IMG/VR virus record: IMGVR_UViG_3300023106_000017
Coordinates: 1 to 42,688 of that record
Strand: one strand, 5' to 3'
Source: a virus
DNA length: 42,688 nt
Numbering within the stretch: the stretch's first letter is position 1; the number at the start of each line of letters is the position of its first letter. The position numbers and the translations under genes were made by a program. Below are positions 1 through 42,688 of the stretch, in pieces. The notes below the pieces were generated by a model. The model was not told the DNA's origin. It worked only from the letters and a program-made list of their open reading frames with translations, and made no database searches.

Positions 1-1283
1 CGGACCGCACGGCGTTTGGCCCACTAGAAGAGGGTGTGACGGCCGAAGAGGAATTTGCCCGGCACGCCACCGCCCCGCTCAACCTGGGCATGTTCTTCAC
101 GGTGGAACTGCCGGTTAATAAGCTCTACTACATCGCCTACGACGACGGCACCAATACAACGGTGCCCGCCGGCTTGCGCCGCACCGTGTTTCGGACCGGC
201 GACCAGGAGCCGAACGACTTTGCCAACGGCATGCTGGTGGAATGGGGCTCGCCGGAAGCAGCCGCCGCCAACATTCCACTGCTCGACCCCAGCCGCACCG
301 ACTACCCGTTCCCCTTCACGGTCAAGCGCCCGATTGGCGGCACCGTGTACTTTTTCGGCACCGCGGCCCCCGGCGGCCCGTTCCCCGCGCCCACCACCAC
401 GGCCGGCACCGCCGATTGGAAGCCTGAGTCGGCCCCAATCCCAACCGCCGATTCCTTTCAGGATATTACCCAGGCGCAGGGTATTGCCTTGCTGGATGAC
501 CGGCAGGTGCGCCGCAACCGGCTGTACAAAGTCACCTTCCCGCCCCGCGCCACGCCCACCATCCGGCCGGAAACGGTGGTCTATCTGGTCGGCATGGACG
601 AGGCCACGTTCAGCGGCCCCGGCCAGCTGGTTGACCCCAGCAACCCCGAACGCACCGTGCCGGTCACGGTGGACGTGCGAACCGGCACCATTGTGGACAT
701 TCAGGCTCGCCTGGAAGCCTTGGCCGCACCCATTACGCAGCGAGACTTTAACGACGTATTCAGCGGAGAAAGCAGTCTGGTCGCTGCCGCTACCTGGCTC
801 GGGGATGACCGCGCCCTGCTGCTGAACAGCCCGGTTTTCGAGCTGACGCAGGACGTGTATTTCTCCCAGGGCATCGTGCGCGGCAACGGGTCGCGAATTC
901 AGGCCGGCCTCGGCGTGTTGTTTTCGGTGGGCGGCACCGCCTTTTTTGATGCCACCATTGCCGTGTCCGCGCTCACGATTTCCGGCTCGGATACGCTCTT
1001 TTCCGGTGGACAAACCTTCGCGCAGGCCATTCATTTTGCCGGTCCGGGCACACTGACCCTGCGCGATGTGCCCGCCAACATCCTCAATGCAGTAACCATT
1101 GACGCGGGGGTGACCGGCTGCGTGATTATCCTGCAGAACAACACGACTTGGCCCGTTGGCTTGACCCTGCCGGCCGGCGTGATGATTGACGACCAGCGCG
1201 GCAGCTTCAAGACCAGCCCCGATGGCACCCAGTGGCGGATTATCATCAACAACGCCGGCGTGGTCGGCGCAACTACGCTCTAG
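1..1283 (+). CDS. Tail/fibre-type structural protein, 3' part (5' end lies at the right edge of the window)
   Basis: The frame is open from base 3 with no stop, so the gene enters the window from upstream; the GTG at 36 is unlikely to be the real start. The gene beginning at 42385 leaves the right edge with one unused base, which with bases 1-2 makes a Ser codon and continues in this frame, giving one 528-residue protein. The C-terminal half (about the last 150 residues) has short beta-strand-like segments rich in G, T, I and V, as in phage beta-helical or fibre proteins; I see no enzyme motif. It follows the head-completion gene and is followed 2 bp later by another fibre-like gene, so a tail-tip or fibre role is inferred from context. 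Confidence 0.75.
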   Translation, partial: DRTAFGPLEEGVTAEEEFARHATAPLNLGMFFTVELPVNKLYYIAYDDGTNTTVPAGLRRTVFRTGDQEPNDFANGMLVEWGSPEAAAANIPLLDPSRTDYPFPFTVKRPIGGTVYFFGTAAPGGPFPAPTTTAGTADWKPESAPIPTADSFQDITQAQGIALLDDRQVRRNRLYKVTFPPRATPTIRPETVVYLVGMDEATFSGPGQLVDPSNPERTVPVTVDVRTGTIVDIQARLEALAAPITQRDFNDVFSGESSLVAAATWLGDDRALLLNSPVFELTQDVYFSQGIVRGNGSRIQAGLGVLFSVGGTAFFDATIAVSALTISGSDTLFSGGQTFAQAIHFAGPGTLTLRDVPANILNAVTIDAGVTGCVIILQNNTTWPVGLTLPAGVMIDDQRGSFKTSPDGTQWRIIINNAGVVGATTL

Positions 1284-1285
1284 TC

Positions 1286-2197
1286 ATGACAAAAGCGCCC
1301 CGCACCGTATTCCCGGCCACCACTGCTGATATCGCTAGCGCCGTAGAGGCCGTGCTCCCGCTGGTGCAGACCGCGCACGACAGCGCCGTGAGCACGGCCG
1401 CCGCCGATGCCACCGCCAAGGACATTGCCACCAAGAACGCCGCCGCGGCCGACGCCACCACCAAGGCCAATGTCGCCAAGGCGGCTGCTGACACGGCCGC
1501 CGCGCAAGCTGCAACCGCTAAGCAGGCCGCCGATGCCGCCAAGCTGGCTGCCGACAGCGCGCCTACTGCCGCCGCGCAAGCTGCTGCCGCCACCCAATCG
1601 GTGCGTGTAGCTGCCGACTTGGCCGGCTTGCGCGCTGCTGAACGGTCCGCCAATATCCTGGTGCTGCTGATGGGCAAGACCGGCGGGGCCGATGGGTTGG
1701 GCGGCACCTACTACTGGGACGCCGCCAGCACCGATGCGGAAGACCTGGCCTACCTCAACACAGTAGCCGTTTCGGGCATCACAACGGGCCGCTGGAAACG
1801 CCTGAGCACCCGCGTAACCGTGCTGCCGCAGGGCATCCTGACGGTGAACGGCGGGGTGAAAACGCTCTACGCCACCGCCACCGTGGCGGGCACGGCGGGG
1901 CAGGCGGCGCTGAACCTGACCACGAACAACGTCGCTACCGGCCCGGCCATTTTCACGGAAATCTGGGATAACAAGAGTAGCGTCAAGCCGCCCGCCGTTG
2001 CCAGTACCGTGGAAGACAACATCAACTGCGACTGCCAGAGCGAGGCCACGGACCTGAAAACCACCGTCCACGTCGCCACCCGAGGCAGCAAAACCACCCT
2101 GCCCGCCGTCGCCACCGCCCTGCTGGGCCTGGTCATTACCTCACAGCGCTACGCTCCCGCCGGGACCGTGCTGCGCATCACCGTTATCGGAATCTAA
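1286..2197 (+). CDS. Alanine-rich coiled-coil tail fibre protein
   Basis: The product is 303 residues if started at the ATG at 1286, 2 bp after the previous stop. An in-frame ATG at 1232 would overlap the upstream gene by 52 bp and add a basic leader, so I prefer 1286. Residues ~20-110 are an extreme Ala/Lys/Asp/Thr heptad-like region (repeats such as AAADTAAAQAATAKQAADAAK), the usual long trimeric coiled coil of fibre shafts. The next part carries a GGxYYWDxxS...GRWKRL segment, a short module common near the start of fibre or tailspike heads, and the C-terminus is beta-rich. A fibre role is inferred from architecture and position; the receptor is unknown. Confidence 0.8.
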   Translation: MTKAPRTVFPATTADIASAVEAVLPLVQTAHDSAVSTAAADATAKDIATKNAAAADATTKANVAKAAADTAAAQAATAKQAADAAKLAADSAPTAAAQAAAATQSVRVAADLAGLRAAERSANILVLLMGKTGGADGLGGTYYWDAASTDAEDLAYLNTVAVSGITTGRWKRLSTRVTVLPQGILTVNGGVKTLYATATVAGTAGQAALNLTTNNVATGPAIFTEIWDNKSSVKPPAVASTVEDNINCDCQSEATDLKTTVHVATRGSKTTLPAVATALLGLVITSQRYAPAGTVLRITVIGI

Positions 2198-2198
2198 C

Positions 2199-4154
2199 AT
2201 GCCCGCCCCCAACCTCTCCGACGAAGAACTGTTCGACGCACTAGAAGCCAAAGAGCCCCGCCCGGGTGCCCCAACCACGCCGGTAGAGCAGATTGCGTTC
2301 TACTACGAAGCCAATGCGATGGGGCGGATAATGCGCCAACACAAAGCCCGGCTAACGGCATTGGAAGGCGGCACGCCGTCAGTTCCAGCACCCGCCATTA
2401 CCAGCTTCACGCCCACTACTGGCGCGCCCGGCGATACCATTACGGTGGTCGGCGCCGGCCTGAGCGGCGCCACGCTGGCGAAAGTTGGGGCCACGGCCGG
2501 CGATATTACCGCCAACACCGCCACCCTGCTGGCCTTCACCGTGGGGGTGGGCTCGGCTTCGGGCGTGGTCAGCATCACCACCCCGGGCGGCACGGCCACC
2601 GGCGCAAGCTTCACCGTGCCCACCACCGCCCCGGCGGCCCCGGGTTCGCCGGCCGTGGACGATTCCGCCAACACGTTCAGCGCCGCGCTTGTGCCGGGCT
2701 ATTCGACCCTGGCGGCCTACTTCTACAGCCTCGACGCGGGCGGCAGCTACACCAGCGCCACCAATGGCGGCACGATTGCCGGCGGGCGGCTTACCATTCC
2801 GGTGGGCAATTTGGCCAAAGGCGTGGGCGAGGTGCGGCTGCGCGTGGGCACCACCGGCGCGGCGGCCAGCAACGCCACTGCCTACACGGTGAACGCCTCG
2901 GTGGGCTTCAAGCTCTGGACGGTGGGCAATTCGCTCACGGCCAGCACCTGGCCCACCATTCTCTCGCAGCGGCTGGGGGTGACGGCGCGCACCACGGCCG
3001 ACGACGGGACTACGCTGGCCCAGGGCGGGCGCACGCTGGAGCAGATTGCCTCTCCCCAGAACCTGCAGGCCCTCATCAACTCCTACGACCCATCCGTACC
3101 CTGCTTGGTTACGATTCAGGAACAGATAAATTCGATTCGGCAGTACTACGTTGACAACGTAAGTTTTCAGAAGGCCACCCACTACTACACGCTGTTGGTG
3201 GACACGGTGAAGAAGCTCACCGACGTAGGCTTTAAAGTAGCCGTACTGACGGGTACGCCGGTCACGGTGGACTTGGCGCAATTCCCCAACGCGCCCGACA
3301 TTAACCCCGACAGCCTGCTGATTTCGGCCGCCATTCGCGGCCGGGTGGCTGGCGGTACGGGACAGGTGCCCACGTTTGGCGCAAACGATGTAATCGACCT
3401 TTCGCGCAATTCGCTGGTGGCGGGGTATGGCTCGGCCGCTTTCGGGCTGGATGCGGGCTACAGCTCATTCAACCCCAACCTGTACCAGAGTTATACCGCC
3501 CCCGAATACGACGGCACCCACCCCAACCCCGCCGGCCCGGTCAACGACATCATTGCCCACATGGTGCAGGATTGGGTTAATTACACCGTGTACAGCACGC
3601 CCATTCCCGACCCGTCGATGTACGGGCAGGAAGCGCCAGCTGGCGTGCCCATGACGTTCGACGCCATCACCTACGGCAATCCCACCATCGTGGGCAACAC
3701 CGTATCGGCCAACCAGGCGAGCGTACGCTCTTTCGACCAGTTCACCGGCGCGGGCGGCGATGCAGCGAAAGCCTACCGCGGGGCCTTCAGCTTCGAGGTA
3801 CCCAACCCGCAGGGCATGGGCTTTATCGGCCCGACCTGGTACCAGCCCACCAACGACGCCGCGCCGGGCTGGGTGGCGAAGGGCTCGAGCGGCTACTTCA
3901 ACAACAACGGCACCATCACCATGTACCGGAACGAATCCCCCGGCGCGGTGTACCCCAACAAGTTCTACACCAACACCAAGGTAGTGTTCAAGCTCTACGA
4001 TAGCCCCACGCTGGGCGCTTACGTGGAACTGTACATCAACGGCGCGCTGCTGGACACAGCCCCGATTCAATTCCCTTGCTGGGTGGGGATATGGGTAACG
4101 AATGCCGGCAACGGCGCAGCCTTCCGCAACCTGTACATCGACGTGGCCCCCTAA
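2199..4154 (+). CDS. Tail protein with IPT/TIG, SGNH-hydrolase-like and lectin-like domains
   Basis: The product is 651 residues. After a helical N-terminus, residues ~66-140 form an IPT/TIG immunoglobulin-like domain (ITSFTPTTGAPGDTITVVG), and ~155-230 a second beta domain. Residues ~237-465 look like an SGNH/GDSL esterase: block I is VGNSLT with Ser245 as expected nucleophile, and block V is DGTHP with Asp438 and His441. Block III is unusual (TIQEQINS near 305-312, Asn311) and lacks the usual G-x-N. Residues ~485-651 resemble a concanavalin/LamG-type beta sandwich. Phage SGNH proteins commonly deacetylate surface polysaccharide; that activity is inferred here. The stop codon overlaps that of the small minus-strand gene at 4151. 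Confidence 0.85.
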   Translation: MPAPNLSDEELFDALEAKEPRPGAPTTPVEQIAFYYEANAMGRIMRQHKARLTALEGGTPSVPAPAITSFTPTTGAPGDTITVVGAGLSGATLAKVGATAGDITANTATLLAFTVGVGSASGVVSITTPGGTATGASFTVPTTAPAAPGSPAVDDSANTFSAALVPGYSTLAAYFYSLDAGGSYTSATNGGTIAGGRLTIPVGNLAKGVGEVRLRVGTTGAAASNATAYTVNASVGFKLWTVGNSLTASTWPTILSQRLGVTARTTADDGTTLAQGGRTLEQIASPQNLQALINSYDPSVPCLVTIQEQINSIRQYYVDNVSFQKATHYYTLLVDTVKKLTDVGFKVAVLTGTPVTVDLAQFPNAPDINPDSLLISAAIRGRVAGGTGQVPTFGANDVIDLSRNSLVAGYGSAAFGLDAGYSSFNPNLYQSYTAPEYDGTHPNPAGPVNDIIAHMVQDWVNYTVYSTPIPDPSMYGQEAPAGVPMTFDAITYGNPTIVGNTVSANQASVRSFDQFTGAGGDAAKAYRGAFSFEVPNPQGMGFIGPTWYQPTNDAAPGWVAKGSSGYFNNNGTITMYRNESPGAVYPNKFYTNTKVVFKLYDSPTLGAYVELYINGALLDTAPIQFPCWVGIWVTNAGNGAAFRNLYIDVAP

Positions 4155-4291
4155 AGCCCGTCCGCATTGCTCTGCCGCCACGCCTCTTCCAATTCGGCAT
4201 CCTGCTTCGGAGGCGTGGCCCGGCAGACAACAACAACCCGAACCAGCAGCCCCGCTAGTCCCAACATTCCCAAAAGTAGCGGTAGATACAT
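4151..4291 (-). CDS. Small single-span membrane protein
   Basis: This 46-residue frame on the minus strand starts ATG at 4291 and ends TAG at 4151-4153, sharing bases with the TAA of the convergent tail-esterase gene. Residues 2-22 form a clean hydrophobic helix (LPLLLGMLGLAGLL, then VVVV), followed by a short basic/proline turn and an acidic amphipathic tail (DAELEEAWRQ). The layout of helix plus charged tail, and the fact that it fills most of an otherwise empty 200-bp gap, suggest a real gene, but there is no homology support. It faces the lysis genes; function is unknown. Confidence 0.4.
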   Translation of the reverse strand: MYLPLLLGMLGLAGLLVRVVVVCRATPPKQDAELEEAWRQSNADGL

Positions 4292-4355
4292 GCTGAAAGA
4301 TAGGCAAATAAAAGCCAATCAGCCCACCTAACACCCCCTGCCTCTGTCTGCCCCT

Positions 4356-4721
4356 ATGCTGTTTCGCACGGTCCTCTTCTCTGTTATTCTCCTGCAAGTC
4401 CCGCAGAGCGCCGACACGCGCTTTGTGGACTGGTTCGTCCGACTCTTACCCATTGCCATCAGCGCCTATGCTCTGTGGTCGGGACGGAGCCGGGAAGAGC
4501 GCAAAGCACACGATAAGAACATGGCTGACCTGTTGCTTTTCAAGGAAACCCAACAGGCGCGCAACACCAACTTCCAGTTGGAAATCGAGAAGCTCGGCAC
4601 CGAAATGCTTATCAAGCACCAGGAGCATACCACCAAGATTGAGGGCCTACTGCAGATGCAAATCGACATGGCCACCATGAAGGAAACGCTCCGCAACATT
4701 GAAAACCTGCTTCGCAAATGA
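4356..4721 (+). CDS. Membrane-anchored coiled-coil protein, lysis region
   Basis: The 121-residue product has a hydrophobic N-terminus (residues 2-14), a membrane helix at ~24-43 (FVDWFVRLLPIAISAYALW), a basic turn (SGRSREERK) and then a charged helical tail to the end with coiled-coil periodicity. This resembles membrane-anchored phage proteins with a long cytoplasmic helix found in lysis cassettes. It overlaps the next gene by ATGA (4718-4721), so the two are probably translated together. A holin-accessory or inner-membrane lysis role is inferred from position only. Confidence 0.7.
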   Translation: MLFRTVLFSVILLQVPQSADTRFVDWFVRLLPIAISAYALWSGRSREERKAHDKNMADLLLFKETQQARNTNFQLEIEKLGTEMLIKHQEHTTKIEGLLQMQIDMATMKETLRNIENLLRK

Positions 4722-5026
4722 GCTACCTCGCCCAATTCCTCGAATCCAAAGGGATTCCCTCCATCCGCCTGGCCTCCGGCCTGCTGCTGGTGCTGCTGGT
4801 GATTTTCCTGGAATGCCGCTACGCCACCCCGGCCAACGTGCAAAGCATGATTGATGCCGACCTGGTGGCTATTGCCTCCTTCTTCGCCATCGGGGCTGCT
4901 CGCCTCAGTGCCGAATCCTTTGCCGCCCGGCCCAACGCACCGACGCAGATAAAGAGCGAAAGCGCCGAAGTAAACACATCCGGTAACGTCACCTTCAACG
5001 CGCCCACTGGGCAAACAGAGCAATGA
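4718..5026 (+). CDS. Holin-like small membrane protein
   Basis: The 102-residue product starts in the ATGA overlap with the preceding gene. It has a strong membrane helix at residues ~17-33 (RLASGLLLVLLVIFLE) and a second, weaker one at ~48-64 (LVAIASFFAIGAARL), followed by a polar, Thr/Asn-rich tail. Two spans and location before the endolysin fit a class II-type holin, although the three-span protein at 6797 is an equally good holin candidate. The next gene begins inside its 3' end (ATGA at 5023). Confidence 0.7.
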   Translation: MSYLAQFLESKGIPSIRLASGLLLVLLVIFLECRYATPANVQSMIDADLVAIASFFAIGAARLSAESFAARPNAPTQIKSESAEVNTSGNVTFNAPTGQTEQ

Positions 5027-5211
5027 AAATCCTTGAAAACAACTACGATAAGCAGCAGAAGTCGCGCTTTGTGTGGTGTACAAAATGCAACTCCAAGCTA
5101 GAGATTACAGATGCTGACATCGTGCACGGCCAATTAAAGTGCCCCTGTTGCAAACAGCATTTTCAGGCCATGACGCAAGCCGAAACAGTCACCGCTTACT
5201 ACCAGAAATAA
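5023..5211 (+). CDS. Small zinc-ribbon protein
   Basis: The 62-residue product carries two CxxC knuckles (WCTKCN at ~19-22 and CPCC at ~40-43) spaced about 20 residues apart, the signature of a small structural zinc ribbon. The family resembles Com-like or other phage zinc-finger proteins that bind nucleic acid, but the exact family is not recognised. It overlaps both neighbours (ATGA upstream, TAATG downstream), so it is part of a translationally coupled lysis-region operon. Confidence 0.7.
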   Translation: MKILENNYDKQQKSRFVWCTKCNSKLEITDADIVHGQLKCPCCKQHFQAMTQAETVTAYYQK

Positions 5212-5966
5212 TGACGCCTTCAGAATATTGGTATCGAGAATGCACCGGCAAGCAGCGCCAGCGCGATAGCCTGCTTTTTGCAGGTATTGTCATACTATGG
5301 CTGGCGACCATCTGCCTGCTTTCCTCCTGTGCTGGAACCAAAGCCCAGCGCGAGGCCGAACGCTACTACAGCCGCCGGCCCGACCTGGTAACAGCGGGCA
5401 TTGCCCTGAAGGCGGCCCGGCTGAAGCAGGACAGCACCCGGGCAGCAACTGCAGCCATAACTCCTGCCATAAAAGAAAAGGAAATAAAAGAAACGGAAAA
5501 CAAAACGGCTTCTGCGTTGCGCAGAGCCACTTCTTTTCTTTTCGGCGGCAAGAAAACGGGAAAAGAAATCGTCCAAACCAGTCCAAATGGACTTCCAAAA
5601 AAGTGCAAGGGCTGCCAGTTCGTGATTCAGAACGGCACCGGCAATACCAACACCAGCACCCAAGCCAATACCGAAAAGAAAGGCAATAGCGCCGCTGGCG
5701 AAGGCGCCAAGGTGACCGTGGCTGGAAAGAACAGCACCCAGGCCACCGACTCGGCTACGGCTGCGGCCACCGGTGGCGGAGCGGCTGCCATTGGGCCCGG
5801 CGCTTCGGCTAGTGGCGGAGCGGCACCGGTGGAAGCATTGAGCCCGCTGGCCGTCATCGCCAACAACTTCACCAGCTGGATTCCCTACGTGGCCGGCGGT
5901 GCCGCACTGGTGCTGGGCTTTTGGCTGTGGCGGAAGAAGAAGCAAACCAACTCGCTCCTATCATGA
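5211..5966 (+). CDS. u-spanin-like lipoprotein with C-terminal membrane anchor
   Basis: I start this at the ATG at 5211, which shares a base with the previous stop, rather than at an in-frame ATG at 5139 inside that gene; this gives 251 residues. After a charged leader, residues ~21-39 are hydrophobic and end in a lipobox, L-S-S-C with Cys40, so an outer-membrane lipoprotein is predicted. The middle is polar and Lys/Gly/Thr/Ala-rich, then residues ~223-240 form a second membrane helix closed by RKKK, placing the C-terminus in the cytoplasm. A lipid-anchored N-terminus with a C-terminal inner-membrane helix is the topology of unimolecular spanins such as T1 gp11, which fuse the membranes in the last step of lysis. 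The endolysin gene lies just downstream. The assignment rests on topology. Confidence 0.75.
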   Translation: MTPSEYWYRECTGKQRQRDSLLFAGIVILWLATICLLSSCAGTKAQREAERYYSRRPDLVTAGIALKAARLKQDSTRAATAAITPAIKEKEIKETENKTASALRRATSFLFGGKKTGKEIVQTSPNGLPKKCKGCQFVIQNGTGNTNTSTQANTEKKGNSAAGEGAKVTVAGKNSTQATDSATAAATGGGAAAIGPGASASGGAAPVEALSPLAVIANNFTSWIPYVAGGAALVLGFWLWRKKKQTNSLLS

Positions 5967-6127
5967 CCCCCAAGCCCCACACCCTGCGCCGCCTCGACTG
6001 CCCCCAGGCCGGCCCCCTCGTGCACCTGCTAGGCCCGGCCGGCGAGGGCTGGGTACGGGTGCAGTCGGTGAAGCTCAAGGCCACTTTTGAAACCCGCGAA
6101 TCACGCTTACACAAACCCCTGAACTGA
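5963..6127 (+). CDS. Small protein of unknown function, lysis region
   Basis: The 54-residue product starts at the ATGA overlap with the spanin-like gene (5963-5966); an in-frame ATG at 5921 lies inside that gene and is less likely. The sequence (LVHLLGPAGEGWVRVQSVKL) suggests a small beta-rich, SH3-like fold, without a recognisable motif or membrane segment. It ends 1 bp before the endolysin gene. Confidence 0.55.
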   Translation: MTPKPHTLRRLDCPQAGPLVHLLGPAGEGWVRVQSVKLKATFETRESRLHKPLN

Positions 6128-6128
6128 T

Positions 6129-6599
6129 ATGGAAACCCCCGCCTCAATGACCGCCAAGTATGGCGACCCGCGCATTGGTACCGCCGCCTGGGCCAAGAAA
6201 TGGCTGGCGACCTACAAGTTACCCGACTGGCTGCTGCCGCACTTCCCGCCCCTCTACGACGGAAGCAAGGTGACGCGCATTCAGATGCACAAGGACGCCG
6301 TTGCCCCGTTTGAAGCGGCCATGAAAGAACTGGTGGACACCGGCTTGATTAAGGAGCTAAAGTCCTACTACGGCTGCTGGGTAGTGCGCAACATGCGCGG
6401 GTTGAATACGCCCTCGATTCACAGCTGGGGTTGCGCCTGGGACTTCAACGCCAATACCAACCCGTTGGGCAAGTCCTGGACGCCGGGTAAGAACGGCATG
6501 TTCAGCCAGCGCTTTATCGAAGTCATGCAGAAGCACCTGGACTGCGGGGCCTATTGGAAAGGGTCACGGTGCGACGCCATGCACTTTCAGACCAAGTAG
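6129..6599 (+). CDS. Endolysin, M15-family peptidoglycan peptidase
   Basis: The 156-residue product is a single-domain peptidase of the M15 (VanY/L-alanyl-D-glutamate or D-Ala-D-Ala peptidase) family, which cuts peptidoglycan stem peptides. The zinc motif is SIHSWGCAWDFN, giving His98 and Asp105 as ligands, and the C-terminal DAMHF supplies Asp149 (catalytic position) and His152 (third ligand). This corresponds to the H-D-D-H set of T5 endolysin. There is no signal peptide, so a holin is needed for release. It sits between the spanin-like gene and the three-span holin candidate. Confidence 0.9.
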   Translation: METPASMTAKYGDPRIGTAAWAKKWLATYKLPDWLLPHFPPLYDGSKVTRIQMHKDAVAPFEAAMKELVDTGLIKELKSYYGCWVVRNMRGLNTPSIHSWGCAWDFNANTNPLGKSWTPGKNGMFSQRFIEVMQKHLDCGAYWKGSRCDAMHFQTK

Positions 6600-6785
6600 A
6601 TGAAGCTGCCTATCCGAACCAACGTCCCCGCCGCCATGGGCGCGGCCATGGGCCTGCCGCTGCCGTGCATCACGGCCAAGGACATTGACTCCGAAATCAT
6701 CAGCAATGAACGCACCATCTCGGCTTGCCAGCGTGCCAATGAGCAACTGCGGGCGCAACTGAACCCCAAGCCTCTCACCAAGTAA
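6600..6785 (+). CDS. Small protein of unknown function
   Basis: The 61-residue product starts on the base after the endolysin stop. It is mixed polar with an early Ala/Met/Gly/Pro stretch and a helical, charged second half (DIDSEIISNERTISACQRAN). There is no membrane segment or known motif. It is probably co-transcribed with the endolysin. Confidence 0.55.
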   Translation: MKLPIRTNVPAAMGAAMGLPLPCITAKDIDSEIISNERTISACQRANEQLRAQLNPKPLTK

Positions 6786-6796
6786 TCCCAACCCCT

Positions 6797-7036
6797 ATGA
6801 ACCTCATCCTTTTGGCAGCCTTCGTGCTCCTTCTTATTCTCGTCGTTGTGCTCGTGAAGCGCAACTACCCACTCTATGCGGGCTTCCTGATTCTGGCCGA
6901 CCTGCTGGTTATCGCGTGGCAGCTACACCTGCCCGAAGGGTGGCCCCGCGCCGTGGCCGTGGTGCTGATTATGCTGGCGGCGGGGCTGATGATATGGCGG
7001 GCCAAGCGGGCTAGCCGCTCTTCGGTGAACAAGTAG
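6797..7036 (+). CDS. Three-span membrane protein, holin candidate
   Basis: The 79-residue product has three hydrophobic segments: ~2-20 (LILLAAFVLLLILVVVLV), ~26-43 (LYAGFLILADLLVIAW) and ~51-67 (AVAVVLIMLAAGLMIW). It ends in a basic tail (RAKRASRSSVNK). Size, three spans and a positive C-terminus are typical of class I holins. It is the last gene of the rightward lysis operon and ends 8 bp from the convergent phosphatase gene. Confidence 0.75.
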   Translation: MNLILLAAFVLLLILVVVLVKRNYPLYAGFLILADLLVIAWQLHLPEGWPRAVAVVLIMLAAGLMIWRAKRASRSSVNK

Positions 7037-7044
7037 GCGGGGCG

Positions 7045-7602
7045 CTAGGCCGGCACCACGCCAAACGGGCAAGGCATTCCGGCCTGCTCCCGGCTAGCAT
7101 CCATCCACCCGCCCATTGGGTGCGCCGTGGCATAATTCATCTGCTTCAACCAGCCCTCCATTGTGAAGGTGTCGGGCAGCACATTGTTGCCGATGTTGCA
7201 TTGCAGCTGGTTTCGCGTGTCGGGGTTGGGGCCAAGCAGGCCGAACTGCAACGCCCGGTGCTCACCGGTTCGCATGAAGTAGTAGCAGTCGGCTACGGTC
7301 TGTGAGCGATTAACGCCGGCGTGGCAGTGCAGGTACACCCGCTGCCCCTGCTTCTCGGCTTCTCGCAAGATGTAGAGCGCCCCGTAAATGCTCGACAGGC
7401 ACAGCCCCCATGCTTCGCCCAGCGGGAACCAATGCGACTGCTTGCCCGCCGCTGCCAGTTGGGCAGCAATGCTTGGGGTGTATTCGTCGGACACATTTAC
7501 GAACACATCATAGGCCGCAAGCTCCCGGGTGGGGTCTAATTGATGCGGATTGGGGTAAGCGCCAACGCGCACCGAAGCGGCAAACCAATCTTTAAATTCC
7601 AT
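7045..7602 (-). CDS. Tyrosine/dual-specificity protein phosphatase
   Basis: The 185-residue product has the cysteine-phosphatase P-loop HCHAGVNRS (HCx5RS; Cys93 nucleophile, Arg99), preceded by the usual hydrophobic strand (VYLHC). Asp39 in VNVSDEYTP is a plausible general acid. This fold removes phosphate from Tyr, or Ser/Thr, in proteins; the substrate is unknown and could be a host signalling protein. It is the last gene of a four-gene minus-strand operon, 32 bp after the HTH gene, and its start codon lies 8 bp after a 22-bp repeat that also precedes the HTH gene. Such an enzyme in a temperate phage suggests a lysogenic-conversion (moron) function, which is inference. Confidence 0.85.
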   Translation of the reverse strand: MEFKDWFAASVRVGAYPNPHQLDPTRELAAYDVFVNVSDEYTPSIAAQLAAAGKQSHWFPLGEAWGLCLSSIYGALYILREAEKQGQRVYLHCHAGVNRSQTVADCYYFMRTGEHRALQFGLLGPNPDTRNQLQCNIGNNVLPDTFTMEGWLKQMNYATAHPMGGWMDASREQAGMPCPFGVVPA

Positions 7603-7610
7603 GTCTGTGC

Positions 7611-7632
7611 TGGTCTTACTGTATAGAGGAGG
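7611..7632. repeat. 22-bp direct repeat, copy A (before phosphatase gene)
   Basis: The minus strand reads CCTCCTCTATACAGTAAGAC and ends 8 bases before the ATG of the phosphatase gene. It is identical to 7934-7955, which lies 5 bases before the HTH gene. Regulatory or translation-start element, or the remnant of a duplication. Confidence 0.75.
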
Positions 7633-7634
7633 CC

Positions 7635-7928
7635 CTAGTAGTCGTGGCTTTCTAAGTCGCAGTTGCGGGGCAAGCCGGGGTATGGATTTGCTGTTGAAAG
7701 GCAGCTTGCTTCTAAGTAGTCTGCCAGTGCTTCGTCTGTCAAGGTGTTGATGTAGTGCCGAAACTGCGCAACCCGCGTCTTCACGGCGTAGGCTGCGGCA
7801 AGGTCAACCGCCAACTGCAACACCCCGTCATGCTGCCGATTCCCTTGCAACACAAGGCTTACGAATTGCTTGCTGACGCCCAGCTTTTGGGCAATGCTAC
7901 TCTGAGCGCCGGTGGGTAATTGGTCCAT
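7635..7928 (-). CDS. Small HTH DNA-binding protein
   Basis: In this 97-residue product, residues ~8-30 (AQSSIAQKLGVSKQFVSLVLQGNR) are a Cro/C1-type helix-turn-helix, with a helical extension after it (LAVDLAAAYAVKTRVAQF). The C-terminus is polar and lacks a protease or dimerisation domain. It lies between a zinc-ribbon gene and the phosphatase gene on the minus strand, so it may regulate this operon. A 22-bp sequence repeated upstream of this gene and of the phosphatase gene is a candidate target. Confidence 0.75.
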   Translation of the reverse strand: MDQLPTGAQSSIAQKLGVSKQFVSLVLQGNRQHDGVLQLAVDLAAAYAVKTRVAQFRHYINTLTDEALADYLEASCLSTANPYPGLPRNCDLESHDY

Positions 7929-7933
7929 CTTTT

Positions 7934-7955
7934 TGGTCTTACTGTATAGAGGAGG
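7934..7955. repeat. 22-bp direct repeat, copy B (before HTH gene)
   Basis: Identical to 7611-7632. Here it also encodes the last codons and stop of the zinc-ribbon gene, so it overlaps coding sequence. The shared position close upstream of two start codons suggests a control site for the HTH protein or a common initiation signal. Confidence 0.75.
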
Positions 7956-8118
7956 GAGAGGCGGGCGGCAGAACGACTGGCTTTGTTACGTCGTGCGTCC
8001 AATTGTCTTGGCAATACGGACAGGTCGGCGCGGCTGCATCCGTGGATATATACTGGCAGCGGTTGCAAGCAGGGAAAGTTTCACCTGGCTTGATGTGACT
8101 TGTGGGCGATTGCTCCAT
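7939..8118 (-). CDS. Small zinc-ribbon protein
   Basis: This 59-residue minus-strand frame runs from ATG at 8118 to TAA at 7939-7941. It has two CxxC knuckles (CNRC at ~18-21 and CPYC at ~33-36), as in small rubredoxin-like or zinc-ribbon proteins, and a Pro-rich C-terminus. It starts 2 bp after the upstream minus-strand gene ends and stops 10 bp before the HTH gene, so it fits the operon with no gaps. Its last codons fall inside the right copy of the 22-bp repeat (7934-7955). Function is unknown. Confidence 0.7.
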   Translation of the reverse strand: MEQSPTSHIKPGETFPACNRCQYISTDAAAPTCPYCQDNWTHDVTKPVVLPPASPSSIQ

Positions 8119-8120
8119 TG

Positions 8121-8411
8121 CTACAGCTTGATTTTTCTGCGATTGTGTACCGTCTTAAAAACCTCAAGGCTAACGCCCATTGAATTGCCATTATCAATCA
8201 TGTCTTCCAAGGCATCCAACACGGCAGGCGGACTGAGGTCGCGGCCCTTTAGCAGTTGAAACATGGTCGTAATGGCGTCCACTATATCAACCGTCATTTC
8301 CTCGTCTGTGCGGCTTGGCCTGTTGCGTTCAGCTAACAATCGGGCTACTTCCGTCTCGGCTTTGCCCGGTTTTTTGGGCGGCATCTTAAGCGGGTTTTTG
8401 GGCTCTTTCAT
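8121..8411 (-). CDS. Protein of unknown function, first gene of minus-strand operon
   Basis: The 96-residue product has a very basic, proline-rich N-terminus (KEPKNPLKMPPKKPGK) followed by a helical, acidic body (TVDIVDAITTMFQLLKG, AVLDALEDMIDNG). There is no recognised domain. It heads the four-gene leftward operon and is divergent from the membrane protein at 8435 with only 23 bp between, so the two promoters must overlap or lie inside the genes. Confidence 0.65.
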   Translation of the reverse strand: MKEPKNPLKMPPKKPGKAETEVARLLAERNRPSRTDEEMTVDIVDAITTMFQLLKGRDLSPPAVLDALEDMIDNGNSMGVSLEVFKTVHNRRKIKL

Positions 8412-8434
8412 GCGTGTAAGTTACAAACAATCAA

Positions 8435-8962
8435 ATGAATAACCTACCAATACTTCTACTTTCTCACGCAATCGCGCTGCTTGTTTTCGCGTGGTTCACC
8501 ATCCGCTACGAAGCCCCGCTGAACGTACGGATGATAACCGACAACGGCAGTGCCGACGACCTGAAGCGCGGGTTTCACCAGCGCCGGACGTGGGTGCGTT
8601 TCTGGTGGTGGCTGGCCTGCGTGGCGCTGGGCTCAACCCCTCTCCTGTGGGGAGGGGGTAAGGGGTGGGTGTTGCCGGTAGGCGCACTGGGTACCCTGCT
8701 GGCCGTGTTCTTCCTGCGCACCTTCGGGCCGCTGCTGAACCACGGCCTAAAGCTAGACTACAAAAGCCGCTTCTACGCCTCGCCCAAGTCGGCCAGCTTC
8801 CCCGATGCCTACGTGTGGCGGCATGTGCGGCAGGGCTTCCCGAATGAATCCGACGAGGCCCTGCAAGGCCGGGCCAACCTCGTCAATCAATACTGGCTGA
8901 ATACGTGCCTTGTTGGCGGCCTTGTGCTGTACGTGGCCCTAATGACAACCTATCTCCTATGA
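8435..8962 (+). CDS. Multi-span membrane protein (accessory)
   Basis: The 175-residue product has an N-terminal helix (~4-22), two central helices (~56-72 and ~80-97) and a C-terminal one (~155-173), with a soluble loop at ~100-150 rich in Arg, Lys and aromatic residues. Bases 8637-8657 inside the gene are a GC-rich palindrome (CCCCTCTCC-TGT-GGGGAGGGG) encoding STPLLWGGGKG, which looks like an inserted REP-type repeat. It is coupled by ATGA to the cupin gene. Function is unknown; a superinfection or host-fitness role would be a guess. Confidence 0.75.
   Translation: MNNLPILLLSHAIALLVFAWFTIRYEAPLNVRMITDNGSADDLKRGFHQRRTWVRFWWWLACVALGSTPLLWGGGKGWVLPVGALGTLLAVFFLRTFGPLLNHGLKLDYKSRFYASPKSASFPDAYVWRHVRQGFPNESDEALQGRANLVNQYWLNTCLVGGLVLYVALMTTYLL
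8637..8657. repeat. REP-like palindrome inside the membrane-protein gene
   Basis: CCCCTCTCC-TGT-GGGGAGGGG, followed by GGTAAGGGGTGGG, is a near-perfect GC palindrome resembling bacterial REP-type elements. It is read in frame as part of the protein. Confidence 0.55.
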
Positions 8963-9378
8963 GCCCCCTCGACACCCTCCTCACCACCCACGCCGCCCAA
9001 CTCCAGCAGTTGCTGCCGCCCCACCTGTGGCCCCTGAATCCGTGCAAGACGGAGCAGTTCGGCCCGCTCACCAAGTACACGCTGGGCGAAGACCAACCCG
9101 GTATCTGGGCCATGCTCCACCACCTGCGGGCGGCCGACACCGGAGCGCCGCATGACCACCCGGTCAATTTTCATACCTACATCGTGTCCGGCGGCTACGT
9201 GGAACGCCTTTACGAAGGCGGAGCCTGGCGGGATGTGGCGCGGCTGCCCGGCCAGGACCACCTGATTGAAGCAACCTGCATTCATTCCATTATCGAACTA
9301 CCAGCCGGCGAGTCCTGGTCCCTCTGCTTTGCTGGGCCTGTCGTGCGCGAATGGAAGCACTACCCCGAATTGATATGA
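8959..9378 (+). CDS. Cupin-fold protein
   Basis: The product is 139 residues from the ATG at 8959, within an ATGA overlap with the membrane-protein gene. An HxH pair (His65, His67 in APHDHP), followed by FHTYIVSGGYVERLYE, then a second motif (CIHSIIELPAGESWSLCF with His109), match the two-motif layout of cupins that hold a metal. The family includes dioxygenases and small binding proteins; the substrate is unknown. Such a gene in a phage accessory region is most likely cargo. Confidence 0.8.
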   Translation: MSPLDTLLTTHAAQLQQLLPPHLWPLNPCKTEQFGPLTKYTLGEDQPGIWAMLHHLRAADTGAPHDHPVNFHTYIVSGGYVERLYEGGAWRDVARLPGQDHLIEATCIHSIIELPAGESWSLCFAGPVVREWKHYPELI

Positions 9379-9386
9379 CACTCCTT

Positions 9387-9407
9387 GCCTCTCCCGCAGC
9401 CAACGAA
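9387..9407. repeat. 21-bp direct repeat, left copy
   Basis: The sequence GCCTCTCCCGCAGCCAACGA(A) here recurs exactly at 9815-9835. The pair brackets the single gene at 9455-9799 with its promoter. This copy starts 8 bp after the cupin stop codon. It may be a footprint of gene insertion or a recombination site. Confidence 0.85.
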
Positions 9408-9420
9408 TCTATTTAATTGC

Positions 9421-9451
9421 TTGTTTATCAGCAGTATAATGCTTATATTTA
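9421..9451 (+). promoter_or_regulatory. Bacteroidota-type promoter, predicted leaderless
   Basis: TTG at 9421-9423, a 20-base spacer and TATATTTA at 9444-9451 match the TTG-N19/20-TAnnTTTG promoter except for the last base. The start codon follows 3 bases later, so transcription should begin at or next to the A of the ATG at 9455. Confidence 0.6.
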
Positions 9452-9454
9452 AGC

Positions 9455-9799
9455 ATGAAAAACACTCAGCAAACCCCGCCAAAACCCACCGCCATGATGC
9501 GGATCGGCCATGTTAAAATCAATCATGTTGTACCAGCCCATATCCTGGCCGGGATTAATGCGGGCTACGATAAGACAATTTCCAAATGCCCCGTTGTTGG
9601 CCTAAAGGTGTTGTTTCACGAAAGCGGGGAGGCTTACTCGGTGGGCTTTCGGCTGAACGGCTACACGTTGGGCGGCAGCGGGGAAGGCGGGTTTGCCCCG
9701 GGCCCATTCATGCGCTTTTCACCGGAAGTGGTGGCCTACCTGAGCCATGTTGCTGACCAAGCACTGGCCATGGTTCAGCCCATTGTCACCACGCATTAA
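9455..9799 (+). CDS. Protein of unknown function, repeat-flanked single gene
   Basis: The 114-residue product has an alpha/beta-like body (HILAGINAGYDKT, VVGLKVLFHESGEAYSVGFRLNGYTLGGSGEGG) and a helical C-terminus (EVVAYLSHVADQALAMVQ). There is no recognised family. It has its own promoter, predicted to give a leaderless mRNA, and is bracketed by exact 21-bp direct repeats, suggesting independent arrival as a cassette. It is followed by a hairpin and an intrinsic terminator (9943-9979). Confidence 0.7.
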   Translation: MKNTQQTPPKPTAMMRIGHVKINHVVPAHILAGINAGYDKTISKCPVVGLKVLFHESGEAYSVGFRLNGYTLGGSGEGGFAPGPFMRFSPEVVAYLSHVADQALAMVQPIVTTH

Positions 9800-9814
9800 A
9801 GAATGAGCCCTGTC

Positions 9815-9835
9815 GCCTCTCCCGCAGCCAACGAA
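9815..9835. repeat. 21-bp direct repeat, right copy
   Basis: This is an exact copy of 9387-9407, beginning 15 bp after the stop codon of the bracketed gene. Unlike the left copy, its 3' half also forms the left arm of the hairpin at 9824-9863. Confidence 0.85.
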
Positions 9836-9863
9836 ACAACCCGTATTCGGGTGTGTTGGCTGC
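9824..9863 (+). other. Two-part hairpin downstream of the repeat-flanked gene
   Basis: GCAGCCAAC (9824-9832) pairs perfectly with GTTGGCTGC (9855-9863), and inside it ACCCG pairs with CGGGT around a TATT loop. There is no T run, so it is not a standard terminator; it could protect an mRNA 3' end or be a recombination or protein-binding site. Confidence 0.7.
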
Positions 9864-9942
9864 CGCAATGGGTGGGGGCGGGGTAGGTAGAGGTGGTTTC
9901 TCTTGGTTGTGGTATTGTCTGTGGAAGGATATAATACCCGGT

Positions 9943-9979
9943 AAAAAGCCTGTGCCTTAACTTGGTGCAGGCTTTTTTT
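9943..9979 (+). terminator. Intrinsic terminator
   Basis: AAAAAGCCTG (9943-9952) pairs with CAGGCTTTTT (9968-9977) and is followed by a T-rich tail, a textbook rho-independent terminator for the rightward transcript that ends after the gene at 9455-9799. Confidence 0.85.
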
Positions 9980-9989
9980 CGTATATTTG
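9962..9989 (+). promoter_or_regulatory. Candidate promoter of the structured RNA
   Basis: TATATTTG at 9982-9989 is a perfect Bacteroidota -7 box (TAnnTTTG). A TTG lies at 9962-9964, with a somewhat short 17-base spacer inside the terminator arm. Start of transcription would be near 9993. Confidence 0.5.
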
Positions 9990-9992
9990 AAT

Positions 9993-10418
9993 AAGGAATC
10001 GGATAGGGCGGCCATGCTTGCAAGTAGCAGGGTGCAGCGTTGGACAGACTGCTTAGAACCATCAGCCATCCCCAGCCTATGAATAGGCAAAGGGGGAAAG
10101 TAGGGGCCTTGTCGCCATCGATTCCACCCCATCACCACCTACTCTATCGTGAGGGTGGAAACAAGCTCGACCCTTCATCGCAAATTACAGGCTGTGGTGA
10201 TTGAAATGTGCATGCGCCATAAGCACAAGGGCCGACCATCTTGCCTGTAGCCCACCGAAGCCTTTCGTTCCACGTTAGCGATTCATGTAGGGGGCGCGGG
10301 CACCAGCGCTGGGGTTACAACCTACACGTCGAATCAAGCACGGAAGGTAGTCCTTGCGGTAAGACCAAAAGGCAACAAAAGCCCCGGCTCCTGTATCAGA
10401 GGCCGGGGCTTTTGGTTT
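9993..10418 (+). ncRNA. Candidate structured non-coding RNA, ~420 nt, family unknown
   Basis: This is the largest stretch without a credible protein gene. It has a -7 box just upstream and an intrinsic terminator at its end. Helices visible by eye, in order: CCCC/GGGG closing GCCTA-TGAA-TAGGC (~10069-10096); TTCCACCC with GGGTGGAA (~10122-10160); ACAGGC with GCCTGT (~10188-10248) enclosing TGTGC/GCACA; GATTC..TGTAGG with CCTACA..GAATC (~10280-10334); AAGG/CCTT (~10344-10355). I looked for RNase P, tmRNA, SRP and group I intron signatures and did not find them. A phage-encoded regulatory or packaging-related RNA is possible. Strand is set by the promoter and terminator; all of this is inferred from sequence alone. 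Confidence 0.5.
10377..10413. terminator. Strong intrinsic terminator, possibly bidirectional
   Basis: AAAAGCCCCGGC (10377-10388) pairs perfectly with GCCGGGGCTTTT (10402-10413), giving a 12-bp stem with A and T flanks on both sides. It ends the candidate RNA on the plus strand and also lies just past the stop of the leftward integrase gene, so it could serve both. Confidence 0.85.
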
Positions 10419-10422
10419 GCGC

Positions 10423-11646
10423 TTAGTCGTACACCGAATCCGCAACGTTATCGAGCTGCTGCGTCAGCATGGGCCGGACGTAGCGCTCGGTGGTGGATTC
10501 TTTCTTGTGGCCCAGCATGCCCTGCGCCGCCCGGATGGACCCGGTGGCTTCAACGGTGTGGGTGGCCAGCGAGTGCCGGGCCGTGTGGGAGTGCAGCCGG
10601 CCGGGCAGGTCGAGCAGCTGCGCGCAATCCTGCAGCCCGTGCCACACCAGGGTGGTTGCGGCCTTGCGGGCCTTAAACTTGGCTTGCACCGAAAGAGCAG
10701 CATAGTTGGCGGGCAACAGCGGGAACACCAGCCCGGGCTTGGGGCCGTAATGCGCCAGCACCTTCAGCAACTTGGGGTGCAGCTTCACGTCGTGCTCCCC
10801 GCCGCCTTTTTCGGCCCGGAACCGCGCCCGGCCGTTGGCAATCTGGCCCCAATCCAGCTCCAATACCGGGCCCAGGCGCGAGCCGTGCAGGTAGTACTGG
10901 CACAGGTAAATGTCCCGGGCCCACCGCGCCCGGCCGGGCACCAAGTCCAACGCCGCCAGCCGGGCCAACTCTTCCTTGCTGAGCACGTAGCGGGCGCGGC
11001 TCAGTTTCTTGCCAGCAGCGGGGGTGGCCACGGCAAACGGGTTGGCATCCTTCGGCCGGGCCACGGCAAACAGGGCCTGCAGGCGCGGCACGTAGCGAAC
11101 CGCCTGGGGCACGGCGTGGGCAAAGTCGCCCACCAGGTCGGCATCCAGCAGGGGCAGGGGCAGGGCCGGGCGGTTGAGCCAGGCCTTGAAGGCGCGGAGA
11201 GCGGTTTGGTCGGTGGCGTGGCTGTAGGGGTTCTTCCGGCTGGCCAGCGCGGCATCGAGCAACTTCAACGCATCCGGCACCGGCGCCGGCTTGGGCGGCA
11301 ATAGCGCGGCCCGCACCTGGCTGGCCGTCACCGAGGCCGCGCCCGGCAGTGGCTGGAGCGTGGAATTGAGCAGACGGGCCGACGCCTCGAACTTGTCGAG
11401 CACCTCGTTGAGCGCCCGCGTCACCTCGTCCTTGCGGCTCTTGGGAATCAGGCGCTTGGTGGCCTTGTCCCATTCCTGGGGAAGGCAGCGGATTCCGGGG
11501 CTGGCTTCGGCGCGGGTGCCGTGAATGGTGATGCGTAGGGACACGGGGACTTTGCCCGCGGCGTTGGCCTTGGCGTTGTTTATCCAAAATGTCAGGTCCA
11601 CGTGCTGCTGCGCGAGGTGGGCCGCCAACTGCGTAGCCGCAACCAT
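10423..11646 (-). CDS. int: Tyrosine-recombinase integrase
   Basis: The product is 407 residues from the ATG at 11646; an in-frame ATG at 11745 adds a 33-residue leader and is less likely. The N-terminus (VDLTFWINNAKANAAGKVPVS...IRCLPQEWD) matches the arm-DNA-binding domain of Bacteroidota integrases, followed by a SAM-like core-binding domain. The catalytic set is complete: Arg257 (HGSRLGPV), His354 and Arg357 (HTARH), His380 (LGHKKEST) and Tyr389 (ERYV). The enzyme should integrate and excise the phage at attP/attB. It is transcribed leftward, away from the repressor side. The 312 bp upstream contain repeats proposed as attP. A strong terminator follows the stop codon. Confidence 0.95.
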   Translation of the reverse strand: MVAATQLAAHLAQQHVDLTFWINNAKANAAGKVPVSLRITIHGTRAEASPGIRCLPQEWDKATKRLIPKSRKDEVTRALNEVLDKFEASARLLNSTLQPLPGAASVTASQVRAALLPPKPAPVPDALKLLDAALASRKNPYSHATDQTALRAFKAWLNRPALPLPLLDADLVGDFAHAVPQAVRYVPRLQALFAVARPKDANPFAVATPAAGKKLSRARYVLSKEELARLAALDLVPGRARWARDIYLCQYYLHGSRLGPVLELDWGQIANGRARFRAEKGGGEHDVKLHPKLLKVLAHYGPKPGLVFPLLPANYAALSVQAKFKARKAATTLVWHGLQDCAQLLDLPGRLHSHTARHSLATHTVEATGSIRAAQGMLGHKKESTTERYVRPMLTQQLDNVADSVYD

Positions 11647-11724
11647 AAGGCAGGAGCAACGCAATAATGCAGCCGTAATATATAAAGGAGGGAGCCGCAG
11701 CAAACGTTTGGGAAACCCCGTAGC

Positions 11725-11946
11725 AGGGGTAACCTCGTGGCTCAACGGCTCGCAGAGGCAGGGGAGGGGGTAACCGGGGCTACTGGGGCGGTTTTAGCCC
11801 CTGGCAGTGCCGCCTGACCGCTTTTAAATAGCGTAGCACAAAGGTACGGCTATTCTAAAATGTGGTCAGGCAGCAACCCGGTGGCGGTTTATTTAGTTCG
11901 GTGGGGGAGGGGGTAACCGAATCAAGACCGAAACAGGGTTTGAACT
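11725..11946. other. Candidate attP region with direct and inverted repeats
   Basis: This non-coding stretch between int and the repressor holds two exact 16-bp direct repeats (GGGGAGGGGGTAACCG at 11761-11776 and 11904-11919), a shorter GGGGTAACC at 11726-11734, and a long imperfect inverted repeat whose arms are 11809-11832 and 11849-11874 (shared core GCCTGACC, TTTTA, ATAGC). The minus strand at 11945-11925 (GTTCAAACCCTGTTTCGGTC) resembles the T-loop and 3' acceptor end of a tRNA. Direct repeats as arm sites and a tRNA-like core would fit an attachment site, but which part is the core is not settled. Confidence 0.4.
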
Positions 11947-11958
11947 AGCGCAGCACCC

Positions 11959-12564
11959 TTACGCGGCCACTCGAAACTGCAGCACCCGGCATTCGGGGGC
12001 GGCTTCCGTAGCGGTCGCAGCATAAGCTGACTGCCAACGGCGAATCGAGTGGGCGGGGGCAGCTGCATCTGCGCTAGCTAGCGGCTTTCGGAAGGCATCG
12101 CGCCAGGCGTCTATGTCTTCCTGCTGGCGCTCGATGATGCGGTCCTTCTCAGCTAAGCGAATCAGCAGCTGTTGTACAACCGGGTCGTCGTCGTAGAGGT
12201 AGGGGCCGGAAGCCTGCCCGGCGGCCAGTTCCTTTTCGACTGGCTGCACGGTGGGGTGGGCGGTGGCGCGGGCTTCGCCGTGGGCACGAGTGTGGGCTAC
12301 TGATACGCCTTTCTCATTGTGGCGCCCATTTGGAAACGGCTCCCCTTCGCCCGTAGTCAACCATGCCGCGTCGATGTTGGGATAGGCTTCAATAATCTGG
12401 GCCAGCATCTTGCGGCCCGGCTCGTTGCGGCCTACCATATAGTTGCTGATGGCTTGCGGGGTGCTGCCGATTTTCTGGGCAAACTGCCGGGCATTAAGGC
12501 CGACCGACTCTAATAGCCGCGTGAAGATGCGCGCTACGTCTGGATGCTTTGGGGGCTCTTCCAT
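11959..12564 (-). CDS. Lysogeny repressor-like XRE-family protein
   Basis: The product is 201 residues from the ATG at 12564; an upstream in-frame ATG at 12609 would extend into the operator and is less likely. Residues ~8-65 form an XRE/C1 helix-turn-helix domain (NARQFAQKIGSTPQAISNYMVGRNEPGRKML, then ANLI-like helices), followed by a linker and a coiled-coil segment (LLIRLAEKDRIIERQQEDIDAW) likely used for oligomerisation. There is no S24 self-cleaving peptidase domain, so induction is probably by an antirepressor, and an AntA/ANT protein is encoded at 13790. It is divergent from the early operon across an operator-like palindrome at 12607-12637. Confidence 0.85.
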   Translation of the reverse strand: MEEPPKHPDVARIFTRLLESVGLNARQFAQKIGSTPQAISNYMVGRNEPGRKMLAQIIEAYPNIDAAWLTTGEGEPFPNGRHNEKGVSVAHTRAHGEARATAHPTVQPVEKELAAGQASGPYLYDDDPVVQQLLIRLAEKDRIIERQQEDIDAWRDAFRKPLASADAAAPAHSIRRWQSAYAATATEAAPECRVLQFRVAA

Positions 12565-12606
12565 GTGTGAAAGTGTAGGATGGGTGAAAGAAAGAATAGT
12601 TAGTGT

Positions 12607-12646
12607 CAAAAACTGTTGCTATTAGCAACAACTTTTGCTATATTTG
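12607..12646 (+). promoter_or_regulatory. Early rightward promoter with palindromic repressor operator
   Basis: Two 15-base half-sites, CAAAAACTGTTGCTA (12607-12621) and TAGCAACAACTTTTG (12623-12637), are inverted around one T and match at 13 of 15 positions. They overlap a promoter TTG (12617-12619)-N19-TATATTTG (12639-12646) that would drive the early genes from 12723. The same half-site recurs at 14541-14592. Binding by the adjacent XRE repressor is the natural inference. Confidence 0.8.
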
Positions 12647-12722
12647 CGTTGTTACTGTTGCGCCGAACAGCATTGTAACGCCGCAAACATACAACAGGTT
12701 TTGACATTAACCACAATTTCAC

Positions 12723-12956
12723 ATGGCAGCACCTAAAAAACCCTCCCTTACGAAGTCCCGAGAGGACTTTGACGCCCTCAAGCCCTTGCCCACCAACTAC
12801 GGCATGCGGGTAAACCTGCACTTCCCTGAAATCAATCTAAAGCTGCTGTATCGGGCCGTTGCTGGCCGGGTGGAGTATCCAGCTGGCTTAGAGGCACTAA
12901 AGGTTATTTCCCGGCTGTATAGCGGGGCCAACAAGCAGCACCTGCAAGCCGCATGA
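12723..12956 (+). CDS. First gene of early operon, unknown function
   Basis: The 77-residue product begins with a basic segment (MAAPKKPSLTKSRED), then a compact helical C-terminus (EINLKLLYRAVAGRVEYPAGLEALKVISRLY). The position, first after the repressor-controlled promoter, is where a Cro-type regulator would sit, but I do not see a clear HTH. It overlaps the Dam-type gene by ATGA. Function is unknown. Confidence 0.65.
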   Translation: MAAPKKPSLTKSREDFDALKPLPTNYGMRVNLHFPEINLKLLYRAVAGRVEYPAGLEALKVISRLYSGANKQHLQAA

Positions 12957-13786
12957 AGACGCCCATCAGCTACTACGGCGGGAAGCAGCGCCTCGTGCCG
13001 GAAATCCTGCCGCTCATTCCGCAGCACCGCCGGTATGTCGAGCCGTTCGTAGGCGGGGCCGCGCTTTTTTTCGCCAAGGACCCCAGCGCTCACGAAACCA
13101 TCAACGACTACGACCAGCGGGTGATAAACTTCTGGGAGGTGGTGCAGACTCGGTTCGATGAATTGGCAGCCCGCATTGCTCTCATGCTGAATGCTGAGGC
13201 ATATTATCAGCGGGCTTATGCTGTACTGAAAGCCCCGAAGGGTGACCCGGTGGAATATGCCTGGGCTTTCTGGGTGCAAACCAATATGAGCTTCAGTAAA
13301 AAGCTATTTGGCGGCTGGGCGCACGGTGTCAACCTAAAGGATATTGGCAGTCAAGCCACGACGCTAGCCAGCAGCAAGGAAAGCCTGCAGCGCGGCGTAG
13401 CTGGCCGGCTGTCGGGCGTAGATATTGCCTGTCGCGATGCCGTGGGCCTGATTCAGTTGAAAGATGGCCCCGACGCTTTTATGTATTTCGACCCGCCTTA
13501 CAAGGGTTCGGAGTGCGGCCACTACGAAGGCAAGCAAGAAGTATTTGACCGGTTGCTCGAGGTGCTACCGACGCTCAAATGCAAGTGGCTAATGAGCAGC
13601 TATCCCGACGAACGGCTAACAGCACTACGCCTGCAGCACGGCTGGGAAAGCATGGACCTAGACCGCAATCTATCGGTGTCAGGCAAGCACAACGCGGGCA
13701 AGCGCAAAACCGAGTGCCTGACCTACAACTACTCCCTGGCTGCCGAGCCTATTGGTCTATTTCAAGTTGAACACCTAACCGCGTAA
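12953..13786 (+). CDS. dam: DNA N6-adenine methyltransferase, D12/Dam class
   Basis: The 277-residue product opens with the class signature PISYYGGKQRL and motif I PFVGGAALFF (~31-40), which binds S-adenosylmethionine, and has the catalytic DPPY at 180-183 in MYFDPPYKGS. This is the alpha-class order of Dam and MboI-type methylases, which methylate adenine in short palindromes such as GATC; target specificity cannot be read from the sequence. No cognate restriction enzyme is seen, so it is probably protective or regulatory. It is coupled by ATGA to the preceding gene and lies 3 bp before the antirepressor gene. Confidence 0.9.
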   Translation: MKTPISYYGGKQRLVPEILPLIPQHRRYVEPFVGGAALFFAKDPSAHETINDYDQRVINFWEVVQTRFDELAARIALMLNAEAYYQRAYAVLKAPKGDPVEYAWAFWVQTNMSFSKKLFGGWAHGVNLKDIGSQATTLASSKESLQRGVAGRLSGVDIACRDAVGLIQLKDGPDAFMYFDPPYKGSECGHYEGKQEVFDRLLEVLPTLKCKWLMSSYPDERLTALRLQHGWESMDLDRNLSVSGKHNAGKRKTECLTYNYSLAAEPIGLFQVEHLTA

Positions 13787-13789
13787 TTC

Positions 13790-14524
13790 ATGAATCAGCA
13801 GCTAATTCCCATCAGCAAATCCAAGCAGGGCCGCGACGTGGTATCGGCTCAGGCGCTGCACTACTTTCTAGAAGTAGGCACCCGCTTTGATATTTGGTTC
13901 AACCGCCGCATCGAGGAATTTTCTTTTGTGCAAGGCGTTGATTTTCAGGGACCAATTTTGAACAGTAACGAGGGTGCCGACTATGTTATCACGCTCGACA
14001 TGGCTAAGGAGCTATCCATGTTGGAGCGGAACGATAAAGGCCAGCAGGCCCGGCGCTACTTCATTGAATGCGAGAAGCAGTTGCGGGGCCTTGTTGAAGC
14101 GCCCCGGCCGGCCCTGCCCACCAATTACAAAGAAGCCCTAACTGCCCTGCTGGCCGAAGTAGAGCAGAAAGAGCAGCTAGAGCAACAGTTGGCCCTGGCT
14201 GCCCCAAAGCTGGCCTTTGTGCAGTCGATTGAGGCCAGCACCAACGCCCTGACCTTCGCCGCCGCCGCTAAGTGGCTGAAAATACCCGGCATTGAAGGCC
14301 GTAACAAGCTGGTAGCCCGCCTGAAGGCCGATGGCTACCTGATGGCCAGCCGTGAGCCATACCAGCAGTATTTAAATCAAGGGCTGTTTCAGGTACAGCC
14401 ACAGACTTACCAGCCGGGCAAGAAAGAAGAAAAAGGCACTAAAGGCGAGCGTATTACTAACAGCACCCGCGTTACGCCAAAGGGTATTGAGTACTTCGCT
14501 AAGCGATACAGGCCCGCTGCATGA
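13790..14524 (+). CDS. Antirepressor (AntA/AntB N-terminus, KilA-C/ANT C-terminus)
   Basis: The 244-residue product has residues ~1-105 matching the AntA/AntB-type domain (VVSAQALHYFLEVGTRFDIWFNRRIEEFSFVQGVDF, then ITLDMAKELSMLERNDKGQQARRYFIECE). After a coiled linker, residues ~150-244 match the ANT/KilA-C domain (LTFAAAAKWLKIPGIEGRNKLVARLK, RVTPKGIEYFAKRY). Such proteins bind phage repressors or DNA and switch the phage to lysis. The repressor at 11959 lacks a self-cleavage domain, which fits antirepressor-based induction. It ends just before the second operator cluster at 14541. Confidence 0.9.
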   Translation: MNQQLIPISKSKQGRDVVSAQALHYFLEVGTRFDIWFNRRIEEFSFVQGVDFQGPILNSNEGADYVITLDMAKELSMLERNDKGQQARRYFIECEKQLRGLVEAPRPALPTNYKEALTALLAEVEQKEQLEQQLALAAPKLAFVQSIEASTNALTFAAAAKWLKIPGIEGRNKLVARLKADGYLMASREPYQQYLNQGLFQVQPQTYQPGKKEEKGTKGERITNSTRVTPKGIEYFAKRYRPAA

Positions 14525-14540
14525 TATTTTTTTGTTGATT

Positions 14541-14597
14541 GTAGCAACAACTTTTGACGTAATTCGTTGTAGTTATCAAAAGTTGTTGCTACATTTG
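14541..14597 (+). promoter_or_regulatory. Second early promoter with inverted operator half-sites
   Basis: GTAGCAACAACTTTTGA (14541-14557) and TCAAAAGTTGTTGCTAC (14576-14592) form a perfect 17-bp inverted repeat with an 18-base spacer. The half-site is the same as in the operator at 12607-12637. A promoter TTG (14567-14569)-N20-TACATTTG (14590-14597) overlaps the spacer and right arm and would drive genes from 14635. Confidence 0.8.
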
Positions 14598-14634
14598 AAT
14601 TATCAACCTCCCCACTCCCTCACCAACCCCAGTC

Positions 14635-14997
14635 ATGAGCCAGAACGCCGCCGACATCCTCTTCTCTGAAATGCACGACCTATTTGGCGCTCATACGGGG
14701 GCAAGCGCTTGGCGGGAGGCGGCAGATGGTTTGTCAAAGCGCCGGGAGGTACGTGCGTGCTACGTGACTACTGAGGCGGCTCTCGAATACGCATGTCGCC
14801 GCTTAGATGCAGACGACGCCCTTTGCCTGCGGATGGCTTACGCAACGGGGCAAGCCCTGCTTTTCGCTGAATGCTTGCGTGCCAAACGCCAAGCGCCAGC
14901 ATTCTCCGCGCTACGGGTGGGTACTGCCGAGGAGGTGTCGGCTCACCGGCTTTATCCCATCATTCGATTTACTCAACTCAAGCCACTGTACAGCTAA
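14635..14997 (+). CDS. Early protein of unknown function
   Basis: This 120-residue, mostly helical protein (ALEYACRRLDADDALCLRMAYATGQALLFAECLRAKR) is without a recognised domain. It is the first gene after the second repressor-type promoter, so it is expected to be made early after induction. Confidence 0.65.
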   Translation: MSQNAADILFSEMHDLFGAHTGASAWREAADGLSKRREVRACYVTTEAALEYACRRLDADDALCLRMAYATGQALLFAECLRAKRQAPAFSALRVGTAEEVSAHRLYPIIRFTQLKPLYS

Positions 14998-15001
14998 ATC
15001 C

Positions 15002-15184
15002 ATGTTCCACATCGAAGACCCCAACGCACTGAAAATCGCCACTGATAAGCAGGTGCGCGCGGATTACGAGGCCGCTTTTTTGGCCTATCAGCTAACCGAA
15101 GATGATGAGTACGGCACCGAAATGGCCGGACGCATGCACATCTACCGTGAAGAGCTAAAGCGCCGAGGTGTTTGGCAGGACTAG
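15002..15184 (+). CDS. Small early protein of unknown function
   Basis: The product is 60 residues from the ATG at 15002, 4 bp after the previous stop. It is charged and helical (VRADYEAAFLAYQLTEDDEYG, MHIYREELKRRG), with no known motif and probably a small soluble protein. Confidence 0.6.
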   Translation: MFHIEDPNALKIATDKQVRADYEAAFLAYQLTEDDEYGTEMAGRMHIYREELKRRGVWQD

Positions 15185-15236
15185 CCCCACCCCGCCCGCC
15201 CCTACAGAAACACCAGTCCCTACTAGTCAGAACGCC

Positions 15237-15587
15237 ATGAGCCAGACCGCCAAAGAAAAAGTTGCCCGCCTCTTATCAGGCGCCTTGGAAATTACAGCTT
15301 CGGATGCGCCGCCCGTCCCAGCTGGATTGGCCGCACGCACCGCCGCTATGGCGGCCGACCTACCCGTGGTGCGGCGCATTCTTTCCCCCTCCTATACCGT
15401 GAGGCCAAGCCTAGAAGCAAACGCCATTCGCTGCACTTCTCACACCGGAATAGCGGATGACACTGATGCGGCATTTGACGCGGTAATGACTGCTTTCCGT
15501 CGGCACTTCGGCGAGCGGCTGCTAGAGGTGAGCCACAATGTCTGCGCCTTCCACCAAGACTTTACCATCTACCTGGCCAACCGCTAA
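15237..15587 (+). CDS. Early protein of unknown function
   Basis: The product is 116 residues from the ATG at 15237 (MSQTAKEK); an in-frame ATG at 15168 overlaps the upstream gene and adds a Pro/Thr-rich leader. The N-terminal third is helical and Ala-rich, the rest mixed (AAFDAVMTAFRRHFGERLLEV). No family recognised. Confidence 0.6.
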   Translation: MSQTAKEKVARLLSGALEITASDAPPVPAGLAARTAAMAADLPVVRRILSPSYTVRPSLEANAIRCTSHTGIADDTDAAFDAVMTAFRRHFGERLLEVSHNVCAFHQDFTIYLANR

Positions 15588-15590
15588 CCG

Positions 15591-15619
15591 CCACCCCTAC
15601 AACAAGAAGAGCCGCCCCG
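15591..15619 (+). repeat. Intergenic direct repeat, copy 1
   Basis: CACCCCTA followed two or three bases later by CAAGAAGAGCCGCCCCG (15603-15619) recurs after the next gene at 16061-16089. Both copies lie directly after a stop codon. A shared processing, pausing or regulatory element is possible; only copy 2 completes a hairpin. Confidence 0.65.
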
Positions 15620-15649
15620 CCAAACAAACTTTTTAACCATTTCATCGCC

Positions 15650-16060
15650 ATGTACAACCTGAACAAATCTCTCGCCCACGACCTACGCGACCTGACAAAG
15701 GAGGAGCTTTTCGCGGATATCAAAACAGCCACCTCTGCTTTGCAGCATGCCCGGCGCGACTACGAGCGCGAGAAGCCCCTGTATGTTCTGGAAGCGGTGC
15801 TTGGGGAGCTAAACGTGCGCTTCCCCGGCTGGCAACAAGAATTTTACCCACCCTCGGCCTATGCCGCACTGGTGAAGGTGATGGCGGTACGGGCACAAGA
15901 GTTGGCTACAGCGGGAGACATAGAGCCGGGGCATTACGTCGACACCGCCGGGGAGGTGCGCCATGAAAGCGAAAGCTGCGGCACTGACTGCACGAGTTGC
16001 GGCTATGAAGTAGGCCCGGACGGCTATTGCCAAGAATGCGCTGCTGACAATAACTGCTAA
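15650..16060 (+). CDS. Early protein with C-terminal zinc-ribbon cysteines
   Basis: The 136-residue product has a helical, charged N-terminal part (LRDLTKEELFADIKTATSALQHARRDYEREKP) and a C-terminal segment with five cysteines (CGTDCTSCGYEVGPDGYCQEC) that looks like a small zinc-binding knuckle. Function is unknown. It is flanked on both sides by the same intergenic repeat. Confidence 0.65.
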   Translation: MYNLNKSLAHDLRDLTKEELFADIKTATSALQHARRDYEREKPLYVLEAVLGELNVRFPGWQQEFYPPSAYAALVKVMAVRAQELATAGDIEPGHYVDTAGEVRHESESCGTDCTSCGYEVGPDGYCQECAADNNC

Positions 16061-16108
16061 CACCCCTAAAACCAAGAAGAGCCGCCCCGTTCGCAGCGGT
16101 GCGGCTCT
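16061..16108 (+). repeat. Intergenic direct repeat, copy 2, with hairpin
   Basis: This copy of the 15591-15619 repeat contains CAAGAAGAGCCGCCCCG at 16073-16089. Here AGAGCCGC (16078-16085) pairs with GCGGCTCT (16101-16108) to form a hairpin. There is no T run after it, so it may be an RNA-processing or weak termination element between two early genes. Confidence 0.6.
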
Positions 16109-16137
16109 CCAAAACCAAATCCTTTAACGCCGCAAAG

Positions 16138-16362
16138 ATGCAGAAGAATACCCAAAAGCCCGTCATCAACCTTGCCGAACTGGCCGTGGTGACCACCCGC
16201 TTCCCCCAGCCGCTACGCCAGCGTCTGCCATTGCCCGTGCTGCAAGTGCGGCTTTATGATTTGGCGATTGAGAATCAGAGCCTGATTGAAGAAGTGGAAG
16301 CCGTGTACGACCACGAAGAAGCCCGCCGGAACGCCCGGCCGGTCATGTTCGCCACCCGCTAA
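16138..16362 (+). CDS. Small early protein of unknown function
   Basis: The product is 74 residues from the ATG at 16138; an upstream in-frame ATG at 16099 overlaps the hairpin and is less likely. It has a hydrophobic/helical middle (LPVLQVRLYDLAIENQSLIEEVEAVYDHEE). No motif. Confidence 0.55.
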   Translation: MQKNTQKPVINLAELAVVTTRFPQPLRQRLPLPVLQVRLYDLAIENQSLIEEVEAVYDHEEARRNARPVMFATR

Positions 16363-16374
16363 TCTGCTGAAGCC

Positions 16375-16704
16375 ATGACGCACCCCATTCCTCCCTATCC
16401 GTTCTCCCAGCCCACGCCCGGCGAGTACGATGCCCTGGCCCCGCTCCGGGATGCTGCCAAAACCTACACCGAAGCAGCCATCGACCTGTGCGCACCCTTT
16501 GGCCTGCGGCCCACCTGCCACATCGTTTCGGACCGCACCGGCCTGCACCTTGACATTGAAGTACGTGACCTGGCCGACGAATTACAGTTCACTGCGCTCG
16601 GGGTGGACCCCCTGATTGACTTGAAGCGGCAGCTGCCCCAGTCCCATACGGCCGCCTGCGAGGCCCAGCGTCGCAGCATCGGCTTTCAGCAGCGCCAGCC
16701 ATGA
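16375..16704 (+). CDS. Early protein of unknown function
   Basis: The 109-residue product has a proline-rich start (PIPPYPFSQPTPGEY), then an alpha/beta body (AAIDLCAPFGLRPTCHIVSDRTGLHLDIEVRDLADEL). It overlaps the next gene by ATGA at 16701. No family recognised. Confidence 0.55.
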   Translation: MTHPIPPYPFSQPTPGEYDALAPLRDAAKTYTEAAIDLCAPFGLRPTCHIVSDRTGLHLDIEVRDLADELQFTALGVDPLIDLKRQLPQSHTAACEAQRRSIGFQQRQP

Positions 16705-16883
16705 GCACCCACCAACTGAGCGAAGCCGCCGCCGATTCCGCCCGCCGCCTCGCCTCCCACTACCTACCCAGTGGCTACCGGGGCCCGCTCTACGCCATGC
16801 CCGCCGCCATTCGGCACGCCCAATCCCTCACCCCGCCCCGCCCTGCCACCCCGGTACGGCCGGCCCTAACGCCTCTTCAGTAG
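16701..16883 (+). CDS. Small early protein of unknown function
   Basis: The 60-residue product is coupled by ATGA to the previous gene. It has an Ala/Arg-rich helix (LSEAAADSARRLASHYLP) and a proline-rich C-terminus; likely partly disordered. Function unknown. Confidence 0.5.
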   Translation: MSTHQLSEAAADSARRLASHYLPSGYRGPLYAMPAAIRHAQSLTPPRPATPVRPALTPLQ

Positions 16884-16885
16884 CC

Positions 16886-17368
16886 ATGACGACTCTTAGC
16901 ATTTTGGCACCACTGCTGCCTTATACGCCCGAAGTAGAATATACAAGCGGTAGCGGCCATGTTTTCCGGTGCCTGCTTATTGGCCTTAACAAGTCGCACG
17001 CCCGCGTTATGCACTTGGATACGTCAATCAGCCGGGTGCAATATCAGTCGGTAGGCATACAAGACCTGACCCCCGTCCTCTGCTCCTTCGACCAGTTGTG
17101 TACTCCCTTAGAAGATGGAACAGTGCCGGCGGTGGAAGTGGCGAGGCTGTTGGGCCGGGAAGCCGAAAGAGAATACGACTTGGTAGCGGGCGAGAACACG
17201 CGTGGCAAGTGCATTGAACTCCATTTTGATGGCAGCTACCGGGGTACTCTACTAGAAGAATGGGAAACAACGGGCCAATGGTCTATCCTGAAAGTGGCCG
17301 ACTATCTCCGCTCCAAGCAATTCGCCGTGGGCCTGTCTTCTGAACAGTATATCCGAAAGGAGTCGTAG
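16886..17368 (+). CDS. Early protein of unknown function
   Basis: The 160-residue product is mixed alpha/beta (VEYTSGSGHVFRCLLIGLNKSHARVMHLDTSIS; IELHFDGSYRGTLLEEWETTGQWSILKVADYL). It starts 2 bp after the previous gene and ends 2 bp before the next, so it is part of a tightly packed early operon. No domain recognised. Confidence 0.6.
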   Translation: MTTLSILAPLLPYTPEVEYTSGSGHVFRCLLIGLNKSHARVMHLDTSISRVQYQSVGIQDLTPVLCSFDQLCTPLEDGTVPAVEVARLLGREAEREYDLVAGENTRGKCIELHFDGSYRGTLLEEWETTGQWSILKVADYLRSKQFAVGLSSEQYIRKES

Positions 17369-17370
17369 CC

Positions 17371-17787
17371 ATGGCCCGCAACGCTGCCTCCACGCCCTAC
17401 CTAGAGGGCCTGACCCGAAACGAGACGATGCCCCAGCCGCTCGGGGAATGGGTGCGGGCCGAACTGGAATTCGGCGTGCACGGCACCCTGAACCGGCTGG
17501 CGCTGGCGGCGGCCCTCGAAGGCTGCGCCGGCATCCCCGCCGCCCACCGCGAAACCAAGGGCGACCCGGCCGACCGGGCCCTGTGGCTGGCCGGCTCCGC
17601 GCTGGAAAGCCTGCACCACTGGTGGAAAAAGGACCACCGGGCGGCGCTGCTTGATGCCTGCCGGGTAGCCGCCACCAAAGGCCAGACGGCGGGGCTGCTC
17701 CGCTGCTGGTGCACCTGGCGGGCCACGGAACGGGCCAAGCGCTACGAACAGGAATACGCCCGCCAAGTGCAGCCCCAAGCCGCCTAA
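17371..17787 (+). CDS. Early protein of unknown function
   Basis: This 138-residue protein is Ala- and Trp-rich and helical (ADRALWLAGSALESLHHWWKKDHRAALLDACRVAA; LLRCWCTWRATERAKRYEQEYA). The composition suggests a nucleic-acid or protein-binding helical bundle, but no family is recognised. Confidence 0.6.
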   Translation: MARNAASTPYLEGLTRNETMPQPLGEWVRAELEFGVHGTLNRLALAAALEGCAGIPAAHRETKGDPADRALWLAGSALESLHHWWKKDHRAALLDACRVAATKGQTAGLLRCWCTWRATERAKRYEQEYARQVQPQAA

Positions 17788-17819
17788 CTGATTTCTCCCC
17801 ACCCTTTCACACAACGAAG

Positions 17820-18374
17820 ATGAAAAGCCAATACACCGCCCTGCAAGGCCGTAAAGCATTGCTAGATGCTTGCATAAACACAAAGTCAGGAAGTAAAGAA
17901 GTCGTGGTATCCGGCACGGTAGTGCACGAGGTATTGCTTCTGCTGGAAGACTTGGACCCAGCCCTCAGCCCCGCCACCGCGCTTGCTCCTACTACTGGAG
18001 AAGCCGCCGGGCCGCAGTGGTCGTTGGTGCTAGACGACCTGCCCGAAGATGGCGCAGAGCCGCTGTACGTGCTAGGGCGCTGGGGTGACGGGGATATTCG
18101 GCGTTGCCAAGTTTACAAAGGCCAGTTGTCCTGTGGCTTCCCCGCTCGTGGCGGCAACCCGATTTGGTGGATGCCCGAACCCGTCAACCCGCCTGCATTG
18201 CAACAAGACGGGGAGTGTACTGCCTGTCAATACCCACGCTATATCCTCAAAGACCAGTATTGGGGAAGCTGCAGCAATGAAGAATGTCCCGCATTTAAAG
18301 AGGACATGGCATCTGCCAGCTATATCAATTCCACCGCCCCTGTAGCGCCCGCCAACACCCAAGCCGATGCATAG
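17820..18374 (+). CDS. Early protein with cysteine cluster, unknown function
   Basis: The product is 184 residues from the ATG at 17820; an upstream in-frame ATG at 17709 lies within the previous gene. A Trp/Gly-rich middle (EDGAEPLYVLGRWGDGD) is followed by a possible zinc ribbon (CTACQYP...GSCSNEEC, ~146-170) and a low-complexity Ala/Thr tail. The 3' end overlaps a small membrane-protein gene by 8 bp. Confidence 0.6.
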   Translation: MKSQYTALQGRKALLDACINTKSGSKEVVVSGTVVHEVLLLLEDLDPALSPATALAPTTGEAAGPQWSLVLDDLPEDGAEPLYVLGRWGDGDIRRCQVYKGQLSCGFPARGGNPIWWMPEPVNPPALQQDGECTACQYPRYILKDQYWGSCSNEECPAFKEDMASASYINSTAPVAPANTQADA

Positions 18375-18534
18375 CTTCCTCCTCGAAGCCGGCCGGGCGC
18401 TGCTCTGCCTGCTCTTTGGCTGCCTCTGGCTGGTGGTCCTGGTGGTGTACATCGTGCTGATGGCCGCCCGCTTCCTGCTCTTCCCCCACCCGCACAAGGG
18501 CCGGCCGCTGCTGGAGGTGTCGCCGGACGCATGA
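18367..18534 (+). CDS. Small single-span membrane protein
   Basis: This 55-residue frame (ATG 18367, TGA 18532-18534) has a strong hydrophobic core, residues ~11-39 (ALLCLLFGCLWLVVLVVYIVLM), flanked by Arg and a basic Pro-rich tail (FPHPHKGRP). It fills the gap between two early genes, overlapping the first by 8 bp and the next by ATGA (18531-18534), which supports its reality. It may be a small superinfection or lysis-inhibition membrane peptide; this is speculative. Confidence 0.65.
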   Translation: MHSFLLEAGRALLCLLFGCLWLVVLVVYIVLMAARFLLFPHPHKGRPLLEVSPDA

Positions 18535-18716
18535 GCCCGATGCCCGAACCCCAGCCCGGCCGCTACCTCGATAGATGCGGCACGCCCTACGAAGCCAGCC
18601 GGGATAAACAAGCCCGCTGGTGGGTCAAAAAGCTCACCACGAAAGAGCCGGTGGCCTATCCTAAGCCCGATTTCCCAGCCGCCGTCAACGCCGGCATTTT
18701 CACTTATCAGTCTTAA
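18531..18716 (+). CDS. Small early protein of unknown function
   Basis: The 61-residue product is coupled by ATGA to the membrane protein. It is polar and basic with Trp/Lys pairs (QARWWVKKLTTKEPV), without a recognisable motif. Confidence 0.55.
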   Translation: MSPMPEPQPGRYLDRCGTPYEASRDKQARWWVKKLTTKEPVAYPKPDFPAAVNAGIFTYQS

Positions 18717-18729
18717 CCATACCGGAAGC

Positions 18730-19074
18730 ATGAAACCCACCGCCACCGTTCGCAACCCGCGCGACATTGCCCGCTCCCTCGCCATGGCCTGGCGCGACCT
18801 CCAAGATTTAGACTCCGCCCCAGTCGCTGAACTGGGCCAGCGCCGGGACACGCTGCTGGAGTTGCAGGCCAGCAACGACGGGCGGGCGGGCCGATTCCCC
18901 GGCTCCGCTTACCTGGAAGCCCTACAGGATGCCTTGGCCCGTCGTGCCCGCCGCTACCTGGCCGCCGCCAAAGAAGCCCAGCAGCGCCCGCGCAAACCAG
19001 CCGGCCCCTACAGCACCGCCTTTCACGCCGTGGTCGCCGGCCACGCGCCCAAGCCTCATTCCATTTACGCCTAG
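18730..19074 (+). CDS. Early protein of unknown function
   Basis: This 114-residue, strongly helical, Ala/Arg/Leu-rich product (IARSLAMAWRDLQDLD, YLEALQDALARRARRYLAAAKEAQQRPRK) could bind nucleic acid given the basic second half. No family recognised. Confidence 0.55.
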   Translation: MKPTATVRNPRDIARSLAMAWRDLQDLDSAPVAELGQRRDTLLELQASNDGRAGRFPGSAYLEALQDALARRARRYLAAAKEAQQRPRKPAGPYSTAFHAVVAGHAPKPHSIYA

Positions 19075-19090
19075 CGCCTCCCCCCCCCCT

Positions 19091-19705
19091 ATGAATCCCA
19101 TCGACCTCACCACCCTTATACCACGTTGCCACGAAGCCAGCAAAGCCAATGGCTGGTGGGAGCCACGCCCCTACGCTGGTCAGCAGCTTATGCTGGTCGT
19201 GTCGGAGCTATCCGAAGCACTAGAAGCTGACCGGACCGGGAAGCGGGCCAATATGTCCGGAATGAAAGCCGAGACAGCATACATCGCCTCTCTTGCTGGC
19301 GAAGACACTAATTGGGGCAAAGAGCGGTGGGCTATTGCCTTTCGCGGCTTTGTCAAAGATTCGGTTGAAGACGAACTGGCCGACGCTTATATCCGGCTGT
19401 GCGACTACGCGGGCGGGTTTGAGTTAGGTCCGCCTGCATTGCTGAGCGCCCAGCTTGAATTGTTGCGCGAAAAAGCAAGTCCAAACTGGCCAGCCTCAAA
19501 CTTAGGCGAAGCCCTGTTAAGGATTACAAAGCAGGTGGTTGGCATAGCACCAGATAAAGCCAACACGGCATTTACCTACTGCAAGGCCCTTTCATTGCTG
19601 GAGATGCTGTGTGCCTCACAAGGCATCGACCTGGCAACTCACATCGACCTAAAGCTAGCCTATAACGCCACGCGCGGCCAGAAGCACGGAAACAAAGCCT
19701 ACTAG
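19091..19705 (+). CDS. MazG-like NTP pyrophosphohydrolase-type protein
   Basis: The product is 204 residues from the ATG at 19091. The N-terminal half carries MazG-type metal-binding helices: SELSEALE (Glu39, Glu42) and EDELADAYIRL (Glu95, Asp98), which form the E-x-x-E and E-x-x-D pairs of all-alpha NTP pyrophosphatases. Between them lies a long insert (45-90). The C-terminal half (110-204) is helical and unassigned. Family members hydrolyse (d)NTPs or (p)ppGpp-like nucleotides to monophosphates and are often phage-borne, affecting nucleotide pools or host stress signalling. The role here is inferred. It is convergent with the HTH gene at 19716, with 10 bp between. Confidence 0.8.
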   Translation: MNPIDLTTLIPRCHEASKANGWWEPRPYAGQQLMLVVSELSEALEADRTGKRANMSGMKAETAYIASLAGEDTNWGKERWAIAFRGFVKDSVEDELADAYIRLCDYAGGFELGPPALLSAQLELLREKASPNWPASNLGEALLRITKQVVGIAPDKANTAFTYCKALSLLEMLCASQGIDLATHIDLKLAYNATRGQKHGNKAY

Positions 19706-19715
19706 CCCGGCTCCC

Positions 19716-19928
19716 TCACTCCGCTACTGGAGTAGTAGAAGCCGCCGCGGCTACTTCTGGTAGCAGCACAAAGGCTACCCCGTCAATTTTTACCCCCTCT
19801 ACCTTGCCAGCATCGATGCGGCGATACACTTCTACGGCGCTTATGCCCAGCTTACGGGCATAGCTGGAGACCTTTTGCATCCGGCCTAAGTAGCTGGAAA
19901 TGATTCGTTGTTCGTGGGTTACGCGCAT
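19716..19928 (-). CDS. Excisionase/MerR-like HTH protein
   Basis: The product is 70 residues from the ATG at 19928; a further upstream in-frame ATG at 20018 would run through the operator and the divergent promoter. Residues ~17-50 (VSSYARKLGISAVEVYRRIDAGKVEGVKIDGVAFV) match the small winged-helix HTH of excisionases and HTH_17 proteins. It is divergent from the GIY-YIG gene across a perfect 14-bp inverted repeat that overlaps the promoters of both, so it may repress both genes. It could alternatively be the phage excisionase, although it lies 8 kb from int. Confidence 0.75.
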   Translation of the reverse strand: MRVTHEQRIISSYLGRMQKVSSYARKLGISAVEVYRRIDAGKVEGVKIDGVAFVLLPEVAAAASTTPVAE

Positions 19929-19949
19929 GACACTGGCTATTAGATGCTG

Positions 19950-20011
19950 CAAATATACTGGATAATTTAACGTACTACGTATTGCGTAGTACGTTAAACG
20001 TATTACCTTTG
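19950..20011. promoter_or_regulatory. Divergent promoters sharing a 14-bp inverted-repeat operator
   Basis: TTTAACGTACTACG (19966-19979) and CGTAGTACGTTAAA (19985-19998) form a perfect inverted repeat with a 5-base spacer. Leftward: TATATTTG on the minus strand (19957-19950). Rightward: TTG (19982-19984, in the spacer)-N19-TACCTTTG (20004-20011), with the ATG of the nuclease 5 bases later. The operator thus covers the -33 region of both promoters. Confidence 0.85.
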
Positions 20012-20016
20012 TCAGC

Positions 20017-20409
20017 ATGAAGATTAAGTCGTTCGCTTTCCGCTATGTATCCAACGATGGGGCACATGTCTATAACAGCCCTTATGTCTATGTCTTGTGG
20101 TGCCCGTTAGCCAAGCAGATAAAATATGTGGGCTACAGCTCCCAGGTTCCGCGCCAACGCTTTCTAAGGCACCTATCCGAAGCAAGAACAGTCTCGAATC
20201 ATCACCGGGCGAAAAGCAAATGGATTTACGACCTGCTTCAGCAAGGGCATTATCCCAGACTAAGGGTGGTGAGATACTTTGATAGTATCTGCAATGCACT
20301 GGTTTGCGAAGCTGCATTAATCGAATCAATAGGGGTCCGGCGCGAGCTACTAAACAGCAGTAAGGGAGAATTCGGCCTCATCGCCTTTTACAAATCACAA
20401 CAATCATAA
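20017..20409 (+). CDS. GIY-YIG family endonuclease (homing-type)
   Basis: In this 130-residue protein the GIY-YIG core is visible: YVYVLWCP (~23-30, the GIY strand), KYVGYSS (~37-43, the YIG strand), a conserved Arg region (PRQRFLRHLSEA), the helix with the metal-binding Glu (CEAALIESIG, ~96-105) and a terminal Asn (LLNSS). There is no extra DNA-binding domain, so it is a minimal, free-standing nuclease of the homing or SegA type. It is transcribed from its own promoter with almost no 5' leader, divergent from an HTH gene, suggesting a mobile gene pair. Confidence 0.85.
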   Translation: MKIKSFAFRYVSNDGAHVYNSPYVYVLWCPLAKQIKYVGYSSQVPRQRFLRHLSEARTVSNHHRAKSKWIYDLLQQGHYPRLRVVRYFDSICNALVCEAALIESIGVRRELLNSSKGEFGLIAFYKSQQS

Positions 20410-20428
20410 ATCATTAATAATCAAAGAA

Positions 20429-20638
20429 ATGCCTACTTTCGCCATCCGCCTCAACGCCCTCGCCGCCGTCAATGTCATCACCAACCAACCCGTGCCTGCC
20501 TGTTCGGAAGAGTTCACGGTAGAAGCTGCCGACCGCCGCGAAGCCCTCCGATTTGCCTACCGGGATATGACGCTGCGCCTCTCGGGGCAGGAATTGGAAA
20601 TCTACATTGATGGCACCCGTGAACTGGGCAATCACTAA
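20429..20638 (+). CDS. Small protein of unknown function
   Basis: This 69-residue, alternating alpha/beta protein (FAIRLNALAAVNVITNQP; FTVEAADRREALRFAYRDMTLRL) resembles small phage beta-grasp-like proteins, without a firm family. It lies 4 bp upstream of the methyltransferase-like gene. Confidence 0.6.
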   Translation: MPTFAIRLNALAAVNVITNQPVPACSEEFTVEAADRREALRFAYRDMTLRLSGQELEIYIDGTRELGNH

Positions 20639-20642
20639 GCCC

Positions 20643-21302
20643 ATGCGTGTGCTGGTCGCCTGCGAAGAAAGCCAAGCGGTGTGCCTTGCGTTCCGCGCAT
20701 TGGGCCACGACGCTTACTCCTGCGACTTGCAGCCATGCAGCGGGGGCTACCCGCAATACCACATCAAGGGAGACGCCATCAAAGAAGCTTATTCCGGCAA
20801 GTACGATATGATAATTGCCCACCCTCCCTGCACGAAGCTTTCGAAAGCCGGCGCCCGCTGGATGTACCAAGGCGGGCAACTCAACCAGGCACGGCTCGCA
20901 GAGGCTCAGGAAGCCGCCCGCTTCTTTCGGCTGCTACTGGACGCGCCTGCCAGATACAAGGCTATTGAAAACCCTGCTCCGCTGCGAGTAGCCGGGCTTC
21001 CTGCTCATTCGCAGGCTATTCAGCCCTACCAGTTCGGCCACCCCTTTTCGAAGAAAACCCTGCTGTGGCTGATTGGGCTGCCGATGCTACGCCCAACCCA
21101 AGTACTTACTGAGTACGCCCCTTACCTGCCTTCCAATACCGGCGGCGCAGCCAGGGGGCAGAAAGCCACGGCCGGAATCAGCGGGGCGAAGGCGCGCAGC
21201 AAAACCTTCGCTGGCATTGCTGCTGCAATGGCCGAGCAGTGGGGAGGGCTACCCTGCGCCAAGCCTGTCTTTGTTCAGACCGCCTTTCAATTCGCTGCCT
21301 AG
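20643..21302 (+). CDS. Cytosine-5 DNA methyltransferase-like protein
   Basis: The product is 219 residues from the ATG at 20643; an in-frame ATG at 20607 overlaps the previous gene. RVLVACEESQAVCLAFRALGHDAYSCDL is a motif I/II SAM-binding start typical of phage Dcm-like enzymes, and AHPPCTKLS is motif IV with the PC dipeptide (nucleophilic Cys). The protein is shorter than full C5 methylases and the target-recognition region is reduced, as in the phage family often labelled DNA cytosine methyltransferase. Modification of cytosine in the phage genome is inferred. Confidence 0.8.
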   Translation: MRVLVACEESQAVCLAFRALGHDAYSCDLQPCSGGYPQYHIKGDAIKEAYSGKYDMIIAHPPCTKLSKAGARWMYQGGQLNQARLAEAQEAARFFRLLLDAPARYKAIENPAPLRVAGLPAHSQAIQPYQFGHPFSKKTLLWLIGLPMLRPTQVLTEYAPYLPSNTGGAARGQKATAGISGAKARSKTFAGIAAAMAEQWGGLPCAKPVFVQTAFQFAA

Positions 21303-21342
21303 CCCCCTCCACTTCCTTCCTAATAGACCAAGAGCCGAAATC

Positions 21343-21558
21343 ATGAGCCAGACTTTGAAAGCCGATAAGGGGTTGTTTAATGGCTCCTGCAACCGCACCG
21401 CCTGCCAAGTGCCGGGCGCAACGTGGTACAATATTGCCACGCAGGCATACTACTGCCGCTCTTGTGCTGGCTTGATTAACTGGCCGGGCGGGCGGGCTGA
21501 TGCCATGCGTTTGTTTGGGCGCGAACTGCTCTGCACCGAAGGCCAGCACCATGCTTAG
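21343..21558 (+). CDS. Small zinc-binding protein
   Basis: The product is 71 residues from the ATG at 21343. Four cysteines in two knuckles (CNRTAC and CRSC) suggest a zinc ribbon similar to small phage proteins of replication regions. It overlaps the HNH gene by 8 bp. Function is unknown. Confidence 0.65.
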   Translation: MSQTLKADKGLFNGSCNRTACQVPGATWYNIATQAYYCRSCAGLINWPGGRADAMRLFGRELLCTEGQHHA

Positions 21559-21952
21559 GCGCACCCCACTAAAGCCCGGCGGCTCCCTCACCCGAACCGG
21601 CCCCCTTTCCCGCCGCTCCCCCGGCCTGTGTGCCACCAAGCGGGCCCAGCGCAAGGCCTACAAAGAAGCAGCCGAGACGGAAGACCCCTGGTGCGTCTGC
21701 TGCGGCCGGCCGGGGAGTACGGACCACAGTCATTTATTCCCGCAAGGGCGGTTCCCGCAGCATCGGAATAACCCGCTCAATTGGCTTAAAAAGTGCCGCG
21801 CCTGCCATCGGTTATTCGAGGACAACAAAGCGGCCTTCGCGGTCCGATTCCCGGCGGTGTGGGTGGACATCCTGCGCCGGATGCAGCTGATAGATGCGGC
21901 GGCCTTTGCCGAGTTCGAAATGAAATATTCAACGCTAATCCCAACCCCATGA
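21551..21952 (+). CDS. HNH/NinG-like nuclease
   Basis: The product is 133 residues from the ATG at 21551. The basic N-terminus (LRRTPLKPGGSLTRTGPLSRRS) and the core CVCCGRPGSTDHSHLFPQGRF...NPLNWLKKCRACHRLFEDN match phage HNH or NinG-type recombination nucleases: paired CxxC zinc knuckles, the DHSH metal motif and the N...H helix. Such proteins act in phage recombination or DNA processing. It is coupled by ATGA to the next gene. Confidence 0.8.
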   Translation: MLRRTPLKPGGSLTRTGPLSRRSPGLCATKRAQRKAYKEAAETEDPWCVCCGRPGSTDHSHLFPQGRFPQHRNNPLNWLKKCRACHRLFEDNKAAFAVRFPAVWVDILRRMQLIDAAAFAEFEMKYSTLIPTP

Positions 21953-22302
21953 AGCCTGTAACCACCCCCGCGTACCCGTTTTATACCAAGATTGTCGGCC
22001 GAGACGGCAATATCGATTCTGTTGTAGCCTATATCACACCCCGCCACAAGGTTCAGCTTGACTTATTCAGCGGCCATGAGCACGCAGATATTGACGAAGC
22101 GTTTGGCAACAGGCAAGTATTCCCGCCGAAATGGGAGGCCACCGAAGAGCATCCTTGGAAGGAAGTGCTATCCACTAAAAAGGAATTTGCAGCCGGGCTT
22201 AAGCGCTTCAACGACCGAATAAAAGAAGCCCTAAATGGGCAGGACTACCGGCACGATACCACGGAGCTTTCGTGGAAGGTAAAAAAAGCTTATTCGATTT
22301 AG
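21949..22302 (+). CDS. Protein of unknown function, replication region
   Basis: The product is 117 residues from the ATG at 21949, in an ATGA overlap with the HNH gene. It is mixed alpha/beta with acidic stretches (VQLDLFSGHEHADIDEAFG; WKEVLSTKKEFAAGLKRFNDRIKEAL). No family recognised. It ends 3 bp before the replication initiator gene. Confidence 0.6.
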   Translation: MKPVTTPAYPFYTKIVGRDGNIDSVVAYITPRHKVQLDLFSGHEHADIDEAFGNRQVFPPKWEATEEHPWKEVLSTKKEFAAGLKRFNDRIKEALNGQDYRHDTTELSWKVKKAYSI

Positions 22303-22305
22303 GCC

Positions 22306-23280
22306 ATGAAAGAGGCTTATTACTTTCCGCACGATGCCAACGCCCGCACCGATGCGAAGATTCTGGAGCTTCGGGCGGAGCTGGGCTGGGAGGGCTATGG
22401 CCTGTGGTGGGCGTTGGTTGAGCAGCTGCGCGAGGCTGGTGACTATAAGCTAAGCAACACCCTAATCGGCGGCCTGGCAATGGGTCTGGCCATCCCAAAG
22501 GACAAGCTGCGCGCCTTGCTCGACCTGTGCATTGCTGTGGGCCTGCTGGTGGTGGAAGGCGACTGCTTCTATTCACCTTCGCTCCGCCGCCGCATGGTGG
22601 CACTGGACAACAAGCGGTTGGCCCGCGTCGAATCCGCCCGCAATGCCGCCGAAAAGCGTTGGCAGAAGCCATCTGATGCGAACGCAATGCCGCCGCATGC
22701 CGAGCGCATGCCCGACGCAATGCCAATCGATGCCACAATAGACTTAACTAGAGAAGACCTAACTAAACCTAACTTAACTAAAGAAGAGAATACTTCGCTA
22801 CGCTCAGAGGACGCGGCTACCGCCGCTGACAGCGAGCCTCAAAAAAAAATAGAGGGCGAAGATTTTCAACCTGACAGCCCGGCCCCGAAAAAGCCCCCCG
22901 TTGCGGCCACCCCCCGCTTCGTGCCGCCCACCTACGACGACATGCTAGGCTACATGGTGAGCCAGCGGCCCAACAACCCGCCCGCCGAGCTGGAGCGCAC
23001 CGCCGCCAAGTGTTTCGGCTACTATTCCGGCAACGGCTGGAAAGTGGGCAAAAACCCGATGAAGGACTGGAAGGGCGCCTGCCAGACCTTCCTGGCCGAC
23101 GTACCCAAACTGCAAGCCAGCGCCAGCCCCGCGGTGATTCTGCCGGTGCAACAGCCTCAGTACGGTGGTTACCAGCGCCAACAGCCCATTTCCCAGGTCA
23201 CCACCCGCACGGCGGCCATTGCAGGCGCCGATGCCATGTTCGACGCCGTGGCCGCTGGCCGCGACCCTTTCCACGACTAA
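22306..23280 (+). CDS. Replication initiator-like protein (Lin1244/DUF4373, DnaD-type)
   Basis: In this 324-residue product, residues ~3-110 match the Lin1244/Lin1753-type N-terminal winged-helix domain (YYFPHDANARTDAKILELRAELGWEGYGLWWALVEQLRE), used by phage replication initiators to bind the origin. A low-complexity linker follows (DLTREDLTKPNLTKEE, ~145-165), then a C-terminal region (~200-270, FVPPTYDDMLGYMVSQRPNN...GWKVGKNPMKDWKGACQTF) typical of the partner-binding end. The AT-rich linker DNA (22741-22790) carries repeats and is a candidate origin, as in lambda O and other phage initiators. Confidence 0.85.
   Translation: MKEAYYFPHDANARTDAKILELRAELGWEGYGLWWALVEQLREAGDYKLSNTLIGGLAMGLAIPKDKLRALLDLCIAVGLLVVEGDCFYSPSLRRRMVALDNKRLARVESARNAAEKRWQKPSDANAMPPHAERMPDAMPIDATIDLTREDLTKPNLTKEENTSLRSEDAATAADSEPQKKIEGEDFQPDSPAPKKPPVAATPRFVPPTYDDMLGYMVSQRPNNPPAELERTAAKCFGYYSGNGWKVGKNPMKDWKGACQTFLADVPKLQASASPAVILPVQQPQYGGYQRQQPISQVTTRTAAIAGADAMFDAVAAGRDPFHD
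22741..22790. other. Candidate replication origin inside the initiator gene
   Basis: Two 16-bp copies, ACTTAACTAGAGAAGA (22742-22757) and ACTTAACTAAAGAAGA (22772-22787), lie 30 bp apart, with CCTAACT repeated between them. By count, 22741-22800 is about one-third GC inside a genome of roughly 60% GC. Iterons plus an AT-rich tract within the initiator gene fit an origin, though the repeat also encodes a low-complexity linker. Confidence 0.5.
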
Positions 23281-23283
23281 GCC

Positions 23284-24168
23284 ATGAATACCAGCCTCAC
23301 CCTGTCCGCCCAAGGCCCCCTGCCTGCTCTTCCCGCCTCGATAGCCCCGGCGGCCGAAGCTTACGCTGCCAACGAACTGCCCGTAGGCATGCAGTCGCTG
23401 GCCGACGTGGGCAAGCTCTTCAACCGTCTGCTGAGCCGCGCCGCCCTGCTGCTGGGCCACAAAACGTGGCAAGACGAAGCCGAGTTGTTCGCCCTGGCGT
23501 CGGCTTGTGCGGCGCTGATGCACCGCAAGTTCGCAGGGCTGAAGCCGGCTGAAATTGCCCTGGCTATCGACAAGGGGGCCGCCGGCGAGTACAAGGCCAA
23601 AGCCGAAGACGTGGTGTACGTGCAGCTGCCCGCTATCACATCTTGGCTCTACGCCTACCAAACCACCGCCCGCCACGAAGCCATCAAGGCGCTACGCAAA
23701 GCCGAAGAGTCGGACGTATTAGCGCTGCCCGCCCCGGTGCGGGACTACGCGGCCGAAGTGGTGCAGCTGGTGACGCTGGCCGATGCCGGCGGCCTGCCTC
23801 CGGCGCCGGAGCTGGATTTCGGGAACGTGCTATACGACTGGCTTAAAGCCATTGGCGCGTTTCGGGACGGCTACTGGCCGGCAGGCACGCCCGACTACGG
23901 CAGTATCCGCGTGGAAGAAACCGATGCACTGCTTAGCGAACCGCCTTCGGCCGACGTGCTGGAGCGTCGCCGGCGGGCCGGGTTTCTGGACATGCTGCTG
24001 ACCGGCCAATGGCCCGAAGGTCACCCACTGGCCCGCACTGTGGCCAATGCCTGCAAAAAGCGAGTGCTGCGCGAATGGGCAATACAGTACGCCGCCGAAG
24101 AAGCCGATGCCGCCGCCATCCTGGCTGGCCTCATTGCCTGCTACGCCCCCGCCAAAGAAGCAGCCTAA
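23284..24168 (+). CDS. Replication-region protein of unknown function
   Basis: This 294-residue, helical and Ala-rich protein (LLSRAALLLGHKTWQDEAELFALASACAALMHRKFAGLKPAEIALAIDKGAAGEYKAK) is followed by a disordered middle and a charged C-terminus. It sits 3 bp after the initiator gene, where phages often carry a helicase loader or partner, but no ATPase motif is visible. Function is therefore left open. Confidence 0.65.
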   Translation: MNTSLTLSAQGPLPALPASIAPAAEAYAANELPVGMQSLADVGKLFNRLLSRAALLLGHKTWQDEAELFALASACAALMHRKFAGLKPAEIALAIDKGAAGEYKAKAEDVVYVQLPAITSWLYAYQTTARHEAIKALRKAEESDVLALPAPVRDYAAEVVQLVTLADAGGLPPAPELDFGNVLYDWLKAIGAFRDGYWPAGTPDYGSIRVEETDALLSEPPSADVLERRRRAGFLDMLLTGQWPEGHPLARTVANACKKRVLREWAIQYAAEEADAAAILAGLIACYAPAKEAA

Positions 24169-24291
24169 CGCCCCACCCCCAAAGAAGCCAACACCGCCAC
24201 CGAATCGGCTGATATTGTGGATAACTATTTGAAAATCAGTTGATTAAATGCTTTTTGCTTCGTAACTTCAACCTTCTCAACCCGCCTTCCC

Positions 24292-25176
24292 ATGTCCCAC
24301 ACCGAAGACCCCCGCGCCGCTTACCAAGCCCCCGAAACACCCCCGTCCCCACCCCTAGTAGGAGAAGGAGCCGGCGGGGCGAAGTTGAGCGAGGGTCGTC
24401 GGGCTCAGTTGGCCAATGCTGTTAATGCTGTTGAGAGGTGGAAGCAGCGTTGGCTAGCAAAGTATGGGGGCCCCGGCAAGCCAACTCTTGAAGAACAGGC
24501 CATTATAGACCTGTGGCATGCAATGACCAGCGCTGAAGCCGACCTAAAAGACGCCCGCGCCCGCCTCCAAGAAGCCGAAGACGCCGAAGCCGCGCTTGCT
24601 GCTGCCCTGCCTGACAGCATCTTCCCCGACCGACCGCTCGTCGAGCGTGTCAAGTGGATTGTAAAGCACTATAAGATAGGCGTATTGGCTTTTAAAGCGT
24701 ACTGTGAAGGCAAGCGGAAGCTCAAACTCGTCGAGGCTGACAATGCCTCCCTCCGCGCCAAGCTGGCCCAGGAAGACGAACAGGAGCGGCAGTTGCTCCA
24801 GCGGGATGAGGAACTGCGGAAGCTGCGGGGTGAGTGGGTGTCCTTAGCCGATGAAATGCCGAATACGTGGACACCTGTTTTGGTTGCGGCCCCGGCCCCG
24901 TCTGATAGCAGTTACCTTATCACCCTGCGTCGCACTTTTCTTCATGAAGGCGGCGGCGTGTTTGGCGTGCATGGTCACATGGAATGCAAGCGCACCGACA
25001 TTACACATTGGCGATATCTGCCCGCCGCCCCCGACTTACCCAGGACGCTGCCCGTAGGGGGAGAGGCCGACCCATTCCCTTGCAAGTTGCCGCCCTACGA
25101 AGGTGGCCCACTCCACAACCCCGGGCCTGCGAATTGGAAGAGCCCGTTTCATCAAGACCCAGGCGAAGATGACTGA
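24292..25176 (+). CDS. Protein with C-terminal DUF551 domain
   Basis: The 294-residue product has an N-terminus with PSPPLVGEGAGG, the typical translation of an inserted REP-like repeat (24341-24380). A long helical/coiled-coil region follows (~45-180: DLKDARARLQEAEDAEAAL, LRAKLAQEDEQERQLLQRDEELRKL), then a DUF551-type module from ~183 (WVSLADEMPNTWTPVLVAA...ITHWRYLPAAP), which many phages carry. The molecular function of DUF551 is unknown. It is preceded by a 123-bp gap with no clear promoter. Confidence 0.7.
   Translation: MSHTEDPRAAYQAPETPPSPPLVGEGAGGAKLSEGRRAQLANAVNAVERWKQRWLAKYGGPGKPTLEEQAIIDLWHAMTSAEADLKDARARLQEAEDAEAALAAALPDSIFPDRPLVERVKWIVKHYKIGVLAFKAYCEGKRKLKLVEADNASLRAKLAQEDEQERQLLQRDEELRKLRGEWVSLADEMPNTWTPVLVAAPAPSDSSYLITLRRTFLHEGGGVFGVHGHMECKRTDITHWRYLPAAPDLPRTLPVGGEADPFPCKLPPYEGGPLHNPGPANWKSPFHQDPGEDD
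24341..24380. repeat. REP-like sequence inside the DUF551 gene
   Basis: CCCCGTCCCCACCCC..., then a short GGAGAAGGAGCCGGCGGGG, encodes PSPPLVGEGAGG, the typical translated form of REP-type repeats in GC-rich genomes. The palindrome is imperfect. Confidence 0.45.
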
Positions 25177-25453
25177 TGCCGTCCGTCAGCAATTGGCCGC
25201 AGCAGGCGTAAAAATCGCGCCTGCTGCATCATCGGCCCCGGCAAAGGGGAAGACTAGCAAGGCTACGGGCTCCGACGCGCCCACAGCCGCAGAAACAACG
25301 GCCCGGCGCGAAGTAGTAGGCGTGGGCCGCCTGGCCTGGGAGAGCCCCGTCTTCGGATTGCCCGCCTACTACCGCAAGTACCGCCTGCTCAGTGCTGCGC
25401 AGGCCGATGAATTGGATGCCCACTTTTTCAGAATAACCGGAACCCAGCCATGA
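25169..25453 (+). CDS. Small protein of unknown function
   Basis: The product is 94 residues from the ATG at 25169, overlapping the previous gene by 8 bp. It has a Lys/Ala-rich N-terminal half (APAKGKTSKATGSDAPTAAE), then VGRLAWESPVFGLPAYYRKYRLLSAAQADELDAHF. It is coupled by ATGA to the next gene. No motif. Confidence 0.55.
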   Translation: MTDAVRQQLAAAGVKIAPAASSAPAKGKTSKATGSDAPTAAETTARREVVGVGRLAWESPVFGLPAYYRKYRLLSAAQADELDAHFFRITGTQP

Positions 25454-25638
25454 CTTATCTCCAATTCGCTTTCTCGTCTTTTTGGCACTTTGCCGGCTGC
25501 TTTATTTCCCTCTGTGTGGTCACGTTTATGGCTGGCAATCTCACTTGGCGGCTATTCTACCTCCTCACGGTTGCCCTGCGCGGCTGGCCAAAAGACGCGC
25601 CTAAAGGGCCGGGGTTGAGCGACGTAATTGAGCTATAG
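25450..25638 (+). CDS. Small membrane protein
   Basis: The 62-residue product has a hydrophobic N-terminal helix (~5-26, FAFSSFWHFAGCFISLCVVTFM) and a second partly hydrophobic segment (~31-45, LTWRLFYLLTVALRGW). Function is unknown; it lies at the end of the early region. Confidence 0.6.
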   Translation: MTYLQFAFSSFWHFAGCFISLCVVTFMAGNLTWRLFYLLTVALRGWPKDAPKGPGLSDVIEL

Positions 25639-25669
25639 CCCGCCCACTCCCCACCCCTGAGTAAACGCC

Positions 25670-25834
25670 ATGAACCACCCCCACTCCTTCACCGGCAACC
25701 CCTTCGACCGGCCCCACCACCCAGCCCCTACGGCAGCACAGGAGCCGGCGCCGTGGCAACCAACCCCGCGCTACTACCAACTACTGCTGCGGGCTATCCT
25801 GAACGCAGTCGCGTATTCGCCTAAGCAACTATAG
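25670..25834 (+). CDS. Small proline-rich protein of unknown function
   Basis: This 54-residue frame (ATG 25670, TAG 25832-25834) begins MNHPHSFTGNPFDRPHHP and ends with a helix (RYYQLLLRAILNAVAYSPKQL). It fits between the membrane protein and the terminase genes in the same orientation. There is little beyond position and a sensible composition to support it. Confidence 0.45.
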   Translation: MNHPHSFTGNPFDRPHHPAPTAAQEPAPWQPTPRYYQLLLRAILNAVAYSPKQL

Positions 25835-25848
25835 CTACTGGATTGGTG

Positions 25849-25856
25849 TATCTTTG
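25849..25856 (+). promoter_or_regulatory. Candidate late promoter -7 box
   Basis: TATCTTTG is a perfect TAnnTTTG box 25 bp before the small terminase start. No TTG is found at the expected distance upstream, so a late activator would be needed if this is a real promoter. Confidence 0.35.
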
Positions 25857-25880
25857 AGTAGTCTTTTAAAAAGGCAAGAT

Positions 25881-26207
25881 ATGGCAAAGACAAAAACATC
25901 CTTCACTCCCGATAACCCCGGCCCCGGCCGACCGAAGGGGACACCCAATAAGTTCACATCTGCTATTAAGGAACGCATAGAGAACGTGTTGGAGAAACTG
26001 GACGAGACATTGTTTGATGACTTGATGAAGATTGAGCCGGGCCGCCGCGTGGAGCTTTGGGCGCAACTACAGGAGTACATCCGGCCCAAGCTGAGCCGCA
26101 CGGCCGTTGTGGGCGATGCGGACAACCCGGTGCGTGGCGTCGTGACGATTGAAGTAAAGGGAGCGGTCAGGCCGCCCACAACCAGCGAAAAGGATGTTTC
26201 AGAGTAG
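25881..26207 (+). CDS. terS: Small terminase subunit-like DNA-binding protein
   Basis: The product is 108 residues from the ATG at 25881; an in-frame ATG at 25854 adds a short basic leader. The N-terminus has the GRPKGTPNKFTS signature (basic, AT-hook-like) seen in Bacteroidota phage proteins next to terL, followed by helices (IKERIENVLEKLDETLFDDLMKIEPGRRVELWAQLQEYIRPKLS). Position immediately before and overlapping terL by 14 bp supports the small subunit, which selects the phage DNA for packaging. Homology to classical TerS is not obvious. Confidence 0.7.
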   Translation: MAKTKTSFTPDNPGPGRPKGTPNKFTSAIKERIENVLEKLDETLFDDLMKIEPGRRVELWAQLQEYIRPKLSRTAVVGDADNPVRGVVTIEVKGAVRPPTTSEKDVSE

Positions 26208-27381
26208 CCCTGTCTTTGTCTGGAATTACGAAGCAACCGCCCCGGTTATCATCAATCAGGGCGGCACTTCATCGGGCAAGACCTACTCTATTCTACAAGT
26301 GCTATTTGCCAAGCTGTGCGCCGCGTCTAATCAGGTGTGCACGGTCGTTGGGCAGGACATCCCCAATCTAAAGGCGGGTGCGCTACGGGATGCGCTGGAT
26401 ATTTACAGCAGCAGCGAGGAACTGCGGCGACTCATCAGCGCCTACAATAGCCAAGACCGCATCTTCAAGTTCACGAACGGCTCGCTGATGGAGTTCAAGA
26501 GCTACGATGGACCCCAAGACGCCAAGAGCGGCAAGCGCGACTATCTGTTTATCAATGAAGCCAACGGCATTCCTTACCCGGTTTATGAGGAGCTGTACCT
26601 CAGAACGCGCCTACAGACCTTTATCGACTACAACCCCAACGCGGAGTTCTGGGTGCATGAATTTGAGATGGGTCAACCTGGCCGGGTGCTGTTTATTTCC
26701 GACCACCGCGACAATCCGTTTCTCTCAGACGCCACCCGCGCCAAGATTGAAGCCCTGAAGCTCAAAGACCCTGAGTTGTGGCGGGTCTACGCACGAGGCA
26801 AGACGGGCAAGATAGAGGGGCTGGTGTTCCGCGATGTGTACAATGCTGAGGAGTTGCCAGAGGGCGCCAAGTATCTAGGCACAGGTCTGGACTTCGGCTT
26901 TACCAATGACCCCACCGTAGCAATGGATATGTACTTGGCTGGCGGGGAGATATATTTAGACGAAGTGCTGTATGAGACGGGGCTAACCAATCCTGACATA
27001 TATACCCGGCTGGTTAGTATTCGGACACCCAAGTTGTGGAGCATTGTTGCTGATTCGGCAGAGCCAAAGAGCATCGAGGAGCTGCGGCGCATGGGGCTAC
27101 CGATTGAGCCAGCGGCTAAAGGTCCGGACAGTGTAAACGCGGGCATCGTGACGCTGAAGGCATACAAAATAAATATGCTGCCCTCTTGTGTTCACGCCAA
27201 AAAGGAGGGGCTTAACTACAAATGGAAGGTTGACCGACTAACTGGCAAGGCTACTAATCAGCCTGTAGATGCCTACAACCATACCTGGGACGCCTCGCGC
27301 TACATTGCTCAGGCTCGCCTACAGGCCCCGCCGCTTATTGCCTCCCGCGCCACGGCCCGCAACTGGAAGCGAGCTAGGTAA
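26194..27381 (+). CDS. terL: Large terminase subunit
   Basis: The 395-residue product has an N-terminal ATPase with Walker A GGTSSGKT (23-30), Walker B YLFINEAN (118-124, catalytic Glu122) and the coupling motif DYNP (145-148). The C-terminal RNase H-like nuclease has Asp233 in GLDFGFTNDP and Asp287 in VADSAE. The motif set is that of the PBSX/SPP1-type TerL family, whose members usually package headful concatemers; circular permutation would fit the window ends. It drives DNA into the prohead through the portal encoded at 40466. Its distance from portal and capsid genes is unusual. Confidence 0.93.
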   Translation: MFQSSPVFVWNYEATAPVIINQGGTSSGKTYSILQVLFAKLCAASNQVCTVVGQDIPNLKAGALRDALDIYSSSEELRRLISAYNSQDRIFKFTNGSLMEFKSYDGPQDAKSGKRDYLFINEANGIPYPVYEELYLRTRLQTFIDYNPNAEFWVHEFEMGQPGRVLFISDHRDNPFLSDATRAKIEALKLKDPELWRVYARGKTGKIEGLVFRDVYNAEELPEGAKYLGTGLDFGFTNDPTVAMDMYLAGGEIYLDEVLYETGLTNPDIYTRLVSIRTPKLWSIVADSAEPKSIEELRRMGLPIEPAAKGPDSVNAGIVTLKAYKINMLPSCVHAKKEGLNYKWKVDRLTGKATNQPVDAYNHTWDASRYIAQARLQAPPLIASRATARNWKRAR

Positions 27382-27436
27382 AATCCAATTCACGTTTGTC
27401 TACAGCCGTTAAATTCGACCATATTTGTCTTAAACC

Positions 27437-28150
27437 ATGCTCACCCTTATCGACAAACACGGCTCCTACCAGCTCCCCACCGGCTGGCACGAGGTGACCA
27501 CCCGGCAGTTCTGCGCCACCGACCCGCTCAAAACCATGGAGCAGCGGGCCAGTCACTTTGCGGGCCGCCCGATTCAGGTGAATGCGCTGGTAGCGGATGC
27601 GCTGGCGTGGATGCTGCAGGCGCCACCAACGGAGGGCGGCTTTGCGTATCCGCCGGACTTGGGGCAGGAGACGTACCTACAGGTCGAGAGTATCCGCGGC
27701 ATGGTAACCAGCAAGCCACTGTGCGATTGTTTCGCGCTGGTTTACGCTGCGTTTAAGGGGCGGTATGATGATTGGGGTTCGGCCGAGTTTAACCAGGAAC
27801 GTTCTTACGAATACGCAGACCGCTGCCTCGATTGGCCCATCACCGATACCTACCCCGCTGTCGCCCACTGCCTGGCCGAACTCAAACGCCTCAACGAGAA
27901 GTACGCCGAGTTAGCCGAGCCCGACCCCACCGAAGCCGCCCGCCGCGCCCGTGACGCCGGGGCCGATGAGTTGCTGGGGCTGTTCGGGCACTTCAACGTG
28001 GCCAAGGCGCTGGCCGAACGGGAGGGGTGCAGCATCGATGTGATTTATCAAAGAAGCTGGGAGACGGTAGCAATAACGCTTTTGCATGACAGAAGGCAGG
28101 CTATTTTGGCGGATACAATACAACGAAATAGTAGGCAAAATGCTGACTAA
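27437..28150 (+). CDS. Late protein, possible tail assembly chaperone
   Basis: The 237-residue product starts with a small beta region (LTLIDKHGSYQLPTGWHEVTTRQF), followed by a helical body with Cys/Trp/Tyr-rich middle (LCDCFALVYAAFKGRYDDWGSAEF) and a C-terminal helix pair (LFGHFNVAKALAEREGCSIDVIYQRSWETVAITLLHDRR). Size, helical C-terminus and position between terminase and tail genes resemble tail assembly chaperones, but there is no visible frameshift extension, and the assignment is weak. Confidence 0.6.
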   Translation: MLTLIDKHGSYQLPTGWHEVTTRQFCATDPLKTMEQRASHFAGRPIQVNALVADALAWMLQAPPTEGGFAYPPDLGQETYLQVESIRGMVTSKPLCDCFALVYAAFKGRYDDWGSAEFNQERSYEYADRCLDWPITDTYPAVAHCLAELKRLNEKYAELAEPDPTEAARRARDAGADELLGLFGHFNVAKALAEREGCSIDVIYQRSWETVAITLLHDRRQAILADTIQRNSRQNAD

Positions 28151-28154
28151 TAAC

Positions 28155-28185
28155 TTGTTTGCATGTTTCCCATGCCGTATATTTG
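28155..28185 (+). promoter_or_regulatory. Bacteroidota-type promoter of the HNH gene, predicted leaderless
   Basis: TTG (28155-28157)-N20-TATATTTG (28178-28185) is a perfect match. The ATG is 3 bases after the -7 box, so the predicted start of transcription coincides with the start codon. Confidence 0.75.
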
Positions 28186-28188
28186 TAT

Positions 28189-28626
28189 ATGAATCAGCAA
28201 GAAAGGTTTTGGGCAAAGGTTGACAAGTCTGGAGAGTGCTGGAATTGGACTGCCAGCATACGCAATGGGTATGGGCAGTTTGGTTTGGGTGCCGCCGCAG
28301 ACGGCTTAGTGTATGCTCATCGGTTTTCGTTTGAGTTGCATTATGGCCCGTTGCCCGCTGGCGCTTTCGTGATGCATAGTTGCGACAATAGGCGCTGCGT
28401 AAACCCGGCGCACCTTTCGCCCGGAACGCTTGCTGATAATGTGGCCGACATGATGCAGAAGGGCCGCCACGGCGGGAACCAGCATAGCAACAAAACCCAC
28501 TGCAAGTACGGGCATGAGTTCACGCCAGAAAACACCTATAAAAACGGCACGGGCCGTACATGCAAAACTTGCAGCTTTGCCCGTACTGCCGCCAAGCGTG
28601 CCCGCTTAAAACAGCAATCGTTATGA
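28189..28626 (+). CDS. HNH homing endonuclease
   Basis: The product is 145 residues from the ATG at 28189; an ATG at 28159 lies upstream of the promoter. The start ERFWAKVDKSGECWNWTA, then HSCDNRRCVNPAHLSPGT, is the classical free-standing HNH homing nuclease, with the zinc/metal residues in the C-D-N-R-x-C-x-N-P-x-H motif. A second cysteine motif is near the end (CKYGHEFTPENTYKNGTGRTCKTC). Such nucleases invade phage genomes by cutting intron-less or nuclease-less alleles. It interrupts the tail gene cluster and carries its own leaderless promoter, as expected of a mobile gene. Confidence 0.92.
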   Translation: MNQQERFWAKVDKSGECWNWTASIRNGYGQFGLGAAADGLVYAHRFSFELHYGPLPAGAFVMHSCDNRRCVNPAHLSPGTLADNVADMMQKGRHGGNQHSNKTHCKYGHEFTPENTYKNGTGRTCKTCSFARTAAKRARLKQQSL

Positions 28627-28802
28627 CCAAAGAGGAAATACAGGCCGAAGTAGACCGATGCTTCGCCATGAGCGAGGCCGAGCTAGAAGCACACTTGCTA
28701 GAACAGCTCAACAGGCATCCTGACGCGGTGGACAAGGTGGGCGAAATGCTGGACTTTATTGCCGAATCTCTTAATAACGGCACTTTAGAACCGAAACCAT
28801 GA
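28623..28802 (+). CDS. Small late protein of unknown function
   Basis: The product is 59 residues from the ATG at 28623, in an ATGA overlap with the HNH gene, and coupled by ATGA to the next. It is a strongly acidic helical protein (EEIQAEVDRCFAMSEAELEAHLLEQLNRH). An in-frame upstream ATG at 28560 lies inside the HNH gene and is less likely. Confidence 0.55.
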   Translation: MTKEEIQAEVDRCFAMSEAELEAHLLEQLNRHPDAVDKVGEMLDFIAESLNNGTLEPKP

Positions 28803-29284
28803 ATAGCCCCGTAGACTACATCTTCGCCGCCGCGCAAGCTGCCTTTGCCACTGAGCCCGGCACGTTCCTGTTCCAGTCGGCCGAACAGGCCACGCTGAGC
28901 CTCAACCAAGCCAAGGTGCCGGCCATCATCCTCTACGACTACACCACTAACCAGGCCGGCGCCACCGCCAAAGCCCAGGCCGCGCCGCTTACCCTGTACT
29001 TCGCCACCACCACGGCCGGGCCGGGCGATGACTCGGAGCTGCACCACGAAGCGGTTGAAGCCATGCGCGCCTTAAAGCGCCGCTTCTTTGCCGAGCTGGA
29101 TAAGTCGCCCTACGCGCAGATTGAGGCCATCCGGGATACGCCGTTTCAGGGCGCTTACGAGGCCATGCTCGACGGCGTGGGCGTGCAGTTCACCCTGACC
29201 ATTCCGGCCGGCAACTACTGCGCGGCGGCCCCGGTGGAGGTGCAGGCGGGATATCCATACTACTACAACTTTTACTTGTCGTAA
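28799..29284 (+). CDS. Late structural protein of unknown function
   Basis: The 161-residue product has alternating beta segments (VPAIILYDYTT, APLTLYFATTTAG) and a central helix (LHHEAVEAMRALKRRFFAELDKSP), with a beta-rich C-terminus (VQFTLTIPAGNYCA). The alternation resembles tail-terminator or neck proteins, but the family is not confirmed. It is translationally coupled to its upstream neighbour. Confidence 0.65.
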   Translation: MNSPVDYIFAAAQAAFATEPGTFLFQSAEQATLSLNQAKVPAIILYDYTTNQAGATAKAQAAPLTLYFATTTAGPGDDSELHHEAVEAMRALKRRFFAELDKSPYAQIEAIRDTPFQGAYEAMLDGVGVQFTLTIPAGNYCAAAPVEVQAGYPYYYNFYLS

Positions 29285-29286
29285 CA

Positions 29287-29472
29287 ATGCAGGAATTAAC
29301 CAGAGAAGATGTTGCTTTTGAGCAGAATCTTATTGGGCGGTATTATGCAGGGCCAAAGGGCAGAGATGGCAGAATGACTTGGGGCCACATCATGGGTTAT
29401 GGCCACTCGGCAGACGAGGCCGTTCAGGATTTCTTGAATCAACTAGCCAAAGCCTCAAAGCATGCCCGCTGA
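29287..29472 (+). CDS. Small late protein of unknown function
   Basis: The 61-residue product (EDVAFEQNLIGRYYAGPKGRDGRMTWGHIMGYG, then a helix) has no known motif. It overlaps the next gene by 11 bp. It could be a small regulatory insert in the tail operon. Confidence 0.5.
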   Translation: MQELTREDVAFEQNLIGRYYAGPKGRDGRMTWGHIMGYGHSADEAVQDFLNQLAKASKHAR

Positions 29473-29965
29473 ACTCGACCAACTGCTGGCCTTCGGCAAC
29501 GAGCTGCTGACCGGGTGCCGGGAGCAGCTGGCGACGCTGCCCATTACGCGTTTCGGCCCGGCGCAGGCCAGCGGGCGCACGGCGGCGGCGATGCGCGTGG
29601 AGGGCTCGGAAACGCCGGACGGCTACCGGCTGCAACTCATCGCCCCGTCGAGCATCCTGACGCTCATCTTCGGCCGCAAGCCGGGCCGGTTCCCGCCGTT
29701 GAAGGACATTGAGCAGTGGATTGCCGACCGCAACATCGTGCCCCGGCCCGATAAGAACGGCAAGAGCATCAGCACGAAGTCGCTGGCGTTTCTCATCGGC
29801 CGCTCGATTCGGGACAAAGGCAACACCGTCCACCAGCAGGGCGGGTCCAAGCTGTTCGCCGACATCCTGAACCAGGACAACATCAGCGCCGGCATCAAGG
29901 CCCGCGTCGTGCCGCTCCTGGTGCAGCAGGTGCTGAGCGAGATTCGGCAGGCGGTGGCGGCCTGA
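29462..29965 (+). CDS. Tail/neck protein, HK97 gp10-like
   Basis: The 167-residue product has a central portion PPLKDIEQWIADRNIVPRPDKNG...LAFLIGRSIRDKGNT with the spacing seen in HK97 gp10-type and related neck/tail completion proteins (PP..I..WI....LA..I...I...G). The C-terminus is helical (IKARVVPLLVQQVLSEIRQAV). It probably acts at the head-tail or tail-end interface; family assignment by motif shape only. Confidence 0.65.
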   Translation: MPAELDQLLAFGNELLTGCREQLATLPITRFGPAQASGRTAAAMRVEGSETPDGYRLQLIAPSSILTLIFGRKPGRFPPLKDIEQWIADRNIVPRPDKNGKSISTKSLAFLIGRSIRDKGNTVHQQGGSKLFADILNQDNISAGIKARVVPLLVQQVLSEIRQAVAA

Positions 29966-30025
29966 TTGGTCCAATTTGGTCCACTTCGTTGGATAGCCGC
30001 CGAACGCGTTGGAAACTTGCGTGCT

Positions 30026-31210
30026 ATGGCTGCTACCATCTCCAACCTGCTTGTTACCGGCCCAACGAGTCCGGGCGGGGCGGGGGCCCTCTCGTTTACG
30101 GCAACGGCGCCGGGCAACCTCGACGTGTACCTGGTTTCGACCGCGCCGCCCGGCCCTGGCTTTACGCCGGTTTCCGAAGAACGCTTGAACGTGCCCCCCG
30201 GCAACTTCAGCTTCCCCGGCCTCTACCCGCATCCGTACAACATCATCGTGTACCTGGCCGGCGGTATCGACCCCGTGACCGTGGGGGCCACCGTACCGGC
30301 CTACCTGCCGCCGCCCGTGGCCACCGCTACCCCGCCCGCCATTGCTGCCGCGCACCTGCCGATGCTGCTGGTGCTCGAAGCGGCTCCTACCGGCACCCCG
30401 CTAGCTGCCTCGGCCCTGCTGCTGGTGGTGGAGGTGTACCGCGGTGCCTGGGTGGAAGTCGGCCGGTTGCGCGGGGTGTGCGACGCCACCACCGGGCTGG
30501 CCCGCTTTGATTTGAGTGAATACCTGAAAACGCAGTTCAGCCCGACCCCGCCCGATGAGTCCGGCGGCTACGACCCGGCGCTGGCGATTGGCTACCGGGT
30601 GCGCTATGGCCGCGCCGCAGACTTCGACGGCACGGCGGGCGACGAGGCCGGCACGTTCGAGGGACTGGCCGTGAACGCGGCCGAAGTGGTGAATCCGGCC
30701 GGCGCGCCCTTGCCCCTGGCGCTGGGCCCGGCCGCGCCCTACGCGTCCGTACCGGCTGGCTTCGCCCGCTTCCGCTCGACGCTCGACGCGGCGGGCATCA
30801 AGAACAGGGCAACCGTGCCCGTGGTGGCCAGCACCTGCGCCTTTCGGCAGTTCGTGTGGCTGCACCCTTCCGGCGCGTGGGCGTGGGGCCTCTTCGGCGG
30901 CCGGCACGTACACGGCGTGGAGCTGACGGATGACGTGGTGGTGCGCCGCGCCAAGGGGGAGGACTACTACGTGGGCGGGGGGGACACCCGTGACACGCTG
31001 CAGGTGTACTCCGACCGCATCAGCTGGCCCGAGTTCCTGGTGCTGCGCACGATACGCAAGAGTCGCCGGGTGTACGAGCGCCTGCCCTCGGGCCTATACG
31101 TGCCGGTGCTGCTGGAGCGCGGCACCTTTCCCGAATACAAAGAAACCGATAAGCTGTTCGCCGTGGACTTCACGGCCCGCTACCCGGTGCAACCCGTGCA
31201 AACGTTCTGA
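30026..31210 (+). CDS. Tail structural protein
   Basis: The product is 394 residues from the ATG at 30026; an in-frame ATG at 29966 directly follows the previous stop and cannot be excluded. It is beta-rich throughout with Pro/Gly turns (ISNLLVTGPTSPGGAGALSFTATAPGNLDVYLVST; ADFDGTAGDEAGTFEGLAVN; LPSGLYVPVLLERGTFPEYKETDKLFAVDF). The size and folding pattern suit a distal tail or baseplate protein, and it precedes the 757-residue hub-like protein. No enzymatic motif. Confidence 0.7.
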   Translation: MAATISNLLVTGPTSPGGAGALSFTATAPGNLDVYLVSTAPPGPGFTPVSEERLNVPPGNFSFPGLYPHPYNIIVYLAGGIDPVTVGATVPAYLPPPVATATPPAIAAAHLPMLLVLEAAPTGTPLAASALLLVVEVYRGAWVEVGRLRGVCDATTGLARFDLSEYLKTQFSPTPPDESGGYDPALAIGYRVRYGRAADFDGTAGDEAGTFEGLAVNAAEVVNPAGAPLPLALGPAAPYASVPAGFARFRSTLDAAGIKNRATVPVVASTCAFRQFVWLHPSGAWAWGLFGGRHVHGVELTDDVVVRRAKGEDYYVGGGDTRDTLQVYSDRISWPEFLVLRTIRKSRRVYERLPSGLYVPVLLERGTFPEYKETDKLFAVDFTARYPVQPVQTF

Positions 31211-31211
31211 T

Positions 31212-31448
31212 ATGGCACAAGATATTGATTGGGGTGGCCTGCCCCCTGGGGATTTCTACGCCACCTTTTGGGCTTACGGCAAGTGGTTCTGGGCTGATTT
31301 GCGCATTGAAAACGCTATGGAAGTTGCCCAAGGGGACAAGCGCCCAGGCTTCGCCTCAGAGGATGATGCGCGATTAGCATGCAGACAGTTTGCGTCATTG
31401 CCTCGCCTCGAACAAGAAAAGCTGCTCATCTACGCTCTTAAATGCTGA
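31212..31448 (+). CDS. Small late protein of unknown function
   Basis: The product is 78 residues from the ATG at 31212, 1 bp after the previous stop. It is aromatic-rich and acidic (LPPGDFYATFWAYGKWFWADLRIENAMEV) and overlaps the next gene by 7 bp. No motif recognised; not clearly structural. Confidence 0.55.
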   Translation: MAQDIDWGGLPPGDFYATFWAYGKWFWADLRIENAMEVAQGDKRPGFASEDDARLACRQFASLPRLEQEKLLIYALKC

Positions 31449-33715
31449 CCCTCACCCTCGACGGCCAAGAAGCCGACCTGCCTCCTGATGCGGCCGTGGC
31501 GCTGAGCTTCCGTAACTCCGACCTGCGCCGGCTGGATACGCGGGAGACGGGGTTCAGCGAGTCCTTTGCCCTGCCGCTCTCCGGCCAGAACGCCAACCTG
31601 CTGGGCACGCCCCACGCCCTGAGCAGTCAGACGCCGGCCCCGTACCAGCGCCTGCCGGCCGCACTATCGGCCAATGGGCTGCCGGTGCTCTCGGGCTCGG
31701 CTATCCTGGAAGCCTCGGAGTCGGGCTACGAAGTAACGCTGCTGCAAGACACGGCCGACTTGTTCAACGGCGAGGACGCGGGCAAGAGCCTGCGCACCCT
31801 GGACTTGAGCGCCTACGACCACCCGCGCGCCCTGGCCAGCGTCACGGCCGCCGCCACCGATTCGCCCGCCCGGGGCTACGTGTACGCCCTGGCCGATACG
31901 GGGCAGCTGCTGGAGCGGGGCGATGCCGCCCTGGTGTACAGCGACCTGCCGGCCAGCGTGTACGCGGCCACCGTGCTGCGCGCCATCGTGGCCGACGCCC
32001 TGCCCGGCTACACCCTCACGGGCGCGCTGTTGCAGGACGAGCGCTTTGCCCGGCTGGTGCTGCCCGCCGCCACGGCCGGCCCCCGGCTGCGCGCGGGGTA
32101 TGTGAAGCCCTACAACGTGCAGGCCACCGTGGCAGCCGATACGGTGTACTCCATGCCCTCCGCCATTGTTGGCGGCGCGGGGAGTCGCGTGCTGATTCAA
32201 TTCCCGGTGCTGCAACTCGGCGACGACGCCCACTTTGCCGACCGGGCCCACTACAGCCCGCCGGGCCACGCCGTTGAAATTCGCGTGTCTGGCCGGCTGC
32301 TGCTGCGCAACGACGGCACCACCCGCAAGACGGTGCAGCTGCTCACCGCCCCCAACTACGGCCCGGCCCTGCCCCCGGGCAACCTGCCCAGCGGGGTGAT
32401 TCTGGAAAACTACAACAGCGTCTTTAGCTTCGAGCTGACCCTGCCGGCCGCACAGCTGGCCGCGGGGGAATCGTTTTACCTGGAGTTCGTGAACCTGAAC
32501 TTCAACGGCCCGGCCACCACCAGCATTACCCTGCTGGCCGGCAGCACCATCCGCTACGAAGTGTCGCCCTACGCCCTCAACGGCGCACCCGTGCACCTGG
32601 ATGCCAGCCTGCCCGACATCACCCGGGCCGACTTCCTCAAGCTGCTGGCCAATCAGTTCAACGCCACCATTGCCATCGACCAGGGCACCCGCACGGTGCG
32701 TTTCGGCTTGTTCAACGAGTTGGAAACCAACCGGGGTCGGGCGGTGGATTGGAGCGCCAAGCTAGACCACGGCATCCGGCCCCGCCTGGAATACCGGCTC
32801 GGGGACTACGCCCAGCGCAACCTGTTCCGCTACCAGGAAGCCCCGGACGAGTACGCCCCGGTCTTCGGTGCCCTGAGCCCCGTGGAAGCGGCCGACCTGA
32901 TTGGGGAGGGCGTGCTCCCGGTGCCCGACGCGACGCTGCCCGCTACAGCCGTGGCCTACGAGGCCCCGGTGACGCTGCCCGTGGAGCGCGACACGGCCGC
33001 CGCCCGGTTCCGCGCCGCCTGGCTGCCGCTCTTGCCACCCACCGACCCCGCCAACGCCCGCCCGGCCCTGCCCTACAGCAGCACCGGCGTGTACGCCACC
33101 GGCGACCGCGTGGTGGCCGTGGGTCGCACCTGGTCCTACCAGCCCCGCAACGCGCCCTACGGCAACAACCCGCCCGGCACCATTGGCGAACCGGGCTGGC
33201 AGGCCGAAGCCATCCCGGGCGAAGACGTTGCCGCCGTGGCCCTGCTGCACCCGGTGCCGGCCGTGACCATCAACAACGAGGCCGGGGCGGCGGGGTTGGT
33301 CAGCATCGGCGTGGCCCTCACCCGGGCCGGACTGCCCTTTGCCGATTTGCTGCCGACCTACCACGAAGGCACCGCCCGGGTGCTGGCGCGGGTACAGCTG
33401 CTGACGCCCTTCCTGACGCTGCGCCCGGCCGACATTGCCGGGCTCGACTTCGCCCGGCCGGTCTACCTCTCCATCCCCTGGGTGATGGGCTACGGCCAGA
33501 TTGAGGGGTATTTCTATTTGAACCTGGTAGACCAATGGCAGCCCGTGCCCGGCAGCACCCGCGTGGAGCTGCTGCGGCTGGGAGAGCCCATTGCCGGGCT
33601 GGCTCCCGCCGCTACCCCGCTGCCCAACTACCCCGAACGCGCCCTGCTGGAAGAGCGCGACCGCAAACCCCTGCGCCTGGAAACGGGTGAAGCCATCCTG
33701 GAAGAGCCGCTATGA
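31442..33715 (+). CDS. Large tail/baseplate hub-like protein
   Basis: This 757-residue beta-rich protein begins LTLTLDGQEADLPPDAAVALSFRNSDLRRLDTRETGFSESFALPLSG, a form known from Bacteroidota phage tail proteins upstream of tape measures. Residues ~545-590 (STGVYATGDRVVAVGRTWSYQPRN...PPGTIGEPGWQ) resemble a CBM5/12 or chitin-binding module, as in receptor-binding or wall-contacting hubs. There are several other Ig-like segments. It is coupled by ATGA to the tape-measure gene, so it is probably a distal tail or central hub component. Confidence 0.75.
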   Translation: MLTLTLDGQEADLPPDAAVALSFRNSDLRRLDTRETGFSESFALPLSGQNANLLGTPHALSSQTPAPYQRLPAALSANGLPVLSGSAILEASESGYEVTLLQDTADLFNGEDAGKSLRTLDLSAYDHPRALASVTAAATDSPARGYVYALADTGQLLERGDAALVYSDLPASVYAATVLRAIVADALPGYTLTGALLQDERFARLVLPAATAGPRLRAGYVKPYNVQATVAADTVYSMPSAIVGGAGSRVLIQFPVLQLGDDAHFADRAHYSPPGHAVEIRVSGRLLLRNDGTTRKTVQLLTAPNYGPALPPGNLPSGVILENYNSVFSFELTLPAAQLAAGESFYLEFVNLNFNGPATTSITLLAGSTIRYEVSPYALNGAPVHLDASLPDITRADFLKLLANQFNATIAIDQGTRTVRFGLFNELETNRGRAVDWSAKLDHGIRPRLEYRLGDYAQRNLFRYQEAPDEYAPVFGALSPVEAADLIGEGVLPVPDATLPATAVAYEAPVTLPVERDTAAARFRAAWLPLLPPTDPANARPALPYSSTGVYATGDRVVAVGRTWSYQPRNAPYGNNPPGTIGEPGWQAEAIPGEDVAAVALLHPVPAVTINNEAGAAGLVSIGVALTRAGLPFADLLPTYHEGTARVLARVQLLTPFLTLRPADIAGLDFARPVYLSIPWVMGYGQIEGYFYLNLVDQWQPVPGSTRVELLRLGEPIAGLAPAATPLPNYPERALLEERDRKPLRLETGEAILEEPL

Positions 33716-36105
33716 GCACCCCGAACGAAACCATTCTGATTCAGATTGACATTGCCGCCAACAACCAGCGGCTGGTCGAGCTGACCAAGCAGCTCAACGA
33801 GAACCGAGAGGCCCAGAAAGCCCTGACCCAGGCCGGCAAGGATGGCCGGGTGAGCACCGATGAGCTGGCCGCCGGGCAGGTGCGTTTGAAGCAGCAGGCC
33901 GCCGACCTGACGGGCGAAATGCGCGTGCTCACCAAGGCCAACGCCGACCAGGACAAAGCCACCAAAGCCGCTGCGGGCAGCATCAACCAGCTGCGGGCGG
34001 AACTGGCCAAAGGCACGGCTGCCTACAATGCACTGAGCGAAGCCGAGCGGGACAACACCGAGCAAGGCCAGCGCCTGCAGGCGGCCAACAAGGCCATTAG
34101 CGACCGGCTGAAAGAATTGGAAAAGGCCATCGGCGACACCCGCCGCAACGTGGGCAACTACAAGGAGGGCATCATCGACGCCCTGAAAGAAACCAACCTC
34201 TTCGGGGTGAACATCGGCCAAACCGCCGAGAACCTGAAAGGCGGGCTGACGCAGGGCCTCAACATTGCCAAGGCCGGCTTCGGCTCGCTTAAAGCCGCCA
34301 TTGTAAGCACCGGCATCGGGGCGCTGGTGATTCTGCTGGGCAGCCTTTACGAGTACCTGACCCGCACCGACGAGGGCGCCGAAAACCTGGCGGCTGGCCT
34401 GGCGGGAGTCAAGGCCGGAGCCGAAGTGCTGACGGGCGAAGTGGTGGCGTTGGGCAAAAGCCTATACGATGCCTTTACCAACCCGCAGGCGGCCATTAAA
34501 AGCATCGGCAAGTTCCTGGTTGATGTGGTGTCCAACCCCAAAAAGGCCTTCAACGACTTCGTAAATGGGCTGGAATCCGGGTTTACGCGGGTAAAAACAC
34601 GCATTGCCGAAGCCAGCTCGGCGGCCGTGGCCCTGTCCCGGGCCAACGACGTGCTGGAAGACGCCGAGATTGACGCCATCGCCCGCAACGCCGAGGCTGA
34701 AAAGCAAATCGGGCGCCTCACACTGGCCGCCCGGGACCGTAGCAAGAGCGACAAGGAGCGCCTGGCCAGCCTCGCACAGGCCGATGCCCTTGAAACGCAG
34801 GTGCTCAACCGCACCCTGGCCGTCGAGCGCATTCGGCTGGTGAACCTGCAAAAGGAGAACGAGGAGTCGCGCCGCCGCGGACTGCTGCAGGACGACGCGC
34901 GCCGCAAGGAACAGGAGCAAATCGCCAAAATCGACCAGCTGCAAGGGGCCGCCGCCGAAGCCCAGCAGGGCCGGCAGAACCGCCGCGCCGCCCTGCTGGA
35001 GCAGATTGCTGCCGACGAAAGGGCACTGGCCGATGCCGCCGCCGCCCGCATTGCCGCCGAGGGCGTGGCGGCTGACAAGGCCCTAAGCGAGGAACTGCGG
35101 CGCAACGAGCGGCAGCGCAAAGAGGAAGAAACCGCCCGCAAAGAGAAGCAGGCGGCAGATGACGCCGCGTATGCGCGTGACCTGGACGGTCTGGAGCGCA
35201 ACCTGTCCGCCCGCCGGCTGGCACTGGAATCAGACCGGGCGAACGGGCTGGTAACGAAGGAGCAGTACGAAGCCCGCCTAAACGTTATTGATGAAGGAGG
35301 CTTTGCGGCCCGGGTGCTGCTGGCCCGCCACTACAACCAAGACGTGGCGAAGGCAGAGAACGAGCAAGCCAAAGCGCACAACGCCCTGCTGGAAAAGCAG
35401 ACTGACAAGCAGCGCAGCGAGTACCAGAAGCTGCTTGGTGAGGCGCAGAGCTTCGGGCAGAATATTGGGGCTGTCTTCGGCCAAACATTGGCTGACTCCA
35501 ACGCCACGCTGAAAGACTTCGCCAAACAGGCGCTGATACTGATACTGGATATGCTCCAGAAGCAGATTCTGGCGCAGCAGGCGGCCGCCACAGCCGCATC
35601 CTTGGCGCAACCAGATTCCGTGGCCACCTTTGGTGCGACTGGTTTGGCCCGCGCCGCTGTACTGAACGCACTAATTACCGCCGCGTTTGAAGCAGCTAAG
35701 GGCGTTATCGGCTCTTTCGCTACGGGCGGGGTGCCCTCTGAAACCGGCGGCATTATTCGTGGCGCGGGCACGGGCACCTCTGATTCAATTATTGCCCGTG
35801 TATCCAATGGGGAGAGCATTATCAATGCGCGTAGCACGGAGATGTTCCGGCCACTGCTATCCCACCTGAATCAGCTTGGGGGCGGCGCAGCCTTCCCTGG
35901 CTACGCCGTGGGCGGCATCCCCAGTCAACGCAGTGGCGCGCCCGATGGCGGGTTCATTGCTCGCACCCTTGGTCAGCAGGTCGGCATCGATTACAACCAG
36001 CTGGCGCGCATTATGTCGCAACACCCAACCTTTGTACAGGTGGCCGACATTAACAATGCCCAGGCCCGACGTGCGCAAGTGCGCAACCTCAGCACGTTGA
36101 GCTAG
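33712..36105 (+). CDS. Tape measure protein
   Basis: The 797-residue product is mostly alpha-helical coiled coil (residues 15-150 and ~290-580, with runs such as AAARIAAEGVAADKALSEELRRNERQRKEEE), a hydrophobic segment at ~193-216 (LKAAIVSTGIGALVILLGSLYEYL), and a C-terminal part with the tail-end pattern FATGGVPSETGGIIRGAGTG...ISNGESIINARS typical of tape measure proteins. Length determines the tail tube; at ~0.15 nm per residue this would give a tail of about 120 nm. It ends with a stop that overlaps that of the convergent minus-strand gene at 36102. Confidence 0.9.
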   Translation: MSTPNETILIQIDIAANNQRLVELTKQLNENREAQKALTQAGKDGRVSTDELAAGQVRLKQQAADLTGEMRVLTKANADQDKATKAAAGSINQLRAELAKGTAAYNALSEAERDNTEQGQRLQAANKAISDRLKELEKAIGDTRRNVGNYKEGIIDALKETNLFGVNIGQTAENLKGGLTQGLNIAKAGFGSLKAAIVSTGIGALVILLGSLYEYLTRTDEGAENLAAGLAGVKAGAEVLTGEVVALGKSLYDAFTNPQAAIKSIGKFLVDVVSNPKKAFNDFVNGLESGFTRVKTRIAEASSAAVALSRANDVLEDAEIDAIARNAEAEKQIGRLTLAARDRSKSDKERLASLAQADALETQVLNRTLAVERIRLVNLQKENEESRRRGLLQDDARRKEQEQIAKIDQLQGAAAEAQQGRQNRRAALLEQIAADERALADAAAARIAAEGVAADKALSEELRRNERQRKEEETARKEKQAADDAAYARDLDGLERNLSARRLALESDRANGLVTKEQYEARLNVIDEGGFAARVLLARHYNQDVAKAENEQAKAHNALLEKQTDKQRSEYQKLLGEAQSFGQNIGAVFGQTLADSNATLKDFAKQALILILDMLQKQILAQQAAATAASLAQPDSVATFGATGLARAAVLNALITAAFEAAKGVIGSFATGGVPSETGGIIRGAGTGTSDSIIARVSNGESIINARSTEMFRPLLSHLNQLGGGAAFPGYAVGGIPSQRSGAPDGGFIARTLGQQVGIDYNQLARIMSQHPTFVQVADINNAQARRAQVRNLSTLS

Positions 36106-36626
36106 GGCTTCATGCGCTGCCGAAGGTCGGCAACCGCCTGCTCTGCGGCTTTGCTGACAGCGCTACGGTAGGCAACAAGTTCCGGCAGTGGCCTGCCCTT
36201 GCGATAGCCATCTGGGTTCTTTAATACGCGCTCTATCGGGGCTACGCCTCCCTTCGCCGTAGCGGATACCCCATTAGTAAAGTGCTGTACATCGGCCGTC
36301 TTGTTTTCAAAGTCCGTCAACTCATAGCTATAGCCACTGCCCAGCACTCGGACGGTGGCCGTGTAGCGCAGGGTGCGGCCCGAGCCGAGCGGTTGCTCCC
36401 AAAGCCCCGCCACGGTTTTGTGTTCTGCGTCAATCTGCGCGGGGGAGAGCGAGGTAAGCCCAAAGCTTTTGGCGCGGGCGAATAGCGCATCAGCCGAGGT
36501 GTCGCCATTTGTCACCATCCCACGGTAAACGACGCGGCCCGAAGCGGAATCAATTGGCAGGGACAGCGCCTGGCCGGCAGCTTCTAACCCGCAGGCCAGC
36601 AAGCAGAAAACAAGCAAGTGTTTCAT
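36102..36626 (-). CDS. Secreted DUF4468-like protein (accessory)
   Basis: The product is 174 residues from the ATG at 36626; a longer in-frame start at 36938 would run through the RHH gene and its operator. Residues 1-18 are a signal peptide (KHLLVFCLLACGLEAAGQA). The mature part (GRVVYRGMVTNGDTSADALFARAKSFGLTS..., then a strand pair, TADVQHFTNGV and a helical end) matches the DUF4468/TBP-like fold common in Bacteroidota periplasmic proteins. It is the second gene of a two-gene minus-strand operon inside the late cluster, 17 bp after the RHH gene. Such a host-type secreted protein is probably cargo affecting the lysogen. Confidence 0.75.
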   Translation of the reverse strand: MKHLLVFCLLACGLEAAGQALSLPIDSASGRVVYRGMVTNGDTSADALFARAKSFGLTSLSPAQIDAEHKTVAGLWEQPLGSGRTLRYTATVRVLGSGYSYELTDFENKTADVQHFTNGVSATAKGGVAPIERVLKNPDGYRKGRPLPELVAYRSAVSKAAEQAVADLRQRMKP

Positions 36627-36643
36627 AAGCCGCCCAAGATACG

Positions 36644-36859
36644 CTATCTCGGCCGAAGGTCCGTGTTGGGCTGCTGCACGAAGCCGGGCTGTTGGATTTC
36701 GCCCCGCGCCATGGCGCACAGGACCGGGGCTGCTGCGGCCGATGCCGACGCGCCAAAGCTGGCCCCGCGGGCCTCGTAAAAGCTGGCCACGCTCTTGGGC
36801 ACGGTCACGCGAATCCGTACGGTTTCCTCCGGCTCGTTTGTTTGATTTGTCCCAGTCAT
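36644..36859 (-). CDS. Ribbon-helix-helix type regulator
   Basis: In this 71-residue product, residues ~12-45 (ETVRIRVTVPKSVASFYEARGASFGASASAAAAPVLCAMA) have the beta-strand plus two-helix form of RHH/Arc-MetJ proteins. The gene starts just downstream of a 15-bp inverted repeat (36883-36927), a natural target for autoregulation. It is followed at 17 bp by the secreted-protein gene. It could alternatively be an orphan antitoxin; no toxin partner is seen next to it. Confidence 0.7.
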   Translation of the reverse strand: MTGTNQTNEPEETVRIRVTVPKSVASFYEARGASFGASASAAAAPVLCAMARGEIQQPGFVQQPNTDLRPR

Positions 36860-36882
36860 AACGGTTTGCGTTATCGTGGGCC

Positions 36883-36943
36883 AAAGTGGCCCATTTTAGA
36901 AAGTTATGGGCCAAAATGGGCCACTTTGTTGCTAACAAATATA
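36883..36943 (-). promoter_or_regulatory. Leftward promoter with 15-bp inverted-repeat operator
   Basis: AAAGTGGCCCATTTT (36883-36897) and AAAATGGGCCACTTT (36913-36927) are perfectly inverted with a 15-base spacer; each arm extends into further GGGCCA copies. On the minus strand TATATTTG (36943-36936) is a perfect -7 box, placing the operator between the start of transcription and the ATG of the RHH gene. No TTG at the ideal distance. Confidence 0.8.
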
Positions 36944-36964
36944 CGCAATAGCGTGCTTTGTCCC

Positions 36965-38149
36965 ATGCAGCGAACAGAGGCGCACGTATATTATTCTGAT
37001 ACTATCGGCCAAGGGGAATGGTTCTACGGGACCACGCTCCAAGATATTCGCTATGTGGTAGAAGGCCAGGGCTTTCTGTTTGGCGAATCCACGCCGGACA
37101 ACGCCCTGCCCGCCACGGTTTATTTCCATTTCCCGGCTTGCCAAGGCGGTGACGTGGTAGAAGGCTACGGTCAGTACAATTATATCCGGGGATTGGCTGC
37201 CAAAGGCGTGAAAACCGTGGCCCGTATCGAGGGCCTGTGCGCTTCCATTGCCGTGCTCTGCGCCATCGCCTGCGACACGGTGGAGATGGCCGACGCCGCG
37301 CTGCTGATGGTGCACAAACCCTCCTCCGATGGCTGGAGCCTGACGGCCGACGACATGCGCGCCGGTGCCGAGCTGCTGGATAAGATTCAGGCGCAGCTGG
37401 TGGGGCGCTACGTGGCCCGGTGCGGCATGAGCGCCGAAACCGCCACCGAGCTTATCAACAAAACTTCCTGGCTGACGGCCGACGAGTGCATGGCCTACGG
37501 CTTTGTAACCGGCAAGATTCCCGACACGCCGATTGTGGCCCCGGCCGACGCGGCGGGCGTGCTCAACTATTACAAACCCACTAACGCTATGGCCATTACC
37601 GCCGCTGAAAAGAAGTCGTTCTTCAACGAGCTGAAAGAAGACCTGAAGGCTTTCTTCAAAAACGAAGCCCCCGCGCCCGAGCCGGCGGTAGAACCCGTGG
37701 CCACCAACGCTTCGGCTGCGGTGGAAGGCGGCGACACCATGTACTTCGATGGCGCGCTGGCCGTGGACACGGCCGTGTACTCCGACGAGGCCATGACCAT
37801 TGCCTATCCCGATGGCGCCTACACGGCCGATGGCCAGAGCGTCACGGTAGCCGCTGGCATCGCCACGTCGGTAACGGCTGCCGCGGATGCCGCAACGGAG
37901 CCGGCTGCGACTAACAGCGCCGAGCTTGAAGCCGCCAACGCGACCATTGCCGACCTGCAAAGCAAGCTGGCCACCGCCAATCAGACGGTTACCGGCCTGA
38001 CCAACCGCCTCAACAAAGTGGTGCCCGGTTCGGCTGGCAACCCCACGCCTCCCGGCGCGGCCAACCCCATTACCAACAAAACCGAAACGGAGCCCCCCAA
38101 GTCGGAGCGCGCCGCCGAGCGCAGCGTGTTTCTGCGCAGCGTCAAGTAA
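36965..38149 (+). CDS. Head maturation protease (ClpP/S14-like) with C-terminal scaffold-like domain
   Basis: The product is 394 residues from the ATG at 36965; upstream in-frame ATGs would overlap the antisense RHH gene. Residues 1-~200 are a ClpP-type protease with Ser94 in IEGLCASIAVLCA and His117 in LLMVHKP; the Asp is probably near 173. A beta-rich insert (259-300, DTMYFDGALAVDTAVYSDEAMT...YTADGQSVTVAAGIAT) follows, then a coiled coil (~319-352) and a disordered Pro/Thr-rich end. Protease and scaffold fused in one chain are known in HK97-type phages; the beta domain is less usual. It directly precedes the major capsid gene. Confidence 0.85.
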   Translation: MQRTEAHVYYSDTIGQGEWFYGTTLQDIRYVVEGQGFLFGESTPDNALPATVYFHFPACQGGDVVEGYGQYNYIRGLAAKGVKTVARIEGLCASIAVLCAIACDTVEMADAALLMVHKPSSDGWSLTADDMRAGAELLDKIQAQLVGRYVARCGMSAETATELINKTSWLTADECMAYGFVTGKIPDTPIVAPADAAGVLNYYKPTNAMAITAAEKKSFFNELKEDLKAFFKNEAPAPEPAVEPVATNASAAVEGGDTMYFDGALAVDTAVYSDEAMTIAYPDGAYTADGQSVTVAAGIATSVTAAADAATEPAATNSAELEAANATIADLQSKLATANQTVTGLTNRLNKVVPGSAGNPTPPGAANPITNKTETEPPKSERAAERSVFLRSVK

Positions 38150-38172
38150 TTAACCCTCAATCACCCACCAAT

Positions 38173-39219
38173 ATGGCAACCGCAGTAGCCTTTAACAACA
38201 TTACCTACCACGGCAACGACGGCGACATTGGTTCCGCAATCGTCAAGCGCGTGATTCAGGGCCTTGCGCTGGAGCGCTTGGGCTTTGTGGTGCGCACCGA
38301 CGTAACGGTCCGCACCGAAATGCTCTTCGTGGCCCTGGCCGACAAGCTGACCCGTGCCGGCACCGGTTGCGCCGCTTCGGCTAACAACGGGGCCCTGCGC
38401 TTCGACAGCAAGTGGCTGGAGCCGAAAGACCTGGAAATTGAAGATGTGTATTGCGCCAAGGATTTCGACAACAAAATCAAAGGCCTGGCGCTGAAGGTTG
38501 GCGTCAACCTGAAAGACCTGACCGATACCGACCTCGGCCGCCTCATCGTGGAGCTGTATGCCGACGTGTGGAAGCGTGACGCGAAGAACTTGGCGCTCAA
38601 CGGCGACACGGCCAACGCTTCGCCCTTCTACTCTACCATGGACGGCATCTGGAAATACTTCATGGCCGGCGTAGCAGCTGCCGCTGGCGACGGCGCGCAG
38701 ATTCAGCGCTTTACCATTGCCGCCGCTGCCAACGCCGCCCTGCCCGCCAACTATTCGCGTGACATCTTCCTGCCTGGCTTGTACGCCAAGCAGACCAGCC
38801 GCATGCGTCAACTCGATGACGAGAACGCGGAAGTGGTGGACGGCACCACGACGAGCGAAAAGCTCTATGTGGTTTCGGACGAAATCTACGAGAACTATTA
38901 CCAGTCGCTGGCCAGCAATAACGCCCTTGAGTCTTCGTGGCGTGTGCTGCAGGATGGCACCAAAACCATCAGCTACCGTGGCATCCCCGTGGTACGCGAG
39001 CACCTTTTCGATGAAGGCGCCACCGATAAAGGCGAGGCCACGATTCGTCGCGGCTACCTCACGGTGCGCGGCAACCTGGAAGTGGGTATGGATACGGACA
39101 GCCAGGATGCGGTGATGGACTTCTTCTACGACAAGAAGAGCAAGACCAACACCATGCGCATCAACTGGAAGGAGGCCGTGAACTATGCGCAAGGCGACAT
39201 GACGGTAGTTGGCTACTAA
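38173..39219 (+). CDS. Major capsid protein
   Basis: The 348-residue product is of the HK97-fold type: an N-arm, the spine helix region (LIVELYADVWKRDAKNLALNGD), A-domain-like beta segments, and the C-terminal RGIPVVREHLFDEGATDKGEATIRRGYLTVRGNLEVGMD. Immediately downstream of the protease-scaffold gene (23 bp), it is the expected head gene. It is followed by a GC hairpin at 39234-39277. Confidence 0.9.
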   Translation: MATAVAFNNITYHGNDGDIGSAIVKRVIQGLALERLGFVVRTDVTVRTEMLFVALADKLTRAGTGCAASANNGALRFDSKWLEPKDLEIEDVYCAKDFDNKIKGLALKVGVNLKDLTDTDLGRLIVELYADVWKRDAKNLALNGDTANASPFYSTMDGIWKYFMAGVAAAAGDGAQIQRFTIAAAANAALPANYSRDIFLPGLYAKQTSRMRQLDDENAEVVDGTTTSEKLYVVSDEIYENYYQSLASNNALESSWRVLQDGTKTISYRGIPVVREHLFDEGATDKGEATIRRGYLTVRGNLEVGMDTDSQDAVMDFFYDKKSKTNTMRINWKEAVNYAQGDMTVVGY

Positions 39220-39233
39220 GCCATAGCAAGAAA

Positions 39234-39277
39234 GGCCGCTCCCGTGGATTGGGAAAGGAATGAATAAGGGGGCGGCC
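39234..39277 (+). other. GC-rich hairpin after the capsid gene
   Basis: GGCCGCTCCC (39234-39243) pairs with GGGGGCGGCC (39268-39277) across a 24-base loop with one G-U. No T run, so it may only pause or stabilise the capsid mRNA and set relative expression. Confidence 0.5.
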
Positions 39278-39314
39278 CTACTTGACACACTTCACTTTTT
39301 AGCGACTGCATCCA

Positions 39315-39896
39315 ATGCCTAATTGCCCTATTAATCTTTCGAGCTTCGACCCGTCCTGCGACGCGTTGCAAAGCGTGGCCGGCCTGCGCGATGTGTTCTA
39401 CTTCTGCCGCCGGGCCGACATTACGGCGCTCACTATTAGCACCCTGACCGCCAATAAGGGCACCATCACCGCCTTGGATACGGTCGCTCTGTACAAGTTT
39501 CAGGGCCGCAAGTTTCAGAACAGCGGCAAGACGGACCTGGCCAAAAGCGAAACCGGCAAAACGCGCTACAAGCAAACCTTCGTAGCCCGCGTGTACTACG
39601 ACACCCAGCCCGAGCGCAACACGATTGAGCAACTGGGCTTCGTGGAAGACCTGGTGATTATCGCGCCGACCAACAGCGGCAAAATCGAAGTGTACGGCGC
39701 TAGCCTGGGCCTGGCCCCAACAACGGCCAGCGGCGGCACCGGCACGAAGCTGGAAGACGACAATACGTTCCTCTTCACCTTCGAGGGCGACGAGCCCAAG
39801 TTGCCCGCCCTATTTAACACGGTAACCACGGCCACCACGCCGGAAGCAGATTACCTGACCAACATCGAGTACCTGGACGAATTGGTAAGCGCCTAA
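39315..39896 (+). CDS. Late structural protein, possible major tail protein
   Basis: This 193-residue, beta-rich product (ITALTISTLTANKGTITALDTVALYKF; KIEVYGASLGLAPTTASGGTGTKLEDDNTFLFTFEGDE) resembles tail-tube or similar beta-sandwich proteins of Bacteroidota phages. It is located directly after the capsid gene, where a tail tube or head-decoration protein could be. Shares TAATG with the next gene. Confidence 0.65.
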   Translation: MPNCPINLSSFDPSCDALQSVAGLRDVFYFCRRADITALTISTLTANKGTITALDTVALYKFQGRKFQNSGKTDLAKSETGKTRYKQTFVARVYYDTQPERNTIEQLGFVEDLVIIAPTNSGKIEVYGASLGLAPTTASGGTGTKLEDDNTFLFTFEGDEPKLPALFNTVTTATTPEADYLTNIEYLDELVSA

Positions 39897-40462
39897 TGGA
39901 GCTGCTGGACCGCATCGCAGCGGCGCTGGCCACCGACGCGCCAACCACGGAGCTAACGGCACTGCTTATTGAAGCCGGCGGGGAACAGTGTTGGCGACGC
40001 CCCCGGCTTATTCATCGCCTTACCGCAATCCTTCACGCTAAACGCCCCCCAATGGCAAGTTCCACCACCCACCGCTTTAAAGCTGGTTTCGCTCACAAAG
40101 ATTTCAGCGGCTTCCCGCTGGTCATCGGCTCCGAGACCCGCCTCATTACCGCCAAAAACCTCACCAACGAGGACGTGCCCCTGCTCAAGCAGTACGGCGG
40201 CGGACACCTGATTGAGCCCATCCCGGCCAAAGAAGCCGCTGCTTCGGAGGAGGTTGAAACCGTGAACACCGGCATCCTGCAAACGGCAGTCGAACAAGAC
40301 GGCGACACCACCATCATCAAGCATTCCAGCGGCGGCCCTGATGATTTGCCCATCACGGCCCCGGCAGCGGAAGCCGAAGAAACCAAAACACCGGATAAGA
40401 AGCCGGAGCCAGTGCTGAAGCCTGCCCCGAAAACGAAGGAAGACGAGAAAAAGCACAAATAA
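39896..40462 (+). CDS. Late protein of unknown function
   Basis: The 188-residue product is coupled by TAATG to the previous gene. The body (HRFKAGFAHKDFSGFPLVIGSETRLITAKNLTNEDVPLLKQYGGGHLIEPI) starts near an internal ATG at 40052, and the C-terminus is an acidic, Lys/Pro-rich tail (EAEETKTPDKKPEP). The part before 40052 is Cys/Arg-rich and less convincing, so the real start may be 40052 (136 residues). Head or neck component by position. Confidence 0.6.
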   Translation: MELLDRIAAALATDAPTTELTALLIEAGGEQCWRRPRLIHRLTAILHAKRPPMASSTTHRFKAGFAHKDFSGFPLVIGSETRLITAKNLTNEDVPLLKQYGGGHLIEPIPAKEAAASEEVETVNTGILQTAVEQDGDTTIIKHSSGGPDDLPITAPAAEAEETKTPDKKPEPVLKPAPKTKEDEKKHK

Positions 40463-40465
40463 CCG

Positions 40466-41776
40466 ATGGCTAAAAAGCCCGCCAATCCCCTGAAGAATCC
40501 CCGCACCGCCACCACTGTGCGGGGATTCTTCAATAAGGCCACTGCCGACCTGCTCCCGTCCGTTGTCACGCAGAAAGACTTCGGCAGTGGCAGCACCAGC
40601 GGCGGCAAGGGGCTGGCGTATGGTTTCGGCAACACCGTGCCACAGGTTGCGCTCGACGCGGCCCTGAACTCGGGAACAGCCTACCGCTGCCTAGAGCGTC
40701 GCACCGCGTTCCTGGTGGGCATGGGGCTGCCGGAAAACCTGGCGGCGCTGGATGTACCCGGCCACCCCGGCAAGGACGTGGGCGAACTTTGGGGCGAAAG
40801 CTGCTCCGACTGGAGCTACTTCAATGGCGTAGCCTACTTAGTGCGCTATGCCCTAGATAAGAGTATTGGCGAACTCCATTTGCTGCCCTTCCCCTCGGTG
40901 CGCAAAACCGACAAGGGGACCTTTCTGCTAAACCACAAATTCGGCCGCAAGGGCTTCAGCAAAAGCGACACCACCGAACACGCCGCCTTCGACAACAGCG
41001 ACGAGGCGATTCAGGCGGTACTTGACAAGGCCGAGGAGCCCATCGACCCCAAGAACCCCGAAGGGCCGAAGCACGGCCAGCCGGGGCAAATCCTGTACGC
41101 CTACATCGCTAAGGCCGGCGAAAAGGACTACCCCCTGCCGCCGCATTGGGCTGGCCTGGAAGATGTGCTGCTGGATACCCAGCTAAGCAAGTTTGACTTG
41201 GAAGAGGTGCGCAACGGCTTCTTTCCGAACGGTGTACTTACACTCATTGGGGAGCAGGACGACCTGACCGTGGGCGAAGATGGCCTGACGCAAGTAGAGC
41301 GCACCAACGAGGCCCTGCGTGACTTTACGGGCAACGGCACCAGCCAGGAAGGTCGCGACAAGCTGCTGGTCCTAGAAGCCAAAACCAAAGAGCAAGCCCC
41401 CGTGCTGACCCCGTTCAACGGGACCACCAACATGGAGAAGCTCGACGCCAAAAAGGAGAGCACGGGCATGGTGGTGTGTCGCCACATCGGCATCCCGCCG
41501 ATTCTGGCCGGCTTCGCCAAAGCTGGGCAGCTGGGCGCGGCACAGGAAATCCTGAACGCCGTGGAGCTGACGCAGGATGATTTAGCGCCCACTCAGCGCA
41601 AAGCCCTGCGCACCCTGGCGCTGCTGATTCCCGAATTGAAAACGGCGAAGGTGGGCGCCAAAAAACCCATTTCGTTTCTGCCGCCCGAAGTGTTGGCCGT
41701 GCTCACGGTTGACGAAAAGCGCAAGCTCGGCGGCTACGAGGCCCTTCCTGTCCCTGTAACCCCGACCCAGCCGTGA
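40466..41776 (+). CDS. Portal protein
   Basis: The 436-residue product has conserved portal patterns: an N-terminal basic region, NSGTAYRCLERRTAFLVGMGLPENL, the clip/stem central region (DVLLDTQLSKFDLEEVRNGFFPNGVLTLIG) and, near the end, STGMVVCRHIGIPPILAGFAKAGQLGAAQEI, typical of phage portal proteins. The portal is the DNA-entry vertex and docks TerL. The first codons (40492-40531) contain a perfect 15-bp inverted repeat. It overlaps the next gene (GTGA). Confidence 0.85.
   Translation: MAKKPANPLKNPRTATTVRGFFNKATADLLPSVVTQKDFGSGSTSGGKGLAYGFGNTVPQVALDAALNSGTAYRCLERRTAFLVGMGLPENLAALDVPGHPGKDVGELWGESCSDWSYFNGVAYLVRYALDKSIGELHLLPFPSVRKTDKGTFLLNHKFGRKGFSKSDTTEHAAFDNSDEAIQAVLDKAEEPIDPKNPEGPKHGQPGQILYAYIAKAGEKDYPLPPHWAGLEDVLLDTQLSKFDLEEVRNGFFPNGVLTLIGEQDDLTVGEDGLTQVERTNEALRDFTGNGTSQEGRDKLLVLEAKTKEQAPVLTPFNGTTNMEKLDAKKESTGMVVCRHIGIPPILAGFAKAGQLGAAQEILNAVELTQDDLAPTQRKALRTLALLIPELKTAKVGAKKPISFLPPEVLAVLTVDEKRKLGGYEALPVPVTPTQP
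40492..40531 (+). repeat. Perfect 15-bp inverted repeat in the portal N-terminus
   Basis: GAAGAATCCCCGCAC (40492-40506) and GTGCGGGGATTCTTC (40517-40531) with a 10-base loop form a very stable hairpin 27 bases after the portal start codon, inside codons ~10-22. It has no T run and is in frame, so it is likely a translational or mRNA-stability element rather than a terminator. Confidence 0.85.
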
Positions 41777-42381
41777 CCATTGCCCAAGCCGACTTCGTGG
41801 AACTGCTGCCGTTCTCGAACAAAATCGAGCCCTGGCAGCTCGCAGCCTTTATCACCCAGGCGCGCACCTTCGACCTGCTGCCGCTGCTCGGGTATGCCAC
41901 CCTGGAAGCACTCGATGCCCTGACCGCGCCAACGCTACTGCCGCCCCCGGCCGCTGGCGTGGAGGCCGTCTTGGGCAGCTACTACCTGCGGCAGGACCGG
42001 GTGTACCTGGCCTTGTCCGCAACGACGGACCCAGTGGGCGAAACAACCGCGTGGCAGTACCAGCTCACCGCTACGCTGTGGAGTCAGTACGTGCGCCCCT
42101 ATTGGGTGCAGCGGGCCTTCGCACGCTTCGTGGTGACGCATGGCCTCAACATCACCAAGGCCGGCGTCACGCTGCCCAAGGACAGCGCGCAGAACACCTA
42201 CGAGCGCCCCAGCGCCGGGCAAATCGCCACCCTGCAGGCCAGCATCGACAACACGGCTGAAACCCTGCTCTCGCGCCTCACGGCTTTTCTGCGAACCGAG
42301 AAGCTATCCCCCGAAAACACCTCCTGCGCCGCCGATACCCACCGCCACCGCCGGCCCATTCGCGGCATCAACCGCCGTTAA
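41773..42381 (+). CDS. Head completion / DUF6712-like protein
   Basis: The product is 202 residues from GTG at 41773, in a GTGA overlap with the portal stop. Start TIAQADFVELLPFSNKIEPWQLAAFITQARTFDLLPLLGYATLEAL resembles the DUF6712 head-tail adaptor family found beside Bacteroidota phage portal genes. The C-terminal part is polar (TEKLSPENTSCAADTHRHRRPIRGINRR). Function is by context. Confidence 0.7.
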   Translation: MTIAQADFVELLPFSNKIEPWQLAAFITQARTFDLLPLLGYATLEALDALTAPTLLPPPAAGVEAVLGSYYLRQDRVYLALSATTDPVGETTAWQYQLTATLWSQYVRPYWVQRAFARFVVTHGLNITKAGVTLPKDSAQNTYERPSAGQIATLQASIDNTAETLLSRLTAFLRTEKLSPENTSCAADTHRHRRPIRGINRR

Positions 42382-42384
42382 CCC

Positions 42385-42688
42385 ATGCTCAACCCCGGCC
42401 GCCCTTTCTCGCAGCTCAACCAGGTAAACGATTTACGTGGGGACGACTTCGTGCCCCTGCTTCGCACATCCGAACCCCTGCCCGACGACCAGAACGTCAT
42501 CATTTCCGGGCAGCGGCTCGAGGAGCTACTAGGCGATGGCAGCGGCGGTGGTGGCGGGGGTACCGTGCCGTACCCGCTGTACGCCGGCCCTGGCACGCAT
42601 ACCGATGGGCCCATGCACCAGCTGGCCGCCACGCTGCTGGCCAACCGCTCCCCCAACCTCACCCCTGGCAACGTAAAGCAGGCTCGCT
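42385..42688 (+). CDS. Tail/fibre-type structural protein, 5' part (continues at base 1)
   Basis: The first 101 codons are visible (MLNPGRPFSQLNQVNDLRGDDF..., a Gly-rich turn and NLTPGNVKQAR), then the window ends one base into a codon. If joined to base 1 the frame stays open to 1283. It follows the DUF6712-like gene by 3 bp and is the 5' portion of the gene listed at 1-1283. Confidence 0.8.
   Translation, partial: MLNPGRPFSQLNQVNDLRGDDFVPLLRTSEPLPDDQNVIISGQRLEELLGDGSGGGGGGTVPYPLYAGPGTHTDGPMHQLAATLLANRSPNLTPGNVKQAR

Follow-up and report, generated by a model that had tools for sequence, protein, structure and literature searches.

A probable integrase-linked phage RNA gene with a DUF3800-VIII-type hairpin, a possible decoy for host DUF3800 nucleases

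The window, i.e., the whole stretch of DNA analysed here, is a virus record of 42.7 kb from a phage of Bacteroidota type. An accessory gene (9455-9799) and a convergent integrase gene (10423-11745) flank a putative RNA unit, whose features are given below in the coordinates of the window.

9944-9979, plus strand: intrinsic terminator that ends the accessory-gene unit, directly 5' of the RNA gene (13-bp hairpin and T run, z -5.0)
9978-9989, plus strand: TTCGTATATTTG, which holds the Bacteroidota -7 box TAnnTTTG (9982-9989); the 12-mer is identical and in the same place in a sibling phage (L207) and a prophage (L204)
9990-10418, plus strand: proposed non-coding RNA of about 425 nt, a presumably transcribed box-to-terminator unit without a conserved ORF
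10070-10096, plus strand: small hairpin CCCC-GCCUA/UAGGC-GGGG (z -2.7)
10125-10164, plus strand: 40-nt block with a hairpin (CCACCC..GGGTGG), an RNA module or part of an attP; 100% identical in the sibling, with unalignable flanks
10239-10305, plus strand: DUF3800-VIII-type hairpin, a diverged relative of Rfam RF03075 (37.5 bits, covariation, conserved unpaired bases)
10376-10414, plus strand: terminator of the RNA gene, common to the convergent integrase gene and identical in the sibling
10423-11745, minus strand: tyrosine integrase with arm-binding and catalytic domains (Pfam Phage_integrase 4.7e-16, Arm-DNA-bind_5 3.4e-9), the convergent neighbour

From the -7 box to the terminator the RNA spans 425 nt, and the size (about 420 nt) and coordinates proposed in an initial annotation of the locus were right. 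The -7 box and the terminator stem that it described are also there. The box is TATATTTG (9982-9989), the consensus TAnnTTTG having only 12 occurrences on both strands of the window, and its 12-mer context is kept in L207 and L204 although the RNA bodies cannot be aligned. The terminator hairpin (14+3 bp, -29 kcal/mol) has a z-score of -5.9 and was equalled by none of 200 shuffles. The interval 9800-10422 had been said to contain no credible protein gene, and a tblastn comparison of 9801-10425 (20 frames with 25 codons or more) with the sibling and two other relatives revealed no conserved ORF: apart from weak similarities (E 1e-3 to 1), it brought up only brief segments of identical DNA, most of which matched in more than one frame. 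The conserved -7 box, the terminator, the lack of conserved ORFs and a layout that recurs beside related integrases (see below) support a phage non-coding RNA gene; by these sequence features, 9990-10418 is likely a stand-alone gene of this kind in the interval between the lysis/accessory genes and the integrase.

Our search found no relatives of the 114-aa protein encoded upstream. A weak Rfam match to Thr_leader at 9944-9979 was rejected as a terminator look-alike, since the Thr_leader model itself has a terminator at its end. Short intergenic repeats, GCCTCTCCCGCAGCCAACGAA (9387-9407 and 9815-9835) and TGGTCTTACTGTATAGAGGAGG (7600-7632 and 7934-7961), are present in the sibling too and are possibly shared regulatory or recombination sites.

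The RNA as a whole (426 nt) folds with a z-score of -2.17, which is owed to the terminator. When the latter is left out (9993-10372), the z-score is -0.02 and 51 of 100 shuffles fold equally well, so the "at least five separate helices" of the initial annotation have no thermodynamic support. The pieces supported individually are the terminator, the segment 10239-10305 (by homology and covariation), the hairpin at 10112-10171 around the 40-nt block (z -2.6) and that at 10070-10096. In the remaining ~300 nt, comparison with relatives showed neither structure nor sequence to be conserved, except in the 40-nt block. In agreement with the reported lack of RNase P, tmRNA, SRP or intron signatures, none of these families matched at gathering thresholds, and neither ARAGORN nor RF00005 gave a tRNA or tmRNA match in the window RNA.

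The segment 10239-10305 aligns end to end (model 1-64) with the DUF3800-VIII family, RF03075, at 37.5 bits (E 3e-5 with relaxed thresholds; 5e-7 on the whole record). DUF3800 motifs were reportedly described by Weinberg et al. in 2017. The family has a gathering threshold of 40.2 bits, which the window copy fails and which the copies of the sibling (47.2 bits) and of another viral contig, L222 (51.1 bits), pass. By Rfam's rule the window copy is a non-member; to judge from its sequence, it is a diverged relative whose same-locus sibling passes the threshold. The next-best Rfam matches in the RNA region were terminators or chance similarities, and mir, asX2 and similar weak matches were rejected as such. 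The description of the RNA as unassigned has therefore to be given up for this hairpin, which matches a known family just below the cut-off, and stands for the remaining ~300 nt.

The hairpin has three stems: an outer one, an inner one in which unpaired GAA stands opposite AUGUA, and an apical one whose loop lies within GUNCCAC. All three are present in the window, the apical stem containing two U-U mismatches in the alignment. The 11 unpaired positions whose base is kept in 80% or more of 42 sequences (in GAA, the loop CC and the AUGUA strand) are all intact. Between the window and the sibling, two apical pairs have changed on both sides (U-A to C-G and C-G to A-U); at two other positions, U-U in the window corresponds to a pair in the sibling. 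The score below the Rfam cut-off and these mismatches suggest that the window copy may be decaying.

Covariation was analysed in 42 distinct hairpins, viral and bacterial. We counted 219 cells changed on both sides, against 92 +/- 8.5 in shuffles, and the covariation score was 0.512, against 0.209 +/- 0.013 for shuffled alignments and 0.12-0.27 for slid controls. Compensatory changes among homologues, a check named in the initial annotation, are thus found for this hairpin. Within the good pairs, G-U and A-C were observed 61 and 13 times (85 and 36 expected); the better tolerance of G-U points to an RNA of this, the transcribed, strand. We consider it very probable that the locus is an RNA gene containing a DUF3800-VIII-type domain. 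The earlier suggestion of a new phage RNA is supported for the gene, and fails for this one domain, which belongs to a described motif.

The hairpin recurs with the same neighbours in other phages. The sibling (L207/L208), found through its integrase, is 99.4% identical to the window in the integrase region at the DNA level and has the same 12-mer and terminator. From the -7 box to the terminator, the two phages can be aligned only in the 40-nt block (100% identity) and in the hairpin (78%). The contig L222 encodes an integrase with 50% identity and has the hairpin, a variant -7 box (TACATTTG) and a terminator, with the RNA on the integrase strand. A prophage of a Hymenobacteraceae genome (L204/L214; integrase 35% identical) has the same 12-mer, a hairpin of 36.4 bits and a terminator; its RNA is separated from the integrase by four tRNA genes (Pro, Gln, His, Leu). 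The window and these three loci thus have in common a TAnnTTTG box, a DUF3800-VIII-type hairpin, a terminator and a related integrase, with box-to-terminator lengths of 425 nt in the window and 496, 420 and 558 nt in the others. Once the hairpin and the 40-nt block are set aside, alignments between these RNAs score in the range of shuffles; one of twelve comparisons was borderline (L222 with L204, 1 of 60 shuffles as good). An apparent resemblance between the 40-nt block and L222 (18/26) was rejected, the 5' regions of the window and L222 being shuffle-like (10 of 60 as good). What recurs, as far as alignments can tell, is the layout and one domain rather than one 420-nt fold.

When loci were retrieved solely through the similarity of their integrases, three of 14 had the hairpin nearby; the background density is given by at least 17 matches in 204 Hymenobacteraceae genomes, roughly one per 60 Mb. 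Searches with blastn of the window, sibling and L204 RNAs against 50,697 phage and 72,556 plasmid records returned only short or unrelated matches, or none, and nearly all matches of a DNA search of the window RNA in 200 Hymenobacteraceae genomes were look-alike terminators. The related prophage and integrases suggest that the hosts are Hymenobacteraceae. Two loci with related integrases, L224 and L216, have another short RNA-like unit downstream that shares the 5' end of the L204 RNA (TATATTTGGGTAAGGTCGGCATC), and L216, L217 and L224 have GGACCTTTAGAACCGGCCGCGCCGGAA and a terminator with an apical ACGTACCACGT in common downstream of the integrase.

A pattern of conserved positions, CGAA-N7-GTNCCAC-N11-ATGTAGG, gave at least 46 viral loci. 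An earlier short pattern, CCGAANNCNNNCGTTCCACG, was discarded as too loose: nearly all its genome matches and most of its viral matches were chance-like. The scan of the 204 Hymenobacteraceae genomes gave at least 17 hairpins in 15 genomes. A DUF3800 gene adjoins the hairpin in 7 of the 17 matches found there, tail to tail, and at 4 of the 46 viral loci found; Pfam confirmed the family for five sampled proteins. The proteins encoded next to the hairpin form a subfamily of 280-300 aa, an example being the Hymenobacteraceae locus L194; phage loci with both RNA and gene are L034, L231, L257 and L260. This adjacency could reflect a shared mobile module. DUF3800 is encoded in 59 of the 204 genomes, and PF12686 (DUF3800) has no match in the whole 42.7-kb record. 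Of the hairpin-bearing viral records, 45 of 50 have no DUF3800, a count in which genes may be missed because many IMG/VR records are fragments. Hairpins without the gene also occur in hosts: orphan copies in Hymenobacteraceae are L192, L201, L202, L197-L200 and L205, of which L192, L197, L198 and L201 lie directly behind their own TAnnTTTG box with no DUF3800 within 1.5 kb, and L197, L198 and L205 have a chromosomal neighbour gene in common.

The DUF3800 partners match PADLOC PDC-M04A, which is a candidate defence family only. In a structural model of low confidence (pLDDT 58), the top PDB matches by Foldseek were RNases HII/HIII (E 1e-3 to 4e-2); we found no solved structure with a DUF3800-like sequence. 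Published work ascribes to DUF3800 an RNase H fold, an association with non-coding RNAs and a presence in CRISPR loci (PMC10910872, PMC12669027). In the literature we found neither a DUF3800-RNA contact nor a function for the DUF3800 RNA motifs.

Several viral hairpins are part of phage tRNA clusters or next to them, in each case on the strand of the tRNAs (L232, L233, L241, L245, L246, L250, L251, L254, L258, L265), and four of them (L245, L246, L250, L258) are preceded by a further similar domain of ~65 nt (GGCATGAGCGCTG..GCTGAAAYATCGTG..TCCGGC). Five of 34 distinct viral hairpins (~4 lineages) are within 500 nt of a tRNA, where random placement within these loci would give 2.2 (p 0.012). 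Compared with 31 control loci, i.e., those left of 35 "negatives" after dropping 4 that held real hairpin variants, the difference gives a Fisher p of 0.06. The association with tRNA clusters is no more than suggestive. In the sibling RNA, L207:1455-1504 (minus strand) resembles a tRNA that lacks the acceptor stem but has the D, anticodon and T arms (RF00005, 14.8 bits), and a perfect T-arm motif, GGTTCGAATCC, lies near this stretch. A similarity of the sibling to YrlA, with 21 bits for a cut-off of 69, was rejected. At L253:1104-1366, a skipping-rope RNA (RF02924, 50.5 bits) and a DUF3800-VIII hairpin (62.4 bits), both described motifs, share one phage interval, on the same strand within ~270 nt.

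Several explanations that differ in the role of the RNA, or do without one, have to be weighed. The interval could be a DNA element, an attachment site beside the integrase gene, with 10125-10164 as attP core and arm sites and RNA-like hairpins that are incidental. Full conservation of this block, amid unalignable flanks, between phages with 99.4% identical integrase DNA fits such a site, which leaves the -7 box, the terminator and the covarying hairpin unaccounted for; moreover, a 20-mer of the block occurs in 200 Hymenobacteraceae genomes at the level of chance (3 matches with 2 mismatches, ~3 estimated for random sequence). We regard this explanation as improbable, though the block may have an attP role in addition to the RNA, and the attP core may be shorter. 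Equally improbable is a cis-regulatory or antisense RNA for the convergent integrase gene or the choice between lysis and lysogeny: the convergence and the common terminator would suit it, but the RNA stops before the integrase coding sequence, lies on the integrase strand in L222, is separated from the gene by four tRNA genes in L204, and most hairpins have no related integrase nearby.

The least probable of the explanations is that the interval derives from a phage tRNA array, as a decayed cluster or a tRNA-like RNA, and that the RNA has no separate function. The T-arm-like motif and the anticodon/D-arm-like stretch of the sibling, the four tRNAs of L204 and the several viral hairpins within tRNA clusters argue for it. 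Yet the tRNA score of the sibling is just 14.8 bits for a cut-off of 29, the window has no tRNA signal, and box, hairpin and terminator are all retained. Rather unlikely, too, is that the RNA is a cofactor that loads or redirects a host DUF3800 nuclease for the phage (e.g., against competing phages) or serves in trans a DUF3800 gene that other elements carry. Both orientations of the hairpin are seen next to DUF3800 genes, as would fit the subunit of a ribonucleoprotein, and the phages L034, L231, L257 and L260 have both RNA and gene; against this stands the absence of the gene from 90% of the hairpin-bearing viral records.

The best explanation, in our opinion, is a phage RNA gene whose hairpin engages host DUF3800 nucleases as a decoy or antitoxin mimic, a reading that as a whole we hold with slightly less than even confidence. 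The phage would express a DUF3800-VIII-type hairpin without the DUF3800 protein, the hairpin would bind host DUF3800 nucleases, and the bound nucleases would be disarmed or mis-loaded; inhibition rather than activation, and a benefit to the phage, are presumed. That the RNA acts through DUF3800 proteins at all seems to us an even call; decoy or antitoxin mimicry, proposed by analogy, is a more tentative step. Molecular mimicry fits the orphan phage copies of a nuclease-associated RNA, in which the unpaired bases are kept while the stems drift. A bolder and rather doubtful extension is that the lysis-to-integrase interval is a cassette site for RNA-based counter-defence, in which one long RNA would carry several elements recognised by defence proteins. 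The DUF3800-VIII hairpin would be one bait, to which the hairpin of the 40-nt block and the sibling's tRNA-like module can perhaps be added, and the unalignable remainder of the RNA would reflect rapid bait turnover; the joining of skipping-rope and DUF3800-VIII motifs in L253 may be cited alongside. The orphan phage copies, the RNase HII-like, PADLOC-labelled partner and the copies in tRNA clusters together suggest a testable conflict between RNA and nuclease.

Compared with known large RNAs of phages or bacteria (GOLLD, ROOL, OLE), the window RNA is similar in kind and has some relatives near tRNAs, but it is shorter and has no conserved fold outside the hairpin; the Rfam models of GOLLD, ROOL, OLE and HEARO gave no match at gathering thresholds and none was listed up to E 10. 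The window hairpin has all the strongly conserved unpaired bases of DUF3800-VIII and differs from this family in its setting, a unit of ~425 nt with its own -7 box and terminator in a record without a DUF3800 gene. The locus is unlike type III (ToxIN-like) toxin-antitoxin systems, as 9780-10440 contains no tandem repeats of the antitoxin kind and no candidate toxin gene was found beside the RNA. Proven precedents for mimicry are the phage pseudo-ToxI RNAs, directed against ToxN (PMC3475682), and the RNA anti-CRISPRs (Racr), directed against Cas proteins (PMC10651486). With pseudo-ToxI we propose a functional analogy: in both cases a phage RNA looks like the one that partners a nuclease in the host, and the nuclease gene is absent, the window RNA differing in its lack of tandem repeats and having no known sequence relation. 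Racrs, like the proposed decoy, are solitary phage RNA units that mimic an RNA bound by a host immune protein, but they mimic CRISPR repeats, whereas the window element resembles DUF3800-VIII RNA. The DUF3800 finding suggests that RNA mimicry by phages may extend beyond CRISPR and ToxIN.
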